This document shows, in pieces, positions 1 through 64,000 of a stretch of 64,000 nt of DNA. The position numbers and the translations under genes are program-made. The notes beneath the pieces were generated by a model that saw nothing but the letters and a program-made list of their open reading frames with translations, did no database searches and was not told the origin of the DNA. Numbering within the stretch: the first letter of the stretch is position 1; each line of letters opens with the position of its first letter. The stretch covers positions 1-64,000 of the forward strand of contig JADZEX010000076.1 in the NCBI GenBank assembly GCA_020850355.1. Direction: 5' to 3'. Source of the stretch: Fimbriimonadaceae bacterium (lineage in GTDB: Bacteria; Armatimonadota; UBA10988).

Positions 1-139
1 ACGGCACGAAGTTGCCGAAGCCCTTCGAGGCCTGATGCTTCGTGATCGCCGCCGTCAGCGTCGTCTTGCCGTGATCGACGTGCCCGATCGTCCCGACATT
101 CACGTGCGGCTTGGTCCGCTCGAACTTTTGCCTGGCCAT
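1..139 (-). CDS. tuf: Elongation factor Tu, N-terminal fragment
   Basis: The first 46 codons of EF-Tu read on the minus strand from ATG at 139 and run off the left edge. The protein begins [20 protein letters not shown] and contains the G1 P-loop GHVDHGKT used for GTP binding. EF-Tu delivers aminoacyl-tRNA to the ribosome in the cytoplasm. A strong AAGGAG Shine-Dalgarno lies at 150-155. The gene follows three tRNA genes in the same direction, the classic tRNA-tufB arrangement of many bacteria, so co-transcription is likely. Only the G1 region is visible, but the identity is not in doubt. Confidence 0.97.
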
Positions 140-172
140 CCCAGTCCGGCTCCTTACCCGTCATCGTCGCAA

Positions 173-245
<73 letters not shown>

Positions 246-289
246 CTGGTTGTCGTCGTCCGCTTGCGCGGCGCTGGTCCTACGGACCA

Positions 290-372
290 TGGAGGGAGGT
301 GGATTCGAACCACCGTAGGCGTCCGCCGACTGATTTACAGTCAGTTCCCTTTGGCCACTCGGGCATCCCTCC
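290..372 (-). tRNA. tRNA-Tyr (anticodon GTA)
   Basis: A class II tRNA with a long variable arm. Acceptor arms GGAGGGA and TCCCTCC pair, and the loop CTGTAAA on an ACTGA/TCAGT stem gives anticodon GTA. The discriminator is A and CCA is not encoded. It sits between the two Thr tRNAs. The G34 anticodon is a queuosine site, which fits the tgt gene just upstream of the cluster. Confidence 0.96.
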
Positions 373-383
373 GAATAGGGTCA

Positions 384-455
384 AGCCTGGGAAGGGACTC
401 GAACCCTTAACCTGCGGATTACAAATCCGCTGCTCTACCATTGAGCCACCCAGGC
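384..455 (-). tRNA. tRNA-Thr (anticodon TGT)
   Basis: Acceptor arms GCCTGGG and CCCAGGC enclose a cloverleaf with anticodon loop TTTGTAA on a GCGGA/TCCGC stem, giving anticodon TGT (codon ACA). The discriminator is U and no CCA is encoded. It is the first gene of the tRNA-tuf transcript, about 20 nt after the predicted transcription start. Confidence 0.96.
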
Positions 456-480
456 GGTGGGCCGGGGGGGACAAGCGCAC

Positions 481-509
481 AGTATACGAAGCGGCGCGGA
501 TCGCGTCAA
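481..509 (-). promoter_or_regulatory. Sigma-70 promoter of the tRNA-tuf cluster
   Basis: On the minus strand TTGACG (509-504), a 17-bp spacer and TATACT (486-481) make a near-consensus promoter. The -35 box overlaps the last codons of tgt, so the tRNA-tuf transcript starts inside the end of the upstream gene. Confidence 0.8.
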
Positions 510-1660
510 GGAGTTTGTGGACCCCCTCTGGCGGCCGGCGCGCCCTCGGGCGGCCCGGCCCAGCGCACGCCGCGGCTGGTGAAGTCGGCCGCCCAGGCCG
601 CGAACCGGCCGGCCTCGAGGGCCGCCCGGATCTGCTGCAGCAGCCGCTGGTAGAAGTGGACGTTGTGCAGCGTCAGCAGCCGGATGCCGAGGATCTCGGA
701 GGTGTTCGCGAGGTGCCGCAGGTAGGCTTTGCTGTGGTGCTGGCAGCAGGCGCAGTCGCAGGCGGCGTCGAGCGGCTCGTCGGCCTGCGCCCAGCGGGCG
801 TTGCGAAGGTTGACACGCCCGGTCGAGGTGACCGCGGTGGTCGTCCGGCCGAGCCGCGTCGGCAGCACGCAGTCGAACAGGTCGATCCCGGCGGCGACCC
901 CAGCGACGATGTCCTCGGGCCAGCCGACGCCCATTAGGTAGCGCGGCCGCTCGGCAGGCAGCAGCGCAGGGGCGTAGGTGAGGGTCTCCAGGAAGACCTC
1001 CTTCGGCTCCCCGACGCTGAGTCCGCCGAGCGCGTAGCCCGGCAGGTCGAGCTCGACGGTGCGCGCGGCGCTCTCGCGGCGGAGCGCCGGGTCGAAGCCG
1101 CCCTGGACAATCCCGAACAGCGCCTGCGCGGTCCGTTGCGCCGCGCGGCAGCGGGCGGCCCAGGCGGCGGACCGCAGCATCGCCTCGCGGAACCGCGTGG
1201 GCGGCGAGTCGTAGCCGGCGACATCATCGAAGCACATCATGATGTCGGCGCCGAGTTGTTCCTGCACCGCCACCGCCACCTCGGGTGTGAAGCGGTGGAA
1301 GCTGCCGTCCTGGTGTGACTGAAAGCGCACCCCGTCGTCGTCGATCTGCCGCAGGCCGGCCAGACTGAACACCTGGAAGCCCCCCGAGTCGGTCAGGAAG
1401 CCGCCCTCCCAGCCGCTGAAGCGGTGCAGCCCGCCGAGCGCCGCGACGGTCTCTGCGCCGGGCCGCAGGTAGAGGTGGTAGGTGTTCGCCAGCAGCAGCC
1501 GGGCACCGGTCCCGGCGACCTCCGGCCAGGTCAACGACTTCACCGTCGCCTGGGTGCCGACCGGCATGAAGACCGGCGTCTCGACGACGGCGTGCGGCGT
1601 CGTCAGCCGGCCGCGCCGCGCGGCGCCCTCCTGTTGCAGCAGCTCAAACTGAATCGCCAC
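506..1660 (-). CDS. tgt: Queuine/preQ1 tRNA-guanine transglycosylase
   Basis: A 384-residue cytoplasmic enzyme that exchanges G34 of GUN-anticodon tRNAs (Tyr, His, Asn, Asp) for preQ1. Visible signatures are the general acid/base in DSGGFQ (D91), the nucleophile in FDCVLPTR (D263), substrate loop FGIVQGG, and a zinc site of C301, C303 and C306 with H332 in LHN. The length matches the bacterial family. The C-terminal 20 residues are Gly/Pro/Ala-rich and not conserved. The ATG lies 2 nt after the stop of pncA, so tgt is the last gene of a minus-strand operon. A queuosine target, tRNA-Tyr, lies just downstream. MCFDDVAG replaces the usual MAFDEC at the substrate pocket. That is a mild variation and does not change the family call. 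Confidence 0.95.
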   Translation of the reverse strand: MAIQFELLQQEGAARRGRLTTPHAVVETPVFMPVGTQATVKSLTWPEVAGTGARLLLANTYHLYLRPGAETVAALGGLHRFSGWEGGFLTDSGGFQVFSLAGLRQIDDDGVRFQSHQDGSFHRFTPEVAVAVQEQLGADIMMCFDDVAGYDSPPTRFREAMLRSAAWAARCRAAQRTAQALFGIVQGGFDPALRRESAARTVELDLPGYALGGLSVGEPKEVFLETLTYAPALLPAERPRYLMGVGWPEDIVAGVAAGIDLFDCVLPTRLGRTTTAVTSTGRVNLRNARWAQADEPLDAACDCACCQHHSKAYLRHLANTSEILGIRLLTLHNVHFYQRLLQQIRAALEAGRFAAWAADFTSRGVRWAGPPEGAPAARGGPQTP

Positions 1661-1662
1661 GG

Positions 1663-2241
1663 TTATCCGATCTCGCTCGACCTGCTAAGCCGCGCGCCCG
1701 CCGCCTGCATCGCTGCCAGGGCCCGCTGGCCGTCGCCCGGCTGCACCTCGACCGCGCGCATCGCGTCGACCAGCGCGACCACCGCGAAGCCGGCGCGGAG
1801 CGCTCCGAGCACGGTTTGCAGCACGCAGTAGTCGGTCGCCAGGCCACCCACCAGCACCCGCTCGACGCCGCGCTGGCGCAGCACCGCCGCCAGGTCCGGG
1901 CGGCCGCTGAAACCATCGAAACAGTCCCGCTCGGCGGCCTCGGCCTTGACCACATGGATCGTCGCCGCGGGCCAGCGCAGCGCCGGGTGGTAGGCCGCGC
2001 CGGGAGTCTGTTGCACACAGTGCGGCGGCCACGGCCCGCCTTGCGCCGCGAAGCTGCAGTGGTCGGCCGGGTGCCAGTCGCGGGTCGCCACCACGGTCGC
2101 ACAGCGCGCGGCCAGAGCGTTGAGCGGGCCGACCACCTGATCGCCGGCGCGCACCGCCAGCGCCCCGCCGGGGCAGAAGTCCTGCTGCACGTCGACGCCA
2201 ATCAGGGCGTCGGCCGGTCCGAGGGTCAGGTCGGTCGCCAT
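1663..2241 (-). CDS. pncA: Nicotinamidase (isochorismatase superfamily)
   Basis: Predicted nicotinamidase of 192 residues, converting nicotinamide to nicotinate in NAD salvage. The catalytic triad is readable: Asp in GVDVQQDF (D17), Lys in VVKAEA and Cys in LATDYCV. Metal ligands are the Asp and His residues of TRDWHPADH, with a further His in WPPHC. I start at ATG 2241 because AGGAGA at 2248-2253 is well placed, although the frame is open six codons further upstream. It lies 46 nt after the mlaD-like stop and 2 nt before tgt, so it may ride on the Mla operon transcript. Pyrazinamidase activity is expected of the family but cannot be shown here. Confidence 0.9.
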   Translation of the reverse strand: MATDLTLGPADALIGVDVQQDFCPGGALAVRAGDQVVGPLNALAARCATVVATRDWHPADHCSFAAQGGPWPPHCVQQTPGAAYHPALRWPAATIHVVKAEAAERDCFDGFSGRPDLAAVLRQRGVERVLVGGLATDYCVLQTVLGALRAGFAVVALVDAMRAVEVQPGDGQRALAAMQAAGARLSRSSEIG

Positions 2242-2287
2242 GCCCGCTCTCCTGACCACCAGAACGGCCCCGCCGCGGCGGCCTTTC

Positions 2288-4252
2288 TCACGGGAACGGC
2301 CGCCCGATCTGGATCCCGAAGTTCCAGTCCCAGCGGTCAGAGATGTCCTCGACGCCGAACAGGCCGGTCACCCCGAAGGGCGTCTGCCAGGTCAGCTTGG
2401 CGTTGAGGTGCGGGTTGCCGAAGTCGTAGAAGTCGGTCCGCAGCTTCAGCTTCGGGCCGAAGACGTAGTCGGCCCCGAGGCCGAGCTGGCTGCGATAGAA
2501 GCCGTAGCGCACGCGCAGCCGCGGGTCGAGCAACGAGCGGCCAAGCTGGAAAGACAGCGTCGGGTCGGCCGTGACGTTGTCGACGCCGGCGTGGAAGCTG
2601 GTCTGGCGGCCCCCGAAGGCGACCGCCAGGTCGGCTCGCCAGGCGCTGGAGTCGGGGACGTAGTAGACGTCGGCCCAGCCGTAGGGCTTGAACGAGCTGA
2701 CGCTGCTGAGGGTCGTGTCGAGCTTCTCGCTGACGTTGCGCACCGAGTGGGCGGTGGCCTTCAGATCGGCCTGGACCTGCGGGTCGGCGGTGATCGTGCG
2801 CAGGTCCCCGAGCAGGTCGCGCGCCTCGGCGGCGGTGCGGTCGATGTTGTTGAGGGTCGACTGCAGCGCCGGGTCGCCGGTCAGCGCAGCGACGTTGGCA
2901 CCGGCGGCCTTCAGCGTGGCGCTGGCCTCGCGGATGTTGGTCAGGATCGGCTCGACGCTCTCCCGCACGCTCTTGGTGGTAGCCCGCGCATCGGCCACCA
3001 GGCCTTGCGTGTCGGCGATGATCGCGGTCAGCCGCTCGTCGCTCTCGGCCAGCACGCGCCGGATACTCTTCAGACTCTCGTCGACGTTGGTCATGATGCT
3101 GTCGACATGCTCCCGCGAGCTGCCGGTGATCGCCTTGACGTCCCCGGCGGTGGCGGCGAGCTGGGCGATGATGCTGTCGAGGCTGTCGCGGTTGGCGGCG
3201 ATCAGGCCGCGCACATCGCGCGCGATGGCGGCGAGGTCGGTGGTCGTGCGGTCGAGTTTCGGCTCGGCGCTCTTGGCGGCCCGCGCAAAGGTCGCCGTGG
3301 CGCTGTCGATGTTGCCGGCGATGCGGTTCAGCTTGGCCTCGTTCTGGTCGGCGATCCGCCGCCCGACGGTGCTGATCCGTTCGACGTTGGCGAGCACCTC
3401 GCCGGCGCTGGCGCGGGCCCCGGCCATCATCTGACCAACATCCTCGCTGGCCGTGGCGAGGTTGTTCATCAGCCGGTCGGCGTTGCCCTGGTTGGCCTCG
3501 ACGGTCTGTCGCAGCGCCGCTGTCAGCTTCTGCGCTTCGGCGGTCATGTTGTCGATGTTCTCGACGATCTGCTTGGCCCGCTCGACGGTGTCACCGTCGA
3601 TGGTCTTCTCGACGTTCCCGACGATGGCGTCGATGTTCGGCGGACTGGCGCCACGCACCGCGATCCGGGCGCCGTTGGCGCGCTCCGTGAGGATCGAGAC
3701 GCCGCGCTGGTCGGCCGGCAGCGGCAGCCCGTCGGGACCGGCGTCGGAGATGTTGAGCTGCCGGTCGCCGAACACCAGGCCGCCCTGGATCTCGTAGCGG
3801 TAGTTGGTGTACATCTCGTACTGCCGCTTGACCTGCACGCTCAGCCGCGCCAGCGAGCGCGGGCGGGCGGTTTCGGTGAAGCGGCTGGCCTCCTCGGCGC
3901 TGACCGGAATCCGCTCGACCACCACGCTGGCGTAGTCGGGCTGCCCCAAGGTGCCCACCGACCAGGTCCGCACGCGCTCCAGCGGCAGCACCGACGCCTT
4001 GGTCGGGGCCGAGAAGATGATCGACTCGGTGACCTGCACGACGTCCTTGTTGGTGACCTCGCCGATGTCGACGCCAGCCAGCCGGACGGGGCTACCGGTG
4101 CCGACGCCGGGGGCCTGCTCGAACCAGATCTCGAAGTCATAGCCGGCGCGGCCGCCGCCGACGCCGCCCTTCAGGGCACTGGCGATGAACAGCGCCAGGG
4201 CCACGACGCCGAGCACGAAGACGCCGACCTTGATCTCCGCTGCCTGTTGCAT
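2288..4252 (-). CDS. MlaD-like MCE lipid-transport protein with long helical rod and C-terminal beta domain
   Basis: A 654-residue envelope protein. An N-terminal membrane anchor (residues about 8-28) is followed by one MCE domain (about 38-120, with PGVGTGSPVRLAGVDIGEV). Then comes a very long helical region (about 200-520) of repeated Ala/Asp/Asn/Ile heptad-like segments. The last 130 residues alternate polar and hydrophobic/aromatic positions, as in outer-membrane beta strands. MCE proteins bind phospholipid and bridge the periplasm for MlaEF-type ABC transporters. E. coli MlaD is about 180 residues and lacks both the rod and the beta domain. The order S55 protease, mlaE, mlaF, mlaD and an 18-nt gap to mlaF show an operon. 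The beta domain may anchor the tip in the outer membrane, which is inference. Confidence 0.88.
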   Translation of the reverse strand: MQQAAEIKVGVFVLGVVALALFIASALKGGVGGGRAGYDFEIWFEQAPGVGTGSPVRLAGVDIGEVTNKDVVQVTESIIFSAPTKASVLPLERVRTWSVGTLGQPDYASVVVERIPVSAEEASRFTETARPRSLARLSVQVKRQYEMYTNYRYEIQGGLVFGDRQLNISDAGPDGLPLPADQRGVSILTERANGARIAVRGASPPNIDAIVGNVEKTIDGDTVERAKQIVENIDNMTAEAQKLTAALRQTVEANQGNADRLMNNLATASEDVGQMMAGARASAGEVLANVERISTVGRRIADQNEAKLNRIAGNIDSATATFARAAKSAEPKLDRTTTDLAAIARDVRGLIAANRDSLDSIIAQLAATAGDVKAITGSSREHVDSIMTNVDESLKSIRRVLAESDERLTAIIADTQGLVADARATTKSVRESVEPILTNIREASATLKAAGANVAALTGDPALQSTLNNIDRTAAEARDLLGDLRTITADPQVQADLKATAHSVRNVSEKLDTTLSSVSSFKPYGWADVYYVPDSSAWRADLAVAFGGRQTSFHAGVDNVTADPTLSFQLGRSLLDPRLRVRYGFYRSQLGLGADYVFGPKLKLRTDFYDFGNPHLNAKLTWQTPFGVTGLFGVEDISDRWDWNFGIQIGRPFP

Positions 4253-4270
4253 CGCTCGCTCCCGCCCGCC

Positions 4271-5050
4271 TCAGCCGCCGTCGGTCAACGGGCCATCGGC
4301 CGTCCCTTGGATGAACTGCTGCACCCGCGGGTCGTCGCTCTGCTGCAGCTCCGCCGGCGTCCCGACCGCCAGCACCTCGCCTGCCAGCAGCATCGCCACC
4401 CGGTCGCTGGTCCGCATGATGTTCGGGACATGGTGCGAGACCACCACGCTGGTCACGCCGACCTTGTCGCGCATTTCGAGGATCAGCCGGTCGATCTGCG
4501 CCGCGCTGACCGGGTCCAGGCCGCTCGACGGTTCATCGTACAAGATCACCTGCGGTTGCAGCGCCAGCGCCCGCGCCAGGCCGACTCGCTTGCGCATCCC
4601 GCCCGAGAGCTGCGCCGGCAGTTTGCTGCGGTCCTGGCCGGCCTGCAGGCCGACCAGCTCGAGCAGCCGGTCGACCTCTTCGTCGACTTCCGACTCGGTC
4701 AGCTCCGGCCGGAAGCGGTGCATCGGGAAGGCCACGTTGTCGCGCACCGTGAGGCTGTCGAACAGCGCGGCGTACTGGAAGACCATCCCGATGAAGCGCC
4801 GGATCTCGATCAGCTTCTCTTCGCTCAGGGCGGCCAGGTCGATGGCGCCCTCGTCGTCGCCCTCAAAGTCGAGCAGGATGCGACCGGCCTGCGGTCGTTC
4901 GAGTCCGGCCAGACACTTCAGCAGCGTGGTCTTGCCGCAGCCGGACGGCCCCATCACGCTGACCACCTCGCTGCGGGCCACCCGCAGGTCGATGTCGCGC
5001 AAGACGACTTGCGCGCCGCGGGCGAAGCGGAGCTGTTCGATGGCGATCAA
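4271..5050 (-). CDS. mlaF: ABC transporter ATPase of Mla-type lipid transport
   Basis: A 259-residue ABC ATPase. It has the Walker A sequence GPSGCGKTT, the signature LSGGMRKRVGLARAL, the Walker B/D-loop DEPSSGLDP and the switch His in VVSHH. The Met-Arg form of the signature (SGGMRKR) is typical of MlaF. The start is TTG at 5050, inside a TTGA overlap with the mlaE stop, which indicates translational coupling. It energises the inner-membrane MlaE permease to move phospholipids between inner and outer membranes. The C-terminus ends about 10 residues after the family's dimerisation region. Substrate direction cannot be read from sequence. Confidence 0.93.
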   Translation of the reverse strand: MIAIEQLRFARGAQVVLRDIDLRVARSEVVSVMGPSGCGKTTLLKCLAGLERPQAGRILLDFEGDDEGAIDLAALSEEKLIEIRRFIGMVFQYAALFDSLTVRDNVAFPMHRFRPELTESEVDEEVDRLLELVGLQAGQDRSKLPAQLSGGMRKRVGLARALALQPQVILYDEPSSGLDPVSAAQIDRLILEMRDKVGVTSVVVSHHVPNIMRTSDRVAMLLAGEVLAVGTPAELQQSDDPRVQQFIQGTADGPLTDGG

Positions 5051-5841
5051 TTGAGCACCGAGACCATCAGGAAGTCAGCGATGTGGACCAGCACCACACA
5101 GAGCACCACCGAGGCGGTGGTCGACCGCCCGACCGCCGCCGAGCCGTGTCCCGTGCGGAGGCCCTGCCAGCAGGATACCACGGCAATCAGGGCCCCGAAC
5201 ACCAGAGCTTTGGCGAGGCCGCTGGTGAAGTCGATCATCTCGACACCGCGCGCGGCCGAGAGCCAGTAGACCTCCTGCGGGATGCCCTTCGACCCCGCCA
5301 CGAGATACCCGCCGCAGACCCCGGCGGTGCCGGCGGCGATCGTCAGCAAGGGCATCGCGATCAGCGTGGCGGTGTACCGTGGGACGATCAGGTACTCCAC
5401 CGGGTCGGTCGCCAGGGCGCGGAGGGCGTCGACCTGTTCGGTGACCTTCATCGTCCCGAGCTCGGCGGCGATCGCCGAACCCTCGCGCGAGGCGACCACG
5501 ATGGCGGTCAGCACGGGGCCGAGCTCGCGGGCGACGCCGGTGGCGATCAGCTTGCCGATGTAGTCGGTGAAGCCGTACTCGATGAACTGGTCGGCCGTGT
5601 AGAGCGCCAGCACCATGCTCGAGAAGACGACCGTCAGACAGGCCAGGGGCAAGGAGCCCAGGAAGATCGCCTCGAGCTGGTGCACCAAGTGCCGCCGCGC
5701 GATGCGGCCGCGCAGGACCAGGCTGGTGGTCGCCAGCCAGAGCAGGATCCACTCCCCGAGCACCGTCAGCAGTCCGAGCACCGCGCTGCCGAGCTGCCCG
5801 GCGAGCGCCGTCAGACCGCCCGCGGCGACCGGCCCGGTCAT
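5047..5841 (-). CDS. mlaE: Mla-type lipid ABC transporter permease
   Basis: A 264-residue inner-membrane permease of the MlaE family, with five to six hydrophobic segments and the family signature around RELGPVLTAIVVASREGSA followed by AELGTMKVTEQVDAL. The frame is open far upstream, but ATG 5841 is chosen. It forms an ATGA overlap with the S55 stop, and the encoded N-terminus (MTGPVAAGG) fits the family. The gene overlaps mlaF by 4 bp at its other end. With MlaF and the MlaD-like protein it forms the inner-membrane core of a retrograde or anterograde phospholipid transport machine. Confidence 0.93.
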   Translation of the reverse strand: MTGPVAAGGLTALAGQLGSAVLGLLTVLGEWILLWLATTSLVLRGRIARRHLVHQLEAIFLGSLPLACLTVVFSSMVLALYTADQFIEYGFTDYIGKLIATGVARELGPVLTAIVVASREGSAIAAELGTMKVTEQVDALRALATDPVEYLIVPRYTATLIAMPLLTIAAGTAGVCGGYLVAGSKGIPQEVYWLSAARGVEMIDFTSGLAKALVFGALIAVVSCWQGLRTGHGSAAVGRSTTASVVLCVVLVHIADFLMVSVLN

Positions 5842-7583
5842 GGCTGCAGCACCGTCAGGGGCAGCCGCAGCCGGCCCTGCACGACCTGCTCCAGCAGGAC
5901 CTCCTCGCGGGCGGTGGGCAACACCGCCGCGGTGCCGAGCTCGCCGAGCGTGGCGATGCTGAGCTCCTCGCTGAGCGGATCGAAGGCCGGCTGGGGCCCG
6001 CGCCGGGCGAGGGCGGCGTCGCGCCAGTCGGCGGCCTCGGCGGTCAGCAGCTCGGCCTGCAGGGCGTTGCCGCGCTGGCCGAGGCAGAGCAGCCGACAGA
6101 GCTCGTCGAAGTCGCGCGGCGGTGGCGTGCCCTGGGCCAGCAGCGCCGCCTGCGAGAGTCCGCTGCCGGCCGGGCGGCCGTGCAGCTCCAGCCACAGCGC
6201 GCCGGGGCTGGCCGTGGGTGGCACCCGCAGCCGCAGCACCTGCTCGGCGGCGGCGGCGCGGTAGGGCTGCAGCCGCGCCACCACCGTGACCGTCTCACCC
6301 GGCTTGACCCGCGCCGGGTCGAGCGAGGCGCTGACCAGGCGGGTCGTGCGGCGCTCCGGGCTGACCGTCACCTTGACCTGCAACTGCTCCGGCCGGACCG
6401 CCCGGAAGTCGTTGCGGAGCAGGGCGTCCAGGGCGAACAGCGGGCCGGGCAGCACCTCCCCCAGGATGTCGTCGCTGTGGTAGACCAGGTCACTGCGGCG
6501 CAGCGTCGCTGGGAGCTCCGGCCCGCTCAGCGACCACGCCAGCTCGGCCGTGCCACCGCCGCTGCGGTCCATCACCTCGGCCACCGCCTGCATCACCACG
6601 ACCGCCGCCAAGGTCGGCGTCAGCGTCTCGTCGCGCACCACCTGTACCTGCAAGGTGCGGCGTCGCCCGAGGGCGCTGTCGCCCGCATCGACCTGCACGC
6701 TGAGGCTGTCGGCCGCCCGCCCCAACCAGCCGCCGAGGCCGGCGGCGCGGTCCTGCGTGAAGCAGCCCAGCGGCGGCCCGGCCGGGGCACCCACTTTGAA
6801 CGACAGCTCCTGCGAGGGGATCACCCCGTAGATGAAGGCCGGGTGCAAGAACAGCGAGGTCGGCCCGGACTGCAGAAACGGATGCCCGAAGGCGAGCACC
6901 TTGTCGCCGTCGCGGTAGCTCAGCGTCCCGAGGGCCGTGAGCACGATGTCGCCGGTCGACAGCGAGGCGGCCACGGCGCTGCCCGGCTGCAGCTCCCCCG
7001 GCGCGGGCGGCGCGGTGAGGCTGGTCGAAGGCGCCGCCGGTTCGTCCACCAGCCGCAACCCGCGGCGGCGCAAGAAGCTCGCCAGCACCGCCCGCGGCCG
7101 GCCCCGCAGGCCACTCAACTGCACCGCGGTGCCGACCGGCAGCCCGGCCAGCCCGGCCCGCCCAACCCGCGGCGCGGCCGCCGGGGCACCCAGGTCGAAG
7201 ACCTTGAGCATGTCGGCCAGCGGCGTGGCGTAGCCGATGGTGGTGTCCGCGAAGGGGGTCGTGAAGGCCACGGCGCCGACCAGCTTGCCGTCGGCCAGCA
7301 ACGGCGAGCCGCTCATGCCCGCCGCGATCCCGCCGCAGCGGTCGATCAGCGGGCCGCGCAGCTTGACCAGCAACAGGCTGCTGGCGAAGCCCTCGGTCTC
7401 CAGGACATCGAGCACCTCGAACTCGAAGGACTCGATGGCGGTGCCCCGCACCACGGTCAGCCCCTGGCCCTTCAGCCCGGCCTTGATCGCGCTGACCGGC
7501 AGCACCTCCGGCGGCGCCGCAGACGCCAGACCGACCGCCAGTAGCACCGCCAGCCAGCCCCTCACGGTCGTCCGTCGCATCAT
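5838..7583 (-). CDS. Secreted SpoIVB-type peptidase S55 domain protein
   Basis: Predicted exported protein of 581 residues. A signal peptide follows MMRRTTVRGW. The S55-type nucleophile motif is GMSGSPLLADGK, with Ser at about 91-93, and a His lies in AFGHPF at about 234. The remaining 300 residues look like beta-rich modules. The family is best known for SpoIVB, a serine protease of Bacillus sporulation, but S55 domains also occur in non-sporulating diderms, where their role is unknown. The start is set at ATG 7583 (or 7580) because the promoter predicted at 7607-7636 would place the RNA start downstream of the other possible start at 7616. It heads the mlaEFD operon through an ATGA overlap. 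The catalytic triad is not fully proven by eye. Confidence 0.82.
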   Translation of the reverse strand: MMRRTTVRGWLAVLLAVGLASAAPPEVLPVSAIKAGLKGQGLTVVRGTAIESFEFEVLDVLETEGFASSLLLVKLRGPLIDRCGGIAAGMSGSPLLADGKLVGAVAFTTPFADTTIGYATPLADMLKVFDLGAPAAAPRVGRAGLAGLPVGTAVQLSGLRGRPRAVLASFLRRRGLRLVDEPAAPSTSLTAPPAPGELQPGSAVAASLSTGDIVLTALGTLSYRDGDKVLAFGHPFLQSGPTSLFLHPAFIYGVIPSQELSFKVGAPAGPPLGCFTQDRAAGLGGWLGRAADSLSVQVDAGDSALGRRRTLQVQVVRDETLTPTLAAVVVMQAVAEVMDRSGGGTAELAWSLSGPELPATLRRSDLVYHSDDILGEVLPGPLFALDALLRNDFRAVRPEQLQVKVTVSPERRTTRLVSASLDPARVKPGETVTVVARLQPYRAAAAEQVLRLRVPPTASPGALWLELHGRPAGSGLSQAALLAQGTPPPRDFDELCRLLCLGQRGNALQAELLTAEAADWRDAALARRGPQPAFDPLSEELSIATLGELGTAAVLPTAREEVLLEQVVQGRLRLPLTVLQP

Positions 7584-7606
7584 GCTGCAAGCCGCTCCAG
7601 AAGCTG

Positions 7607-7636
7607 AGTATAGCATGGGGGCAGAGGGACCCGCAA
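7607..7636 (-). promoter_or_regulatory. Promoter of the S55-mlaEFD operon
   Basis: Minus-strand TTGCGG (7636-7631), an 18-bp spacer and TATACT (7612-7607). The expected RNA start near 7600 lies before ATG 7583, which helps to fix the start of the S55 gene. Confidence 0.6.
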
Positions 7637-7650
7637 CGTCGCCACGGTCC

Positions 7651-7679
7651 TTGCGGCCGAGGCAGCCGGCCGCTACAAT
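7651..7679 (+). promoter_or_regulatory. Promoter of the winged-helix/membrane protein pair
   Basis: TTGCGG (7651-7656), a 17-bp spacer and TACAAT (7674-7679) lie 38 bp before ATG 7718. The promoter is divergent from that of the S55 operon. Confidence 0.6.
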
Positions 7680-7717
7680 GGTGCCGGGCGCGGCGCAGTG
7701 CCGCGCGGGAGGGACCG

Positions 7718-7972
7718 ATGGTGGCGACCAGTGCGGTGCCAGCCCTCAACGAGCACGAGCGAGCGGTCCTGCGGGTTCTGCGCGACCGCGGACCGATGAG
7801 CCCGACTCTCCTGGCGGCGCGGCTGCTGCGACGGCCGGCCGACGTGCTGGCCCTGTTGGCCGACCTTGCCGCGCGCGGGCTGCTGATCGTGCTGCAGGAC
7901 CCGAGCACCATCGACGGCCAGTTGGTGATCCCCACGGTGCTTGGCAAGCGCGGCGTCAAACGGTTGGTCTAG
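7718..7972 (+). CDS. Small winged-helix-like protein
   Basis: An 84-residue protein with a helix-turn-helix pattern in its first 65 residues (NEHERAVLRVLRDRG, then TLLAARLLRRPADVLALLADL) and a short beta wing at the end. It resembles MarR/ArsR-like winged-helix modules without a ligand domain. A GGGAGGG Shine-Dalgarno at 7707-7713 supports ATG 7718. It precedes a membrane protein gene by 15 nt and probably shares its transcript. It could be a DNA-binding regulator or a protein-interaction module. The target is unknown. Confidence 0.65.
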   Translation: MVATSAVPALNEHERAVLRVLRDRGPMSPTLLAARLLRRPADVLALLADLAARGLLIVLQDPSTIDGQLVIPTVLGKRGVKRLV

Positions 7973-7987
7973 CCCGGAAGGCCTGGC

Positions 7988-8866
7988 ATGAAGTGCGGTG
8001 GGTGGGTTGCGCTAAGCCTCTGCCTGGCCATCGCTGCGGTGGTAGCCGGGGCGGGGTGGCGACCGGGACCCTGGTCAGCGCCGCTGATCGGGCTCGTGGT
8101 GGGTGCGGCCATCGGTTTCTTGGAAGTGCTCGAGACCTTCCCGACTCACGCCGGCTCGGCCTTCCGGACCGGCTGGGGATTCGTCCTGGTAGTCGCCAAC
8201 GCGATGATGTCGCTGCTCGCCGTGGCGCTGGCGCTGGCCATCTACCAGCCGGCCTACCCGCTGCTCGTCGCGGTGGCGATCAGCCTGGCCCTGCCAGTCG
8301 TGATCCGCACGCGGTTCACCCTCCTGAAAGCCTCCCCGACCATCGGCGACGATGTCGTACTGGATCTGGGGCAGGCCTACGACCGGATCCACCGCGTCTG
8401 CTTCCAGCAGGCCGACCAGGAGCTGGTGGCGTGCTGGGAAGAAGACATCGAGCGGATCGTCGTCCGCTTCTCAACCACCCAGTCGATGCTCCGGCTGTTC
8501 AGCTTGCGAGTCGATTGCCTCAGCCGGCTCTCACAGGACGACCGCGAAATCGCCAAGAAGGCCGCCGCCGCAGTCGCCGAGGAAAGCAGCGATGAGGCCA
8601 CCAGACTGGTCAGCCTGGCCCGGCTGGTGGTTGAGCACACCGGGACCATCGACCCGGCCTCGCTGAACCGGCTGGCACAGTTGCTGCGCCCCGGTCCAGA
8701 CGACCGCAGCTTGACAGACCTCGCCGCCTCTGAGCTGCGCCAGCGGATCGCCCGCTACCCACTGTCGCCGGAGCTGGCGGTGGCGCTGGATCAGGTGCCA
8801 GCCGACGACACACCCGCGACCCGCCAGCTTCTGGCCGCGTATCTCGGCACGCTCCAGGATCCCTAG
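7988..8866 (+). CDS. Membrane protein of unknown function
   Basis: A 292-residue protein not recognised as a known family. Four hydrophobic segments fill residues 8-110 (the first two around WVALSLCLAIAAVVAGAG and PLIGLVVGAAIGFLEVLE). The soluble helical remainder (about 115-292) contains many Arg/Glu/Leu residues and presumably lies in the cytoplasm. It is co-directional with, and 15 nt after, the winged-helix gene. The layout of membrane anchor plus helical cytosolic domain would fit a sensor or scaffold, but nothing shows a substrate. Confidence 0.6.
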   Translation: MKCGGWVALSLCLAIAAVVAGAGWRPGPWSAPLIGLVVGAAIGFLEVLETFPTHAGSAFRTGWGFVLVVANAMMSLLAVALALAIYQPAYPLLVAVAISLALPVVIRTRFTLLKASPTIGDDVVLDLGQAYDRIHRVCFQQADQELVACWEEDIERIVVRFSTTQSMLRLFSLRVDCLSRLSQDDREIAKKAAAAVAEESSDEATRLVSLARLVVEHTGTIDPASLNRLAQLLRPGPDDRSLTDLAASELRQRIARYPLSPELAVALDQVPADDTPATRQLLAAYLGTLQDP

Positions 8867-8875
8867 TCCGCGTGC

Positions 8876-8905
8876 TTTACGCCCAAGCCTGGACGGTGGC
8901 ACAAT
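8876..8905 (+). promoter_or_regulatory. Possible larE promoter
   Basis: TTTACG (8876-8881), an 18-bp spacer and CACAAT (8900-8905). It is weaker than the other promoters in the window, but it is the only candidate in the 72-nt gap before larE. Confidence 0.35.
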
Positions 8906-8938
8906 GAAGCGGCGTCCCGGTGCGGCGCGGAGAGTCGA

Positions 8939-9805
8939 TTGAGCGAGGTGGTGGAGCGGCCCGACTGGGCCGCGCAGTTCGCGGAGCTGCGGCGGCAGGT
9001 GGCGGAGCTGGGGCAGGTGCTGGTGGCCTTCTCGGGCGGCGTCGACAGCACGCTGCTGGCGGCGGTTTGTTACGACGTGCTCGGCGAGCAGGCCCTGGCG
9101 GTGACCGCCGACTCCCCGTCGATTCCGCGCCGCGAGCTGCGTGAGGCGGTGGCCCTGGCGACGCAGATCGGCATCCCGCACCGGCTGGTGGCAACTCACG
9201 AGGGCGATGACCCAAACTACGTCGCCAACCCCAGCAACCGCTGCTACTTCTGCAAGTCCGAACTGTTCCGCACCCTCGACCGCCTGGCCGACGAACTCGG
9301 CTTCGCGCACATCGTCTACGGCGCGATCACCGACGATCTCGGCGAGCACCGGCCCGGGATGCTGGCCGCGCGGGAGCATCGCATTCACTACCCGCTGGCC
9401 AGCGCCGGGCTCGACAAAGCAGCGGTCCGAGCGCTCTCGACGCAGTACGGGCTGCCGACCGCCGACAAGCCGAGCTTCGCCTGTCTGGCTTCCCGGATCC
9501 CCTACGGGCAGGCTGTGACGCCGGAGAAGCTGCGGCAGGTTGAGCTGGCCGAAGACCTGCTGGCGGCGGCCGGGTTCCGACAGTTCCGGGTGCGCCACCA
9601 CGGCGAGATCGCCCGCATCGAAGTGCCGCCCGAGGAGCTCGGGCGACTGCTGCAGCCGGCCGCCCACGGCGACCTGGCGACGGCCATCGCAGCGCTCGGC
9701 TTCCAGTACGTGACGGTCGACCTGCAGGGCTTCCGGAGCGGCAGCCTGAACGCCGGGCTGCGGGCCGAGGAGCAGTTGATCCCACTGCAGACCCTGGTCG
9801 GCTAG
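8939..9805 (+). CDS. larE: ATP-dependent sacrificial sulfur transferase LarE
   Basis: A 288-residue PP-loop enzyme starting at TTG, with GGAG a few bases upstream. The pyrophosphatase loop SGGVDS (32-37) binds ATP, and NRCYFCK and ACLASRI are family hallmarks. Cys182 in ACLASRI corresponds to the sacrificial cysteine (C176 of Lactiplantibacillus LarE) that donates sulfur to pyridinium-3,5-biscarboxylic acid mononucleotide. The product is the nickel-pincer cofactor of lactate racemase and related LarA proteins. Neither larA, larB nor larC is in this window, so the client enzyme lies elsewhere or the cofactor is used differently. The stop overlaps the convergent pfkB gene by 4 bp. Confidence 0.88.
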   Translation: MSEVVERPDWAAQFAELRRQVAELGQVLVAFSGGVDSTLLAAVCYDVLGEQALAVTADSPSIPRRELREAVALATQIGIPHRLVATHEGDDPNYVANPSNRCYFCKSELFRTLDRLADELGFAHIVYGAITDDLGEHRPGMLAAREHRIHYPLASAGLDKAAVRALSTQYGLPTADKPSFACLASRIPYGQAVTPEKLRQVELAEDLLAAAGFRQFRVRHHGEIARIEVPPEELGRLLQPAAHGDLATAIAALGFQYVTVDLQGFRSGSLNAGLRAEEQLIPLQTLVG

Positions 9806-10872
9806 AGCTGCACGGCCGGCGGGCGGCGGTCGAACTGCGCCGCGAAGGCGAGGGTCGCCGCCAACGGTTCGACGCCCTGGGTGCAGGTCGGGTGGCGCAG
9901 ACTGGCCCCGGCGGTGGCGACCGCCAGCTCCAAGGCAGGCCCCAGCTCCCAGCCTTCGTGAAGGCCATAGAGCACGCCCGCGGCGAAGGCGTCGCCCGCG
10001 CCGGCAGCACCGGCGATCAGCGCCTGGGGCAGCTCCAGACTGGCACAAAAGGCCTCGCGGCCGTCGCGGCAGAGGGCGTACCCGCCCTCCGGCATGTGGA
10101 TCACGACGCGGTCTTGGACCCCTAACTCCAGCAGCCGCCGAGCGGCCGCGCGGACCGCTTCGCCGTCCAGCCGGCTGACCACCTGGGGCTGCGGCAGATC
10201 GGTGTTGGCCCCCGCCCCGAGGCTCTGGCGACGGGTCGGCAGCCCGCTGATCACCCCGGCTTCGAGTTCATTGCAGACCAGGCAGTCGACGTGCGGCAGC
10301 GCGGGCACGACGATCTGGGCGACCCGCGGGGAGTCCTCGGTGATCACGTCGAGACAGGTCTGCATCCCGGCCGCCCGGAGGTCGGCCAGGAGGCGCGCTC
10401 CGACGCTGCCGTAGTGCGGGTCGGGGGCATCCAGCCGGGCCAGCACCAGCAGGTAGGCCAGATGCACCACCCGCGCGCTGAGCCGGTCGATCGGCACCTC
10501 GGCGGGCCCGAACAACGTCCCGGCGCCGCTACAGTGGAAGAAGGTCCGCCGGCCGGTGGCGCCGACCGTCATCACGTCGGTGTAACTGGTCGGCGCGGCG
10601 ACCGTCACGATGCCGTCGGTCGGCAACTGGTGCTGGCGCAGGGTCTCGCGGATCCAGCGACCGTCGGCATCGTCGCCGACGCAGCCGAGGCCGGTCAACG
10701 GAAACGCGGCACCGAGGTTGGCGAGGTCAACCAGACAGTTGAAGGCCCCGCCGCCGGTGCCGCGTTGCTCGCTCTCGATCCGCGCCAGGGTCTCTTCCTG
10801 GGGCCACTGATCGATGATCTTGACGCGGTCGACGATCCAGTTGCCGGCCGTGGCGATCCCGCAGCGTGCCAC
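9802..10872 (-). CDS. PfkB-family carbohydrate kinase
   Basis: A 356-residue ribokinase-fold enzyme. Signature 1 appears as GTGGGAFNCLVDLANLG near residue 39, and signature 2 as GAAGAGDAFAAG with the catalytic base D294. It is expected to phosphorylate a sugar or sugar acid with ATP. The exact substrate (for example ribose, fructose or 2-keto-3-deoxygluconate) cannot be assigned. The start is GTG 10872 with GGGAG upstream. It has its own promoter at 10893-10921 and is therefore probably not co-transcribed with the response regulator, whose stop it almost touches. It converges with larE. Confidence 0.85.
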   Translation of the reverse strand: MARCGIATAGNWIVDRVKIIDQWPQEETLARIESEQRGTGGGAFNCLVDLANLGAAFPLTGLGCVGDDADGRWIRETLRQHQLPTDGIVTVAAPTSYTDVMTVGATGRRTFFHCSGAGTLFGPAEVPIDRLSARVVHLAYLLVLARLDAPDPHYGSVGARLLADLRAAGMQTCLDVITEDSPRVAQIVVPALPHVDCLVCNELEAGVISGLPTRRQSLGAGANTDLPQPQVVSRLDGEAVRAAARRLLELGVQDRVVIHMPEGGYALCRDGREAFCASLELPQALIAGAAGAGDAFAAGVLYGLHEGWELGPALELAVATAGASLRHPTCTQGVEPLAATLAFAAQFDRRPPAVQL

Positions 10873-10892
10873 CCGCGTGCTCCCGCAGCGCG

Positions 10893-10921
10893 AGTATAGT
10901 CCGGCGGGATCACCCGGTCAA
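10893..10921 (-). promoter_or_regulatory. Promoter of the PfkB-family kinase gene
   Basis: Minus-strand TTGACC (10921-10916), a 17-bp spacer and TATACT (10898-10893). The -35 box overlaps the stop codon of the upstream response regulator gene. Confidence 0.75.
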
Positions 10922-11658
10922 TCGCGCGGCGGCGCCGCCGGCACGGGCAGCACCTCGACCTCTGAGCTGAGCAGGTAGCCGCGGTTGCGGATGGTCTTCA
11001 GCAAGACCCCATAGCCGCCGGCCACGTCGAGCTTCTTGCGGAGCCGCGAGATGTGGACGTCGAGGGTCTTGGAGTCGTCGTAGACGTCGTCGCGCCAGAC
11101 CTCTTTGAAGATGTGTCCGCGGCTGAGCAGCATCCCGCAGTTCTGCGCCAGCAGGTAGAGCAGGTGCAGCTCCTTGCCCGAGAGGTTCAGGTCGACCGGC
11201 CCGATCTTGGCGTCCTGGGCCGAGAAGTCGACATGCAGCGGCCCAATCTTGACCGTCGGCAGGGCCAGCGGCGGCTCCATCTTGGCCTGCCGCTCGGCCC
11301 GCCGCAAGACGGACCGGACGCGGGCGATCAGCTCGTCGCGATCGAAGGGCTTGGTGATGAAGTCGTCGGCGCCGGCTTCGAGGCCGCGGACGATGCTGCG
11401 GGTGTCGGTCAGGGCACTGACCATGATCAGCGGGATCTGCGCGAACTCGCGCAACCGCCGGCAGCACTCGAAGCCATCGATGTCGGGCATCAGCACATCC
11501 AGCAGGACCATGCTGAGGTTGCCGGCCCGGACGGTCGACAGCGCGTCCTCGGCGCTGGAGGCGGTGGCCGTAGAGAAGCCGCTCGCCTCCAAGATGCGCG
11601 CGATCAGCAGGCGCGCTTCGAGGTCATCCTCGACCACCAGAATCCGTTGGGAGTCCAT
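10918..11658 (-). CDS. OmpR/PhoB-type response regulator
   Basis: A 246-residue two-component regulator. The receiver domain (5-115) has acidic residues E10/D11/D12, phospho-acceptor D54 in LLDVLMPD, and K103 in ITKPF. The winged-helix DNA-binding domain (about 135-235) has the OmpR-family recognition segment SKTLDVHISRLRKKL and the final beta turn IRNRGYLL. GGAGAG precedes the ATG. No sensor kinase lies next to it. The hybrid kinase at 43.5-45.7 kb has its own receiver and is not an obvious partner, so this is an orphan regulator here. Confidence 0.93.
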   Translation of the reverse strand: MDSQRILVVEDDLEARLLIARILEASGFSTATASSAEDALSTVRAGNLSMVLLDVLMPDIDGFECCRRLREFAQIPLIMVSALTDTRSIVRGLEAGADDFITKPFDRDELIARVRSVLRRAERQAKMEPPLALPTVKIGPLHVDFSAQDAKIGPVDLNLSGKELHLLYLLAQNCGMLLSRGHIFKEVWRDDVYDDSKTLDVHISRLRKKLDVAGGYGVLLKTIRNRGYLLSSEVEVLPVPAAPPRD

Positions 11659-11966
11659 GTTGCATCTCTCCAGCCGGCCGCTGCGGCCGGTCTGTGCTCA
11701 CCACCGCGTTCCACCGAAAGCATTAAACACCATGCGGACTGCCTTGCCAAGACCGTTCTTTCTACGCTTTGCACCTGAAAATGCGTGGTAGAACAGACCA
11801 TCCGCCTCCGCAGGTAACCGCGCGGCCGGGCTGGCGAGGGTCCCGTAGGGCCTCTGACGGGCCTCCCGCCGTCCGCGTGACGCGATCGGCGCGGACCGTA
11901 ACGGTAGCTCGCTGGGGGTCGGCCGACCGGACCGGCCCGGCCGCCTGCCGGGCGGCGCGGCGCGGC
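11659..11966. other. Intergenic region between mutS 3' end and the response regulator
   Basis: This 308-bp stretch holds no plausible gene. It contains the response regulator promoter (11722-11750) in an AT-richer island around 11720-11800. A GC-rich segment without clear structure then runs up to the mutS stop. Confidence 0.7.
11722..11750 (-). promoter_or_regulatory. Promoter of the response regulator gene
   Basis: Minus-strand TTGGCA (11750-11745), a 17-bp spacer and TTTAAT (11727-11722), giving a leader of about 55 nt before ATG 11658. Confidence 0.6.
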
Positions 11967-14576
11967 TCAGTCGTCGCGTTGCGCCAGCCGCTGCAGCTCC
12001 GAGAGCTTATTGATGGCTTCAAGAGGTGTCATCCGCATGACGTCTAGCTGAAGCAAGGTTGTCAAGGCTGGATGCGGGCCACGGTCGGCGAAGAGCGCCA
12101 ACTGCACCGGCCCGGCCGCTGGCGGCGGCCCGATCTCTGGACGACCGCCCGGCGCTTCGAGTTCACTGAGCACCGCCTGCGCCCGGCGCACCACCCACGG
12201 CGGCAGGCCGGCCAGCCGGGCGACCTCCACACCGTAGCTGCGATCCGTGCCGCCGGGCTCGATGCGGTGCAGAAACCGCACGCGGTCCTGTTCCTCGGCG
12301 ACCGCCACGCGATAGTTGCGGACCCGCTCCAGGCGGGCTTCGAGCGCATTCAGATCGTGATAGTGCGTCGCAAATAAAGTTAACGCCGCGCTGCGCTCAG
12401 CGTGGTGCAGGTATTCCACCACGGCCCAGGCGATGGCCAGCCCGTCGTAGGTGCTGGTGCCGCGGCCGATCTCGTCCAAGACCACCAGGCTGCGCGGCGT
12501 GCAATGCCGCAGAATCAGCGCTGTCTCGACCATTTCGACCATGAAAGTCGACTGCCCGGTCGCCAGATCATCCTGCGCCCCGACGCGCGTGAAGATCCGA
12601 TCCACCACCCCGACCTCGGCCTGGCTCGCCGGCACAAAACTGCCGATTTGTGCCATCAGCACAATCAGCGCAACCTGCCGTAAGTAGGTGCTTTTGCCCG
12701 CCATGTTAGGCCCGGTGAGAATCTGGACCTGGGCGCTGGGGCCGTCGAGGAGGGTGTCGTTAGGCACGAACGGCGTCGCGCTGCTCAGCTCGACGGTCGG
12801 GTGGCGGCCGTCGCGGAGGTCGATCCGGCGGCGCTCGTCGACGCTCGGGCAGACGTAGCCGTGCTCTGCGGCGACGTGGGCCAGGGCGGCGTAGACGTCA
12901 ATCTCGGCCAGCGCGCGGGCAGTGCTCAGGAGCGGCTCCGCGCTGACGGCGACGAGCGCGCGTAGGTCGCCGAAGAGCTGCGCTTCGAGCTGCCCGAGGC
13001 GCTCCTCAGCGCCCAGAATGCGGGCCTCCTGCTCCTTCAACTCGGGCGAAATGAAGCGCTCGCCGTTGGCGATGGTCTGTTTCCGAATGTACCGCTCGGG
13101 AACCAGCGCCAGGTTCGCGCGGGTCACTTCAAGGTAGTAGCCGAAGACCTGGTTGTAGCCGATCTTCAGCGAGTTGATCCCGGTCGCGGCTCGTTCGGCG
13201 GCCTCCAGGCGCGCGATCCAGGACTTGCCATCGGCGGCCAGCGTACGCAGTTCGTCGAGGTCGGCGTGGTAGCCAGCACGGATCACCCCGCCGTCCTTGA
13301 GCTGCGCCGGCGGGTCGTCGGCGAGGCCGGCGTCGAGCTGCGCCAGCAACTCGGTGAACTCACCGGTGGCCGCTGCCAGGGCCTGCAGGCGGGTGCTGCC
13401 GACGGGGGCCAGCGCGGTTCGCAGCAGCGGCAGGCGACGCAGCGACTCGCGCAGGGCCAGCAGGTCGCGCGGCGTCGCGCGGCCGGTCGCGGCGCGCGTC
13501 GTGAGGCGCTCCAGGTCGGCCACGCGGGCCAGCTCGCTGCGCAGCTCCTGGCGGGGCAGGACCTCCCGGTGGAGGGCGCTGACGGCCGTCAGGCGCGCCC
13601 GGATCGGCTCCACCGTGGTCAACGGTCGGAGCAGCCAGGACCGCAGCAGGCGCGCCCCCGGGGCGGTGCAGGTCTGGTCCAGCAGCGCCAGCAGGGTGCC
13701 GCTGCCGGGCTGGCCGTCGCGGAGCGTCAGCACCAGCTCCAGATTGCGGCGCGTGGCAGCGTCCAGGGTCATCGTGTCGCCGGTCTCGTACCAGGCCAGG
13801 CTGGCCAACTGCCGCACCTGGTCGCGCTGCGTGTCCTGCACGTAACGCAGAGCCGTGGCGGCAGCCTCTTGGGCCAGCGGCCGGTCGGCCACGCCAAAGG
13901 CCTCCAGGCGGGCCACGCTGAAGTGCCGGCGGAGGCGCTCGGCGGCGCTCAGGCGCTCGTCGCTCCCCGGTGCGGCGGGGGTGACGGTGGCGACCAGCTC
14001 GGCGACCCGCTCGCGGAGCGGCTGCGACTGCACCGTTGGGGGGCAGAGCAGCTCGGCCGGCTGCAGGCGCTCCAGCTCGGCGGCCAGCGCCTCGAGCGTC
14101 CCGCTGCCGGTGAACTCGGTGACCTGAAACAGGCCGGTCGAGACATCGACCACCGCCAGGGCGATCGCCTGCGGGGCGTCGGCCACCGCGACCAGGTAGT
14201 TGTTGGCAGCCGCGTCGAGCTGCGCTTCGTCGATCAGCGTGCCGGCGGTGACCACCCGCACGACCTCACGCTTCACCAGCTTGCCGGCCCGCGGCGGCTC
14301 GACCTGTTCGCAAATCGCCGCGCGAAAGCCCTGGCGGAGCAGCCGCGGCAGGTAGCGGTCGAGGGCGTGGTAGGGAATCCCGCACATCGGGACGCGGCGG
14401 TTCTGGCCGACCTCACGCCCGGTCAGGGTCAGCTCCAAGGCCGCGGCGGCGGCCGTGGCGTCGTCCTCGAACATCTCGTAGAAGTCGCCCAGGCGGAACA
14501 GCACCAGCGTGTCGGGATGCTGCTGCTTGAGCTCCCGCCACTGCCGGTACATCGGGCTGTAGAGTGCCTCGGCCAT
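11967..14576 (-). CDS. mutS: DNA mismatch repair protein MutS
   Basis: MutS recognises mispairs and small loops and recruits MutL. From ATG 14576 it has 869 residues, a normal length. The mismatch-binding Phe-X-Glu motif is F32-Y33-E34 in GDFYEMF, Walker A is GPNMAGKST, and the Walker B/signature is DEIGRGTSTYDG. The C-terminal dimerisation helix (MTPLEAINKLSELQRLA) is intact. The frame could open at TTG 14612, but ATG 14576 has TAAGG upstream and gives the usual MAEALYSPMYRQW N-terminus. A small inverted repeat, CCAGCGG-TGC-CCGCTGG (14590-14606), lies just upstream of this start. No mutL is nearby. Confidence 0.97.
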   Translation of the reverse strand: MAEALYSPMYRQWRELKQQHPDTLVLFRLGDFYEMFEDDATAAAAALELTLTGREVGQNRRVPMCGIPYHALDRYLPRLLRQGFRAAICEQVEPPRAGKLVKREVVRVVTAGTLIDEAQLDAAANNYLVAVADAPQAIALAVVDVSTGLFQVTEFTGSGTLEALAAELERLQPAELLCPPTVQSQPLRERVAELVATVTPAAPGSDERLSAAERLRRHFSVARLEAFGVADRPLAQEAAATALRYVQDTQRDQVRQLASLAWYETGDTMTLDAATRRNLELVLTLRDGQPGSGTLLALLDQTCTAPGARLLRSWLLRPLTTVEPIRARLTAVSALHREVLPRQELRSELARVADLERLTTRAATGRATPRDLLALRESLRRLPLLRTALAPVGSTRLQALAAATGEFTELLAQLDAGLADDPPAQLKDGGVIRAGYHADLDELRTLAADGKSWIARLEAAERAATGINSLKIGYNQVFGYYLEVTRANLALVPERYIRKQTIANGERFISPELKEQEARILGAEERLGQLEAQLFGDLRALVAVSAEPLLSTARALAEIDVYAALAHVAAEHGYVCPSVDERRRIDLRDGRHPTVELSSATPFVPNDTLLDGPSAQVQILTGPNMAGKSTYLRQVALIVLMAQIGSFVPASQAEVGVVDRIFTRVGAQDDLATGQSTFMVEMVETALILRHCTPRSLVVLDEIGRGTSTYDGLAIAWAVVEYLHHAERSAALTLFATHYHDLNALEARLERVRNYRVAVAEEQDRVRFLHRIEPGGTDRSYGVEVARLAGLPPWVVRRAQAVLSELEAPGGRPEIGPPPAAGPVQLALFADRGPHPALTTLLQLDVMRMTPLEAINKLSELQRLAQRDD

Positions 14577-14618
14577 CGCCGCAACCTTACCAGCGGTGCC
14601 CGCTGGCCGCAAGCGGCG

Positions 14619-14647
14619 TTGACAGCGGCCGTCGCCGTCTCTATGCT
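14619..14647 (+). promoter_or_regulatory. Promoter of icd
   Basis: TTGACA (14619-14624), a 17-bp spacer and TATGCT (14642-14647), placed 49 bp before ATG 14697 and divergent from mutS. Confidence 0.8.
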
Positions 14648-14696
14648 AGCGCACGGTTGAAGGGGCTGGCACGGCGGTTGGTGGAGGAGGCGGGCG

Positions 14697-16166
14697 ATGG
14701 CGGCCAAGCGGCAAGTGACGGTGATTCCGGGCGATGGCGTGGGTCCGGAAGTGGTGCGAGCGGCGCAACAGATTCTCGAGGCGGCCGGCGCGCAGATCGA
14801 GTGGGAGGAGTGCGCGGCTGGGGAGTCGGTCTTCCTGAAAGGCCTCTCGTCCGGCGTGCCGCAGGAGACCATCGACTCCATCGCCCGCACCCGCTGCGTG
14901 CTCAAGGGGCCGCTCGGCACACCGGTCGGCTACGGCGAGAAGTCGGCCAACGTGACGTTGCGAAAGTTGTTCGAGACGTTCGGAAACATCCGCCCGGTGC
15001 GCGAACTGCCCGGCATCGTGACGCCCTACACTGGCCGCGGGGTCGACTTTGTGGTGGTCCGCGAGAACGTCGAGGACCTCTACGCGGGGATCGAGCACGC
15101 CCAGACCGCCGGCGTGATGCAGTGCCTCAAGCTGATCAGCCGCAAGGGCTGTGAGAAGATCGCCCGGCTGGCCTTCGAGTTCGCCCGCGCCGAGGGCCGC
15201 AAGTCGGTCGCCTGCGCCACCAAGTCGAACATCATGAAGATGACCGAGGGTCTGCTGAAGCGGACCTTCGAGGCGATCGCGCCGGAGTACCCCGAGATCG
15301 AGGCCTGGCACATCATCATCGACAACGCCGCCCACCAGATGGTCAAGCAGCCCGAGCAGTTCGATGTGGTGGTGACCACCAACATGAACGGCGACATCAT
15401 CAGCGACCTCGCCTCCGGCCTGGTCGGCGGGCTGGGCTTCGCGCCGTCGGCCAATCTGGGCAACGGCGTGGCGATCTTCGAGGCGGTCCACGGCTCGGCG
15501 CCGAAGTACGCCGGCAAGAATGTGATCAACCCGACCGCGCTGGTGCTCTCGGCGGTGATGATGCTGCGCTACCTCGGCGACTTCACGGCCGCCGCCGCGG
15601 TCGAGAACGCCGTGCTGGTGACCCTCGCCGAGGGCCGCGCGATGACCCAGGACGTGGTCCGCCTGCTGGCCGAAAAGCCCGACGACCTCGAGCCCTGCAG
15701 CACGACAGCCTTCACCGAGGCCGTGATCGCTAATCTTGGGAAGGTCTCCGAGACCGTCAAGGTGCGCGACCACAAGCCGATCCGGATGCCCGAGATCTCG
15801 ACCGAGCCGGAGTTTGTGAAGGGCGTCAGCAGCCGCGACATTGGGGCCGACATCTTCGTCCAGGCGAACACCGATCCGGTCACGCTTGGCGACAGCCTGA
15901 CGGCCCTGGCCGAGGGCTCGCCGCTGAAGTTGAAGATGATCTCCAACCGCGGCACGCGGGTCTACCCGCCGACCGGGACCAGCACCGACTGCATCGACCA
16001 GTGGCGCTGCCGCTTCATCCTGCGCGACGCCGCCGGCACGCTGCAGGACGCCGATCTGCTGGCCCTGCTGGCGCGGATCGGGGACAAGTACCGCTGGATG
16101 CACCTCGAGAAGCTGCCCCTGCTGGATGAGCAGCCGGGCTTCACGATGGCCCAGGGCGAGGACTAA
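14697..16166 (+). CDS. icd: Isocitrate dehydrogenase, long (Thermus/Rickettsia-like) type
   Basis: A 489-residue decarboxylating dehydrogenase of the TCA cycle (isocitrate to 2-oxoglutarate). The N-terminus VTVIPGDGVGPEV, the substrate loop EKSANVTLRK, the metal-binding NMNGDIISDLASGL and the cofactor segment EAVHGSAPKYAGKN are all present. After about residue 340 an extra C-terminal domain of about 145 residues follows, as in the longer ICDH class of Thermus and alphaproteobacteria. Two GGAGG motifs at 14683-14690 set the start. Cofactor choice (NAD or NADP) was not decided. The enolase-superfamily gene follows after 23 nt on the same strand. Confidence 0.92.
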   Translation: MAAKRQVTVIPGDGVGPEVVRAAQQILEAAGAQIEWEECAAGESVFLKGLSSGVPQETIDSIARTRCVLKGPLGTPVGYGEKSANVTLRKLFETFGNIRPVRELPGIVTPYTGRGVDFVVVRENVEDLYAGIEHAQTAGVMQCLKLISRKGCEKIARLAFEFARAEGRKSVACATKSNIMKMTEGLLKRTFEAIAPEYPEIEAWHIIIDNAAHQMVKQPEQFDVVVTTNMNGDIISDLASGLVGGLGFAPSANLGNGVAIFEAVHGSAPKYAGKNVINPTALVLSAVMMLRYLGDFTAAAAVENAVLVTLAEGRAMTQDVVRLLAEKPDDLEPCSTTAFTEAVIANLGKVSETVKVRDHKPIRMPEISTEPEFVKGVSSRDIGADIFVQANTDPVTLGDSLTALAEGSPLKLKMISNRGTRVYPPTGTSTDCIDQWRCRFILRDAAGTLQDADLLALLARIGDKYRWMHLEKLPLLDEQPGFTMAQGED

Positions 16167-16189
16167 GCAGCCGACCGCCGGAGGACGTG

Positions 16190-17347
16190 ATGCGGATCAC
16201 CGACGTCGAAACCCTCGCCATGAGCACGCCCTGGCGCGACCTGACCTTTGTGAAGGTCCACACCGACGAGGGCCTCACCGGACTCGGCGAGTGCCGGCTG
16301 CCGAATCGCACCGCCGACCTGCTGGCCTACCTCGGCAGCGCCAAGCAGCGGCACATCATCGGCAGTGATCCGTACAACATCGAAGACCTCGTGGCGCGGA
16401 TGTTCCGCGACGACTTCGTGCGGGCCGGGGTGGTCGCCTCGTGCGGCATCGGGACCGTCGAGATGGCCTGCTGGGACATCATCGGCAAGGCCGCCGGCCT
16501 GCCTGTCTACAAGCTGCTCGGCGGGGCGATGCGCCCGCGGCTGAAGGCCTACGCCAACGGCTGGTACACCGTCGAACGGCAGCCGGCGGAGTTCCATGCC
16601 GCAGCCCGCAAGGTCGTCGAACGGGGCTACCGCGGGCTGAAGCTCGATCCCTTCGGCGCCGGCTGGTATGAGATGGAGTGGGCGGAGCGGCGGCTGGCGA
16701 TTGAGATCGTCGCCGCCGTGCGCGACGAGGTCGGCGAGGATGTCGAGATCTACGTCGAGATGCACGGCCGCTTCAGCCCGAAGCAGGCGATTCAGATCTC
16801 CGCCGACCTCGAGCCGTTCCGGCCAGGTTGGGTCGAGGAGCCGGTGCCGCCGGACAACCTCGCGGCGCTCAAGAAGGCCAGCGACATGATTCGGGTGCCG
16901 GTGGCCACCGGGGAGCGCCTCGAAAACAAGTGGCACTTCCGGGAGCTGCTCGACCTGCAGGCGGCCGACATCATCCAGCCCGACATCACCAACTCGTGCG
17001 GTCTGCTGGAGGGCAAGAAGATCGCCGCGATGGCGGAGGTCCGCTACATGCTGGTCGCGCCGCACAACGTCGGCGGACCGGTTTCGACCGCCGCGGCGCT
17101 GCATCTCGATGCGACGCTGCCGAACTTCAAGGTCCAGGAGTACTTCAACGACTTCGTCGACTCCTGGGTCAAGGACGTCGCCACCGGCCTGCCCGAAGTC
17201 GACCCAACCGACGGCTGCTTCGCCTTGCCGAATGGCCCCGGGCTGGGGATCACCTTGAACGAGGACCTGATCCGCGAGCACCCCTTCCAGGAGCGGTTCT
17301 TCAACCTCTGGGACGAGGACTGGCATCGGCGGCAGCAGGCGGACTGA
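16190..17347 (+). CDS. Enolase-superfamily sugar-acid dehydratase (mandelate racemase/galactonate dehydratase-like)
   Basis: A 385-residue enzyme with an N-terminal capping domain (1-120) and a (beta/alpha)7-beta barrel. Readable active-site parts are KLDPFG, the metal ligand in EMHGRF followed by His, EEPVPPDN, TGERLENKW and the barrel-end APHNVGGP with the general acid/base His. The EMHGR/APHN pair resembles galactonate-type dehydratases, which convert aldonates to 2-keto-3-deoxy acids. The sequence does not fix the substrate. ATG 16190 is preferred over GTG 16187 because GGAGG at 16180-16184 is too close to the latter. It sits between icd and an M14 peptidase. Confidence 0.85.
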   Translation: MRITDVETLAMSTPWRDLTFVKVHTDEGLTGLGECRLPNRTADLLAYLGSAKQRHIIGSDPYNIEDLVARMFRDDFVRAGVVASCGIGTVEMACWDIIGKAAGLPVYKLLGGAMRPRLKAYANGWYTVERQPAEFHAAARKVVERGYRGLKLDPFGAGWYEMEWAERRLAIEIVAAVRDEVGEDVEIYVEMHGRFSPKQAIQISADLEPFRPGWVEEPVPPDNLAALKKASDMIRVPVATGERLENKWHFRELLDLQAADIIQPDITNSCGLLEGKKIAAMAEVRYMLVAPHNVGGPVSTAAALHLDATLPNFKVQEYFNDFVDSWVKDVATGLPEVDPTDGCFALPNGPGLGITLNEDLIREHPFQERFFNLWDEDWHRRQQAD

Positions 17348-17412
17348 ATGGGACCCTGGCGTCATATTTCCACGGACCGCCGGGGACGACCCGGCACGAG
17401 GAGAGGGTCGCC

Positions 17413-19215
17413 ATGTTGACGGACCGCTTGCGGGGGATCCCACGCCCGATGCAGGCCACTGGGCCGGAGCTGCTGTGGGAATGGACGCCAGGCCTCGGTG
17501 ATGGCCCGGTCTCGCCCTGGGGTGGCCCCAGCCGTCAGCCGACCAATCCGATCAACTGGATCCCGAACACCGGCGTGCCGACCGAGGCCTTCACCTTCGA
17601 GCTCTGGCTGCGGCCGCGAACGGCGCTGCGGTCGGAGGACATGCCGATTGTGCTGACCTCCTGCAATGTCCGGGGACCGGCCTGGATCTTTGAGCTGACC
17701 CGCCACCTGCGGCCGCAACTGCGCTGGCTGGACACCCAGGGGCACGCCCAGGTGCAGACTGGCGATGCGCTGGTCGACCTCCTGGAGCCGGCCCAGTGGC
17801 TGCACCTCGGGATTGCCCACATCGGGGCGGGCGCCGATCCGGCCGACCCGACCAGTGCCTACGCCCGCTGGGACATCTACCTCACCCCAGCCGGTGAGGC
17901 CTGGCCGCGCCTGGTGCTGCACGTGGCGGGGGAGCGGGCCGTGATGCCGGGCGCGGCGGGCTGCGTGAAGCTGATGCCCGGACCGTTCAGCTACGCCCAG
18001 GCGGCCTGCTGGTCGAATGCCAAGCTGCCCAACGAGTTCGACACGCTGGGCCAGGAAGCGCCCGACGATGTGAGCTTCGACGCCGACTTCTCCGGCGGCA
18101 GCCTGCGGGCACCGGTGGCGTTGGGCCCGCGGCGGGTGGTGGTTGGCTGCAACCCCGGCCTGTCGGGCGCCAACCACTGGTTCGCCAGTCGCGTGAAGCT
18201 AGCCGATCCGGCCGACCGCCAGCCGCTGGAGCTGACTTTGCTGGCCGCGCCGCACGGGCAGGGCAACCTCAACTGCCTCTTCCGCACGGTCGATGGTCAG
18301 ACCTGGGAGCGCTTGCCGGGTGGCTGGTTCCAGAGCGACCGCCACCTCAGCTCGCATGGCTTCCTGCGGGTCGAGGTGCCGGCCGACGCGCCGGAGTTCA
18401 CCGTCGCCGCGGCGCCGCATTACGGGCTACCGCAGGTCGAGCAGTTGCTGAGCGACCTCGGCGAGCACCCCTGGGTGACGCCCCTGGCGCTCGGTGAGAG
18501 CGTCCGCGGGCGGGCGATTCGCGGACTGCGCATCACCCACGACGAAACCCCGGGCGAGGCCAAGGACCTGGTGGTGATGATCGCGGGGCAGCACTCGCCG
18601 ATGGAGCAGGCGACCGGCTTCGTCGTCGATGCCCTGGCCCGGCGGCTGGTCGCCGACGAGACTTACGCTGCGTTCCTGGCGGCCCACGAGGTGCATCTGG
18701 TGCCGCTGGTGAACGCCGACAGCGCGCACCTCGGGCAGTCCGGGCTGACGCAGCACCGGCTGAACTCGAACCGTTACTGGCTGGGCCGCGAGATCGCCGA
18801 GACGCGGGGGATCCGGCGCCACCTGGCCGCGCTGGCGGCCCGCCAGGGTCGGGTGCGGCTGGCCCTGGACCTGCACGGCGGCGGGCTCTGGCCGAACCAT
18901 ACCAGCCTCTACCTGGGCCAACGCCGCGCCGCGGCGGTCTGTCCGCCCGGCTGGGATGTCCAGGTGAAGCGCTGGATGGCCGTGCTGGAGCAGCACACCG
19001 GGATCGCCCAGGCGGACGCCCAGGAATCGCGGGAGGGCCTCAACCACTTCAGCGCCGCGGCGGCGGTGAAGTTCGGCTGGCCGGCGGTGACGTTGGAGTT
19101 CAGCCTGGCCACCTGGCGCGACCTGGACGGCACCGTCAGACCGGTCACGCAGGACAGCCTGCGGCTGATCGGCGAACGGCTGGCGGACGCGCTGGTGGCG
19201 TACTGCAAGGACTGA
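17413..19215 (+). CDS. LamG-like plus zinc carboxypeptidase (M14-like) protein
   Basis: A 600-residue two-part protein with no clear signal peptide. Residues about 30-200 look like a beta-sandwich of the LamG/concanavalin type (FTFELWLRPRTAL, WDIYLTPAGE). A middle region resembles the N-domain of cytosolic carboxypeptidases. Residues about 370-600 carry an M14-like zinc site: H394 and E398 in GQHSPMEQ, H488 in LDLHGGG, and the likely catalytic Glu E562 in VTLEFS. The family removes C-terminal residues or amidated sugars and peptides. Start ATG 17413 has GAGAGG upstream. It follows the dehydratase gene by 65 nt and ends before a repeat and a hairpin terminator. Confidence 0.75.
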   Translation: MLTDRLRGIPRPMQATGPELLWEWTPGLGDGPVSPWGGPSRQPTNPINWIPNTGVPTEAFTFELWLRPRTALRSEDMPIVLTSCNVRGPAWIFELTRHLRPQLRWLDTQGHAQVQTGDALVDLLEPAQWLHLGIAHIGAGADPADPTSAYARWDIYLTPAGEAWPRLVLHVAGERAVMPGAAGCVKLMPGPFSYAQAACWSNAKLPNEFDTLGQEAPDDVSFDADFSGGSLRAPVALGPRRVVVGCNPGLSGANHWFASRVKLADPADRQPLELTLLAAPHGQGNLNCLFRTVDGQTWERLPGGWFQSDRHLSSHGFLRVEVPADAPEFTVAAAPHYGLPQVEQLLSDLGEHPWVTPLALGESVRGRAIRGLRITHDETPGEAKDLVVMIAGQHSPMEQATGFVVDALARRLVADETYAAFLAAHEVHLVPLVNADSAHLGQSGLTQHRLNSNRYWLGREIAETRGIRRHLAALAARQGRVRLALDLHGGGLWPNHTSLYLGQRRAAAVCPPGWDVQVKRWMAVLEQHTGIAQADAQESREGLNHFSAAAAVKFGWPAVTLEFSLATWRDLDGTVRPVTQDSLRLIGERLADALVAYCKD

Positions 19216-19244
19216 CCGGGCCGGTCGGGCGGATCGGTCAGGTC

Positions 19245-19289
19245 GGTCGGATCGGTCGGATCGGTCGGATCGGTCGGATCGGTCGGATC
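19245..19289. repeat. 9-bp tandem repeat, five perfect copies
   Basis: GGTCGGATC is repeated five times without change at 19245-19289. Imperfect copies extend left to about 19223. It lies in the convergent gap between the M14 gene and glnA. It has no spacer structure and is a simple minisatellite. Confidence 0.95.
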
Positions 19290-19298
19290 CTGGAATCC

Positions 19299-19330
19299 CG
19301 CGCCCCCGCCGGCTTGCTGGCGGGGGCGCG
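19299..19330. terminator. Hairpin terminator between convergent genes
   Basis: A 12-bp perfect stem, CGCGCCCCCGCC (19299-19310) with GGCGGGGGCGCG (19319-19330), around an 8-nt loop. It lacks a clear T tract on either strand. Its place between two converging genes suggests a bidirectional terminator or RNA 3'-end stabiliser. Confidence 0.65.
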
Positions 19331-19352
19331 GTGATTCGGAGTCGGCAGCCGA

Positions 19353-20792
19353 TCAGAGGTCGAAGTACAGGAAGAACTCCATCGGGTGCGGCCGGTTGTT
19401 GACCTCGTAGAACTCGTTCTCGATCTTGTAGTCGATGTAGGTCTCGATGAGGTCTTCGGTGAAGACGCCGCCCTTGAGCAGCCACTCGTGGTCCTCTTCG
19501 AGGTTCTTGAGCACCTTGTCGAGGGAGGTCGGCAGCGTCGGGACGTTGGCGCGCTCTTCGGCCGGCAGGTCGTAGATGTTCTTGTCGAGCGGCTGACCCG
19601 GGTCGATCTGGTTCTGGATCCCGTCCAGGCCAGCCATCAGCATCGCGGCGAAGGCCAGGTACGGGTTGCAGGTCGGGTCCGGGCTGCGGAACTCGAGGCG
19701 CTTGGCCTTCGGGTTGGTCGGCGCATACATCGGAATGCGCACCGCAGCCGAGCGGTTGCGCTGGCTGTAGGCCAGCATGATCGGCGCCTCGTAACCCGGC
19801 ACCAGGCGCTTGTAGCTGTTGGTGGTCGGGTTGGTGAAGGCCAGCAGCGCGGGAGCGTGCTTCAGGATGCCACCGATGTAGTACATCGCCTCCTTGGAGA
19901 GGTTGCTGTACGCGCCGTTGGGATCCCAGAACAGGTTCACGCCACCCTTCCAGAGCGACTGGTGGCAGTGCATGCCCGTGCCGTTGTCGGCGTACAGCGG
20001 CTTCGGCATGAAGGTGGCGCACATCCCGAACTGGCGGGCGGTGTTCTTGACGATGTACTTGTAGGCCAGCAGGTCGTCAGCCATCTTGGTCAGCGGCGCG
20101 AAGCGCAGGTCGATCTCGGCCTGCCCGGCGGAGGCCACTTCGTGGTGGTGAACCTCAACCTCGAGCCCGATCTCGCGCATGTTCTGGACCATTTGCGAGC
20201 GGACGTCTTGCAGTTGGTCGTTCGGCGGCACCGGGAAGTAGCCCTCTTTGGTGCGGATCTTGTAGCCGAAGCTCAGCTCTTCGGTGTTCGCCACCATCGC
20301 GTCGCCAGCGGTCCAGGGCGCCTCCCGCGAGACGATCTCGTAACCGGTCTTCCACGGGTCGATGCTGTAGCGCATGCCGTCGAAGATGAAGAACTCCGCC
20401 TCCGGCCCGAAATAGCAGGTCTCGGCGATGCCCGTGCTCTGCAGGTAGGCCTCGGCCTTCTGAGCCACGTAACGCGGGTCGCGCGAGTACTTCTGGCGCG
20501 TGATGGGGTCTTCGACGTTGGCCAGGATCACCAGCGTCTTGTGCTCGAAGAACGGGTCGATGAAGACCGTGTCGGGATCCGGGATGAGCAGCATGTCGCT
20601 CTCCTGGATCTCCTGGAACCCGCGGATCGACGAGCCGTCGAAGCCCAGACCGTCGGCGAACTCGCCCTCGCCGAACTGGTCGGCCGGCAGCGAGAAGTGC
20701 TGCTGCAGGCCCGGCAGGTCGGTGAAGCGCACGTCGACAAACTCGACGTCCTCGTCGACGATCAGTTTCAGAACGTCCTTCGGCGTTGCCAT
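19353..20792 (-). CDS. glnA: Glutamine synthetase type I
   Basis: A 479-residue GSI enzyme that makes glutamine from glutamate, ammonia and ATP as a dodecamer in the cytoplasm. Signatures include FDGSSIRGF (51-59), the metal-binding region FGPEAEFF (128-135), MHCHQSLW (274-281) and NRSAAVRIP. The loop [10 protein letters not shown] contains Tyr407 at the site adenylylated by GlnE in the GSI-beta group, so adenylylation control is possible. ATG 20792 is chosen over the in-frame GTG 20813 because it gives the usual [11 protein letters not shown] start. GGGGAG lies upstream. A strong promoter and an inverted repeat (20992-21052) imply transcriptional control. Confidence 0.97.
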
Positions 20793-20809
20793 GTTCTCGT
20801 GACTCCCCG

Positions 20810-20836
20810 TCACGCCACGGCCCCCGAGGGCGCCAT
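20810..20836 (-). other. Possible leader peptide ORF upstream of glnA
   Basis: ATG at 20836 starts an eight-residue frame (MAPSGAVA) with AAGG five bases upstream. Its TGA overlaps, as GTGA, an alternative in-frame GTG start of glnA at 20813. It contains no Gln or Glu codon, so classical attenuation by glutamine is not supported. It could be a chance frame in GC-rich DNA. Confidence 0.25.
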
Positions 20837-20991
20837 GGCGACCTTGTTACTCCGGACCCCGGAATGCCCCGACGGCGACCCACGTCGCCGCGGCTGCTCC
20901 CCGAACCCAGGCCACCGGAAGCCGCAGCTCCCGCCCGCAACTCAGCGCGGCGGACCGATCCCGGCAGCCAGACCGCCCGCCACTGCAAGGC

Positions 20992-21020
20992 GTTATAGCA
21001 CCCACCCCGGATCGGGTCAA
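20992..21020 (-). promoter_or_regulatory. Sigma-70 promoter of glnA
   Basis: Minus-strand TTGACC (21020-21015), a 17-bp spacer and TATAAC (20997-20992). The RNA would start near 20985, giving a 5' leader of about 190 nt. Confidence 0.8.
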
Positions 21021-21023
21021 TGC

Positions 21024-21052
21024 GTTTCGAGCAGATTTCCCTAGATCGAAAC
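21024..21052. promoter_or_regulatory. Inverted repeat upstream of the glnA promoter
   Basis: GTTTCGA (21024-21030) and TCGAAAC (21046-21052) form a perfect 7-bp inverted repeat with centres 22 bp apart. That is two helical turns, and the repeat lies immediately upstream of the -35 box. Position and symmetry fit a dimeric activator site for nitrogen control. No protein can be assigned. Confidence 0.55.
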
Positions 21053-21328
21053 ATACCCGAAATATTACGGGCGGTTGACGGCGGCGTCACCGGCTCGCGG
21101 CGGAGGCGGTGGCGAGTCCGGCCGGGTCCGGGCGCCCGGCCGTCGGGTGGCGACGCTGTCGCTGCGGGGCCGATCCTGCCGCCGGCGCGCCCGGACTCCC
21201 GGCCGGGCCGCGTCGCGGGCCGGGGGCCGGCAGGCTGCGAACCGGGCGGCCGCAGCGCGGGCCGGCGGGGCCGCGTCGATGACACCGACGTTTCGAACCT
21301 CGTGCCGCCGGCCTGTTAAGCAGGCGAC

Positions 21329-23722
21329 TCAGTCGTGCTCGGCGGACTCGTCCTCGGCGGCTCGCACCGCCAGGTCGCGGTGGGTCTGGTGCAGTGTCGG
21401 GTAGGGCTCCTCCAGTCCCTTGGCGGTGTGCCAGAGGATCCGGTTGAGCGCCGGCCACGGCGCTTCGTCGACCTCGGCCCAGTTCATGCGGTCGCTTTCC
21501 TGCTGGCCGTAGGCGCCCACGCCGTTGAGGGCGTCGAGGCGTTGCTCGGGGACCACTGCCTGGTAGGCCGTAACCTGCGCCGTGGCGGCGAACAGATTGT
21601 GCAACGGCACCGCCGCGGCGTCGAACTGGCTGAGCGGCGGCAGCCCGAGGATCAGGCCGATCGTGCGGATCACCGCACACTGGTCGTAGTGCGTGCTGTC
21701 GACGATGCCGCGGCGCAGCCAGGGGCTGATCACCAGGGCCGGGCTGCGGTGGCAGTCGACATGGTCGGGGCCGTCCTGGGCGTCGTCTTCGACGATGAAG
21801 ACTGCCATCTGCGGCCAGAAGCGGGTCTTTGTGAGGCCTTCGATCAACTGCCCCACGGCGAGGTCGTTCTCGGCCACCATCGCCGCCGGGGTCGGCTTGC
21901 CGGTGGCGGTCCCGAAGGTGTGGTTGTTGGGCAGGTGCATCACGATCAGCCGCGGCATCCCGCCGTCGCGCTCCCATTGCCCGATGTCCTTCAGGATGGT
22001 GGCGACCCGCTTGAGGTCCTCGCCGGCGCCCATCCCACCGCCGTAGGTCTTCGCCAGCAGGCCCTGCTGCGCGGCGCGTTCCCAGATCCAGCCCCCGGCC
22101 GGATTGCCGACCGGCCCGCCGAGCGTCGGCCCGCGCTGGCTGTAGCCCAAGGGCCAGGTCTTCTCGATCGCATCGGCGACGTTGGCGGCCTTCGCCCAGG
22201 GGTGGCCATCGACGCTCACCGAGCCGTTGCAGTAGAAGTTGTCGAGCAGGGCGTACTGCTCGGCCAGGCGATGCTGGTTCGGCGTCAGCCGCCGGCCGTA
22301 GAGGCACAGCTTCGGGTCGCCGTTGCCCTGCGGCAGATCGCCGAAGACCTGGTCGTAGGTGCGGTTCTCTTTGATGCAGTAGATCACGTACTGGATTGGT
22401 GACGGGTCACCGAGGCGGCGCGGGATCGGCGAGCCGCTCCAGTCGCCCTGCGGCAGCCGCGGCGCGCCGGCGCTGGCGCTGTGGGTGTACTGCTGCACCT
22501 GCTGGTTGTACGTCGCCAGCGTCGCGCCGAGGGGCAATGGCAGGGCCTGGCCCAGCCCGATGTGGAACGCGCCGATGTAGCGCCGGGTCGGGTAGGCGTT
22601 TTGTTGCGACCCGAGGCCCTTGGCGCTGACCACGAAGACCTGGTTGCCGCGGGTGATCTGAAGGCCGCTGGGGTACCAGCCGGTGGGGACGCGGCCGAGC
22701 ACCCGGAAGGCCTGGCGGTAGCGGTTGACCTCCACCACGTCGAAGCAGTTGTTGCCGCCGTCGGCGACCAGCAGGTAGCGGCCATCGGCCGCCAGCGCCA
22801 GGGCGTTGGGCTGCGTGCCCAGCGGCGCCGCGGCGTAGGGCGCCAGATCGATGCTGGCGATCACCTCGTCGGTGGCGGTGTCGATCACGCTGACACTGTC
22901 GCTGTGAGCATTGGCGACATAGAGGCGCTGGCCCGGTTCGTCGACCACCAGGGCGCAGGGGTGCTGGCCGACCGAGATCCGGCGGCGGCCCTGGCCACTG
23001 GTGCCGTCGAGCACGGCCACCTGGCCCGCGCCCCAGAGCGAGACATAGGCCTTGCGCCCGCGGTCGGCGAAGGCGATCTCGTAGGGGTAGGCGCCGACCG
23101 GGGTGCGGCGCAGGACCTTGCCGGCGACCGGGTCGACCACCGCCACGGCGCTGCCGAGGGCCTCGGCGACCCACACCTGGCCGCTGCCCGGGTGGCGCTG
23201 CAGACCAATCGGGTAGAGCAGCGACTTGGCGTTGCCGAGGTCGGGCAGGGTCACCCGCCCGGCGAACTCCTCGGGATTCTCGACGCTCGGCTCGACCGGC
23301 GTGCTGCGCAGCGAGAGCTCCCGGAAGCCGGGCTGGGCGGCGGTCAGGTCGACCACCCGCAGGACGTCGGTCGGCCCGCCCGAGGCGTACAGGGTGCGGC
23401 TGTCGGCCGCGAAGCAGAGGCCGTGGAAGATGGCTTTGGGGTACGGGATCGGCACGTCCAGCAGCAGCTTGCGGTCGCTGGTCCGGAAGACCTGCAGGCT
23501 CTGCTTGCCCCAACCGCAGTTGGCCACGGCCAGCAGTTGGCCGTCGGGCGACAGCTGCGCGCCCTGGGGGCTCTCACCGACCGCGAAGAGCTGCCCGACC
23601 GGGCGCAGGGTCCAGTCGTTGGCGGCGACGCCCTCGCGATCGTTGACGCGGCCCACCGGCCGGGCCCCCAGAATCCCGGCCGGCAGCAGCAGGAAAGCGG
23701 CAACCGTGGTGCAACGCGGCAT
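21329..23722 (-). CDS. Secreted YncE-like beta-propeller/phosphoesterase fusion
   Basis: A 797-residue exported protein. A signal peptide (1-20) is followed by YVTN/YncE-type propeller repeats (about 40-400, for example VVDEPGQRLYVANAHSDSVSVIDTATDE split over two blades). An alkaline-phosphatase-superfamily phosphoesterase domain (about 425-797) follows, with YCIKENRTYDQVFGDLPQGN, SVDGHPWAKAAN, VEDDAQDGPDHVD and HRSPALVISPW supplying metal and nucleophile residues. This fusion is common in environmental bacteria, where it is thought to hydrolyse phosphodiesters or phospholipids outside the cell. It is transcribed alone, divergently from the kinase gene. Confidence 0.88.
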   Translation of the reverse strand: MPRCTTVAAFLLLPAGILGARPVGRVNDREGVAANDWTLRPVGQLFAVGESPQGAQLSPDGQLLAVANCGWGKQSLQVFRTSDRKLLLDVPIPYPKAIFHGLCFAADSRTLYASGGPTDVLRVVDLTAAQPGFRELSLRSTPVEPSVENPEEFAGRVTLPDLGNAKSLLYPIGLQRHPGSGQVWVAEALGSAVAVVDPVAGKVLRRTPVGAYPYEIAFADRGRKAYVSLWGAGQVAVLDGTSGQGRRRISVGQHPCALVVDEPGQRLYVANAHSDSVSVIDTATDEVIASIDLAPYAAAPLGTQPNALALAADGRYLLVADGGNNCFDVVEVNRYRQAFRVLGRVPTGWYPSGLQITRGNQVFVVSAKGLGSQQNAYPTRRYIGAFHIGLGQALPLPLGATLATYNQQVQQYTHSASAGAPRLPQGDWSGSPIPRRLGDPSPIQYVIYCIKENRTYDQVFGDLPQGNGDPKLCLYGRRLTPNQHRLAEQYALLDNFYCNGSVSVDGHPWAKAANVADAIEKTWPLGYSQRGPTLGGPVGNPAGGWIWERAAQQGLLAKTYGGGMGAGEDLKRVATILKDIGQWERDGGMPRLIVMHLPNNHTFGTATGKPTPAAMVAENDLAVGQLIEGLTKTRFWPQMAVFIVEDDAQDGPDHVDCHRSPALVISPWLRRGIVDSTHYDQCAVIRTIGLILGLPPLSQFDAAAVPLHNLFAATAQVTAYQAVVPEQRLDALNGVGAYGQQESDRMNWAEVDEAPWPALNRILWHTAKGLEEPYPTLHQTHRDLAVRAAEDESAEHD

Positions 23723-23889
23723 GGTTGGCTCCGACTCCGGCAGTGCTTCGCGGTGCCGCCGCCAGGTCCTGCCGGCGGTGGCGCCACGGCAGAGCCCTGA
23801 AACGTCCGGTGGTCTGCGTCACACTAGGCAGACGGCGACCATCCTGAGCGCGGCGTCAACGCACGGATTGGCACGGCTGGAGAGCAAGC

Positions 23890-26154
23890 ATGGCTGACGG
23901 CGACGAGTTGGGCGGATTCGAGCTCCAACTACCCCACGAACTGGGCCGCTACCGCCTCGAGGCGGAAATCGGCCGGGGCGGCATGGGCGCCGTCTATTAC
24001 GCGGTCGACACGCTGCTCGAGCGGCCCGTGGCGGTCAAAGTGCTGCTCCCGCAGTTGGCCGCCGACACGCAGTTCGTGCAACGCTTCAAGCGCGAGGCGC
24101 AGATGGCGGCGCGCTTGGAGCACCCCAACATCGTCACCGTCCACGATGTCGGGCAGGTTGAGGGCCTGGTCTACTTCGTGATGCGCTTTGTCAGCGGCAA
24201 GCCGCTCGACAGGCTGATCGAAGAGGGCATCAGTTGGACCCGCGCCGAGCATTTCGCGCTGCAGGTCGCCGACGCGATGGCGTACGCGCACGAGAATCAG
24301 GTGATCCACCGGGACATCAAGCCCGACAACGTGATCATCTCGAAAGATGGCGTCGTCACGATCACCGACTTCGGCCTGGCGCGGCCGGAGGCCCAGAAGG
24401 CTGGCGGGCCGACGCAGGCCGGGCTGATTCTCGGGACGCCCGGCTACATGGCGCCGGAGCAGGCCCTCGGCACCGACGTCGATGCGCGGGCCGACATCTA
24501 CGCCTTCGGTGTGATGCTCTTCGAACTGATCACCGGCCAACTGCCGTTCGATGGCGAGACGGCCTTCAGCATCATCAACCAGCACATCAACACGCCGGCG
24601 CCGGACCTCAAGACGTTGCAGCCGAACTGCCCGCCCTGGCTGGCCGACCTGGTCGCCAGGCTGCTGGCCAAGAAGCCCGCCGACCGGCCGCAGCGGATGG
24701 CCGAGGTGGCGCAGATGCTGCGCACTCAACAGGGCAGCGCGGTGGCCCCGGTGGAGGCTGGCAGCAGCAGCGACGACACCACGGCGCAGGGCCTGATCGG
24801 CCGCATCCGCCGCGGCGAGCTGTCGCTGGCCGAGGCGCTGCAGAAGAACCCCGAGGTGGCGCAGACCTTGCAGGAGGTCTTCCGCAAGGAGCTGACCGTG
24901 GTCTCCTTCGACCTCGCCGGCTCGACCGCCCTGAAGCAGCAGGGCGGCGGCACCGTGGCGATTGGGCCGCTCTTCAACGCCTATCGCCAACTGGTCGACC
25001 AGGCGCTCGGCGACCATAAGTGCCTGGAGTCGGTTTGGGCCGGCGACGGCACGGTGGCGATGTTCGATTCGCCGTCCGAGGCCGTCGCTTCGGCGCAGGA
25101 CATCGTGCGCGGCCTGGCGACGGTCAACCAGCAGTTCGCCGAAACGCCCGACTTGGGCGTGCGGGTCGGCATCCACACCGGCGGCGTGCTGCGGGATCCG
25201 AACCAGCAGCTCGGGCAGGTCACCAGCACCACCCTGGACGTCACCGGACACATCCAGAAAGACGCCCGCGCCGGGCTGGTCGAGATCTCGCAGGCGACGC
25301 TCGACAAGTTGCCCTCGCAGGAGGGCTGGATCCGCATCCGCACGGCCCGTGAGGGCAACCTGGGCGTCTTTGCCTGGCACCCCGAGGGGCCCGACAAAGT
25401 GCCGCAGAGCTGGATCCAGCGGATGATGTACGGCCGCCTGGACAGCGCCGAGGAGAAGGTCGAAAGCAGTGGTGGCGGCGTGCCGAAGGAAGTCAAGACG
25501 ACGACCGCTTCGACCCGCCGCGCCGCCGCCGGCGGCGGGGCGGCGCGGGTCACCAGCCGCACAGTGCGGCCGGCGGCGAAGACCGAGCCCGAGAAGGTGT
25601 TCTGCCCCTACTGCGAGGGTGAGGTGACCGTCAAGGACCAGAAGTGCCCGCATTGCGACCGGCTCAACCGCCACTACGACCCCGCCGTGGCCGAGGCGGG
25701 CGGGTGGTTCAAGAAGCCGGCGGCGCAGCCGTTGAAGCGGGCCGCCAACACCCGTGAGAAGCGCACCACGCTGGTTGAGCAGCGCATGGCCGATGCCAAG
25801 AAGCGGACCACCGGGGCGATGCAACGGCCGGGTCAGCCCGGCGCCCGCCGGCCGGGTCAGCCCGCGCCGACGAAGATCGAGCCGACCGTCTACCTTGAGC
25901 TGGTGCTCGGCGTGGTGCTCGGCGCGGTCGCCTGGATCGGCATCGCCTACGGCCTGCAAAAGGCTGGCTACTGGTGGTGGCAGACGGCCAGCGCCACGAA
26001 GACCAATCCGGTGGTCTTCGTGCTCAGCGGCGGCGGTCTGGCGGCCGCGGCGGCGGCGATCCGCAACGAGAAGCCGGGGATCGGCGTCGGCATGATCGGC
26101 GGCCTGGTGGTCGCGTTCGTGTTCTTCGCGATGCGTGGCTGGTTCTCGTTCTGA
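23890..26154 (+). CDS. Ser/Thr protein kinase fused to degenerate nucleotidyl cyclase, zinc ribbon and membrane segments
   Basis: A 754-residue multidomain signalling protein. The Hanks-type kinase (20-285) is intact: GRGGMG loop, K50, HRD with D142, DFG with D160, and APE. A class III nucleotidyl cyclase homology domain (about 335-500) keeps metal Asp residues D341 (FDLAGST) and D386 (GDG). It lacks the usual base-selecting Lys (V382), transition-state Asn (D450) and Arg (H454), so catalysis is unlikely. A basic linker, a four-Cys zinc ribbon (C572, C575, C586, C589) and about three membrane segments at the C-terminus follow. The kinase therefore faces the cytoplasm on a C-terminal anchor. 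A small zinc-ribbon membrane protein gene follows after 19 nt. Confidence 0.88.
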   Translation: MADGDELGGFELQLPHELGRYRLEAEIGRGGMGAVYYAVDTLLERPVAVKVLLPQLAADTQFVQRFKREAQMAARLEHPNIVTVHDVGQVEGLVYFVMRFVSGKPLDRLIEEGISWTRAEHFALQVADAMAYAHENQVIHRDIKPDNVIISKDGVVTITDFGLARPEAQKAGGPTQAGLILGTPGYMAPEQALGTDVDARADIYAFGVMLFELITGQLPFDGETAFSIINQHINTPAPDLKTLQPNCPPWLADLVARLLAKKPADRPQRMAEVAQMLRTQQGSAVAPVEAGSSSDDTTAQGLIGRIRRGELSLAEALQKNPEVAQTLQEVFRKELTVVSFDLAGSTALKQQGGGTVAIGPLFNAYRQLVDQALGDHKCLESVWAGDGTVAMFDSPSEAVASAQDIVRGLATVNQQFAETPDLGVRVGIHTGGVLRDPNQQLGQVTSTTLDVTGHIQKDARAGLVEISQATLDKLPSQEGWIRIRTAREGNLGVFAWHPEGPDKVPQSWIQRMMYGRLDSAEEKVESSGGGVPKEVKTTTASTRRAAAGGGAARVTSRTVRPAAKTEPEKVFCPYCEGEVTVKDQKCPHCDRLNRHYDPAVAEAGGWFKKPAAQPLKRAANTREKRTTLVEQRMADAKKRTTGAMQRPGQPGARRPGQPAPTKIEPTVYLELVLGVVLGAVAWIGIAYGLQKAGYWWWQTASATKTNPVVFVLSGGGLAAAAAAIRNEKPGIGVGMIGGLVVAFVFFAMRGWFSF

Positions 26155-26173
26155 GCCAGGCCCGGGGGAGGCG

Positions 26174-26458
26174 ATGGACTTCGACGACGAGGGCGGCTGG
26201 TCGCGGCGCGCGTGGCTGCCGGCCGACGACGAACGCTGTACCGCCTGCGGCGAGCCGGTCCGGGCCGAGGATGTCTTCTGCCCGGCCTGCGGCGAGGCCC
26301 TGGCTGCCGCCGCCGAGCAGGCTGACGAACACCGCCCGCTGCGCTCGCCGAGCGCCGCGACGCAGCAGTTCTGGTTGATTCTGGCCGGTGGCACCGCGGT
26401 GCTGTCGTTGCTCGTGTTTGCGCTGGGCGCCGGCGCCTGGTACCTCTGGCAGCGATAG
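26174..26458 (+). CDS. Small zinc-ribbon membrane protein
   Basis: A 94-residue protein with a double-CxxC zinc ribbon (CTACG and CPACG, 13 residues apart), an acidic/alanine linker and one C-terminal membrane helix (WLILAGGTAVLSLLVFALG). GGGGGAGG upstream fixes ATG 26174. It directly follows the kinase gene, which also carries a four-Cys ribbon and C-terminal membrane helices. The two proteins may therefore meet in the membrane. Its role is unknown. Confidence 0.7.
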   Translation: MDFDDEGGWSRRAWLPADDERCTACGEPVRAEDVFCPACGEALAAAAEQADEHRPLRSPSAATQQFWLILAGGTAVLSLLVFALGAGAWYLWQR

Positions 26459-26488
26459 GGCGGCCGACCGCCTGACAAGGAGACCGCG

Positions 26489-27484
26489 ATGCCCGCACCC
26501 GTGCGCGTCGGCATTCTGTCCACCGCCAACATCGGCGGCCGGCTGATCACTGCCTTGGCCAACTCCCCGGCGGCCGAACTGGTCGCCATCAGCTCGCGCG
26601 ACGCCGCGCGGCTGCCGGCCTACGTCGAGAAGTTCAAGATTGGCGCCGGTGTCCGGCAGCACGGCAGTTACGAGGCCCTGCTGGCCGACCCGGCGGTCGA
26701 GGCGGTCTACAATCCGCTGCCCAACAGCCTGCACGCCGAGTGGACCAGCGCCGCGGCGCAGGCGGGTAAGCACATCCTCTGCGAGAAGCCCCTGGCCCGC
26801 GACGTCGCCGAGTGCCGCGCGATGCTGGCCGCCGCCGAGACCGCCGGGGTGGTCTTGATGGAGGCCTTCATGTACCGCCACCACCCGGCCACCCGCCGGC
26901 TCCGCGAGGTCATCGCCGCGGGCGCCATCGGCGCGGTGCGGGTGGTCCGGGCCGGCTTCTGCTTCACGGTCAACGACCCCACCAACATCCGCCTGCGCGG
27001 CGATGTGGCCGGTGGGTCGGCAATGGACGTCGGCTGCTACTGCATCAACTTCGCGCGGCTGGTCACCGGGGAGGAGCCGCAGACCGCCTATGCCGTGGCG
27101 ACCTTCGGGACGACCAACGGCATCGACGAGACGCTGGTCGGCACGCTCAGCTTCCCGTCTGGGGCGGTGGCGCAGTTCGAGAGCTCGGTGCAGAGCGCCG
27201 GCCGCGCCTTCGGCAACGTGCTCGGCAGCCAGGGCACCTTGGCCGTCGAGCGTCCCTGGTTCCCGCACCCGGAGCGCGCCGTGTTTCAGCTCAACGGCCA
27301 GGAGGTCGTCGTCGAAGGCGGCGGCGATCCCTACCAGAACGAGCTCGAGGTCTTCTGCGAGTCCCTCCGCGAGGGCACCCCGCTGCCGCTCCCGCCGGTC
27401 GACGGCGCGCGCAACATGGCGGCGTTGGTGGCGCTGCTGCAGTCGGCCCGGAGCGGCCAGCCGGTGCCGGTCGAGGTCGTCTGA
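26489..27484 (+). CDS. Gfo/Idh/MocA-family oxidoreductase
   Basis: A 331-residue NAD(P)-dependent dehydrogenase. The N-terminal Rossmann fold begins RVGILSTANIGGRL, and the catalytic Lys sits in ILCEKPLA. The substrate-domain signature EAFMYRHHP matches the dimeric dihydrodiol/xylose dehydrogenase-like branch. DVGCYCINFARL supplies the usual Asp and Tyr. It probably oxidises a sugar or polyol, but the substrate is not decided. It follows the zinc-ribbon gene by 30 nt with an AAGGAG site and may belong to the same transcript, although functionally it fits better with the sugar genes elsewhere in the window. Confidence 0.88.
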   Translation: MPAPVRVGILSTANIGGRLITALANSPAAELVAISSRDAARLPAYVEKFKIGAGVRQHGSYEALLADPAVEAVYNPLPNSLHAEWTSAAAQAGKHILCEKPLARDVAECRAMLAAAETAGVVLMEAFMYRHHPATRRLREVIAAGAIGAVRVVRAGFCFTVNDPTNIRLRGDVAGGSAMDVGCYCINFARLVTGEEPQTAYAVATFGTTNGIDETLVGTLSFPSGAVAQFESSVQSAGRAFGNVLGSQGTLAVERPWFPHPERAVFQLNGQEVVVEGGGDPYQNELEVFCESLREGTPLPLPPVDGARNMAALVALLQSARSGQPVPVEVV

Positions 27485-27496
27485 GCGCGGCCTGAT

Positions 27497-27525
27497 TTGA
27501 CAGGGCAGGCCACCCCGCCTATCAT
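27497..27525 (+). promoter_or_regulatory. Promoter of the radical SAM/EamA pair
   Basis: TTGACA (27497-27502), a 17-bp spacer and TATCAT (27520-27525), placed 27 bp before ATG 27553. Confidence 0.75.
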
Positions 27526-27552
27526 CGCCGGTGGGGGCCACGGGAGCGCCGG

Positions 27553-28461
27553 ATGTCCTACAAAGCAGCCCGCCTGGCGCAGTTGGCGGCAGTCAAGGAG
27601 CGGCCGGCGACGGCCGGTCCGGAACGGGTGATCTGGCAGATCACCCGCGCTTGCGACCTCTGTTGCGGGCCCTGCCGGCCCGCGGTGTTCGACCAGCCCT
27701 CGCCGCGGCAACTGGCCGCCGAGGAGGCGCTCGACCTGATCGACCAGATCCGCCGCTGCGGGCAGCCCGAACTGCTCCTGACCGGCGGCGACCCGCTGAA
27801 GCGGCCCGACCTGTTGACGCTGGTGCTCTACGCCAACCGCGTCGGGCTGGAAGCCGGGCTGACGCTGTCGGGCACTCCGCGCACGACGCCCCGGATGCTC
27901 GGCCTGCTGCGCTCGGCCGGGTTGAGCCACATCACCTTCTGCCTCGATGGCCCAACCGCCGCGGTGCACGACGCCTTTCGCCGCGTCGACGGCAGCTACC
28001 AGTGGACCATCGACGGGATCCGGGTGGCGCAGGCGATTGGGCTGCCGATCCGGATCGAGACCTCGGTCACCGCGGCCACCGTCGACCACCTCGACGCCCT
28101 GGCGCAGTGGGTCGGCCGGCTTGGCGCGAAGCTCTGGCAGGTCACCTTCGGCAACCGCCCGGAGCGCGACCCCGGCGATTCGATGACGGCGGAGGCGCAT
28201 GTCGCGGCGTTGGAGCGGCTGGCGGCGTTGCAGGGGATCGTCAACTTCCGGGTGCGGATCATGCCGGCGACCTACTTTGGGCTGCAGAACCCCGCGGCGG
28301 TCTGCCTGACGCCGTGGATCCCGTTCGAGCTGTTCGTCGCCGACGACGGCGCGGTGCAGCGCTGGAACAGCGGCCAGGCGCTGGGCAATGTGCGCGACCT
28401 GGGCTTCGCCGAGATCGTCCGCCGCGGCAGTGCCCAACACGAGGCGCGCTGTGTCGCGTAA
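27553..28461 (+). CDS. Radical SAM protein of the AhbD/PqqE-like group, short C-terminus
   Basis: A 302-residue radical SAM enzyme. The cluster motif CDLCCGPC fits CxxxCxxC if the first, fifth and eighth residues are used. The following segment ELLLTGGDPL provides the GGE-like SAM-binding motif. The N-terminal QITRACDL resembles SPASM-type enzymes such as AhbD and related heme or peptide-modifying proteins. The C-terminal part has one Cys in AAVCLTPW and one at the very end (EARCVA), so the usual SPASM cysteine set for auxiliary clusters is missing. It overlaps the EamA gene by 11 bp. Substrate unknown. No precursor peptide gene was seen. Confidence 0.82.
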   Translation: MSYKAARLAQLAAVKERPATAGPERVIWQITRACDLCCGPCRPAVFDQPSPRQLAAEEALDLIDQIRRCGQPELLLTGGDPLKRPDLLTLVLYANRVGLEAGLTLSGTPRTTPRMLGLLRSAGLSHITFCLDGPTAAVHDAFRRVDGSYQWTIDGIRVAQAIGLPIRIETSVTAATVDHLDALAQWVGRLGAKLWQVTFGNRPERDPGDSMTAEAHVAALERLAALQGIVNFRVRIMPATYFGLQNPAAVCLTPWIPFELFVADDGAVQRWNSGQALGNVRDLGFAEIVRRGSAQHEARCVA

Positions 28462-29335
28462 GCTCGAACCCGGGCTGGTTCCGGCCTTGGCGGCGATTGG
28501 GCTCTGGTCCACTTCGGCGGCGGTGACCGGCACGGCGGTCAACAACAACCCGCCGATCACCTACCTCGCCACCGGCTTCAGCATCGCGGCGCTGGTCGGG
28601 TTGACCAACGAGGCCCGTCGCGGCCGCCTGCGCGCCAGCCTGACCGCCCCGCCGGCGGTCTACGCGCTCGGCTTCTACGGCATGGCCAGCTACCACGTGG
28701 CGTACTATCTGGCCTTCAGCATGGCGCCGCCGGTGCAGGTCAATCTGCTGAACCACCTCTGGCCGCTGCTGACGGTGCTGCTGTCGGCGCCGGTGCTGCG
28801 GCAGCCCTGGCCGCGGGGCGTGCTGCCGGCGGCCTGCTGCGCCCTCTGCGGCGCCTGGCTGGTGGTCACCGGCGGACACTGGCCGCAGCTCAGCGCCGAG
28901 CACACCCGGGCCTATCTGCTGGCCCTCTGGTGCGCGGTGACCTGGGCGATGTTCAACAACCTGCTGCGCAAGCTTGGCCCGCCGGCGGGCGGCCGGATGC
29001 CGCTCTACTGCCTGCAGACCGCCATCGTGGCCTGGATCCTGGTCGCCGTCACAGGCAGCGGTCCGCTCCACCTGAGCGGCTGGCTGGCCGCCACCTACAG
29101 CGGTTGCGGCACGCTCTTCGCCGCCTTCCGGTTTTGGGACAAGGCGACCCAGACCGGCAACATGGCACGGATCGGGTTGCTCAGCTACCTGATTCTGCCG
29201 AACTCGACGCTGTTGCTGGCAGCCCTCGGTTACCCGCTGCCGCTGGCTGCGGTGCTCGGCATGGTACTGATCCTGGGCGCCGCGCTGGTGGCGGTGCGCA
29301 GCCGCGGCCGTGAGGAGCTGGCGGCGGCCGACTAA
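28451..29335 (+). CDS. EamA/DMT-family transporter
   Basis: A 294-residue inner-membrane protein with about ten hydrophobic helices, typical of the drug/metabolite transporter superfamily. The start is taken as GTG 28451, inside the end of the radical SAM gene. The frame is open further upstream, but that part would be cytoplasmic-looking and unlike the family. The sequence NLLNHLWPLLTVLLSAP matches the first EamA repeat motif. It may export the product of the radical SAM enzyme or an amino acid. The link is only positional. The stop overlaps the convergent GNAT gene. Confidence 0.85.
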   Translation: MSRKLEPGLVPALAAIGLWSTSAAVTGTAVNNNPPITYLATGFSIAALVGLTNEARRGRLRASLTAPPAVYALGFYGMASYHVAYYLAFSMAPPVQVNLLNHLWPLLTVLLSAPVLRQPWPRGVLPAACCALCGAWLVVTGGHWPQLSAEHTRAYLLALWCAVTWAMFNNLLRKLGPPAGGRMPLYCLQTAIVAWILVAVTGSGPLHLSGWLAATYSGCGTLFAAFRFWDKATQTGNMARIGLLSYLILPNSTLLLAALGYPLPLAAVLGMVLILGAALVAVRSRGREELAAAD

Positions 29336-29886
29336 GCGGCCCGCAGGTCAATCCAGTAGCGCTGCACAAAGCGGCCACTGCTGGGAGCGTAGACCTCGTC
29401 CTGGAGCACCCCGCCGTTGGCCTGGATGACCCGTGCCGAGGCCACATTGCTGATGTTGCAGGTGAGCAGCGCGCGCTCAATCCCGGCCGCCCGCGCAGCC
29501 GGCAGCAGCAGCTCCAGGAGCCGCTTGCCGTACCCGCGACCGCGGGCTCTGGGGCGGACCAGGTAGCCGATGTGCCCGCCCTCCAGCCGCAGCTTCGCGG
29601 TCAGCTTGTGGCGCAGGCTGGCGTAGCCAACGACCTGCTCGCCGGCCAGCAGCCAGTAGAAGGTGGTCGGGACCAGCCCGGCGGCCAGGCGCTCCCCGGC
29701 CGCCAGCTCGGCGAGCCGGGCGAAGAACCGTGGCGGGTCGGCGGGGCTGAGGTCGAGCCACCGCAGCAGCCGGCTGCAGAACTCCTCACCGGCCGCCCCG
29801 GTTTCGGCGACCAGCTCCTGGAAGCTGCCCAGCCATGGCTCGGCCGGCGGCACCAGCCGAAGCTCCGCCGGTTCTACACCAGCCAC
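29332..29886 (-). CDS. GNAT-family N-acetyltransferase
   Basis: A 184-residue acetyltransferase. The acetyl-CoA pyrophosphate loop is RARGRGYGK, followed by LLELLLPAARAAGIERALLT and the C-terminal NVASARVIQANGG, the pattern of the RimI/YjaB branch. It starts at GTG 29886, 13 bp inside the end of the upstream enolase-superfamily gene, which suggests coupling. The acceptor is unknown. It is the last gene of the polysaccharide-related minus-strand cluster. Confidence 0.85.
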   Translation of the reverse strand: MAGVEPAELRLVPPAEPWLGSFQELVAETGAAGEEFCSRLLRWLDLSPADPPRFFARLAELAAGERLAAGLVPTTFYWLLAGEQVVGYASLRHKLTAKLRLEGGHIGYLVRPRARGRGYGKRLLELLLPAARAAGIERALLTCNISNVASARVIQANGGVLQDEVYAPSSGRFVQRYWIDLRAA

Positions 29887-31013
29887 GGCGCCAACTGCTC
29901 CAAACGTGGCTCGATCCCCAGGCCGGGACCGTCGGGCACTTTGACCCAGGGGCCGTCCCGTTCGGGGAAGCCGGGAATCAGCTCGTCGCGCAGCGGGTTC
30001 TCGGTCTGGTCCAACTCCAGCCAGCGCTCGCCCGGCACCAACGCGCCAGGGGTCTCGGGCAGCGCCGCCAGGAACTGCAGCGCCGCCGCCACGGCGACCG
30101 CCGAGCCCCAGGTGTGCGGCCGCAGCTCCAGGCCGAAGGCGCCGGCCAGCGCGGCGATCTGCAGCCCGGCGGTGAAGCCGCCGGCGGCGCCCAGGTCGGG
30201 CTGCAGCAGATCGACGCAGCGCCGCACGCAGAGGTCGCGGAAGCCGAACCGGGTGGCCTCACACTCGCCGCCGGCAATCGCCACCCCCTGCGGCTGCAGC
30301 GCCGCGCGGACATCGGCGTAGCCGTCCAGGTCCTCTGGCGCGACCGGCTCCTCGAACCACCACAGCCCCTCGACCGCGGCGTGCAGCCCCAACTCGATGG
30401 CCGCCCGGGCGCTGAAGGCGTGGTTGGCGTCAATCGCCAGCCGGATGTCGGGCCCGATCGCCCGGCGCACCGCGCGCACGTTGGCGAGGTCGGCAGCCAG
30501 CCCCAGGCCGACCTTCATTTTGACCGCCCGGAACCCCTGCCCCACGTAGTGCGCCGCCTCCTCGGCCAGTTTGCTGGCCTGCTGGCCGCCCCGCGTGAAG
30601 TACATCCCGGTGGCGTAGGCTTCGACCCGGTCGACCCGCGCGCCGCCCAGCAAGGTGCTCACCGGCACGCCCAGCGCCTTGCCCTGGAGGTCCCAGAGCG
30701 CCAGATCGAGCCCGCTGAGCCCCGCCACGAACGCGCCCTTGCGGCCGTAGTCGCGACTCCGGTTGTAGAGGTCTTCCCAGATCACCCCGATCCGCCGCGG
30801 GTCCTGCCCGACCACCCGCGGCCCGCAGAAGTCGCGCACCACGGCGGCGTTGACCGCCGCGTCGCCGTAGCACTCACCCCACCCCACCAGCCCGTTGTCG
30901 GCCGTCACCCGGACCAACAGCGCCGTGCGCTGGCTGTACCACCACTGCGAGAAGCCAAACGGCTCGCGCAAGGTGTGGCGCAAGGTGAAGACATCGACGG
31001 CGGTGATGTTCAT
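29874..31013 (-). CDS. Enolase-superfamily enzyme (mandelate racemase subgroup)
   Basis: A 379-residue enzyme distinct from the one at 16.2 kb. The MR-subgroup active site is complete: KMKVG with the K-x-K base, metal ligands in AIDANHAF, FEEPV and GGECEATR, and the catalytic His in RPHTWGS. It would abstract an alpha proton from a carboxylate sugar acid, leading to racemisation or dehydration. ATG 31013 begins the canonical MNITAVDVF. The neighbours (sulfatase, toroid-like proteins, sulfotransferase) point to a uronic or aldonic acid from a sulfated polysaccharide, but the product is not defined. Confidence 0.87.
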   Translation of the reverse strand: MNITAVDVFTLRHTLREPFGFSQWWYSQRTALLVRVTADNGLVGWGECYGDAAVNAAVVRDFCGPRVVGQDPRRIGVIWEDLYNRSRDYGRKGAFVAGLSGLDLALWDLQGKALGVPVSTLLGGARVDRVEAYATGMYFTRGGQQASKLAEEAAHYVGQGFRAVKMKVGLGLAADLANVRAVRRAIGPDIRLAIDANHAFSARAAIELGLHAAVEGLWWFEEPVAPEDLDGYADVRAALQPQGVAIAGGECEATRFGFRDLCVRRCVDLLQPDLGAAGGFTAGLQIAALAGAFGLELRPHTWGSAVAVAAALQFLAALPETPGALVPGERWLELDQTENPLRDELIPGFPERDGPWVKVPDGPGLGIEPRLEQLAPWLV

Positions 31014-31118
31014 GCCCGGCGCTTCACCACGCCCGCCGCCAGTCCTGCGCGCTGGCCGCTCAGCCGCGCGTCGCACCCCCGTTCCGAGCGGCGCTGGTGC
31101 GGCCAGCCGTCGCGGGCT

Positions 31119-32735
31119 CTACTCCGGCCAGTCCAGCCGCAGCCCGACCGGGTCCCAGACCAGCGCGTCGCCGCCGCGTCGCGGTGGCAGCGGCGGCGGC
31201 GCGGTCAGCGGCTGCAATGTCAGCGCGCAGCCCAGCCGGGCCGTCCGCAGCCGCTCCCAGCCGAAGCGGGTCGCTGCGCCAGCCAGCAGATGCACTTCGC
31301 AGCGCGCCAGGCCGTCGTGTTGCGAGCAGGTCCAGGTGACCGACTGGCCCTCGAAGGTGCCCGCCACCGGCTGCACGACCGCCTGCCAGTCGCCCGCCCG
31401 CAGCGCCCAACCCTGGTCGAGCGGCAGGACCGTGGCGTCGGCGGCCTGCAGGTCGAATGCAAAGCTGAGCAGGCTGGCGCTGAAGAAGCCGTCCGCCGGG
31501 CGGTCGAGGTGACAATGGTGGTCGCCCTGGTTGGCCACGTAGCCTAGCCGGAGCAGCGCCTGAGCCCCGTGCTGGACCGCCCAGAGGGCGCCGCTGGCGA
31601 AGTCGCGGCCGTCGCGCAGCGCCCGCACCCGCAGCACCGCGGGCTCGGCGGCGGTGACCCAGTAACCCAGCGCCGGGCGGCGTTGGACCCACAAGGTGTC
31701 GTGGTTGACGGTGCCCAGGCAAGCGTCTGCACCGAGCCAGGTCGTGCCAACCGTGGAGCGCTCGTCGGGCTCGCGCCGGATGAAGCGTCGAACGATCGGC
31801 AGCTCAGCCCCAGGCAACTCGCGGAATCGCGGTTGCAGGTCGGCCGGGCAGGGCAACTCCGCCTCGAGCGCGTAGCGGTCGGCTGCGGCGGGCGGGTCCA
31901 ACGGCAGCCCGGCCTGGGCCGCCAGCCATTCCAGCGCGGCGGGCTCCAGCCGGTCGTGGTAGCAGCGACTGTGCGGCCCGGCCCACTGCGCCGTGGCCGG
32001 GTGAAAGTGCTCGGCGATGCTCTCCCAGATCTGCCGCCGCAGCCCCTCGGCCAACTCCCGCGCGGCCGGGTCGCGAACCAACTCCAGCAGCCGCTCCACC
32101 TCGTTGAGCGCCACCCGTGTGTAGGTCGGGCTGTTGTACTCGTTCAGCCCGCCGTGCCAGGCGGTGTGGTCGACGAAGTGCTGCAGCCGACTGCGGCCGT
32201 AGTCGACCAGCCGCGGCTCGGCCAGCAGCTCGCCAGCGGCCAGGGTCACGGCGGCGCCCATCAGGGCGATGTTGGTGTAGCCGGGCTGCACGTTGCGCCG
32301 GAAGATGGACCAGCCGGCATGGCCGAGCGCGACGCGCATGCGGTCCAGCAGAGCGGCCGGCAGCAGGTCCCCGTGGTGCGCCAGCATCGAGGCCAGCCGG
32401 GCCCCGCAGAAGTCGGCCCAGTTCCAGTCCGGTGGCCGCATCGCGCTGAGCGGCTCGTCGGCGAACCAGGGCCAGATGCCGTAGGTGGCAGCGTACGGAT
32501 CGGTCTCCTGCAGCCCCAGCACGCGGTCGATCACGGCGCTGGCCCGGGCGACGCGGGCAGGGCTGCCGTCGGCCAGGCAGGCCAACGCATAGTCCAGGTT
32601 GCCGCGGGTCGGATGGACTCGCTCGCCATCGGCGATGGTGGTGTGGTAGCCGGGAGTGTGAGCGGCCTCGCCGACCAGCCCCCAGTCCACGTCAAACCGC
32701 TCGTCGGCCCGCGCCAGGTAGCTCGCCAGGTCCAT
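31119..32735 (-). CDS. Alpha-toroid-like protein, possibly polysaccharide lyase or hydrolase-like
   Basis: A 538-residue protein of a family I do not recognise. The first 260 residues are mostly helical with many Trp/His/Tyr residues (YGIWPWFADEPL, NWADFCGARLASMLAHH, GLNEYNSPTYTR), as in (alpha/alpha)n toroid lyases and hydrolases. The last 220 residues are beta-rich, as in heparinase-like proteins. No signal peptide is visible. ATG 32735 has GGAG six bases upstream. Its place between a sulfotransferase and an enolase-superfamily gene supports a carbohydrate role. Catalytic residues were not identified. Confidence 0.6.
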   Translation of the reverse strand: MDLASYLARADERFDVDWGLVGEAAHTPGYHTTIADGERVHPTRGNLDYALACLADGSPARVARASAVIDRVLGLQETDPYAATYGIWPWFADEPLSAMRPPDWNWADFCGARLASMLAHHGDLLPAALLDRMRVALGHAGWSIFRRNVQPGYTNIALMGAAVTLAAGELLAEPRLVDYGRSRLQHFVDHTAWHGGLNEYNSPTYTRVALNEVERLLELVRDPAARELAEGLRRQIWESIAEHFHPATAQWAGPHSRCYHDRLEPAALEWLAAQAGLPLDPPAAADRYALEAELPCPADLQPRFRELPGAELPIVRRFIRREPDERSTVGTTWLGADACLGTVNHDTLWVQRRPALGYWVTAAEPAVLRVRALRDGRDFASGALWAVQHGAQALLRLGYVANQGDHHCHLDRPADGFFSASLLSFAFDLQAADATVLPLDQGWALRAGDWQAVVQPVAGTFEGQSVTWTCSQHDGLARCEVHLLAGAATRFGWERLRTARLGCALTLQPLTAPPPLPPRRGGDALVWDPVGLRLDWPE

Positions 32736-32790
32736 GCGCAACTCCACCGCAGGGTTGGCCCGGCGCCGCGGATGTCCTGCGGCCGGCAGG

Positions 32791-33645
32791 TCACCAACCC
32801 AGATCGCGGCCGAGCAGATGGTAGAGCTCCGTGTTGTGCGGGCGGTACCACTCCCGCAGCGCGGCGATCTCGGCCGGCGTGGCGGTCGGGGTGCCCTGCG
32901 ACTGGCTCCGCGGCCGGGGGTCGGCGAGTTGCGGCAGCGGCGGCACCGCCAAGAACTCGCAGACCTGGTTGACCGCGGCCAGCGGATCGGCGTAGAAGCG
33001 GCCGCTCTCCATGATCAGGAACCGCTCCTGCGGGAACAGCGCGAACCAGCGTCGCAGGTCCGTCGCGTAGCAGCCCCGCGCGCGGTACCCGTAGTAGCGG
33101 CGGGCCCACTCGCGTGGCAAGCCCTCGGCCGCTGCTGCCAGGCGGCTGTCTTCGGCGGCGATCGCCTCGCCGAACGGCAGCTTCTCACGCCCGCTGCACC
33201 AGTGCTTATGGTGGTGCGACACTGCCCGCGCCACCGGGTCTCGGAGCAGCACGATCAGCGTGGCGTGCGGCAGCCACTGCCGCACGCGGAGCGCGGCCGG
33301 AGCGTAGCTCAGATAGGACGGCGTGGCCTCAAAAGCCGGTCGCTGGCGGGCGTGCCAGCGCAGGGGGAAGTGCCGGCGGTACCAGTTCCCGCCCCGCTGG
33401 TAATGGTCGTCACCGGGCCGCAGGCCGTCGTCGAAGAAGTGGACTTCCTTGTAGATCGAAGGCACGAGCTGCGGGTGACCGCTGAGGTAGGCATGCAAGC
33501 TGCTGGTGCCGCAGCGCATCTGCCCGAGGATCAGCAAGTCCGGCAGCACGCGCCACGGGGCGGTCAGGTGACGGTAGCCGAGCCGGACCGCTTGCAGCAC
33601 TCGGCGCAACGACTGGGGCAGGCCCGCTCGATCGACCGATCGCAT
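32791..33645 (-). CDS. PAPS-dependent sulfotransferase
   Basis: A 284-residue carbohydrate-type sulfotransferase. The 5'-phosphosulfate loop is GQMRCGTSSL (41-50), and the 3'-phosphate-binding segment is RDPVARAVSHH (R135, S143), as in heparan N- and O-sulfotransferases. It transfers sulfate from PAPS to a sugar hydroxyl or amine. The frame is open for another 45 codons upstream, but ATG 33645 has a strong GGGGAGG and fits the family. No signal or membrane helix was seen, so it is likely cytoplasmic. It is unexpected among apparently degradative genes. Confidence 0.85.
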   Translation of the reverse strand: MRSVDRAGLPQSLRRVLQAVRLGYRHLTAPWRVLPDLLILGQMRCGTSSLHAYLSGHPQLVPSIYKEVHFFDDGLRPGDDHYQRGGNWYRRHFPLRWHARQRPAFEATPSYLSYAPAALRVRQWLPHATLIVLLRDPVARAVSHHHKHWCSGREKLPFGEAIAAEDSRLAAAAEGLPREWARRYYGYRARGCYATDLRRWFALFPQERFLIMESGRFYADPLAAVNQVCEFLAVPPLPQLADPRPRSQSQGTPTATPAEIAALREWYRPHNTELYHLLGRDLGW

Positions 33646-33692
33646 GGTTGCGACCTCCCCCAGACACGCCAGCTCACCCACTGGCTGACTGC

Positions 33693-35756
33693 TCAGCCCC
33701 AGGTTCCGCCCTGCCGCGGCGCCACCTCCTGGCGCCAAACAGCGCGCCAAGGCTGGCCCGGCACCAGCCGCAGGGACCAACCCCGCCGCAGCTCGTTACC
33801 GGCAACCAGTCTGGTGGCGCGGTCGTGGTGGAGCCAATAGCGCCCCTCGGCCGGGACCGTGAACCACTCCGGGACCTGGTTGATCCGCGGGTAGTCCAGC
33901 GGCAGGTGCAACCACTCGCGGTGTCGCGGGCGGTCGAAAATCAGGTGGCCGGCCCAGGGCTGCGCGGCCGCGGCGTAGACCCACAGCGCGCCGTCGCGCT
34001 GGACGGCGCCGAGCCGCAGATCCTCCCGCCACGGCTGCAGGGTCAGGCCGTGCGACTTCCAGAGCGCCAGCAGCAGGCTGGTCCGGGCGAAGTTGCCGTC
34101 GCCGTGCCACCCCTCGATCACGCCGCTGGCCTGCTGCTTGCTCCACATCACCCGCGTCGCCGCGTCGACCCAGTGCCCGGCGCTGGCGTCGGGGAAGCGG
34201 TTGAGCAGGTTGATCGCCCCTTCGATGCTGTCGGCGTCGCCGTCGGCGCTGCCGCGCTGCCAGACCTGCTCGCGGTAGTGCGGCCACAGGTTGGCCAACG
34301 CCAGCCGCGCCGCGGCGCGGTAGGCTGCCAGGTCGTCGACCAGCCCGACCGTGGCGATGCCGTCCAGGTTGTAGCCCCAGTTGTCGGTCAGGGCGGTGCT
34401 ATGAGCGCCGGTCACCGGGTTGGCGCGCGTGTAGAACAGCCCGTGCGGGTTGCGGCCGACCCGCAGGATGGCGTCGTACAGCTCGTGCAGCGGCGCGCGG
34501 TACTGCTCCCGCTTGTCCGGCGCGGCGTAGGCGCAGGCGACGTACAGCTCGCTGAGGCCGTTGAGCACCTCGCAGGAGTGGTCGCTGAGCGCCAGCTCGC
34601 GGTTCTGCCGGGCCGGGTGCTGGTCGCCCAGCAGGTAGTAATCGCCGAGGCGGATCGCCTGGGTCAGGTACTCGCGCCGACCCGTCAACCAGAACAGCCG
34701 CGCGCCGGCCTGCAAGAGGTCGCCGTTGACCTCGAAGTTGCGCGTCGGGATCGGCCCGAAGGGTGTGGCGATGTTGGCGTGGCGCCAGATCGCGTCGACC
34801 AACTCGACCATTCGCGCTGACCAGGGGCTTGGCCCGAGCCACTCCGTGATCGGCAGCAGCCCGTCTTTGACGTACTCGGCGCTGTCGAAGATGCTCGCGT
34901 CCAGGTCGAACGTCGGCCGGGCGAAGTCGCGACGGCTGAAGGAGTAGTCGTCGACCAGGCCGTCGACGCGGTTGGTGAGTTGCCGCTCGCTGGCCAGCAT
35001 CGCGGTCAGACGGTTGTGCAGCAGCGGGCGGTCGGTCAGGGCGGCGGTCAGCACCAGGAACGGGTAGTTGTCGGCCGCGGCATCGCGCCCGTTCCAGACG
35101 TCGCGGCTCGCGCCGAGGTTGCGCGGAATCAGGCCGCTGACGGGGTCCGCCTGCGCCAACCAGCCGTCGACGTAACGGCGGCAGCGGAACAGCGCCTCGG
35201 CGGCCCACCGGGAGTTCGCCTCGGCCTGCTGCCAGGTGGCCGGCCAGGCGGCCGCAGCGGGGTCCGGCGTGTCCCAGTCCGGACGCCGCTCGGGGAACGC
35301 TTCACCGGCCAGCGGACGCACCGTCAACCCGCTGGCGGCGCTGGGCAGCGTGGCCGGGTCGAGGGTCTCGACGTCCGTCGCGGCGATGGCCAGCGCCGCG
35401 ACGAAGGCGGCCTTCGGCGGGGCCGCGGAGAGCCGCAGCACGGCCGGCGTCGGCAGGTTCGACGGCAGGCGACAGGCCAGCGTGCGCCAACCGTCGTAGC
35501 CGCCGCCCGCCAAGGGCAACTCGCCGGTCGGCAGCAGCAGCCGCGCCGCGCGCTGGTCCTGCTTGCTGCCCCACAGCAAGAGCAACGTCCGGCCAGCCGC
35601 GGGCACCTCGCAACGGATCTCCAGGTCGCCGTCGCCCAGGAAGCGGTACGGCCGTCCAGCATAGCTCTGCGGCGCCTCGTCGGCCCGCCACCAGGCCAGC
35701 ACGCCCGGCGGCGCAGCGCACACCAGGTGGGCCAGCAGCACGGTCCAGGACAGCAT
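33693..35756 (-). CDS. Secreted helical-toroid-like protein of unknown family
   Basis: A 687-residue exported protein. A signal peptide occupies the first 15-20 residues (MLSWTVLLAHLVCAAPPG). An N-terminal beta sandwich (about 25-130) resembles a carbohydrate-binding module, and residues about 170-570 form a helix-rich region with WNGRDAAADNYPFL, SDHSCEVLNGLSELY and DGDADSIEGAINLLN. The C-terminal 100 residues are beta-rich. The arrangement recalls glycoside hydrolases or lyases with an (alpha/alpha)6 barrel. The gene lies 12 nt after the sulfatase and 47 nt before the sulfotransferase gene. I cannot name the family or the active site. Confidence 0.6.
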   Translation of the reverse strand: MLSWTVLLAHLVCAAPPGVLAWWRADEAPQSYAGRPYRFLGDGDLEIRCEVPAAGRTLLLLWGSKQDQRAARLLLPTGELPLAGGGYDGWRTLACRLPSNLPTPAVLRLSAAPPKAAFVAALAIAATDVETLDPATLPSAASGLTVRPLAGEAFPERRPDWDTPDPAAAAWPATWQQAEANSRWAAEALFRCRRYVDGWLAQADPVSGLIPRNLGASRDVWNGRDAAADNYPFLVLTAALTDRPLLHNRLTAMLASERQLTNRVDGLVDDYSFSRRDFARPTFDLDASIFDSAEYVKDGLLPITEWLGPSPWSARMVELVDAIWRHANIATPFGPIPTRNFEVNGDLLQAGARLFWLTGRREYLTQAIRLGDYYLLGDQHPARQNRELALSDHSCEVLNGLSELYVACAYAAPDKREQYRAPLHELYDAILRVGRNPHGLFYTRANPVTGAHSTALTDNWGYNLDGIATVGLVDDLAAYRAAARLALANLWPHYREQVWQRGSADGDADSIEGAINLLNRFPDASAGHWVDAATRVMWSKQQASGVIEGWHGDGNFARTSLLLALWKSHGLTLQPWREDLRLGAVQRDGALWVYAAAAQPWAGHLIFDRPRHREWLHLPLDYPRINQVPEWFTVPAEGRYWLHHDRATRLVAGNELRRGWSLRLVPGQPWRAVWRQEVAPRQGGTWG

Positions 35757-35768
35757 TGGCAGCGTCTC

Positions 35769-37262
35769 CTACCCGCCTCCGGCGCGCGGCCGCGCCGCCT
35801 GCCAGCCGGCGGTCAGTTGCCGCGCCAGCTCAGCGACCGTCGCCTGGTGCTCCGCCCTGGTCGCCAGGTTGACGTTCTCTTGCGGGTCGGTCTGGTGGTC
35901 GTACAGCTCCCGCGCCACGACCTGGCCGTCCCGTGCCTGCCAGCGCGTGAAGCGGTAACGGTCGGTGCGCAGCGAGTACCCCATCAGCCCGTTGCCGCGC
36001 GGGTACTGGCTGAAGGCGGCGGTCTTCCAGGCCCGTTGCGGCTGGCGCGCCAGGGGCACGAAGCTGCTGCCCTCGAGGTGCGGCGGCAACGGCAGCCCGG
36101 CCAGCTCGCAGAGGGAGGGGTAGAGGTCCACAAACTCGACCAGACCCGCGGTGTGCTGTCCGCCCGGCAGACCTGGCGCGGTGACCAGCAGCGGACCGCG
36201 GGTATCGTTCTCGAAGTTGGTGTGCTTGCACCACTCGCCGTGCTCGCCGAGCTTCCAACCATGGTCGCCCCAGAGCACGATGATGGTGTTCTGCCGCTGC
36301 CCGCTGCGGTCCAACTCGTCCAGCAGCCGGCCGATCTGGGCGTCGACGTAGCTCACGCAGGCATAGTAACCGTGCTTCAGCAGTTGCGCCTGGGCTGCGC
36401 TGAGCGGCTCCAGGCGGGGGATGTCGGAGTACGCCCGGAGCTCCCCGAAGCGCGCCATCGCCAGCGGCGGGGCGTCCTGCGGCGCGAAGGGGTTCGGCGC
36501 CGGCGGGATCTGGTCGCGCTGGTAGAGGTCCCAGTAGCGCTGCGGCGCGATGAACGGCAGATGCGGCTTGAGGAACCCGACCGCCAGGAACAGCGGCTGC
36601 GTCCGCGGCTGTTGCAGCAGCCGCACCGCCTCACTGGCGATCTGCCCATCGGCGTAGGCGTCGTCGGGCACGTCCGCCGCCTCGGTGGCCGGGCCTGTCA
36701 TCGCGTTGTAGCGCGCGCTGGCATTCGGGAACTGCCGGCCCTGGCTCTCGGCGGTCCGTCGCGCGACAATCTCACGGTTGGCCGCCAGTTGGTACATCGG
36801 CCGCTGGATCCGCACCGGCGGCGCACTCCAAGACGGCGCGTCGTCCAGCCCACCGTGGAAGATCTTGCCAATCGCCTGGGTGTAGTAGCCCTGGCTCTTG
36901 AAGTGCTGCGGCAGCGTCACGACCTCTGGCAGCGCCCGCCGGAAGTGCGTTTCGAGGTCCCAGACTTGGGTCGTGTCGGGGCGGCAACCCGTCAGCAGGC
37001 TGGTCCGCGACGGTGAGCAGACGGCCTGCTGGCAGTAGGCCCGGTCGAACACGGTGCCGCCGGCAGCCAGCCGATCAAGGTGCGGCGTGCGGATGCCCGG
37101 TACGCCGTAGCAGCCCATCTCGGGCCGCAGGTCGTCGACCGCCATGAACAGCACATTCGGCGGAGTCGCCGCCTGCCCCACCCGTCCCAGAGCGGCAGCC
37201 CCGGCCAGGGCAGCCGTGCCGGCCAACATGGAGCGTCGGGAGAGCGTCGGCGGCGCGGGCAT
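35769..37262 (-). CDS. Tat-exported type I sulfatase (iduronate-2-sulfatase-like)
   Basis: A 497-residue sulfatase. The N-terminus SRRSMLAGTAALAG is a twin-arginine signal. Metal-binding Asp residues lie in AVDDLRPE (D43, D44), and the formylglycine site is C82 in CSPSRTSLLTG. Further hallmarks are IGKIFHGG, FLKPHLPFIAP and LWGDHGWKLGEHGEW. The pattern matches iduronate-2-sulfatase-like enzymes that remove 2-O-sulfates from polysaccharides in the periplasm. Maturation needs a formylglycine-generating or anSME enzyme not present here. It probably starts the operon ending at 29.3 kb, with AGAGGTG before its ATG. Confidence 0.92.
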   Translation of the reverse strand: MPAPPTLSRRSMLAGTAALAGAAALGRVGQAATPPNVLFMAVDDLRPEMGCYGVPGIRTPHLDRLAAGGTVFDRAYCQQAVCSPSRTSLLTGCRPDTTQVWDLETHFRRALPEVVTLPQHFKSQGYYTQAIGKIFHGGLDDAPSWSAPPVRIQRPMYQLAANREIVARRTAESQGRQFPNASARYNAMTGPATEAADVPDDAYADGQIASEAVRLLQQPRTQPLFLAVGFLKPHLPFIAPQRYWDLYQRDQIPPAPNPFAPQDAPPLAMARFGELRAYSDIPRLEPLSAAQAQLLKHGYYACVSYVDAQIGRLLDELDRSGQRQNTIIVLWGDHGWKLGEHGEWCKHTNFENDTRGPLLVTAPGLPGGQHTAGLVEFVDLYPSLCELAGLPLPPHLEGSSFVPLARQPQRAWKTAAFSQYPRGNGLMGYSLRTDRYRFTRWQARDGQVVARELYDHQTDPQENVNLATRAEHQATVAELARQLTAGWQAARPRAGGG

Positions 37263-37365
37263 CGTGCAGCACCTCTGGCACGCGGTTCGCCAGCGCCCCG
37301 CCGATGCCTGCCCGGCCGGGGCCGCTCAGCCTGCTGGCCGGTCCGCCCGCTCTGCTTGCCATGGT

Positions 37366-38664
37366 TCACCCCGGCCACCGCAGCAGCACGACCTCCTCGC
37401 GCAGTTGGTCCCGCGTGGCGGTGGCCAGCCGGGTGCGGAAGAGGTCGATGCCCACCAACTCATAGCCCGCCCGCTGCGCCAAGTCGGCCAGCAGTTCGCC
37501 GGTGCGGATCAGCACGCGCAGGAACGAGGCCTGGTCGCCCACCACGTAGGCCAGCCGCGCCCCCGGCCGGAGGACCGTCCGGAGCGCTGCCAGGTGGCGT
37601 GCCAGACCGCCGAAGTAGAGTTGCACCACCCGCGCGTAGGTCCGCTCGAAGCCGCTGGTCTTGCCCAGCTCCAGCCGCCGCCGTTCGATCTCCGCGCACA
37701 GGGCCGCGACCTGCGGGTGGTCGGCCACCAACTCGTGGTCGTCGTCACTGACATACACCCCACGCGTGTTGGACCGCAGCAGACCTCGCTTCAGGGCCTG
37801 CAACTCGGCCTTGTTCTGGCAGTAGCCCAGCAGGACGGACTCCAGGCGCGTGGCGCGGGTGTAGTCCTTCTCGTTAGGGTATGGCGGCGAGCAGATCACT
37901 GCGCTGATCGAACCGGCCGCCAGGACGGTCGCCGGTTCACGGGCATCAGCCTGGTGGACCAGCGTCGTGACGTTGGCCAGGGCACCGCCGGCCGCCAGGT
38001 CGGCCGCCATCTGCCGCACCTGCGCCAGCCACGGCGTGACCACCGGGGCCGCCGGCCGGCGCGCGCCGAGACCGACCTCGGGGCCAAACTTGAGGTTGCT
38101 GCTGGCGGCCACGACCGTCTTGGCAAAGGCCAGCTCGAGGGCCGGCAGCAGGTCCGCCGACGCCTCGGCGCGGAGCAGGTCCAACAACACCAGGGCCTTG
38201 TGGAGGGGCAGCGGGCTGATCGAGTCGCGCAGCAGCAAGGCCTCGGCGGCGGCCGGCAGTTGGCGCAGCGCGGTCGCCGGCAGCGTCGCCACGGCGATGA
38301 ATGGGTTGTCGGTGACGCCGTCGGCGGCCAGACGCTGCCTGGCCAACTCGGCGATGCGGCTGGCACTGGCCAGCAGGGCCGCCGGGTCGACCTGCCAGGC
38401 GGTCTTCACCCGACTCGCCAGCGCGGCCACCGGGTTGGCCTCCAGCCCGACCGCCGGCACTCCGCGCAGTTTGCACTCGACCAGCGTGGTGCCGGTGCCA
38501 CAGAACGGGTCCAGCACGCAGTCCGCGCCGCCGACGCCGAAGCGGTCGAGGTAGTCGCGGACCAGATGCGGCGGGAACGACAGGACGAAGCGGTACCAGT
38601 CATGGAACGCCCGATCGTCGGCTTGCAGGGCGTTGCGACTGGGATCGCTAAGGGCTGTGGCCAT
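37366..38664 (-). CDS. Orphan DNA methyltransferase (N4/N6-type)
   Basis: A 432-residue SAM-dependent amino-methyltransferase. Motif I is DPFCGTGTT (about 52-60). The catalytic motif IV is SPPYPNEKDYTR, some 205 residues later. The SPPY form is typical of N4-cytosine enzymes but also occurs among N6-adenine enzymes. The long segment between the motifs would hold the target recognition domain. No restriction endonuclease or phage-defence partner is adjacent. Action on DNA is the default reading, and another nucleic acid cannot be excluded. The ATG at 38664 lies seven bases past a TATACT box, which suggests a leaderless transcript. Confidence 0.8.
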   Translation of the reverse strand: MATALSDPSRNALQADDRAFHDWYRFVLSFPPHLVRDYLDRFGVGGADCVLDPFCGTGTTLVECKLRGVPAVGLEANPVAALASRVKTAWQVDPAALLASASRIAELARQRLAADGVTDNPFIAVATLPATALRQLPAAAEALLLRDSISPLPLHKALVLLDLLRAEASADLLPALELAFAKTVVAASSNLKFGPEVGLGARRPAAPVVTPWLAQVRQMAADLAAGGALANVTTLVHQADAREPATVLAAGSISAVICSPPYPNEKDYTRATRLESVLLGYCQNKAELQALKRGLLRSNTRGVYVSDDDHELVADHPQVAALCAEIERRRLELGKTSGFERTYARVVQLYFGGLARHLAALRTVLRPGARLAYVVGDQASFLRVLIRTGELLADLAQRAGYELVGIDLFRTRLATATRDQLREEVVLLRWPG

Positions 38665-38670
38665 GGCGGC

Positions 38671-38699
38671 AGTATACCGGAAGCCGCTCCGACCCGCCA
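38671..38699 (-). promoter_or_regulatory. Methyltransferase promoter abutting the start codon
   Basis: Minus-strand TGGCGG (38699-38694), a 17-bp spacer and TATACT (38676-38671). Only six bases separate the -10 box from ATG 38664, so the RNA would begin at or next to the A of ATG. Confidence 0.55.
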
Positions 38700-38756
38700 G
38701 CGACCTGCCCGGCAGGGTCCGCGGTGTGGTCGCCGAAGTCCGGGGCGGAGATCGAG

Positions 38757-41207
38757 ATGTCCGTCGCGACGCGCGTCGGGTGGCTGTGGTTGGGGCTGCT
38801 GGCCCCGGCCGGGGCCGAGGTGGTGCTGCATGTCTCGCCGCTCGGCCGGGACACCTGGTCGGGCCGACTGGCCGCCCCGCGCGGCGACGACGGGCCGTTC
38901 GCCACGTTGCAGCGGGCGCAGCAGGCGGTGCGCCAGATGCGGGCGCAGCAGCCCGACCAGGCTGTCAAGGTCTGGCTGCGCGGCGGGCGTTACGAGCTCG
39001 CCGAGACGCTGCTGCTCGGCCCAGCCGACAGCGGCACGGCGGCGGCACCGGTGGTCTGGGCGGCCTGGCCGGGGGAGCAGCCGGTACTCTCGGGCGGGCG
39101 GCGGCTGAGCGGCTGGCAGCCGCGGGGCGCCGAACAGGTGCTGCGGCGGCCGGAGTTCGGCGACTGGTCGTTCCGGCAGCTCTACCTCGGGCCGCAGCGG
39201 CTGACCCGCGCGCGGCACCCGAGTGTCGACGCCAGCGACCCCAACCGCCGCGGCTTCACCTACGTCGCCCCCGATCCGGGTGCGCTCAGTGGCGTGGTCG
39301 GCAACATCCACAATCCCGGCGACTGGATGGAGTACCTGGTCGAGGTGCCGGCAGCCGGCGAGTACGACGTCTGGCTCTTCTACGGGCACAAGATGCTGGA
39401 CTACCAGGTGCCCGACATGGGCGGCCGCAGCATGCTGAGCATCGACGGCGGGCCGGCGGTGCCGCTGCTGAACCTGCCCGACACGGGCGGCTGGGGACCG
39501 GTGCGCTGGGCGCGCTGCGCCAAGGTCAGCCTGGCCGCCGGGCAACGGGTGGTGCGCTGGACCAACCAGGTCGGCGGCGGCTTTGGTCTGGCGGGGTTCC
39601 TGCTGAGCGACGACCCGGCCTACCAGCCCAGCGGCACCAGCCCGGCGCCGGCCGCGGCCGGGCGGCACGCCGTGATCATCGCCGCCGAGAAGTTCCGGGC
39701 CAGTCAGGGCAAGCAGCTCAGCGTCAGCAGCTTCCCGGGCGGTGGCTCGAAGGACACTCTGCCCTGCCTGCCCGGCGTGGTGCAGCCGTCGTGGCGGGCC
39801 AGCAGCGGCGCGGAGGTGCACATCTGGCCGTCCGACCCGAACTCCTGCCGGGCCTTCAAGCTGATCATCGACCTGACGGCCGCCGATCCGGCCGCCGGAA
39901 CGCTCCGCGTGGCGGGCCCCGAGTGCATCGTCTCGTTCTTTCCCGGCGACCGGTTCTTCGTCGAGAACCTGCCCGACGCGCTGGACAGCCCCGGCGAGTG
40001 GTACCTCGACCGCGCCGCCAGCGAGCTGCGCCTGCGGCCGCCGGTTGGGGCCGACCTGGCGACCGTCGTGGCGCCGCGGTTGCGGCAGTTGGTCCGCAGT
40101 GAGCTGGTCGGCGGCCGCGGTCTGGAGCACCTGCGATTGGAGGGCCTGACGTTCTGCGAGACCGACTACGCCCCGGGCGACGGCGGCATCGGCTACGGCA
40201 TGGGGCAGCTCGGCACGGTCCACCTGGCCGGCGCCCGCGACGTGACGCTGCGGGACTGCCACTTCGCGCTGACCGGCCTCTACGCGGTGGCCGCCGCCGA
40301 CTGCCAGGCGGTGCGCGTCGAACGCTGCCAGATCCGCGACAGCGCCCAGGGCGGGGTGCTGCTGCGCGGCTCCGCCGGCTGCACGGTCAGCGACTGCCAG
40401 ATCGAGCGGTTGGGCGCGGTCTACAAGCACATCGGCGGGGTGGTGCTGGAAGGCGCGCAGACCTCCGACAACGTGGTGGAGCACAACCTGATCCGCGACA
40501 GCTCGCGCTACGGCATCAGCCTCAAGAACGCCGGGCTGCGGAACCGGATCGAGTTCAACCGCGTCGAGCGAACCAGTCTGGAGACCTACGACACCGGCGC
40601 CATCGAGGTCACCCAGGGCGACCGCCAGCAGCTCAGCGGCAGCCTGATCCGCGGCAACGTGGTGGCTGACAGCGTCGGCTACTCGAGCCGTTTCGAGCAA
40701 CCGCAGTTCCTCTCGTGGGGGATCTACCTCGACAGCTTCGCCGGCGGCTACACGGTCACCGGCAACCTCTGCTACCGCAGCCACAACGGCGGCATCATGC
40801 TGCAGGGCGGCCGCGAGAACGTGGTCACGCACAACACGCTGGTCGACGGCAACCTGACCCAGCTCCACTTCGCCAACTTCGCCGACAATACCCGCGGCTC
40901 GCGGTTCGAGCAGAACATCGTGGTGGCCCGCGACCCGGCCAGCCGGCTGCTGTCGCGCGGCCGCCTGGCGCCGGAGGTGCTGCGGGCCGACCGCAACCTG
41001 TTCTGGCAGCCGGGCCGTAGTTGGCAGGCCGCCGGCGGCGAGTGGGAGCGGTGGCGGGCGGTGGGCTACGACGAACACGGTCAGATCGCCGATCCGCTGT
41101 TGGTCGACGCGGCCCACGACGACTACCGCTTGCAGCCCGGCTCGCCGGCCGCGGCCTTGGGGATCGACTCGACAGCCTGGCAGCAGGCCGGGCCGCGACC
41201 GCGCTGA
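38757..41207 (+). CDS. Secreted right-handed parallel beta-helix protein with CBM-like insert
   Basis: An 816-residue exported protein. A signal peptide precedes AEVVLHVSPLGRDTWSG, a typical start for this family. Residues about 170-290 look like a CBM6/35-like sandwich (GDWMEYLVEVPAAGEYDVWLF). From about 440 to 740 short repeats such as VTLRDCHFALTGLYAV and NVVEHNLIRDSSRYGIS form a parallel beta-helix like those of polysaccharide lyases and carbohydrate hydrolases. Start ATG 38757 has GGAG six bases upstream. It is divergent from the methyltransferase and near the sulfatase cluster, so a role in polysaccharide processing is plausible. Confidence 0.8.
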   Translation: MSVATRVGWLWLGLLAPAGAEVVLHVSPLGRDTWSGRLAAPRGDDGPFATLQRAQQAVRQMRAQQPDQAVKVWLRGGRYELAETLLLGPADSGTAAAPVVWAAWPGEQPVLSGGRRLSGWQPRGAEQVLRRPEFGDWSFRQLYLGPQRLTRARHPSVDASDPNRRGFTYVAPDPGALSGVVGNIHNPGDWMEYLVEVPAAGEYDVWLFYGHKMLDYQVPDMGGRSMLSIDGGPAVPLLNLPDTGGWGPVRWARCAKVSLAAGQRVVRWTNQVGGGFGLAGFLLSDDPAYQPSGTSPAPAAAGRHAVIIAAEKFRASQGKQLSVSSFPGGGSKDTLPCLPGVVQPSWRASSGAEVHIWPSDPNSCRAFKLIIDLTAADPAAGTLRVAGPECIVSFFPGDRFFVENLPDALDSPGEWYLDRAASELRLRPPVGADLATVVAPRLRQLVRSELVGGRGLEHLRLEGLTFCETDYAPGDGGIGYGMGQLGTVHLAGARDVTLRDCHFALTGLYAVAAADCQAVRVERCQIRDSAQGGVLLRGSAGCTVSDCQIERLGAVYKHIGGVVLEGAQTSDNVVEHNLIRDSSRYGISLKNAGLRNRIEFNRVERTSLETYDTGAIEVTQGDRQQLSGSLIRGNVVADSVGYSSRFEQPQFLSWGIYLDSFAGGYTVTGNLCYRSHNGGIMLQGGRENVVTHNTLVDGNLTQLHFANFADNTRGSRFEQNIVVARDPASRLLSRGRLAPEVLRADRNLFWQPGRSWQAAGGEWERWRAVGYDEHGQIADPLLVDAAHDDYRLQPGSPAAALGIDSTAWQQAGPRPR

Positions 41208-41215
41208 GCAGGGCG

Positions 41216-43513
41216 TCAGGCCAGCTCGGGCTCGCGCTGCCAGTCCAGCCCGAGCGCTGCCCGCAGCACAATCTGGGCCCCGAGCTTGTCGAGCGCAGCG
41301 TTGTAGCTGCCGCAGAAGGGCGACTGAATGCAGGCCGGGCAACCAGCCGCGCAGCCGCACTGGGCAATCGCGTCGTGAGCCCGGCGGAGCAACAGGTCGA
41401 GCCGCTCGAAGCCGCGTTCGGTCAGGCCGACGCCGCCGGGGTGCTGGTCGAACAGGAACAGCGCAGGCTCGCCCATCTGGTGGTGCAACGCCACCGACGC
41501 GCCGCGGGTGTCGCGCAGGTCGCACATCGCCACCAGCGGCAGAGCGCCGGAGAGCGCGTGTTCGACACCGTGCAAGGCGGCCAGCGGGTCGACCGCATGT
41601 GCCAGCAGAAACTGCTGGAGCGCCGGGCTGGGCAGCAGCCAGAGCCCGCAGGTGAGCAGCTCCTGCGGCGGGCAGTCGACCACCTCGGTGCCGAGCACTT
41701 CGAAGCTGCCGAGCGCCTGGCGGCGGTAGCCGACGGTCTGCCGCGTCACGGTCAGGTCGCCGAACCCGGCCAGCAGCTCGCCGCACGACGCGTCGCGGGT
41801 GCTGCTGTCGATCTGCACCTCGACGCTGACCAGCGGGTTGGTGAACCAGTTGACCTCGACCGGTCGCACGGCGATCCGGCGTTCCTCCTCGTCGACCCGC
41901 TCGACCAGGTACTGCTCCCCCTCGTGCAGATGCACCGCGCCGGGGAAGCACTCGTCGTAGAGCCGCGCCGGGTCGACCGTCCCGAGCACTGCGGCGGTGT
42001 CGCTCTGTTGCAGCGTCAGGCTGCGGTGATCGGCGGTCCGCAGACTGACCTGCGCCGCCGGGTAGTCGTCGCGGGCGTAGAACCAGCGCTCGCCGCGTCG
42101 TTCGAGGAAGCCCTCCGCCGCCAGCAGCTCGGCCAGCACCGGGCTGCCACTGAGGGCCTGCAACTCCGCCTCGCTGAGCGGCTGTTCGTAGGCCGCGCAG
42201 AGCACGTGGCCGAGCCCGATGTAGGGGTTGCGCGGGTCGATCCGCGCCGCTTCGGTGGAGGCGCCCCAGAGATCGGCCGGATGGGCCGCGAAGTGCTGGT
42301 CAACGAGGCTCGCCCGGCAGACCAGTACCGCCAACGAAGCGCGCCGCGCGCGACCAGCGCGGCCGGCCTGCTGCCAGAACCCGGCCACCGTGCCGGGGAA
42401 GCCGATCATCACCGTGGCGTCGAGCCCGCCGATGTCGATGCCGGCTTCCAGCGCGACGGTCGAGACCACCGCCAGCAGCTCGCCGTTGGCCAGGCGTTCC
42501 TCGATCTTCCGTCGCTCGGCCGGCAGGTAGCCCGCCCGGTAGGCGGCGACCCGCGGCACCAGCGCCGGCTGCAGGCCCTCCAACGCGGCCCGCAGGTAAC
42601 GTAGGATCAGCTCGGCTTCCTGCCGCGCCACGGCGAAGCCGAGGCTGCGGATCTGGCACTGCGCCAACTCCGCCAGCAGCCAGGTCGCTTCAATGTTGCC
42701 GCTGCGCCGTAGCCCCAGGGCGGCGTCGCGGAGCGGCGGGTTCCAGACCACCAGGTGCTTCGCCCCGCGCGGCGCGCCGTTCTCGCTGACCACCTCGCAG
42801 CGCCGGCCGAGCAGTTGCTCGCAGTGCTCGGCGGGATTGGCGATGGTGGCGCTGCAGGCAATCACCGTGGGACGGCTGCCGTACTGCTCGCAGAGCCGCC
42901 ACAACCGCCGGAGGACATGCGCCGCGTGGCTGCCGAAGACGCCGCGGTAGAGGTGGATCTCGTCGATCACGACGTAGTCGAGGTGGCCCAGCAGCTCGCT
43001 CCAGAGCTGGTGCCGCGGCAGGATGCCGACATGCAGCATGTCGGGGTTGGTCAGCACGACGTTGGCGACCTGCCGCACCAGCCGCCGCTCGGCGGGAGGC
43101 GTGTCGCCGTCGTAGGTGGCGCAACGCACCGTGCGGGGCAGGCGCAAGGCCTCAAGCTGGCGGCGCTGGTCGTTGGCCAGAGCCTTCAGCGGAAACAGGT
43201 AGAGCGCCCGCCGGCGGCGGTCGGCCAGCAGCCGTTCGACGACCGGCAGGTTATAACAGAGTGTCTTGCCGCTGGCGGTGCCGGTCACCACGACCACGTC
43301 GCGGCCGGCCCGGGCGTGCTCGATGGCTGCGGTCTGGTGGGTGTAGAGCCGCTCGATGCCCTGCGCGGCGAGCGCCTGCTCGAGGGGCGCCGGCAGCGGG
43401 GGATCCAGCACGCCGTAACAGGCGGGCGCCGCGGGCAGCACCTCGTGCGCGACGATCTGCTGTTCGTAGCCGCGGGCCTGCTGCAGGCTGTCGAGGAAGG
43501 TGGCGACGTCCAT
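41216..43513 (-). CDS. MrfA/YprA-like DEAH-box helicase with zinc-binding C-terminus
   Basis: A 765-residue superfamily 2 helicase. Walker A is TGTASGKT (K83), motif II is DEIH (184-187), motif III is SAT, and motif VI is QQAGRAGR. The C-terminal MZB-like domain has a cluster of cysteines (about C719/C721, C725, C728, C734). This is the domain order of Bacillus MrfA (YprA) and yeast Hrq1, which act in repair of mitomycin-type crosslinks and bulky adducts. The nuclease partner MrfB (YprB) was not seen nearby. It follows the hybrid kinase by 27 nt on the same strand, so one transcript is likely. Confidence 0.88.
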   Translation of the reverse strand: MDVATFLDSLQQARGYEQQIVAHEVLPAAPACYGVLDPPLPAPLEQALAAQGIERLYTHQTAAIEHARAGRDVVVVTGTASGKTLCYNLPVVERLLADRRRRALYLFPLKALANDQRRQLEALRLPRTVRCATYDGDTPPAERRLVRQVANVVLTNPDMLHVGILPRHQLWSELLGHLDYVVIDEIHLYRGVFGSHAAHVLRRLWRLCEQYGSRPTVIACSATIANPAEHCEQLLGRRCEVVSENGAPRGAKHLVVWNPPLRDAALGLRRSGNIEATWLLAELAQCQIRSLGFAVARQEAELILRYLRAALEGLQPALVPRVAAYRAGYLPAERRKIEERLANGELLAVVSTVALEAGIDIGGLDATVMIGFPGTVAGFWQQAGRAGRARRASLAVLVCRASLVDQHFAAHPADLWGASTEAARIDPRNPYIGLGHVLCAAYEQPLSEAELQALSGSPVLAELLAAEGFLERRGERWFYARDDYPAAQVSLRTADHRSLTLQQSDTAAVLGTVDPARLYDECFPGAVHLHEGEQYLVERVDEEERRIAVRPVEVNWFTNPLVSVEVQIDSSTRDASCGELLAGFGDLTVTRQTVGYRRQALGSFEVLGTEVVDCPPQELLTCGLWLLPSPALQQFLLAHAVDPLAALHGVEHALSGALPLVAMCDLRDTRGASVALHHQMGEPALFLFDQHPGGVGLTERGFERLDLLLRRAHDAIAQCGCAAGCPACIQSPFCGSYNAALDKLGAQIVLRAALGLDWQREPELA

Positions 43514-43540
43514 CGGCCCCGGCCTGCTTCGCCTTGCGGT

Positions 43541-45724
43541 TCAGCGCTCCTGCGGTCCCAAGAGCTTCTCACCGGCGGCCAGCACCTGCTGCAGCGTGAA
43601 CGGCTTGCCGAGCACCATGTCGACCCCGCTGGCGGCGATCTGGTCGGGCTGGAGCTGCTCGCGGAACCCGGTCAGCAGCATCACCGGTGTGCCGCGCCCG
43701 GATTCCTTGACGGCCCGGATCACCTCCCAGCCCGAAAGGTCTTCGGTGCGCAGGTCGGTGCAGACCAGGTCGAAGTGGGTGTTCTGGAAGCGCTCGATGC
43801 CCTCCCGGCCGCCGGCGCAGGTCTCGCAGGTGTAGCCGGCGATGGTGAACAGCTCGCTGAGCACCTCGCAGAGCGCCTCTTCGTCGTCAATCACCAGCAC
43901 GTGCGGCACCGCCTGCCGTGGCTCGGTCTGGTCGGCCAGCAACGGCAAGGTGATGGTGACGGTCGTGCCGTGGTCCGGCGCGCTTTCGATGGTCACCTCG
44001 CCGCGGTGCCGGCTGATGATGCCGTAGGTCACCGAGAGGCCCAGCCCGACGCCGGTCTCGGCCTTGGTGCTGTAGAACGGGTCGAAGCAGGACTGCTGCT
44101 CCTCGGCGCTCATCCCGCGGCCACGGTCGACCACCGTCAGGATCAGCTCGCCGCCAGCGGTGTTGCCGTGCAAGGTGACGATCCCGCCGCCGGGGCTGGC
44201 CTCCAGCGCGTTGGTCAGCACATTGCCGACCGCTTCGACCAGCTCGTCGACGTTGGCCTGGACCTGCCCGTGGAAGGTGTCCAGCTCCAGCTCGATGTGG
44301 TACCGGGCCCCCGAGGCGCGCGAGAAGCCGGCGACCTGCTGGCGCGCCGCGTCGGCCAGGCGCTGCCAGAGGACTGGCGCATCGACCGGCTGGAAGTCGT
44401 CCTCGCTGCGTTCGCGGGTGAACTCCTGCAGCCGGCGGACCGTCTGCGCGGCGCGCCAGCCGATCTCCGAGATGGTCGTCAGGCCTTTCAGCACGGCGCG
44501 GTCCTCGGTCTGGCGCTGCAGAAGTTGGGCGCGGGCGAGGATCCCGCCCAGGGCGTTGTTGAACTCGTGGGCGACCCCGCCGGCCATCTGGGCGAGGGCC
44601 TTGAACTTGGCACCAGTGGTGGCCTCGGCCTGGGCATGGCGCAGCCGCGCCAGACTGTGCTCCTGCGCCTCCTGCAGCCCGGCGTCGCGGAGCGCCAGGG
44701 CGATGTGGAAGGCGAGCTGCTCGGCGAGGCTCTGCCGCTCGGCCAGCTCGGCGGCCTCCGGCGCGCAGTAGCCCAGCACGAGGGTGCCGTAATCGTCGCC
44801 CTGGAACAGCAACGGCACCGTCACGACCTGCTGCACGCTGGCCGCCAGGAGCCGCTCGGCGAGGAGGTCACCGGGCACCACCGGGAGGCTCCGGGCCCGG
44901 TACGGCGCGCCCTTGGCCTGCGCCAGCAGCGCGCTCTCGGCGGTCGTCAGCAGATAGCGGTCGACCGTCTGGTGGCAATCGTAGGCGCGCTGGGTGGGGT
45001 CCCAGCGGGCGACGGTCACCCAATCGGCTTCGAGCAGTCCCCGCAGATGCGCCACGGCGCGCCGGCAGAGGTCTTCGGGATCACGGTCGAGGTGCAGCGC
45101 CACGAGCGCCTCGCGGAGGCCGGCGGTGGCCGCGGTCGGCAGCGGCGCCAGGGTCGACGGGTCGCCGCGCAGGGCCTCCCAGAGGGTCTGCGCCAGCAAC
45201 TGCCAGCGCTCAAAGCTCACCTCGACCCAGGGATCGAGACGGGCGCTGAACAGGCCGACCAGCCCGGCAAGCTGCCCGTGGCCGGCCAGCGGCAGCACCA
45301 GCGCCACCCGCACCCCACCCGCAGCGAGCGTCCGCTGCCAGGGGTCTTCGCCATGCTCATCGGGCTGCAGGCGCAGGTCGCTGGCCATCACCGGCTTGCC
45401 GTCGGCCAGCAACTCCAACAGCGCCGGCGGCTCCGGCACCTGGGCCGCCACGGCCGCCGGGCCGGCGGTCGACAGAGTCACCCACTGCCCCGCCTGCAGC
45501 CAGCGCACCGCCACGGTGGTCTCGTGGCTGGCCAGCAGCCGCGCGGCGCGCTCGGCGGCCGTCGGTTGCGGCAGGCGGGCCGTGGCCAGCCGCAGCAAGT
45601 CCAGCAGCACGCCGTCGCCGGCCGGCCCCAACCGGCTGCCGAGCGTTGCCACGTCACTGCCGATCCGAGGTTCCATCGCCGCGACCTTGCCACTTTCGTA
45701 TCGACCGCCTTGTGGGTTGTCCAT
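43541..45724 (-). CDS. Hybrid sensor histidine kinase with two GAF-like domains and a receiver
   Basis: A 727-residue cytoplasmic sensor kinase without membrane helices. Two GAF-like domains fill about residues 20-370. The His box is GGVAHEFNNALGGI, and the N box NVLTNALEASP, G1 DRGRGM and G2 GVGLGLS are intact, as in the NtrB-like group. A receiver domain (about 600-727) has DD in VLVIDDEEAL, phospho-acceptor Asp in VCTDLRTED and Lys in LGKPF. The frame is open upstream, but ATG 45724 has GGGGAG and avoids overlap with the divergent reductase gene. No output domain is fused, so it phosphorylates a separate partner or acts by phospho-sink. It is upstream of the MrfA-like helicase gene. Confidence 0.9.
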   Translation of the reverse strand: MDNPQGGRYESGKVAAMEPRIGSDVATLGSRLGPAGDGVLLDLLRLATARLPQPTAAERAARLLASHETTVAVRWLQAGQWVTLSTAGPAAVAAQVPEPPALLELLADGKPVMASDLRLQPDEHGEDPWQRTLAAGGVRVALVLPLAGHGQLAGLVGLFSARLDPWVEVSFERWQLLAQTLWEALRGDPSTLAPLPTAATAGLREALVALHLDRDPEDLCRRAVAHLRGLLEADWVTVARWDPTQRAYDCHQTVDRYLLTTAESALLAQAKGAPYRARSLPVVPGDLLAERLLAASVQQVVTVPLLFQGDDYGTLVLGYCAPEAAELAERQSLAEQLAFHIALALRDAGLQEAQEHSLARLRHAQAEATTGAKFKALAQMAGGVAHEFNNALGGILARAQLLQRQTEDRAVLKGLTTISEIGWRAAQTVRRLQEFTRERSEDDFQPVDAPVLWQRLADAARQQVAGFSRASGARYHIELELDTFHGQVQANVDELVEAVGNVLTNALEASPGGGIVTLHGNTAGGELILTVVDRGRGMSAEEQQSCFDPFYSTKAETGVGLGLSVTYGIISRHRGEVTIESAPDHGTTVTITLPLLADQTEPRQAVPHVLVIDDEEALCEVLSELFTIAGYTCETCAGGREGIERFQNTHFDLVCTDLRTEDLSGWEVIRAVKESGRGTPVMLLTGFREQLQPDQIAASGVDMVLGKPFTLQQVLAAGEKLLGPQER

Positions 45725-45744
45725 AGCGGTCGCTCCCCTAATAC
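45717..45744 (+). promoter_or_regulatory. Possible promoter of the NDUFA9-like reductase gene
   Basis: TTGTCC (45717-45722), a 16-bp spacer and TAATAC (45739-45744). It lies in the 67-bp divergent gap, with its -35 box at the start of the kinase gene. Confidence 0.4.
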
Positions 45745-45791
45745 TACCATACGACACCCGCCGCGCCGCGGTCGGGCGGTGGAGCGCGCCC

Positions 45792-46694
45792 ATGGTCCTG
45801 GTCACCGGTGCAACCGGCTTCCTCGGCGGACACCTGATCACCCGGCTGCTGGCCGACGGCGTGCCCCTCCGCGCCTTGGTGCGGCCCCGCTCGCCCCACC
45901 AGTTCCTGGCCCGCCGCGGAGTCGACCTCGCCTTTGGCGACGTCGCCGACCCGGCCAGCCTGCCCGCGGCCTGCGCCGGCTGCAGCGCCGTGCTGCACCT
46001 CGTCGGCCTGCTCCGCGAACCGCCCGGGGTCACCTTCGAGGCCGTCGTCGCCGAGGGCACGCGGAGTCTGGTGGACGCCGCCGTCACCGCCGGTGTTCAG
46101 CGTTTTGTCTATGTCAGCGCCATCGGCGCCCGGGCCGACGCGCCGAGCCGCTACCACCGCACCAAGGCCGCGGCCGAGGCCGCCGTGCGGGCGGCCGCCT
46201 TGGACCACGTGATCGTCCGGCCGTCCATCGTCTACGGCCCGGGCGACGCCTTGACCAGCCTCTTCCTGAAGGTCCCGGTGCCGCTGCCCGGCGGTGGCCA
46301 CAACTACGTGCAGCCGGTCGCTGTCAGCGACCTGGTCGAGATCCTGGCGCAGGCCCTGCGGCGGCCCGAGGTGGCGGGCCAGACCTACGAGGTCGGCGGC
46401 CCCACCGCCGTCACCTTTGCCGAGTTCGTCCGCGAGCTGGCCCGCGTCAGTGGTTCACGGCTGCCCCACCCGCCGCTGCCGATGCGGCTGGCCGAGGCCC
46501 AGGCGTGGGTCTTCGACGCCCTCAAGAAGCCGCTCTACCGCCTCGGCCTGGAACCGCCGTTGAGCACCGACCAGTTGCTGATGCTGGCCGAGGACAACGT
46601 CTGCGACGTGGCCCGGGTACAGCGCGACTTCGGCCTGGCGTTGACCGACCTGACCACCGGCCTGCGCCGCCAACTGGCCCCGCAGGCCGCCTAG
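45792..46694 (+). CDS. NAD(P)-binding NDUFA9-like/atypical SDR protein
   Basis: A 300-residue atypical short-chain dehydrogenase. The Rossmann motif is VTGATGFLGGHL at the N-terminus, followed by FGDVADPASL and VYVSAIGA. The catalytic YxxxK is present as YHRTK. The relation is to complex I NDUFA9-like and sugar-nucleotide-epimerase-like proteins, which often act on quinones, sterols or polyketides or lack catalysis. GGAG seven bases upstream supports ATG 45792. It lies 11 nt before a lipoprotein gene. Confidence 0.85.
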   Translation: MVLVTGATGFLGGHLITRLLADGVPLRALVRPRSPHQFLARRGVDLAFGDVADPASLPAACAGCSAVLHLVGLLREPPGVTFEAVVAEGTRSLVDAAVTAGVQRFVYVSAIGARADAPSRYHRTKAAAEAAVRAAALDHVIVRPSIVYGPGDALTSLFLKVPVPLPGGGHNYVQPVAVSDLVEILAQALRRPEVAGQTYEVGGPTAVTFAEFVRELARVSGSRLPHPPLPMRLAEAQAWVFDALKKPLYRLGLEPPLSTDQLLMLAEDNVCDVARVQRDFGLALTDLTTGLRRQLAPQAA

Positions 46695-46705
46695 CGGAGA
46701 GCCCC

Positions 46706-47353
46706 ATGGCGCGGCGAGCCGGGCTGCTGGCGACGCTGCTGCTGATGCTCACCAGCGGCTGCGGCCGCCCGCCGCTGGAAGCTGCCCTGGCCGAGCTGGC
46801 GACCGCCGAGCGCTGCGACCGGGCGCTCGAAGGCGCCGCCGATCCCGCGTCCCTCGAGCAGCAACGCGACGGCGCCTATCGGGCGGCCGAGACTCAGCTC
46901 CAGGCGGTGCTCGCGCGGCAGCCCGCGCCGCCTGCCGCGCGCCTGGCGGCGGCCACCCTGGCCTGGCACTACCACCAGGACCTCAGCGCCGCCCTACGCC
47001 ACGCCAATGCTGCGGTCAGCGCGCTCGAGCAGGCCCCGGCGGCGAGCCTGGAGCAGCTCCAGCCCGGCGGTCAGCGCGGCGCGCAACTGCTGGCCGCGGC
47101 GCTGGCCTGCCGCGCTGGTCTGCTACTGAGCGCATACACCAACCCCAGCGACGCCGGGGCGCAGCCCGCCGCGGTGCCCGCCGGACCGCTCGACCAGGCC
47201 GCCGCCGACGCCCGACGCGCGGTGGCGCTCGATCCGCAGCCGCCCTACCAGACGCTGCTGGCCTCGATCCAACGCTTCGCCGCCGCCCCGCCGGGCGCCG
47301 CACCGCTTGACCCCGGCGCGCTGCAAGAGCGGCCGGCAAGCCCTGAGGAGTAA
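46706..47353 (+). CDS. Lipoprotein with TPR-like helical region
   Basis: A 215-residue lipoprotein. The lipobox LTSGC places the acylated Cys at about residue 19. The mature part is Ala/Leu-rich and helical, with repeat-like stretches (YRAAETQLQAVLARQP, LRHANAAVSALEQAPA) reminiscent of TPRs. No known function. It is 3 nt from the PdxA2-like gene and probably co-transcribed with the SDR and PdxA2-like genes. Confidence 0.65.
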   Translation: MARRAGLLATLLLMLTSGCGRPPLEAALAELATAERCDRALEGAADPASLEQQRDGAYRAAETQLQAVLARQPAPPAARLAAATLAWHYHQDLSAALRHANAAVSALEQAPAASLEQLQPGGQRGAQLLAAALACRAGLLLSAYTNPSDAGAQPAAVPAGPLDQAAADARRAVALDPQPPYQTLLASIQRFAAAPPGAAPLDPGALQERPASPEE

Positions 47354-47356
47354 CCG

Positions 47357-48343
47357 ATGCGGCGACCGCGGCTGGCCATCACGATGGGCGACCCGGCCGG
47401 GGTGGGACCCGAGCTGGCGGTCCGCGTGGCGGCCGATCCGGCGCTGGCGGAGGTCGTTGAGTTGAGGCTGGTGGGCGCCGTCACGACCTTGCAGGAGGCC
47501 GCCCGCCAGCTCGGCTGCGCGACACCGCGGGCGGTGCTGGAGCCGGCCGGGGTCGGCGGGGTCTACCCCCGCGGCCGGATCGACGCGGCCTGCGGCGAGG
47601 CCGCCTGGCGCTGCGTCGCGGCGGCGGTCGGCCTGGCGCTGGCGGGCGAGGTCGACGCGGTAGTCACCAACCCGCTGCACAAAGAGGCGCTGCGCGCCGC
47701 CGGACACCTGCAGGCCGGCCACACCGAGATCCTGCGTGATCTGACCGCCGCGCCGCGAGTCGCAATGATGCTGGTCGGCGAGGGGTTGCGGGTCGTCCAC
47801 ACCACCGTCCACTGCAGCCTGCGGGAGGCCGTCGAAGGGTGTCGCCGCGAGCGCATCGTCGAGGTCCTGCAGCTCGCCGACGCCGCGCTCCGGGAACTCG
47901 GCCTGACGGCCCCGCGGCTGGGCATGGCGGGGCTGAATCCGCACGCCGGCGAGGGCGGGCTGTTTGGTCGAGAGGAGCTCGAACAGATCCGACCCGCCTG
48001 CGAGGCGGCGCGCGCCGCCGGGATCGACGTCGGCGACCCGCTGCCGGCCGACACGATCTTCCCGCAAGCGGTCGGCGGCCGGTTCGATGCGGTGGTGGTG
48101 CATTACCACGACCAGGGCCACATTCCGGCCAAGCTGCGGACCTTTCAGTACGACGCCGCGGCCGGTGGCTGGGGCGTCGTGGCCGGCGTCAACATCACGC
48201 TCGGCCTGCCGATCATCCGCACCAGCGTCGACCACGGCACGGCTTTCGACCAGGCCTGGCAGGGCACCGCCAGCGACGCCAGCCTGCGCGAGGCCATCCT
48301 CTGCGCCGCCACGATGGCGACGAGTCGGCAGGCCCGGCCGTGA
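47357..48343 (+). CDS. PdxA2-like 4-phosphohydroxythreonate/tetronate dehydrogenase
   Basis: A 328-residue metal-dependent decarboxylating dehydrogenase of the PdxA family. It has TMGDPAGVGPE, TNPLHKEALRAAG, GHTEIL, NPHAGEGG, HYHDQGHIPAKL and TSVDHGTAFD. The HIP-x-K form after YHDQG matches the PdxA2 branch, which oxidises 4-phospho-D-threonate or -erythronate in C4 sugar-acid catabolism. Vitamin B6 PdxA usually has LPVLK there. A vitamin B6 role is not excluded. No tetronate kinase gene (DtnK/OtnK) was seen in the window. The BMC operon starts 62 nt downstream with its own promoter. Confidence 0.82.
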   Translation: MRRPRLAITMGDPAGVGPELAVRVAADPALAEVVELRLVGAVTTLQEAARQLGCATPRAVLEPAGVGGVYPRGRIDAACGEAAWRCVAAAVGLALAGEVDAVVTNPLHKEALRAAGHLQAGHTEILRDLTAAPRVAMMLVGEGLRVVHTTVHCSLREAVEGCRRERIVEVLQLADAALRELGLTAPRLGMAGLNPHAGEGGLFGREELEQIRPACEAARAAGIDVGDPLPADTIFPQAVGGRFDAVVVHYHDQGHIPAKLRTFQYDAAAGGWGVVAGVNITLGLPIIRTSVDHGTAFDQAWQGTASDASLREAILCAATMATSRQARP

Positions 48344-48353
48344 GCCCGGGCGG

Positions 48354-48382
48354 TTGTCGCCGGGCGCGGCTTCGGCTATGCT
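48354..48382 (+). promoter_or_regulatory. Promoter of the BMC operon
   Basis: TTGTCG (48354-48359), a 17-bp spacer and TATGCT (48377-48382). It is followed by an AGGAGGT Shine-Dalgarno at 48394-48400 and ATG 48406. Confidence 0.65.
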
Positions 48383-48405
48383 GAGCGGGTCACAGGAGGT
48401 GCGGC

Positions 48406-49554
48406 ATGACCGGCAAGGAGCGGCTGGAGACGGCCCTGGCGCATCGCGAGGCCGACCGCGTCCCGCTCGACCTCGGCGCGATGCCGTTCAGCGGGATCGT
48501 CACCGTGGCCTACCGCAACTACTCGCGCTACAGCGGCCTGGAGCTGCCCGAGCCGGCAGTCGCCGATGTCAAGCAGCAACTGGCCGCCTGTGACCAGCGG
48601 CTGCTCGAAACCCTGGGGGTCGACACGCGCCCGGTGCGGCGCGGCCGCTCGGCGAAGCAGACCGACGCCATCACGCGCGACGGCGCCTACGAGTGCTTCG
48701 TCGATGAGTGGCAGCTCGGCTGGCGGCGGCCGGTGCCCGACGGGCTCTACTTCGATCTCTTCCAGCACCCGCTGGCCGACCTGAGCCTGGAGGCCGTGAA
48801 GCGCTTCGCCTGGCCCGATCCCGCTGCGCCGGAGCGCTTTGAGGGCATGGAGGCGGAAGTCGCCACGCTGGCCGCCGGGGGCCATGCGCTGGTGATGGGC
48901 GGGTTCTGCGCGGGCGTCTGGGAGATGTCCCTGTGGCTGCGCGGCTATGACGGCTTCTACCTCGACATGGCCGCCGAACCGGAGCTGGCCGATTGGCTGA
49001 TCGGCAAGATGGTCGACCTCAAGCTGGCCTATTGGGAACAGGCCCTGGGGCGGGTCGGGCAGTACGTCAGCGCCTGCTACGAGGCCGACGACCTGGGCGC
49101 GCAGGACGCCCTGATGGTCAGCCCGCCGATGTGGCGCAAGCTGGTGAAGCCCCACCAGGCGCGGCTGTTTGCCGGCATCAAGGCCCTGGCGCCGCATGTC
49201 AAGCTGGTCTACCACAGCGACGGCGCCATCTTCGACGTGATCGGCGAGCTGATCGACCTCGGCATCGACGCCCTCAACCCGATTCAGGTCAGCGCCAGCG
49301 GGATGGGCGACACCGCCCGGCTGAAGGCCACCTACGGCCGCGACCTCTGCTTCTGGGGCGGCGCCTGCGACAGCCAGCACACCTTGCCGCACGGCACGCC
49401 GGCCGCGGTCCGAGAGGAGACCAAACGGCGGATCGGCGACCTGGCACCGGGCGGCGGGTATGTCTTTGCGGGGATCCACAACATTCAGGCCGATGTGCCG
49501 CCGGCCAACCTGGAGGCGCTCTGGGAGACCTTCGCGGCGGAGGCGGGGTACTGA
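48406..49554 (+). CDS. Uroporphyrinogen decarboxylase (URO-D) family protein
   Basis: A 382-residue TIM-barrel protein of the URO-D superfamily, which includes heme-biosynthetic HemE and corrinoid methyltransferases such as MtaA. Typical features are an early ADRVPLDLG, the central YHSDGAIFDVIGELIDLGIDA (in two parts), and the end motif APGGGYVFAGIHNI followed by DVPPANLEAL. The HemE substrate-binding N-terminus (RxPVWxMRQAG) is absent, so this is not a heme enzyme. Related proteins are abundant in polysaccharide-degrading phyla and mostly uncharacterised. It is the first gene of the BMC operon and 4 nt before the next gene. Confidence 0.82.
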   Translation: MTGKERLETALAHREADRVPLDLGAMPFSGIVTVAYRNYSRYSGLELPEPAVADVKQQLAACDQRLLETLGVDTRPVRRGRSAKQTDAITRDGAYECFVDEWQLGWRRPVPDGLYFDLFQHPLADLSLEAVKRFAWPDPAAPERFEGMEAEVATLAAGGHALVMGGFCAGVWEMSLWLRGYDGFYLDMAAEPELADWLIGKMVDLKLAYWEQALGRVGQYVSACYEADDLGAQDALMVSPPMWRKLVKPHQARLFAGIKALAPHVKLVYHSDGAIFDVIGELIDLGIDALNPIQVSASGMGDTARLKATYGRDLCFWGGACDSQHTLPHGTPAAVREETKRRIGDLAPGGGYVFAGIHNIQADVPPANLEALWETFAAEAGY

Positions 49555-49558
49555 GGCG

Positions 49559-50515
49559 ATGAGCGCCCTGCTCTGCCTCTGCTGCCTGCTGGCCACGCCC
49601 GCGGAGCCCCCGGCGCCGGGCTGGCAGAGCGTCACCTTCGCCCTCCGCCGGCCGCTGGCGGGCAGCGACGAAGCCGTGCTGCTGCGCCGCTGGCCGGCCT
49701 GGCAGCAGTCCTGGCGGCCCGACCGGCGGGCTCTGCCGCTGGCCCCGCCGACCGCCGGTGGCGACCTGCTGACCCAACTCGCCAGCCTCGACCGGGTCGC
49801 CGCGGCGGTCGGCCCAACGCGGCTGGTGGTGGTCACGCCGACCGTCGGCGAGGCCGGCTGGGAGACCAGCCAGAACCCCGTCTGGCTCCCGCTCGGCGGC
49901 CATCCAGTGGTGGTGGCGACGCCCCTGGCGCACTGGGCGGCCCAGCTCGGCACGGCCGCGGCGGAGCACCTGGCGCTGACCTGTGAAGGCTGGCACCGAC
50001 CGCCGACGGCCGCGCAGTTCGGCGCCCAGATCGACGCGCTGGCGACCGTCGCGGCGGCCAAGGACAAGCACTTGGAGCTGTGGCTGCCGGCCACCGCGCT
50101 GCTGCCCGACCGCGCCAGCCCGGCCTGGCTGGCGGCGCTCACCGCCGAGCGGCTGGCGCGCCTGCAGCGGGTGCTGCTGTACGACAGCCACGCCGCCCGG
50201 CGGCCCGGCGGCCCGGACGAGGTGGTCCGGCCGAGCGCCCTGGCGCCGGCCGGCGACTACACCCGCCTGGCCACCGCCGCGGCAACCTGGGCGGCCAGCG
50301 GGGCCGATCTGCTGGACTCGCCCGCGGTGCCGCTGCGCACCGTGGCGCAGGGACAGGCCCAACTGGCCGATCTGGCCGCGGCCGGCTTCGGGCACCTGCT
50401 GCTCCGCGGCCGGCTGGACACCCCCCAGGCACCCGTCTGGAACGCCTTGTTGCAGGGCCTGCCGCGGGCGCAGGAACCGGCGGCCACGGCGCGAACTGGC
50501 GCGGAAGGAACTTAG
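49559..50515 (+). CDS. Exported protein of unknown function in the BMC operon
   Basis: A 318-residue protein with a probable short signal sequence (MSALLCLCCLLATPAEPPAPG). The mature part has alternating strand and helix pieces (RLVVVTPTVG, HLALTCEGWH, KHLELWLPATALLP, RVLLYDSHA, GFGHLLLRG) that look like a degenerate TIM-barrel fold. No conserved catalytic motif was seen. ATG 49559 is chosen because upstream codons overlap the URO-D gene and a signal peptide appears at this start. It is tightly packed between the URO-D gene and the aldolase gene (3 nt). Why an exported protein sits in a BMC operon is not clear. Confidence 0.6.
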   Translation: MSALLCLCCLLATPAEPPAPGWQSVTFALRRPLAGSDEAVLLRRWPAWQQSWRPDRRALPLAPPTAGGDLLTQLASLDRVAAAVGPTRLVVVTPTVGEAGWETSQNPVWLPLGGHPVVVATPLAHWAAQLGTAAAEHLALTCEGWHRPPTAAQFGAQIDALATVAAAKDKHLELWLPATALLPDRASPAWLAALTAERLARLQRVLLYDSHAARRPGGPDEVVRPSALAPAGDYTRLATAAATWAASGADLLDSPAVPLRTVAQGQAQLADLAAAGFGHLLLRGRLDTPQAPVWNALLQGLPRAQEPAATARTGAEGT

Positions 50516-50518
50516 CCG

Positions 50519-51559
50519 ATGACGTCACGCAAGCTGCGGGGGATCTTCTGCCCCCACATGGTGCCGCTGGACGACCGCGACCGGATCAACGAGCCGGAGC
50601 TGCGGCGGATGGTCGAGTGGCTGATCCAAAGGGGCGTCCACGGGCTCTACCCGAACGGCAGCACCGGCGAGTTCACGCGGTTCAGCTTCGAAGAGCGCAA
50701 GGAGATCGTGCGGATCGTCACCGAACAGGCCGCCGGCCGGGTGACCATCATGGCCGGCGCCGCCGAGGCCAACGTCAAGACCACGCTGGCCGCCTGCGAG
50801 TACTACCACCGCATCGGCTGCGACACCGCCGCGCTGATCCCACCGATGTACTTCCCGGTGCAGCAGCCCAACATCCGGGAGTACTTCCTGACGGTGGCGC
50901 GCGAGTCGCCCATCGACCTGACGGTCTACAAGATCCCGCAGTTCACCAGCGACATCCACCTCGACACGCTCAAACGGCTGGCCGAGCACCCGCGGATCAT
51001 TGGCATCAAGGACAGCAGCCGCGACTTCCCCGGCTACCTGACGATGATGCACGAGGTGCGGGCGATCCGACCCGACTTCAGCTTCCTGATCGGCTGCGAG
51101 GAGATCCTCTGCCCGTCGCTGCTGATGGGCGGCGACGGCGGCACCATCGCCACCTCGGGGGTGGTGCCCGAGCTGATCGTCGAGATCTACAACCGCACGG
51201 TGGCCGGCGATCTGGCCACCGCGCTGCCGCTGCAATACGCGCTGCTGCGGCTGATCCGGCAGTTGGTGTTCGGAGTCGAGTTCCCCGAGGGCGTGCGCGT
51301 GGCGCTGGGCGTGCGGGGCTTCCAGATGGGCGCTTCGCGGGTGCCGCTGAGCCCCGAGGTGCGGGTCGACGCCGAGCGCGTGAAGGCCGAGCTGACCAGC
51401 ATCTTGACCGGCCTGCGCTGCGAGTTGCAGGCTGGCGACGGTCCGCCGGCGGTCTGCGCCGGCCCGGCCGCCGGCTCCCCGGCGGGCAGCTTCGACGAGG
51501 CAACGGTCCGCGCGCTGGTCGAGAAGGTCGTCCGGCAGTTGACGGCTGACGGCCGGTGA
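50519..51559 (+). CDS. DapA/NAL-family aldolase with C-terminal encapsulation-peptide-like helix
   Basis: A 346-residue class I aldolase or lyase of the dihydrodipicolinate synthase/N-acetylneuraminate lyase superfamily. It keeps YPNGSTGEF (45-53), Tyr137 in VYKIP (the family usually has YNIP) and the Schiff-base Lys164 in IGIKDSS. Known members cleave or form bonds to pyruvate (DapA, NanA, 2-keto-3-deoxy-sugar-acid aldolases). The core ends near residue 300. A Gly/Pro/Ala-rich linker (303-324) follows, then an amphipathic helix (326-343: DEATVRALVEKVVRQLTA) with V330, L333, V334, V337, V338 and L341 on one face. This is the form of BMC encapsulation peptides. Its TGA overlaps the GTG of the BMC gene. 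Substrate not proven. Confidence 0.88.
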   Translation: MTSRKLRGIFCPHMVPLDDRDRINEPELRRMVEWLIQRGVHGLYPNGSTGEFTRFSFEERKEIVRIVTEQAAGRVTIMAGAAEANVKTTLAACEYYHRIGCDTAALIPPMYFPVQQPNIREYFLTVARESPIDLTVYKIPQFTSDIHLDTLKRLAEHPRIIGIKDSSRDFPGYLTMMHEVRAIRPDFSFLIGCEEILCPSLLMGGDGGTIATSGVVPELIVEIYNRTVAGDLATALPLQYALLRLIRQLVFGVEFPEGVRVALGVRGFQMGASRVPLSPEVRVDAERVKAELTSILTGLRCELQAGDGPPAVCAGPAAGSPAGSFDEATVRALVEKVVRQLTADGR

Positions 51560-52167
51560 GCGCGCTTGGGCTGCTGGAAGTACGGACCTTCACCGCCAGC
51601 ATCGTGGTGGCCGACCTGATCACCAAGGCGGCCGGCGTCGAGCTGCTCAACCTGGAGCTGAACGACCTGTACGGCACGCTGCTGCGGGTGACCGGCGAGA
51701 CCAGCGCGGTGCAGGTCGCGATCGCCGCCGGCGAGGCCGCCGCCACGCAGCTCGGGGCGGCCTTCACCGGCACTGTGGTGCCGCGGCCGGCGGCCGACGG
51801 CCGGCGTTTCAACCAGGCGCCGCCGGTGGTCAGTTGGCTGCTCGGCGCGCCCGACCCGTTGTACCCCCGACCGGAGGATGACATGGCCGATCAGGGCAAG
51901 GCCCTTGGATTCGTCGAGACCCAGGGCGTCACGGCCTGCTACGAGGCGCTCGACGCGATGCTCAAGGCCGCGGCGGTGGAGTACGTCGGCCGCGAGAAGA
52001 TCGGCGGCGGCTACGTCGCGGTGATCGTCCGCGGACCGGTCAGCGACGTCACCACGGCGGTCGAGGCTGGAGCCGCCGCGGCGCGGCAGGTCGGCGGCAA
52101 CTTCATCGCCAGCCACGTGATCGCCCGCCCGCACCCCGGCGTGCTGCGGATGATGCCGCGGGAGTAG
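51556..52167 (+). CDS. Tandem-domain bacterial microcompartment shell protein (BMC-T)
   Basis: A 203-residue shell protein with two BMC domains, so it should trimerise into a pseudohexameric shell tile. Domain 1 (about 3-78: ALGLLEVRTFTASIVVADL, then ELNDLYGTLLRVTGE) is diverged at the pore. Domain 2 (about 115-196: KALGFVETQGVTACYEALDAM, split here, and KIGGGYVAVIVRG) has the canonical GGG pore and BMC-H-like spacing. No Cys lies in the pore, so no Fe-S site of the PduT type is expected. The start is GTG 51556, in a GTGA overlap with the aldolase stop, which couples cargo and shell. No second BMC-H or BMC-P (EutN/CcmL) gene was seen in this window. Confidence 0.93.
   Translation: MSALGLLEVRTFTASIVVADLITKAAGVELLNLELNDLYGTLLRVTGETSAVQVAIAAGEAAATQLGAAFTGTVVPRPAADGRRFNQAPPVVSWLLGAPDPLYPRPEDDMADQGKALGFVETQGVTACYEALDAMLKAAAVEYVGREKIGGGYVAVIVRGPVSDVTTAVEAGAAAARQVGGNFIASHVIARPHPGVLRMMPRE
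51873..51885 (+). promoter_or_regulatory. Internal ribosome-binding site and start codon within the BMC-T gene
   Basis: GGAGG at 51873-51877 and an in-frame ATG at 51883 (spacing 5) lie between the two BMC domains. Translation from here would give a 94-residue protein (51883-52167) comprising domain 2 alone, a normal BMC-H size. The Salmonella pduB gene makes PduB and shorter PduB' from an internal start. Use of this site is inferred, not shown. Confidence 0.6.
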
Positions 52168-52179
52168 CAAGACGCCCCG

Positions 52180-52515
52180 ATGCCACAATACCTTTACCGC
52201 GTCCAGCCGACGCGCCTCGCGATGCTCACCGACGGCCCGACCGCCGCCGAGAGCGACAGCATCCGACGCCACTTCGCTTACCTCAAGGAGCACACCGTGG
52301 CGGGGACGGTGCTGCTGGCCGGCCGCTCGTTGACCGTCGACGCCCGGACCTTCGGCATCGTGATCTACCTCGCCCCCGACGGCGCCGCCGCCAACGACTT
52401 CGCCGCCAACGACCCGGCCGTCCGCGACGGCGTGATGCGCGTCGAGGTCTTCCCGTTCGGCATCGCCCTCTGGTCAGCCGCCGGTCCAGGCGGCGAGGCC
52501 GTCGTGACGGGCTGA
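52180..52515 (+). CDS. YciI-like protein
   Basis: A 111-residue protein resembling the YCII/ferredoxin-like dimer family: MPQYLYRVQPTRLAML, then HFAYLKEHTVAGTVLLAG, a strand FGIVIYLAPD, and ANDPAVRDGVMRVEVFPFGIALW. The family signature H-x-x-Y-L and the Ala-Asn-Asp-Pro-x-Val part are present. Members are often small oxygenase- or hydrolase-like proteins of unclear role, for example in dehalogenation pathways. It is 12 nt after the BMC gene and ends the operon. Confidence 0.75.
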   Translation: MPQYLYRVQPTRLAMLTDGPTAAESDSIRRHFAYLKEHTVAGTVLLAGRSLTVDARTFGIVIYLAPDGAAANDFAANDPAVRDGVMRVEVFPFGIALWSAAGPGGEAVVTG

Positions 52516-52569
52516 CCGGCCGCTGCGCGGAGCGCCTGGCATCGCGAGTCGTGCAGGGGGCCAGCCCGC

Positions 52570-52598
52570 TTGCGCTAGCGGCGCCAAATCTGTACAAT
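52570..52598 (+). promoter_or_regulatory. Promoter of yefM-yoeB
   Basis: TTGCGC (52570-52575), a 17-bp spacer and TACAAT (52593-52598), a near-consensus -10 box. It lies about 57 bp before the yefM start and overlaps the operator. Confidence 0.65.
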
Positions 52599-52609
52599 TA
52601 CCCGTACAG
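52590..52609. promoter_or_regulatory. Probable YefM/YoeB operator
   Basis: Perfect inverted repeat CTGTAC (52590-52595) with GTACAG (52604-52609), spacer 8. It contains one full TGTACA core (52591-52596) and a CGTACA core (52603-52608) whose centres are 12 bp apart, overlapping the -10 box. E. coli YefM-YoeB binds palindromes with TGTACA cores. The match to that rule is good. Confidence 0.7.
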
Positions 52610-52654
52610 CTTACACCGAGCGCCTCGACAAACTGATCACCAACTGGGAACACC

Positions 52655-52960
52655 ATGGACGCTATGAGCTACACGTCGGCACGGGCGCAATTGGCTCGGA
52701 CGATGGATCGTGTCTGCCAGGACCACGAAGTCGTGGTGATCACGCGACAGCGTGCCGAGCCGGTTGTGATGATGTCCCTGGGGGACTACGAGTCGCTGAC
52801 CGAGACGGCCTATCTGCTGCAGACAGCTGCCAACAACCAACGGCTGCTCGACGCCCTGCAGGATCTCAAGGCCGGCCGGGGGCGGAAGCTGGAGATCGTC
52901 GATGGACGTCTTGTGGAGCCCTCAGGCAGAGGAGGATCTGCGCCACTGGGCAGCGAGTGA
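52655..52960 (+). CDS. yefM: YefM-type antitoxin
   Basis: A 101-residue antitoxin of the Phd/YefM family. The N-terminal DNA-binding part has MSYTSARAQLARTMDRV and the hallmark VVITRQRAEPVVMMSLGDYESL. The C-terminal half is disordered and wraps the toxin. ATG 52655 or 52664 (MSYTSAR) could both be used. It overlaps the toxin gene by 59 bp. It represses its own operon through the operator at 52590-52609, more strongly with bound toxin, by analogy with E. coli. Confidence 0.9.
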   Translation: MDAMSYTSARAQLARTMDRVCQDHEVVVITRQRAEPVVMMSLGDYESLTETAYLLQTAANNQRLLDALQDLKAGRGRKLEIVDGRLVEPSGRGGSAPLGSE

Positions 52961-53156
52961 TCCGGCCAAAGTCGCTCGGATCGCGCGCTTGGTCGACGAT
53001 GTCAAGCGGCACCCGTTCACCGGCCTAGGCAAACCCGAGGCGCTCCGGCACTCCCTGGCAGGCTTGTGGTCACGTCGCATCGACCGTGAGCATCGTCTGG
53101 TCTACCGCGTCGAGGAAGACCGCATCCAGATCGTGCAGGCTCGCTACCACTACTGA
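52902..53156 (+). CDS. yoeB: YoeB-type mRNA interferase toxin
   Basis: An 84-residue Txe/YoeB-family toxin that cleaves ribosome-bound mRNA. The family length and fold match, with catalytic-type residues Glu in GKPEALR, Arg in SRRIDREHR and the C-terminal QARYHY that carries the active His and Tyr. The ATG lies inside yefM, so translation is coupled and antitoxin is made in excess. The stop overlaps the convergent membrane protein gene by 7 bp. Confidence 0.92.
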   Translation: MDVLWSPQAEEDLRHWAASDPAKVARIARLVDDVKRHPFTGLGKPEALRHSLAGLWSRRIDREHRLVYRVEEDRIQIVQARYHY

Positions 53157-54496
53157 GTCGGCCGCCACGGCCGCAGCTCGGGACCGCAGAGGATCTGGTC
53201 CAGCTTGCCGCTGGCCAGCGCCCGACCCGCCAGGGCGCCGGCCGCGGACCGGTCGAGGGCCATGCAGTCGACCTCGTCGAGGCCATTGGGCTGGCCGAGG
53301 TCCAGGAGCGCCTCGGCCGCCGCCGGGTTGCCGACGATGGCCAGCCGTTGGCCGGCGGCCACCAGCGGTTGCAGGCGCGAACGGGCGGCCTGGTAGGCGG
53401 CGGCGTGGGTCACCGCGGCCGGCACGGGGTTGGCGCTGAGCGGCAGGTAGACCAGGCTCAGGGCAACCTGCAGCGTCAGCGGCCAGGCCGGCGGGCGGCG
53501 GGCCGCGGGCAGTTGCAGCAGTTGGGCGGCGAGCCAGGCCGAGCCGACCGCCAGGCTGGCGTAGAACTCCAGCAGGTAGTTCCAAGACGAGCCGCAGGCG
53601 ATGCCGCTGGCCGCGGCGACCAGCAGCGCCAGCCAGCTGTACCAGCAGGTGGCCTGCCCCTCCCGGCGCGTGGCCGGCGGGAGCGACCGCCAGGCCAGCA
53701 GCACCCAGACCAGCCACGGGCCGGTGGTCGAAATGGGCCTGAAAGCCACCTCGAAACAGCGGCCCCAGTCTTCGATCGGCCGCGCCAGGCCGGCCAGGTA
53801 GCAGCCGTCGGTGGCGGCCTGCAGGATCCCGATGGCGGCGGCCAGCAGCAGCAGCCAAAGCGCATAGATGACCAGCCCGCGGCGGCGGCGGGTTGGCCAG
53901 AGGGCAGCCAGCAGCGCCACTGGCGCGCTGACCATGGTGGCCTTGGTGAGCGCCGCTGCGGTCAGCAGCAGCGCCGCCAGCAGGGCACTCGGCCGGCCGC
54001 GGGCGCGCAGGCCGACCAGGAAGCCGGTCAGCGCCAGGGCCACCGCCAGGCCATCGACCCGGGCACGCAGGGCGAACACGAAGCCCGGTCGGGAGGCCAG
54101 CAGCAGCGCCGCCACGAGCCACGGCCAGGGGCTGCGCCCAGCGGTGGACGCCAGCCACCGCACCCCCAGGGCGAGCGCCGCCAGCAGCGGCAGCAGGGCC
54201 AGTAGCCGGGCCGCCAGCAGCGGCGCCACTCCCAGCGCGGCGACCTGCGCGGTCAGCCAGGGGTGCAGCGGACCGTAGGGGTTGAAGGGCACGGGTGGCT
54301 GGTGGTGATCGCCGTAGGGCAGTTGGCCGTGCTGCCAGTACCAGACGAGGTTGGCGACCTGCACCTCGTCGACCCCCATGGCGTGCGGTCGGGTGAGCTG
54401 GTAGCCAGCAATCACCAGCCAACCGGCCAGCAGCAGGCACAGCGCCAGGCGGAAGCTGGAACTACCGGCGCCGAGATCGTCGTGACCGGCCGCCAT
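53150..54496 (-). CDS. GT-C-like integral membrane protein, possible glycosyltransferase
   Basis: A 448-residue protein with about ten to eleven hydrophobic helices. The N-terminal GVDEVQVANLVWYWQHG, in the first periplasmic loop, has the acidic pair typical of GT-C (PMT/ArnT/GT39-like) transferases. The downstream GDHHQPPVPFNPYGPLHPWL also fits. Such proteins move sugars from polyprenyl donors onto lipids or proteins at the periplasmic face. GGGAGG before ATG 54496 supports the start. The family call rests on topology and the acidic loop only. Confidence 0.65.
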   Translation of the reverse strand: MAAGHDDLGAGSSSFRLALCLLLAGWLVIAGYQLTRPHAMGVDEVQVANLVWYWQHGQLPYGDHHQPPVPFNPYGPLHPWLTAQVAALGVAPLLAARLLALLPLLAALALGVRWLASTAGRSPWPWLVAALLLASRPGFVFALRARVDGLAVALALTGFLVGLRARGRPSALLAALLLTAAALTKATMVSAPVALLAALWPTRRRRGLVIYALWLLLLAAAIGILQAATDGCYLAGLARPIEDWGRCFEVAFRPISTTGPWLVWVLLAWRSLPPATRREGQATCWYSWLALLVAAASGIACGSSWNYLLEFYASLAVGSAWLAAQLLQLPAARRPPAWPLTLQVALSLVYLPLSANPVPAAVTHAAAYQAARSRLQPLVAAGQRLAIVGNPAAAEALLDLGQPNGLDEVDCMALDRSAAGALAGRALASGKLDQILCGPELRPWRPTQ

Positions 54497-54520
54497 GGTC
54501 CTCCCTGTCGGTGCGCCCCC

Positions 54521-54549
54521 ATTGTGGCACGGCCCGTGACTGGCGGCAA
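54521..54549 (-). promoter_or_regulatory. Promoter of the GT-C-like gene
   Basis: Minus-strand TTGCCG (54549-54544), a 17-bp spacer and CACAAT (54526-54521), placed 25 bp before ATG 54496 and divergent from the GNAT promoter. Confidence 0.5.
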
Positions 54550-54577
54550 GAGCGCCTCCGACGTCACCGCAGCGTCA

Positions 54578-54605
54578 TTGACAGCCCTCTGGCCAATGGT
54601 ACGAT
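54578..54605 (+). promoter_or_regulatory. Promoter of the GNAT gene, next to the start codon
   Basis: TTGACA (54578-54583), a 16-bp spacer and TACGAT (54600-54605). Only five bases separate the -10 box from ATG 54611, so the mRNA probably has no leader. Confidence 0.65.
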
Positions 54606-54610
54606 GGGGT

Positions 54611-55384
54611 ATGGTGACGGCTCGTAGCGAGGTCGATCAAGCGCTCGGGTGGACCGCGGTGTGGGACCACCTGGCCGAGGAGCTCGGCGCCGGGCGAGCC
54701 GAGCTGACGACGCCCGGGATCCACCTCACCGGCGTCCCCCCGCGACCGCGTCCCTACCTGCGCCCACCGGCCGGTCTGCTGACCGCCTTCCACTGCCCCG
54801 GTTGCCTGACGGTCGCGGCAGCCCCCGGCTTCGTCGGTTTCGCCCACGCCTGGCTGCACCACTGCCACGATGCCGACGGCGCGGCGCAGCCGGAGGGCCT
54901 GCGCTGGCTGCGCGGACACCTCGACCGCGGCGGCGCGCGGCTGTTGTCGTTGCAGCAGTACGCCCTGTTCCGCGGTGACACCCCGCCAGCCACCGACCCG
55001 CGGGTCCGGCTGCTGCAGCCGGCCGACGGCCCGCTGCTCCAGAGCGAACTCGGCTGGGGCGAGGAACAGACCGCGGAGTGGCTCGGCCGCGGGGTCTACG
55101 GCGCCTTTCTCGGCGACCGCCTGGCCTGCCGGGTGACCTGCTTCCGAATCAACGAACGGGTCGCCGAGATCGGGGTCCGGACGCTGCCAGAGTTCCGCGG
55201 CCAGGGCCTGGCGACGCACACCGTGCAGCATGCCGCGACGGCGCTGCTGGCCGAGCACCATGCCGTGCTGTACACCTGCGGGACCGAGAACGAGGCCTCC
55301 CTGGCCGTCGCGCAGCACCTCGGCGCGCACCACTGCGGGGATCTCCTGGTGGTGGTCGGCCAGCAGCAGCACGAGCCCGCTTAG
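54611..55384 (+). CDS. GNAT-family acetyltransferase
   Basis: A 257-residue protein. The C-terminal 130 residues form a GNAT domain with the acetyl-CoA loop FRGQGLATHTVQHA, preceded by VAEIGVRTLPE, and END-like NEASLAVAQHLGAH near the end. The N-terminal 120 residues are not recognised. ATG 54611 is chosen because a strong promoter ends five bases upstream. An in-frame ATG at 54596 would lie upstream of the RNA start. Acceptor unknown. The SPFH operon starts 84 nt downstream. Confidence 0.8.
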   Translation: MVTARSEVDQALGWTAVWDHLAEELGAGRAELTTPGIHLTGVPPRPRPYLRPPAGLLTAFHCPGCLTVAAAPGFVGFAHAWLHHCHDADGAAQPEGLRWLRGHLDRGGARLLSLQQYALFRGDTPPATDPRVRLLQPADGPLLQSELGWGEEQTAEWLGRGVYGAFLGDRLACRVTCFRINERVAEIGVRTLPEFRGQGLATHTVQHAATALLAEHHAVLYTCGTENEASLAVAQHLGAHHCGDLLVVVGQQQHEPA

Positions 55385-55468
55385 CCAGCCGCCAGCGCTG
55401 GTGTAATAGCGGGTGCCCGGCACGACACTCAACGGCGGCCTGTCTGACGACGGGTGGAGACGCCGTCG

Positions 55469-57421
55469 ATGCAATCCTTCAACGACGAGCCACGCAAGAT
55501 GAGTCCGCCGCAGATCGCGGCGGTGACCGCGGTGGGGGTCTGCGCGCTGGCTTTCGTGCTGAAGCTCTGGATGGCCCGCGCAATCGGCTCGGTCGCCATC
55601 AGCGCCGCGGCCTGGCACGCCGTGGCCGGCCTGCTCTACGCGCTCCTGATGCTCGGGATCCTCCACTCCCCGACCGAACAGGCCGCCGAGGAGGACCTCA
55701 GCGACGCCGAGCGCGAGTACCTGCAGTACCAGGGCGGCCTGCAGATCAACGTCAAGCGCCACGAGGCCTTGCTGGCGTTGGCCGGCAGCCTCGGCCTGAT
55801 GGCCGTCTCCTACCTGATCTTCCGCCGCGTGCTCGGCGCGCAGCCCAGCCAGGTCGGGGCGGTCACGATGCCGCTGGTCGGCCTCGGGCTGATCTTCTTT
55901 GGGATGCAGTTCCTCGGCCGCTTCACCGAGCGGGTCGGCCTGCAGCACGAAACGCCGGGCCTGGTGGCGACCTCGTTCCATGCGCGGACCGACGCCTTCG
56001 CGACGATCCTGGCGATGCTGGCCCTGGTCGGCGTGGCGATGGGGTTCAACAGCGAGCGCTACCTGGCGGCGCTGATTGGCCTGCTGCTGGTGGCCGACGC
56101 CGCGCAGTTGTTCGTCGACGCGACCCGCCGAATCGTCGGGCTCGAAGAAGACAGCCCGACGGCGCAGGTGCCCTTCTGGGTGCGCCTGCGGCAAGCGCTG
56201 CGGGCCTACGCCGAGCAGATGCCGCCGATCATCCGCTGGCTGCTGCGCTACGAAGACGCCATGAGCGCGGCCGAGTTGCGGCAGGCGCGGCGGGTGGCGG
56301 GCCTGGTCTGCCTGGGCCTCTACCTGCTGACCGGCTTCAACCAGGTCCAGCTCGGCCAGCTCGGCGGCGTGAAGGTGCTCGGCCGCTGGCATCACATCGC
56401 GCAAGCGGGGCTGGTCTACGCCCTGTGGCCCTTCTCGTCGGTGCGGATCGTGCCGGTCGACCGGGTCCAGCGCGTCACCGTCGGATTCTCGATGGCCCGC
56501 GCCTGGTCCCCGCATCAGGAAACCCGTGACGTCGGCATGATGGCCTGGGAACAGGCCGACGGTGACAACAAGCTGTTCACGATCCGGCCGACCGAGTCAA
56601 AGTTCATGCTCGGCGACACGACCCAGGTCGAGACCCACGTCGCGTTGACCTACACGGTCTCGCGCAATGCCGTGAAGCAGTACCTGTTTGGCTTCGAGCG
56701 ACCCGAGAACCTGGTGCAGCGCGCGACGCAGCAGGCCCTCCAAGAGCTGATGCTGGTACGGCGCCTGGATGCCGTGCTGGTCGAGGACCGCAGCGGGCTG
56801 GAGCGCCAGGTCGAACAGCAGGTGCAGCGGACGCTCGACGAGCTGGGCAGCGGCATCGTGGTCGAGAAGTGCATGATCCGCAGCGTGCATCCGCCGGTCG
56901 AGGTCCTGGCGAGCTTCGTCGACGTGGCCTCGGCGATTGAGGACAAGGCCCGCGAGGTGAACGAGGCCGAGGGCTATGCCCTGCGCACGGTCGAGCTGGC
57001 CAAGGGCGAGGCCGAGCGGTCGCTGAACAGCGCCAAGGCCGACGCGATGCGGCGGGTCACCGAAGCGCGCGGGCAGACCGAGGGGTACCGCCGCGTCTTT
57101 GCCGCCGCGCTCGCCAACCCGGCGGCGGTCCGCGACCGGCTGACCATCGAGTCCCAGGAGCGGCTGCTGAGCGGTCGCAAGAAGGTGATCCTGCCGCGGG
57201 CCGCGGGCCGCGGGCGGCCGACCATTTGGTTCAGCAACAGCAACCCGGCGCCGGTCGCGGCCGGCGACGCCGATGGTCCGCCCCCGCCCGTTCCAAGCCC
57301 ACCGCCGACCGCGCCGCCCGCCGGGGCCGGCGCCCCCGCTGAGGGCGGTCCGGCCGCGGGCGGTGAAGCGGCGCCGGCGGGCGAGGGCGGTGCGGCCGCC
57401 GCGGCTGGCGGAGCAGGCTGA
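55469..57421 (+). CDS. CDF-like membrane domain fused to an SPFH (HflK-like) domain
   Basis: A 650-residue fusion. Residues 17-225 carry about six helices resembling a cation diffusion facilitator. TM2 reads GSVAISAAAWHAVAG, retaining His50 but with Gly54 where CDF site A has Asp. TM5 reads SFHARTDAF, retaining H171 and D175. Residues about 285-570 form an SPFH/band-7 domain of the HflK type (VPVDRVQRVTVGFSMARAW, split; VAL-TYTVSRNAVKQYLFG; ALQELMLVRRLDAVL; LAKGEAERSLNSAKADAMRR). The last 70 residues are Pro/Gly/Ala-rich, as in many HflK proteins. HflK and HflC form ring cages around FtsH. GGAG nine bases upstream supports ATG 55469. A weak promoter candidate lies at about 55381-55409. Confidence 0.82.
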   Translation: MQSFNDEPRKMSPPQIAAVTAVGVCALAFVLKLWMARAIGSVAISAAAWHAVAGLLYALLMLGILHSPTEQAAEEDLSDAEREYLQYQGGLQINVKRHEALLALAGSLGLMAVSYLIFRRVLGAQPSQVGAVTMPLVGLGLIFFGMQFLGRFTERVGLQHETPGLVATSFHARTDAFATILAMLALVGVAMGFNSERYLAALIGLLLVADAAQLFVDATRRIVGLEEDSPTAQVPFWVRLRQALRAYAEQMPPIIRWLLRYEDAMSAAELRQARRVAGLVCLGLYLLTGFNQVQLGQLGGVKVLGRWHHIAQAGLVYALWPFSSVRIVPVDRVQRVTVGFSMARAWSPHQETRDVGMMAWEQADGDNKLFTIRPTESKFMLGDTTQVETHVALTYTVSRNAVKQYLFGFERPENLVQRATQQALQELMLVRRLDAVLVEDRSGLERQVEQQVQRTLDELGSGIVVEKCMIRSVHPPVEVLASFVDVASAIEDKAREVNEAEGYALRTVELAKGEAERSLNSAKADAMRRVTEARGQTEGYRRVFAAALANPAAVRDRLTIESQERLLSGRKKVILPRAAGRGRPTIWFSNSNPAPVAAGDADGPPPPVPSPPPTAPPAGAGAPAEGGPAAGGEAAPAGEGGAAAAAGGAG

Positions 57422-57466
57422 GTTTGGTGCGGGTCGTAGCGGCCCAGAGACGACGAGGACGGCATC

Positions 57467-58366
57467 ATGGACAACCAAATCGTACGGACCCGGGTCCGCT
57501 GGCTGGCAGCCGGCGCGCTCTTCCTGTGGCTCTCCAGCGCCTTCTTCACGGTGCAGGAAGAGGAATACGCGGTGGTGCTCTTCTTCGGGCGCCCGGTGCG
57601 GATGGTCAGCAACTCCGGCCTGAAGCTGAAGTTCCCGTTGCCGGTCAACACCGTCGCGCGGGTCGACCGCCGGCTGCTGGTCTACGATACCATCGCCACC
57701 GAGTACCTCACGCGCGACAAGAAGAACATCGTCGCGCAGTGCTACGCGGTCTGGAAGGTGACCGACCCGGCCGAACTGCTGCGCCGCTGCGGCGACCGGC
57801 TGAGTGCCGAGCAGAAGCTCGACGAGCATCTCAGTTCGGCGCTGGGCGCAGCCTTCGGGCAGCAGAACTTCGACAATCTGGTCAATGAGGACCCCGAGAA
57901 GGTGCAGATCGACGCCACCATGAAGGGCGTCGAGAAGGCCGTCAACGAGGTCGTCGCGGACCGCAAGTACGGCATTCAGGTGGCCAGCATCCACCTCACC
58001 CGGCTGAGCTACCCCGACGCCACACTCGATGCGGTCTTCAAGCGGATGCGCGCCGAGCGCAAGGCCATCGCCGAGAACTATCGCGCCGAAGGGACCCGTC
58101 TGGCGACCGGCATTCGCAGCGAGGCCGACCGCCGCAAGACCGAGATCCTGGCGACGGCCCAGGCGCAAGCCGACCGCATCCGCGGTCAGGCCGAGCAAGA
58201 CGCGGCGCGGATCTTCTCGAACAGCTACCGCGGCAATCCGGCGTTCTGGCGCTACTGGCGCAAGCTGCAGGCGATGGAGAAGGTGATCGACAAAGACACC
58301 ACCATCTACATGACCCCGGATGTCGAGCTGTTCAGCCCGCTCGTCTCACCGCCGCCCGCGCGTTAG
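57467..58366 (+). CDS. HflC-like SPFH protein
   Basis: A 299-residue membrane-anchored SPFH protein. One N-terminal helix (WLAAGALFLWLSSAFF) is followed by the HflC start FTVQEEEYAVVLFFGRPV and GLKLKFPL, the pattern of HflC. The domain ends with a coiled region AERKAIAENYRAEGTRL and QAQADRIRGQAEQDAARIF, and a C-terminal tail. In E. coli HflC pairs with HflK to modulate FtsH. The order fusion-hflC-hflK-like-ATPase, with spacing of 45, 11 and 9 nt, indicates one operon. Confidence 0.9.
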   Translation: MDNQIVRTRVRWLAAGALFLWLSSAFFTVQEEEYAVVLFFGRPVRMVSNSGLKLKFPLPVNTVARVDRRLLVYDTIATEYLTRDKKNIVAQCYAVWKVTDPAELLRRCGDRLSAEQKLDEHLSSALGAAFGQQNFDNLVNEDPEKVQIDATMKGVEKAVNEVVADRKYGIQVASIHLTRLSYPDATLDAVFKRMRAERKAIAENYRAEGTRLATGIRSEADRRKTEILATAQAQADRIRGQAEQDAARIFSNSYRGNPAFWRYWRKLQAMEKVIDKDTTIYMTPDVELFSPLVSPPPAR

Positions 58367-58377
58367 GAGCCACCGCC

Positions 58378-59505
58378 ATGAAGCGCCTGTTCCGCGGCTG
58401 GTCCTGGGAGCACTGGTACAACCTCGCGCGGGAGGACATCGAAGCCGCCTACGACAGCGTCCGCCGCGCCGTCCGGGTGGTCGTTTACGCCGGCGTGGCG
58501 GTCTGGGTCCTGTCGGGCTTCCACGCCATTCGGCCCGACGAAGTCGGCATCGAGACCGTCTGCGGCGCCGTCTTGCGCAGCGTCGAGCAGCCCGGGTTGC
58601 GGTACCGCCTGCCGTGGCCGGTCGGCGCCGTGCAGCGCGTGCCGATGCAGCGTCAGCAGCGGGTCACCGTCGGCCTCGCCGACGGCGGCCTGACCGCCGA
58701 CCAGCGCCTCGGCAAGGCCGCCACCAAGGCCCTCGATACGACCGTCGCCGACCGCTTCGACCAGGATGTCGACACCAAGGGCAGCAAGCTCGATGAGGTG
58801 ATCAAGGAAGGTCAGAAGAAGCAGCTCTCCGAAGGCGCGCGGATCCAGCTCGGTGACGGCTTGTCGCTGCTGACGGCCGACCACAACGTGATCCAGGTGC
58901 AGGCCGTGGTGCAGTACACCATCCGCGACCCGCGGCAGTGGCTGTATGCCACCGAAGGCGCCGATCTGGTGATCCGTCGCGCCGCGACCTCGGCGTTGTT
59001 GCAGGAAGCCACCGCCACGGGGGTCGACCAACTGCTGACCACCGCACGGGTGCAGACCCAGGAGCGGGTCAAGCGCGAGGTCAACGCCGCGCTGCGGCCG
59101 TTTGCCCTGGGCGTCGACGTGGCTGGCGTCGAACTCCAACGGGTCGCCCCGCCGACCGCGGTCGAGCCCTCCTTCCGGAGCGTCAACTCGGCGCGCGAAG
59201 AGAAAAACACCGCGGTCAACGAAGCGGACCAGTATCGCGGGACCATCGTGCCCGAGGCCTCCGGCACCGCCAGTCGGATGGTCTCCGAGGCCGAGGCCTT
59301 CCGCAGCACCCGGCTGGCCGAGGCCTCCGGCGAAGCGTCGCGCTTCAACGGCGTGCTCCGCGAGTACCGCGCCAGCGGCCCGCTAACCGGCGAACGGCTG
59401 CGCCTGGAGACCGTCGAGCGCGCCCTGGCGAAAGCCAGCCGGGTGCAGGTCGGCTCCGGCCTGGACGTCGTGATGACCACCCCGCCGCCGGGCCAGGGCC
59501 CCTAA
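58378..59505 (+). CDS. HflK-like SPFH protein
   Basis: A 375-residue SPFH protein with an N-terminal membrane helix (VVVYAGVAVWVLSGF), the start HAIRPDEVGIETVCGAVL and PGLRYRLPWPVGAVQ. The central VIQVQAVVQYTIRDPRQWLY is HflK-like. An insert of about 65 residues (about 104-165, Asp/Lys-rich) separates the two beta parts and is unusual. The coiled region SVNSAREEKNTAVNEADQY and the C-terminal helices are normal. With the fusion and HflC-like proteins it makes three SPFH subunits in one operon. Confidence 0.85.
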   Translation: MKRLFRGWSWEHWYNLAREDIEAAYDSVRRAVRVVVYAGVAVWVLSGFHAIRPDEVGIETVCGAVLRSVEQPGLRYRLPWPVGAVQRVPMQRQQRVTVGLADGGLTADQRLGKAATKALDTTVADRFDQDVDTKGSKLDEVIKEGQKKQLSEGARIQLGDGLSLLTADHNVIQVQAVVQYTIRDPRQWLYATEGADLVIRRAATSALLQEATATGVDQLLTTARVQTQERVKREVNAALRPFALGVDVAGVELQRVAPPTAVEPSFRSVNSAREEKNTAVNEADQYRGTIVPEASGTASRMVSEAEAFRSTRLAEASGEASRFNGVLREYRASGPLTGERLRLETVERALAKASRVQVGSGLDVVMTTPPPGQGP

Positions 59506-59514
59506 GGAGCCGCC

Positions 59515-61644
59515 ATGAGCGACGCCAAACCGCCCGCCGGGGAGCATCACCACGGCCCGCATTGCCAGCACGAGCACGAGCCTGGGCCGGGCTGCCAGCA
59601 CGAGCACCAGCACGGCCCGGATTGCCAGCACGGGCACGACCATCATCACCACCACGGGCATGAGCATGGGCCGGGCTGCGGGCATGAGCATCATCACAGC
59701 GAGATGGCCTTCCACTCGCACGGCTCGGCCGAGATTGAGCTCGACTTCAGCATCATGCTGGGGATCAGCCTGCTCTGTGGGACCTTCATCCTGTTCGGGC
59801 AGGTGGCCCGCTGGCAGGGCGCTGAAGGGCTGCTGATCAACACCTGCTTCGTGCTCGGGATCCTGGTCGGTGGCGCGATCCCGATGTTGGAGGCGTTGCC
59901 GAACCTGCTGCGGATCCGGCCGGACATCGAGTCCCTGATGGTCTTCGCCGCCGTCGGCGCCTGGGCGCTCGGCGAGCCGCGCGACGGCGCGATGTTGATG
60001 TTCCTGTTCTCCGGCGCCCGGGCCCTCGAGGCGTTCGCCGTCGGCAAGACTCGCCAGAGCCTGCGGGCCCTCAAAGAGCATTGGAAGGAAAGCGCCACGC
60101 GGCTGCGTGATGGCGAGGAGGAGACCGTCCCGATCTCCGAGCTGCAGCTCGACGATGTCGTGCTGGTGCGGCCCGGCGAGCGGATCCCGCTCGACGCCCT
60201 GGTCGTCGGGGGCTCTTCGGCGGTCAACGAAGCGGCGATCACCGGCGAGCCGCTGCCGGTCGACAAAGAGAGCGGCGCCAGCGTCTTCGGGGGCACCCTC
60301 AACCTGCAGGGCGTGCTGCGGATCCAGATCCAGTCGACCGTCGGCGAATCGACCCTGGCGCGCACGATTCGTCTGCTCGAAGAAGCGCAGGAGCAGGAAG
60401 CCCTGACGCAGCGCGTCGTCGAGTGGGCCACCGAGCACTACTCCACGCTGGTCCTGCTGGCCACCATCTTCGTCGTGGTGATCCCCTACCTCTACTTCCG
60501 GCAGCCGATCAGCGAGACGGTGACCCGCGCGCTGACCCTGCTGGTGGTCGCCTCGCCCTGCGCCCTGGCGGTGTCGACTCCGGCCACGCTGTTCTTCGCC
60601 ATCACCGCGGCCAGCCGGCGGGGGATCCTGCTGAAGGGCACGGTGCACCTCGAAGCCGCCGCCGCCGTGCGGGTCGTGGCGCTCGACAAGACCGGCACGC
60701 TGACCCGCGGTGAGCCGCACGTCACCGGCGTGCATGTGCTGCCGACCCAGGACCAAAACGCCCTGCTCGCCATCGCGGCGGCGGTCGAGCGGCTCAGCGA
60801 GCACCCGCTGGCCAAGCCGGTGGTCGACGAAGCGCGGCAACGCGGGCTGACCATCGTCGAGGCGACCGACTTCCAATCGGTCACCGGCCGCGGCGTGCAG
60901 GCGCTGGTCGGCGCGCAGTTGGTGCGCATCGGCAGCCCGATCTGGATGCGCGAGTGCGCGGTCGACTACCCGGCGGCGCTGCGCGAAGTGGCCGTGCCGC
61001 TCGAAGAGCGCGGCGAGCGCAGCCTGCTGGTGGCGGTCGACAGCCAGGTGGCCGGTCTGATCGCCGTGGCCGACACGATCCGTCCCGAGGCCGCGGCGCT
61101 GGTCCGTGACCTCAAGCGCACGGGCATCCGGCGGGTCGTGATGCTGACTGGCGACAGCCGCGCCGCGGCCGAGGCGATCGGGGCGCAGTGCGGTTTGGAC
61201 GAGGTCCGCGCCGAACTGCTGCCGCAGCACAAGCTGGAGGCCATCGAGGAACTGCGTGAGACCTACGGCCGCGTGGTGATGGTCGGTGACGGCGTCAACG
61301 ACGCCCCGGCCCTGGCCCGCGCCGACGTCGGCGTGGCGATGGGCGGGATCGGCTCCGACCTGGCCCTCGAAAGCGCCGACGTGGTGCTGACCACCGACGA
61401 CCTGTGGCGCCTGCCCGCCTTCCTCGACCTCGCCAAGAAGTCGACCCGCATGTTGCTGTTCAACCTGGCGGTCTCCCTGGCGGTGATCTCAGTGCTGGTG
61501 GCGCTGGTGATCTCCAGCGTCAGCACCGGCCGCAACCTGACCCTGGTGCAGGCCGCCATCGGTCACGAGGGCAGCACCATCTTCGTGATCCTGAACGCGA
61601 TGCGGCTGCTGCGTTGGAAGAGCCGCTACGACTATCGGCTGTGA
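59515..61644 (+). CDS. P1B-type heavy-metal ATPase, P1B-4-like, with Cys/His-rich N-terminus
   Basis: A 709-residue metal exporter. The first 70 residues contain 24 His and 4 Cys, in ten-residue GP-x-CQHEH-type repeats that would bind metal. The actuator TGE is at 243-245, the membrane SPC (347-349, CPx-type) reads ASPCALAVSTP, the phosphorylation site is D391 in DKTGTLT, the P1B His-Pro is in LSEHPLAK, and the hinge is GDGVNDAPAL. Near the C-terminus GHEGSTIFVILN resembles the HEGG/S-x-x-N motif of the P1B-4 group (Co/Fe/Zn), and the two extra N-terminal helices seem reduced. It is the last gene of the SPFH operon, before a perfect hairpin terminator. Metal identity is inferred. Confidence 0.92.
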   Translation: MSDAKPPAGEHHHGPHCQHEHEPGPGCQHEHQHGPDCQHGHDHHHHHGHEHGPGCGHEHHHSEMAFHSHGSAEIELDFSIMLGISLLCGTFILFGQVARWQGAEGLLINTCFVLGILVGGAIPMLEALPNLLRIRPDIESLMVFAAVGAWALGEPRDGAMLMFLFSGARALEAFAVGKTRQSLRALKEHWKESATRLRDGEEETVPISELQLDDVVLVRPGERIPLDALVVGGSSAVNEAAITGEPLPVDKESGASVFGGTLNLQGVLRIQIQSTVGESTLARTIRLLEEAQEQEALTQRVVEWATEHYSTLVLLATIFVVVIPYLYFRQPISETVTRALTLLVVASPCALAVSTPATLFFAITAASRRGILLKGTVHLEAAAAVRVVALDKTGTLTRGEPHVTGVHVLPTQDQNALLAIAAAVERLSEHPLAKPVVDEARQRGLTIVEATDFQSVTGRGVQALVGAQLVRIGSPIWMRECAVDYPAALREVAVPLEERGERSLLVAVDSQVAGLIAVADTIRPEAAALVRDLKRTGIRRVVMLTGDSRAAAEAIGAQCGLDEVRAELLPQHKLEAIEELRETYGRVVMVGDGVNDAPALARADVGVAMGGIGSDLALESADVVLTTDDLWRLPAFLDLAKKSTRMLLFNLAVSLAVISVLVALVISSVSTGRNLTLVQAAIGHEGSTIFVILNAMRLLRWKSRYDYRL
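59554..59697 (+). repeat. Metal-binding ten-residue repeats in the ATPase N-terminus
   Basis: Four copies of a ten-residue unit (GPHCQHEHEP, GPGCQHEHQH, GPDCQHGHDH, GPGCGHEHHH) are encoded at 59554-59643 (three in tandem, 30 bp each) and 59668-59697. A His-rich run separates the third from the fourth. The copies differ slightly at DNA level and lie within the open reading frame. Confidence 0.85.
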
Positions 61645-61666
61645 GGCCGGCCCCGCCGATCCCCCC

Positions 61667-61698
61667 ACGGCCGCGGCGCCAGCGCCGCGGCCGTTTGC
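61667..61698 (+). terminator. Terminator of the SPFH-ATPase operon
   Basis: ACGGCCGCGGCGC (61667-61679) and GCGCCGCGGCCGT (61682-61694) form a perfect 13-bp inverted repeat with a 2-nt gap (a 4- to 6-nt loop in practice). A short TTTGCTGTTG tail follows, T-rich but not a full tract. It lies 23 nt after the ATPase stop. Confidence 0.75.
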
Positions 61699-61718
61699 TG
61701 TTGGGCGGATGACGAACA

Positions 61719-61767
61719 GATCGCTTTCGCACCCATCAGCCCCAATCGGATCATTTTCGCACCGATC
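61719..61767. repeat. Direct repeats upstream of the fic gene
   Basis: Copy 1 (61719-61737) reads GATCGCTTTCGCACCCATC and copy 2 (61749-61767) reads GATCATTTTCGCACCGATC. Sixteen of 19 positions are identical, and the starts are 30 bp apart (about three helical turns). A perfect inverted repeat, CGGAA-CGA-TTCCG (61767-61779), follows. The cluster sits 60-110 bp before the fic start, so operator function is plausible. Confidence 0.6.
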
Positions 61768-61828
61768 GGAACGATTCCGTAGCGGCGGGCGTTGTTGGGA
61801 GCGACTGCGGTCCCAATGGGGTGGAGTG

Positions 61829-63358
61829 ATGGTCACGACCGGCCGAGAGGCCCAACCGCTGGGCCAGCTTGCCCTGCACACCAGCCTTAGCCTTCGGTTG
61901 CCGCCGCCGCACGTGCGTAGTTACGCGCGACCCGGGGCACGCCGCACCGTGATTGAGCCAACGTTCCGGGAGGAGCACTACCCGGCGGACTACGGCAATG
62001 ACGGCAGCCTGGTCGCGAATCTTCGTTTCGCCTTCCGCAACGAGCCCTTGGACCTGGCCGTGGTGTGGGCGGCGCTCCAGGCCCTGGGCTCGACCGAGGT
62101 AGAGCGCTGGGTGCAGCGTGAGCCGACCGGGGAATATGCGCGGCGCGCCTGGTTCCTGTACGAGTTCTTGGGCAACTCGGAAGTGGACCTGCCTCCGGCA
62201 CGCGACGGCCGCTATGCCGCGGTGTTGGACGATCGGCGCCACTACACGGCCCCGGCCGTGCGGTCCCGGCGCCACCGTCTCTGGAACAACCTCTGGGGCG
62301 ACCACCGACTCTGCCCCGTGCTGCGTCGCACCGAGCATCTGGAGCAGCGGACCCGCGAGCACTGGAGCGCGCGGGCGTTGGCGCTGACCACCGCCCACGA
62401 TCCCTCGACCCTGGCGCGAGCCGTCCACTACTTGTACACCCACGAGACCCGCTCGTCGTACGCCATCGAGGGTGAAGCGCCGAGCGAGCACCGCATCGAG
62501 CGTTTCGTGCAGGCGCTGCAGCGGCTCCAGAGTGACCACTGGGAACCGCGCGACCCGGCCGCGTTGATCGCGATGCAGAACCAGATTGTCGAGAGCCGGT
62601 ACGCGGCGACAGGCTGGCGCACGTTCCAGAGCTTCGTCGGCGGCCTGGGCAACGACCAACGGATGCGGCTGTACTACCTCTGTCCGCGGCCGGAGGATGT
62701 CCCAGAGCTGATGCAGGGCTGGGCCGACCTCTCGGCGAGCTTGCTGGCTGCTGACCTCGACCCGGTCCTGGCAGCGGCAATGCAGTCCTTCGCATTCGTT
62801 TTCATCCACCCCTTCGAGGACGGCAACGGGCGGCTGCACCGCTGTTTGATGCACCACATGCTGGCCCAGCGTGGGTTCACGCCGGAAGGGGTGATCTTCC
62901 CCATCAGCGCAGCGATCTTGCGGCAGCGGCGGCTGTATGATCAGGCCCTCGACACCTTCTCGGCGCGGGTGCGCGGCGCCGCGCGCTGGCAGTGGGCCGC
63001 CGACGGCACTGTCCAGGTGATCGACGACACGCTCGATCTCTACCGATTCTGGGACGCCACGCCGCAGGCTGAGTACCTCTACGATCGCGTCGTCGAGACG
63101 ATTGAGGTCGACCTCCAGCAGGAGCTCAACTTCCTGGTCCGCTTCGACGCCGCCTACGCCGCGGTGATCGCCGTGGTCGACATGCCGAACCGCCGCGCCG
63201 AGCTGATGACGCAGTTGCTGCTGCAGAACGAGGGGCACCTCTCCAAAGGCAAGCGCGGCCACTTCGCCGAGCTCACCGACGCCGAGGTCGCCGCGATGGA
63301 GGCCGGCGTGCAGGCGGTCCTGGCGCACACCACCGACCTCACCGTGCCGCGGCCTTAG
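61829..63358 (+). CDS. Fic-family protein with N-terminal inhibitory motif
   Basis: A 509-residue Fic protein, expected to transfer AMP or another nucleotide from its donor to a hydroxyl of a target protein. The motif HPFEDGNGRLHR (H327 to R338) is fully conserved. An upstream (S/T)xxxE(G/N) motif, SYAIEG (S210, E214, G215), is the inhibitory helix signature of class II Fic proteins, so autoinhibition is likely. C-terminal 150 residues contain a helical, winged-helix-like region. ATG 61829 has weak SD spacing, and the frame is open to ATG 61709. The upstream ATG would put the direct repeats inside the gene, so I prefer 61829. It is probably a stand-alone gene. Confidence 0.88.
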   Translation: MVTTGREAQPLGQLALHTSLSLRLPPPHVRSYARPGARRTVIEPTFREEHYPADYGNDGSLVANLRFAFRNEPLDLAVVWAALQALGSTEVERWVQREPTGEYARRAWFLYEFLGNSEVDLPPARDGRYAAVLDDRRHYTAPAVRSRRHRLWNNLWGDHRLCPVLRRTEHLEQRTREHWSARALALTTAHDPSTLARAVHYLYTHETRSSYAIEGEAPSEHRIERFVQALQRLQSDHWEPRDPAALIAMQNQIVESRYAATGWRTFQSFVGGLGNDQRMRLYYLCPRPEDVPELMQGWADLSASLLAADLDPVLAAAMQSFAFVFIHPFEDGNGRLHRCLMHHMLAQRGFTPEGVIFPISAAILRQRRLYDQALDTFSARVRGAARWQWAADGTVQVIDDTLDLYRFWDATPQAEYLYDRVVETIEVDLQQELNFLVRFDAAYAAVIAVVDMPNRRAELMTQLLLQNEGHLSKGKRGHFAELTDAEVAAMEAGVQAVLAHTTDLTVPRP

Positions 63359-64000
63359 CCCGCCGGCGTCAGCTCGACATCGTCGAACCAGACCTCGCCA
63401 AGCTGGTCCATCACGTTCAGGTAGACCCCCACCTCGCCCGCGGCTGGCCGGCAGTCGGGCAGATGCAGTTCGCGCCAGAGGCCGCCGGTGTTGAGGCCCA
63501 CCGCCTGCCGGGTGCCGGCAGTGGTGCCCGTCACCCAGACCTTCACCGCGCCGCCGAAGGTCGGGCCCGTGCGGTACCAGACCCGCAGTTGATAGGTCTT
63601 GGTCGGCTCCACCGTGACCGCCTGGTGCCAGCGCGCCCAAGCCAAGGTGCCCTTGGCCGCGCGCTCGGCCTCGGCGGCCAGGGCGGTGCAGCGAACCCGG
63701 CCGGCGGCCTGGCCGTGGCGCGCGGCCGTGGTGTCACGTGCCAGCTCGAAGGCGCCGCACTGCACATGGCCGCGCCAGCCGTCGCCCTGCTCAAAACCGC
63801 CGTCGCGCAGCAGGTTGGCGGCGGCCGCGGCCGGCGGGGCGCTGGTCAAGAGCCACACCGGCCGCCAGAGCCCGCCGGCGCCGAGGTTGTCCTCGACGCA
63901 GACCACCAGCACGTTCGGGCCATCCCGCCGCACCGCCGCGCTGACCTCGAGTTCGAAGGTCTTCTTCCAGGACTCCGTGTCGCCCTCGAAGGGGTACGGT
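63355..64000 (-). CDS. C-terminal part of a carbohydrate-active protein (beta-sandwich/CBM)
   Basis: The last 214 codons of a minus-strand gene whose 5' end is beyond the right edge (the frame stays open to 64000). The encoded segment begins with a beta-sandwich (FELEVSAAVRRDGPNVLVV, then EDNLGAGGLWRPVWLL), typical of the sugar-binding modules of GH2-like enzymes. A CBM4/9-type sandwich follows (GGFEQGD-GWRGHVQCGAF, EPTKTYQLRVWYRTG, VWFDDVEL). The enzyme domain is not in the window. The stop (TAA) overlaps the end of fic by 4 bp. Confidence 0.65.
   Translation of the reverse strand, partial: PYPFEGDTESWKKTFELEVSAAVRRDGPNVLVVCVEDNLGAGGLWRPVWLLTSAPPAAAAANLLRDGGFEQGDGWRGHVQCGAFELARDTTAARHGQAAGRVRCTALAAEAERAAKGTLAWARWHQAVTVEPTKTYQLRVWYRTGPTFGGAVKVWVTGTTAGTRQAVGLNTGGLWRELHLPDCRPAAGEVGVYLNVMDQLGEVWFDDVELTPAG

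Follow-up and report, generated by a model that had tools for sequence, protein, structure and literature searches.

A CDF-type metal transporter domain fused to an HflK-like SPFH domain at the head of a three-SPFH operon with a P1B ATPase

Within a stretch of 64,000 nucleotides from a Fimbriimonadaceae genome (contig JADZEX010000076.1, assembly GCA_020850355.1), hereafter the window, the first gene of a four-gene operon encodes a CDF-type metal transporter domain that continues, in the same polypeptide of 650 amino acids, into an HflK-like SPFH domain (gene 1; 55469..57421, forward strand, as are all the operon features below). The host is a groundwater bacterium, and the same CDF::SPFH fusion was found in nine other genomes or plasmids. 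On balance, gene 1 probably encodes the transporter-bearing subunit of a hetero-oligomeric HflK/C-like SPFH cage for zinc/copper homeostasis. This reading is supported by the recurrence of transporter families at X of a cassette of the form [X::SPFH]-HflC-HflK, together with a metal-gene context, and by the precedents of HflK/C, which enclose FtsH (PMC13220708), and of human stomatin, which encloses aquaporin-1 and the urea transporter-B (UT-B) (PMC12407830). The original prediction for this DNA had recognized the fusion and the pattern of metal ligands, both of which stand; its suggestion of sensing or weak transport is unproven, and it did not take in the operon, the loss of the CDF C-terminal domain, or the other metal transporters found at the same SPFH position.

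Integrity of the fusion gene

The open reading frame runs from an ATG at 55469 to a stop codon at 57421 and has no internal stops; the ATG is preceded at 9 nt by the sequence GGTGGAG, and a possible alternative start is a GTG in the same frame, 15 nt upstream of the ATG. A frameshift, an assembly chimera or a chance ORF can practically be dismissed as the source of the fusion, since a single frame is open, GC3 is uniform across the CDF/SPFH junction, and the fusion recurs in the nine other genomes or plasmids, a recurrence that refutes such an artefact by itself, while no point in its favour was found. The frameshift that had been named as a way in which the prediction might fall is thus contradicted by the data, and the search for the same fusion in other genomes, suggested at the same time, was successful.

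The CDF domain and its metal site

The Pfam Cation_efflux profile matches residues 21-222 (55529..56134; 35.1 bits against a cut-off of 26.6, E 1.5e-8), and an AF2 model, whose input alignment was shallow (six proteins), places the six CDF helices at residues 13-39, 42-66, 90-123, 133-159, 163-190 and 195-223, with pLDDT values mostly between 75 and 90. When this model was compared with the PDB by Foldseek, E. coli HflK (7vhq_E) came first and YiiP and ZnT appeared later among further SPFH structures, with a probability of 1.00; the match to 8f6i spans 221 columns (TMt 0.62, rmsd 3.1), in line with a YiiP-like fold with six TM helices. Structure prediction is thus in agreement with a CDF-like N-terminal part. 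At the sequence level the window's CDF domain on its own matched none of the PDB sequences, and YiiP was reached only by the six-sequence profile, in which the six fused CDF domains together matched E. coli YiiP/FieF with an E of 3e-14.

In that profile alignment H50, G54, H171 and D175 of the window protein fall on YiiP site-A positions, facing D45, D49, H153 and D157, the ligand residues of that site in YiiP. Three of the four ligands are therefore kept, namely H50 in TM2 (CAC, 55616..55618) and H171 (CAT, 55979..55981) and D175 (GAC, 55991..55993) in TM5, with H50 and H171 unchanged in all six CDF::SPFH proteins of the alignment, and the place of the missing TM2 Asp is taken by G54 (GGC, 55628..55630), a Gly that is also found in the relative L081. 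The ligand assignment that had been made from the window protein alone (H50, H171 and D175 kept, D54 replaced by Gly) is borne out by the comparison with YiiP; in the alignment E99 is kept as well. The C-terminal cytoplasmic dimerisation domain of CDF proteins was not found in gene 1, in which Pfam recognizes only Cation_efflux and Band_7, nor was it found in the fused proteins scanned, where TM7 and the SPFH domain stand in its place.

Among the ten CDF::SPFH proteins found, the window's included, ligand loss is the exception. An intact HxxxD/HxxxD site is present in eight: L075 and L076/L180 (Chloroflexi), L186 (from a search of the phylum of L075), L108 (Desulfobacteraceae), L189 and L190 (from the phylum of L108), L113 (Spirochaetes), and L153 (an Aquibium oceanicum plasmid). 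The only two exceptions are the window protein (H50/G54, H171/D175) and L081 (H40/G44, H145/H149). Since most of these proteins have the full site A, the architecture does not imply a loss of transport, and the earlier view, that the protein senses or transports weakly, is unproven, the more so as the operon has a P1B ATPase of its own. Nevertheless, as one of the four ligands is missing, the CDF domain of the window protein may transport weakly, or else serve the ATPase as a module for docking or metal binding.

The fusion is rare but recurrent: two confirmed cases were found in 350 genomes sampled from the phylum of L075, and three in 345 genomes sampled from the phylum of L108. Two genomes of the window's own family (G001 and G003) gave no match, and in a third (G002) the relevant contig, C474, starts inside the HflC gene, so that its fusion gene is out of view. 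A tblastn search of plasmids with the fusion returned mostly matches confined to the SPFH part, and two of the regions that were read hold ordinary two-gene hflKC. Genes for PPIC-type peptidyl-prolyl isomerases adjoin four CDF-type cassettes in genomes or plasmids (L075, L081, L113 and L157). Contig C31 of the window's own genome has a CDF and an SPFH domain in separate genes, the SPFH protein being prohibitin-like by eye, and these genes were judged to be unrelated; the same contig has one ORF with two tandem Cation_efflux domains (L044:3073-5220), perhaps a covalent CDF dimer.

TM7 and the SPFH half

Residues 296-503 (56354..56977) match Pfam Band_7 (48.8 bits against a cut-off of 23.6, E 1e-12), and Pfam, NCBIfam and Foldseek together mark this half as HflK-like. 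With both halves above their Pfam cut-offs and both folds matched, the proposed fusion of a CDF-like domain to an HflK-like SPFH domain holds. The NCBIfam models are more demanding: gene 1 scores 134.7 bits with the HflK model TIGR01933, below the equivalog cut-off of 159.4 that is passed by its Chloroflexi and Aquibium relatives, and 39.6 bits with the CDF superfamily model TIGR01297, below the cut-off of 82.35, which makes it a divergent member of both families.

In the AF2 model, short helices lie between the six CDF helices and TM7, and an SPFH fold, modelled with low confidence, follows TM7. This last helix (residues 267-287; 56267..56329) is predicted to carry the chain out, leaving the SPFH domain to face the periplasm, and a hydrophobic helix is clear at this place in most relatives. 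As an even number of CDF helices is followed by TM7, the SPFH domain would lie outside, facing the periplasm, as it does in HflK. The AF2 model also has long helices at residues 477-566 (56897..57166), in the manner of the coiled region of HflK, before the chain ends in a Pro/Ala/Gly-rich tail.

The operon and its surroundings

Genes 1-4 are co-directional, with gene 1 first and with gaps of only 45, 11 and 9 bp. Gene 2 (57467..58366) encodes an HflC-like SPFH protein (TIGR01932, 159.7 bits, cut-off 134.4), gene 3 (58378..59505) an HflK-like SPFH protein (TIGR01933, 187.6 bits, cut-off 159.4), and gene 4 (59515..61644) a heavy-metal P1B ATPase (TIGR01525, 564.9 bits, cut-off 346.3) with a His-rich N-terminus, as judged by its His count, and an SPC motif in TM6. 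This order, three SPFH genes and then a P1B ATPase gene, all read the same way, is the layout of the hmtA type. A terminator-like hairpin with a 12 bp stem lies 3' of gene 4 (61667..61694), in a region whose hairpins do not clearly outnumber those of shuffled sequences. A promoter scan of the operon found none, inspection by eye of the 69 bp that separate the operon from the GNAT gene upstream of it revealed no clear palindrome, and neither znu genes nor a recognisable Zur site were seen adjoining the locus. Elsewhere in the window, two BMC domains (bacterial microcompartment shell) occur in one protein (51556-52167), and 3' of the operon the product of an ORF with an HPFEDGNGR motif looks by eye like a Fic-type protein (61709-63358). 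Of the 12 Band_7 matches in the genome as a whole, six belong to its two transporter cassettes. In a second three-SPFH cassette of the same genome (G000:C60, L039:8106-13221), the first SPFH protein, of 1088 aa, is fused to a P1B ATPase.

One could envisage that the HflK/C-like proteins of the operon control FtsH as they do in E. coli, with the fused CDF domain sensing metal or acting as bait, so that proteolysis by FtsH (of the P1B ATPase, for instance) would follow the metal status. HflK/C are known partners of FtsH (PMC13220708), the window genome has three FtsH genes, and an incomplete site A would suit sensing. We consider this unlikely, however, as the window cassette contains no FtsH gene and the module that is fused in relatives is a complete P1B pump, or an SO_0444 efflux transporter that exceeds its family cut-off, and hence more than a sensor.

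A modular cassette

A genome collection was scanned with the HflC partner as query, and the 80 best loci revealed cassettes of the form [X::SPFH]-HflC-HflK, with a P1B ATPase very often next, in many phyla and besides the ordinary two-gene hflKC. The lineages include Verrucomicrobia, Planctomycetes, Gemmatimonadetes, Spirochaetes, Chloroflexi, Firmicutes and Proteobacteria, among others, and several of 291 Armatimonadota genomes have three-SPFH cassettes, some with the first SPFH domain behind a complete P1B ATPase (998-1142 aa). Four classes of X can be distinguished: P1B ATPases, CDF domains (6 of 50 scanned, best E 3e-25), ArsP_1/SO_0444 permeases (10 of 50, best E 3e-54), and unassigned, mostly six-helix domains that form one cluster of 35. 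In L074 the ArsP_1 part is assigned by NCBIfam to the SO_0444-family Cu/Zn efflux transporters (362.6 bits against a cut-off of 300); The first SPFH protein is long in L074, L077 and L107, and its permease part, at the N-terminus, contains a loop rich in His and Asp; L077 and L107 cluster with L074. The N-terminus of the window protein is a CDF domain that clusters with those of other CDF::SPFH proteins and not with the six-helix type. In a tree of the SPFH domains, the six-helix type forms one clade (100/100), all ten of the two-gene HflK proteins included form a separate clade (96/88), and the gene 3 proteins form one clade (99/92) beside the two-gene HflK. The CDF label requires four changes on this tree, at least three of them by the starred branches, and the transporter at this position has therefore been swapped or gained more than once.

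It is quite possible, although we put it forward tentatively, that bacteria have repeatedly built dedicated membrane cages for metal pumps. The HflK-like lead subunit of a widespread three-SPFH operon would then have been joined to zinc/copper transporters from three or more superfamilies with no relation to one another (CDF, P1B ATPase and SO_0444 permease), yielding a covalent transporter-in-cage with a closed periplasmic compartment that handles the metal.

As to whether the six-helix domains are plain CDFs, they have no Pfam match, a weak HHalign match, and a Foldseek list that is filled by SPFH structures. Cultured hosts of six-helix cassettes include Luteolibacter pohnpeiensis KCTC 22041 and Ruminiclostridium hungatei DSM 14427. 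The P1B ATPases of the six-helix cassettes have odd TM6 motifs at a number of loci, either CPC followed by SSST, or SPS replacing CPC (L062-L064, L071, L086, L087 and L110; L094, L099, L101, L102, L105 and L106). The six-helix domains bear on the notion that the fused CDF of the window is a relic with no metal function of its own, en route to the ligand-free six-helix domain of most P1B-associated cassettes and serving only to anchor the SPFH ring to the ATPase. Such a course would accord with D54G, with the separate P1B ATPase of the operon, with the modelled six-helix protein L109, whose helix lengths are nearly those of the window's CDF domain, with the lack of any invariant polar residue in the N-terminal part of the six-helix family, and with an HHalign match of this family to CDF TM4-6 that is in register but weak (E 2e-4, probability 46% in one direction and 5% in the other). 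Yet no CDF structure is among the 50 best Foldseek matches listed for L109, the window protein keeps three of its four ligands and E99, and the Aquibium protein has intact ligands alongside a P1B ATPase two genes downstream, all of which makes a relic improbable.

Metal context and the proposed function

The neighbourhoods of relatives tie the cassette to metals. In the same-family genome G002 (contig C474), HflC, HflK and P1B genes are followed closely and co-directionally by znuA, an ABC ATPase and an ABC-3 permease (znuA-znuC-znuB), and on a Paraburkholderia sprentiae plasmid a six-helix cassette is accompanied by a Fur-family regulator, zigA, a zinc ABC transporter and a TonB receptor; zinc-uptake genes lie beside the relatives L042 and P. 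sprentiae, whereas none were seen at the window locus. The CDF::SPFH gene of the conjugative Aquibium plasmid (L153:4368-6176, NZ_CP018172.1) belongs to a cassette near genes for a two-component system, a P1B ATPase, PCu(A)C, SCO and CopC, that is, in a copper island. In P. aeruginosa, PA2434-PA2439 comprise the P-type ATPase HmtA and three HflC/HflK-family proteins, and RNA and protein measurements show higher levels of PA2435 (HmtA) and PA2437-2439 when zinc is depleted (PMC4542158, PMC11761036). The regulation of hmtA by zinc is disputed, as these zinc-depletion data are at odds with a review according to which hmtA is neither zinc-repressed nor bound by Zur (PMC10393844).

The metal and the direction of transport proposed here come from cassette neighbours that point both ways, toward zinc uptake and toward copper/zinc efflux families. 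It is doubtful that the system is one of plain metal efflux, with the CDF domain still exporting Zn/Co/Fe, the P1B ATPase an ordinary exporter and the SPFH proteins only organising or stabilising them. CDF, P1B and SO_0444 are all efflux families, most CDF::SPFH proteins keep all four ligands, and the Aquibium relative sits in its copper island on a conjugative plasmid; on the other hand, the window protein is without one ligand, and the cassettes near its lineage and in Paraburkholderia accompany zinc-uptake genes.

In the cage reading that we favour, the CDF C-terminal dimerisation domain would have been lost and its role in oligomerisation taken over by the SPFH domain. Together with the products of genes 2 and 3, this SPFH domain would form a periplasmic ring of the HflK/C type. 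The transporter domain of gene 1 would be held in the membrane patch under this cage, probably with the co-encoded His-rich P1B ATPase in the same patch, and the complex would serve the homeostasis of zinc and perhaps of copper too; for this lineage, zinc limitation is the most likely setting. The fusion itself, the fold of both halves, the operon, the modular recurrence and the metal-gene neighbours of relatives are observed, and we infer the assembly of the cage, the membrane side of the SPFH domain, the association with the ATPase, the metal and the direction of transport.

A covalent fusion of zinc/copper transporters names directly a cargo of HflK/C-type SPFH cages beyond FtsH, and the idea of SPFH rings that corral transporters becomes testable in bacteria. 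Such fusions also suggest what SPFH genes may do next to zinc-responsive ATPases of the hmtA type. Moreover, proteins routinely labelled as FtsH modulators can be part metal transporter, as exemplified by the Aquibium fusion, whose sole annotation is 'FtsH protease activity modulator HflK' (WP_072608301.1). No published description of transporter::SPFH fusions was found in the non-subscription literature searched; a 2009 survey of prokaryotic SPFH proteins leaves transporters and ATPases unmentioned, and a 2026 survey of P. aeruginosa SPFH genes notes the three-gene operon and leaves HmtA unmentioned (PMC13086221). The CDF and HflK/C kinds are known, and the modular transporter::SPFH principle appears to be undescribed.

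Comparison with known systems

With the CDF transporters (YiiP/FieF, ZnT; PF01545) gene 1 shares the six-helix membrane domain, the site-A frame in TM2 and TM5, and the match to the YiiP fold; it differs in having TM7 and an SPFH domain for the C-terminal cytoplasmic domain, in the loss of one ligand, and in its score below the TIGR01297 cut-off. The HflK/HflC complex (TIGR01933, TIGR01932) is matched by genes 2 and 3, which pass the cut-offs, and by the SPFH half of gene 1, which matches the HflK structure, but the window has three SPFH subunits instead of two, one of them transporter-bearing, and its operon includes a metal ATPase and no FtsH gene. The zinc-depletion-responsive cluster PA2435-PA2439 of P. 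aeruginosa (HmtA and PaFlo5-7; PMC4542158, PMC11761036, PMC13086221) likewise combines three SPFH genes with a P1B ATPase, a likeness of layout only. Plasmid cassettes with the PA2435-PA2439 layout, in Paraburkholderia and Klebsiella, group with the six-helix type and not with CDF, and their ATPases have CPC where gene 4 has SPC and a His-rich N-terminus. The P1B::SPFH and SO_0444/ArsP_1::SPFH fusions agree with gene 1 in operon position and in their HflC and HflK partners, but their N-terminal transporter is of an unrelated superfamily. Finally, human stomatin with aquaporin-1 and UT-B (PMC12407830) presents transporters corralled by an SPFH oligomer, as is proposed for the window, although in that eukaryotic system the cargo is non-covalent and has no metal role.
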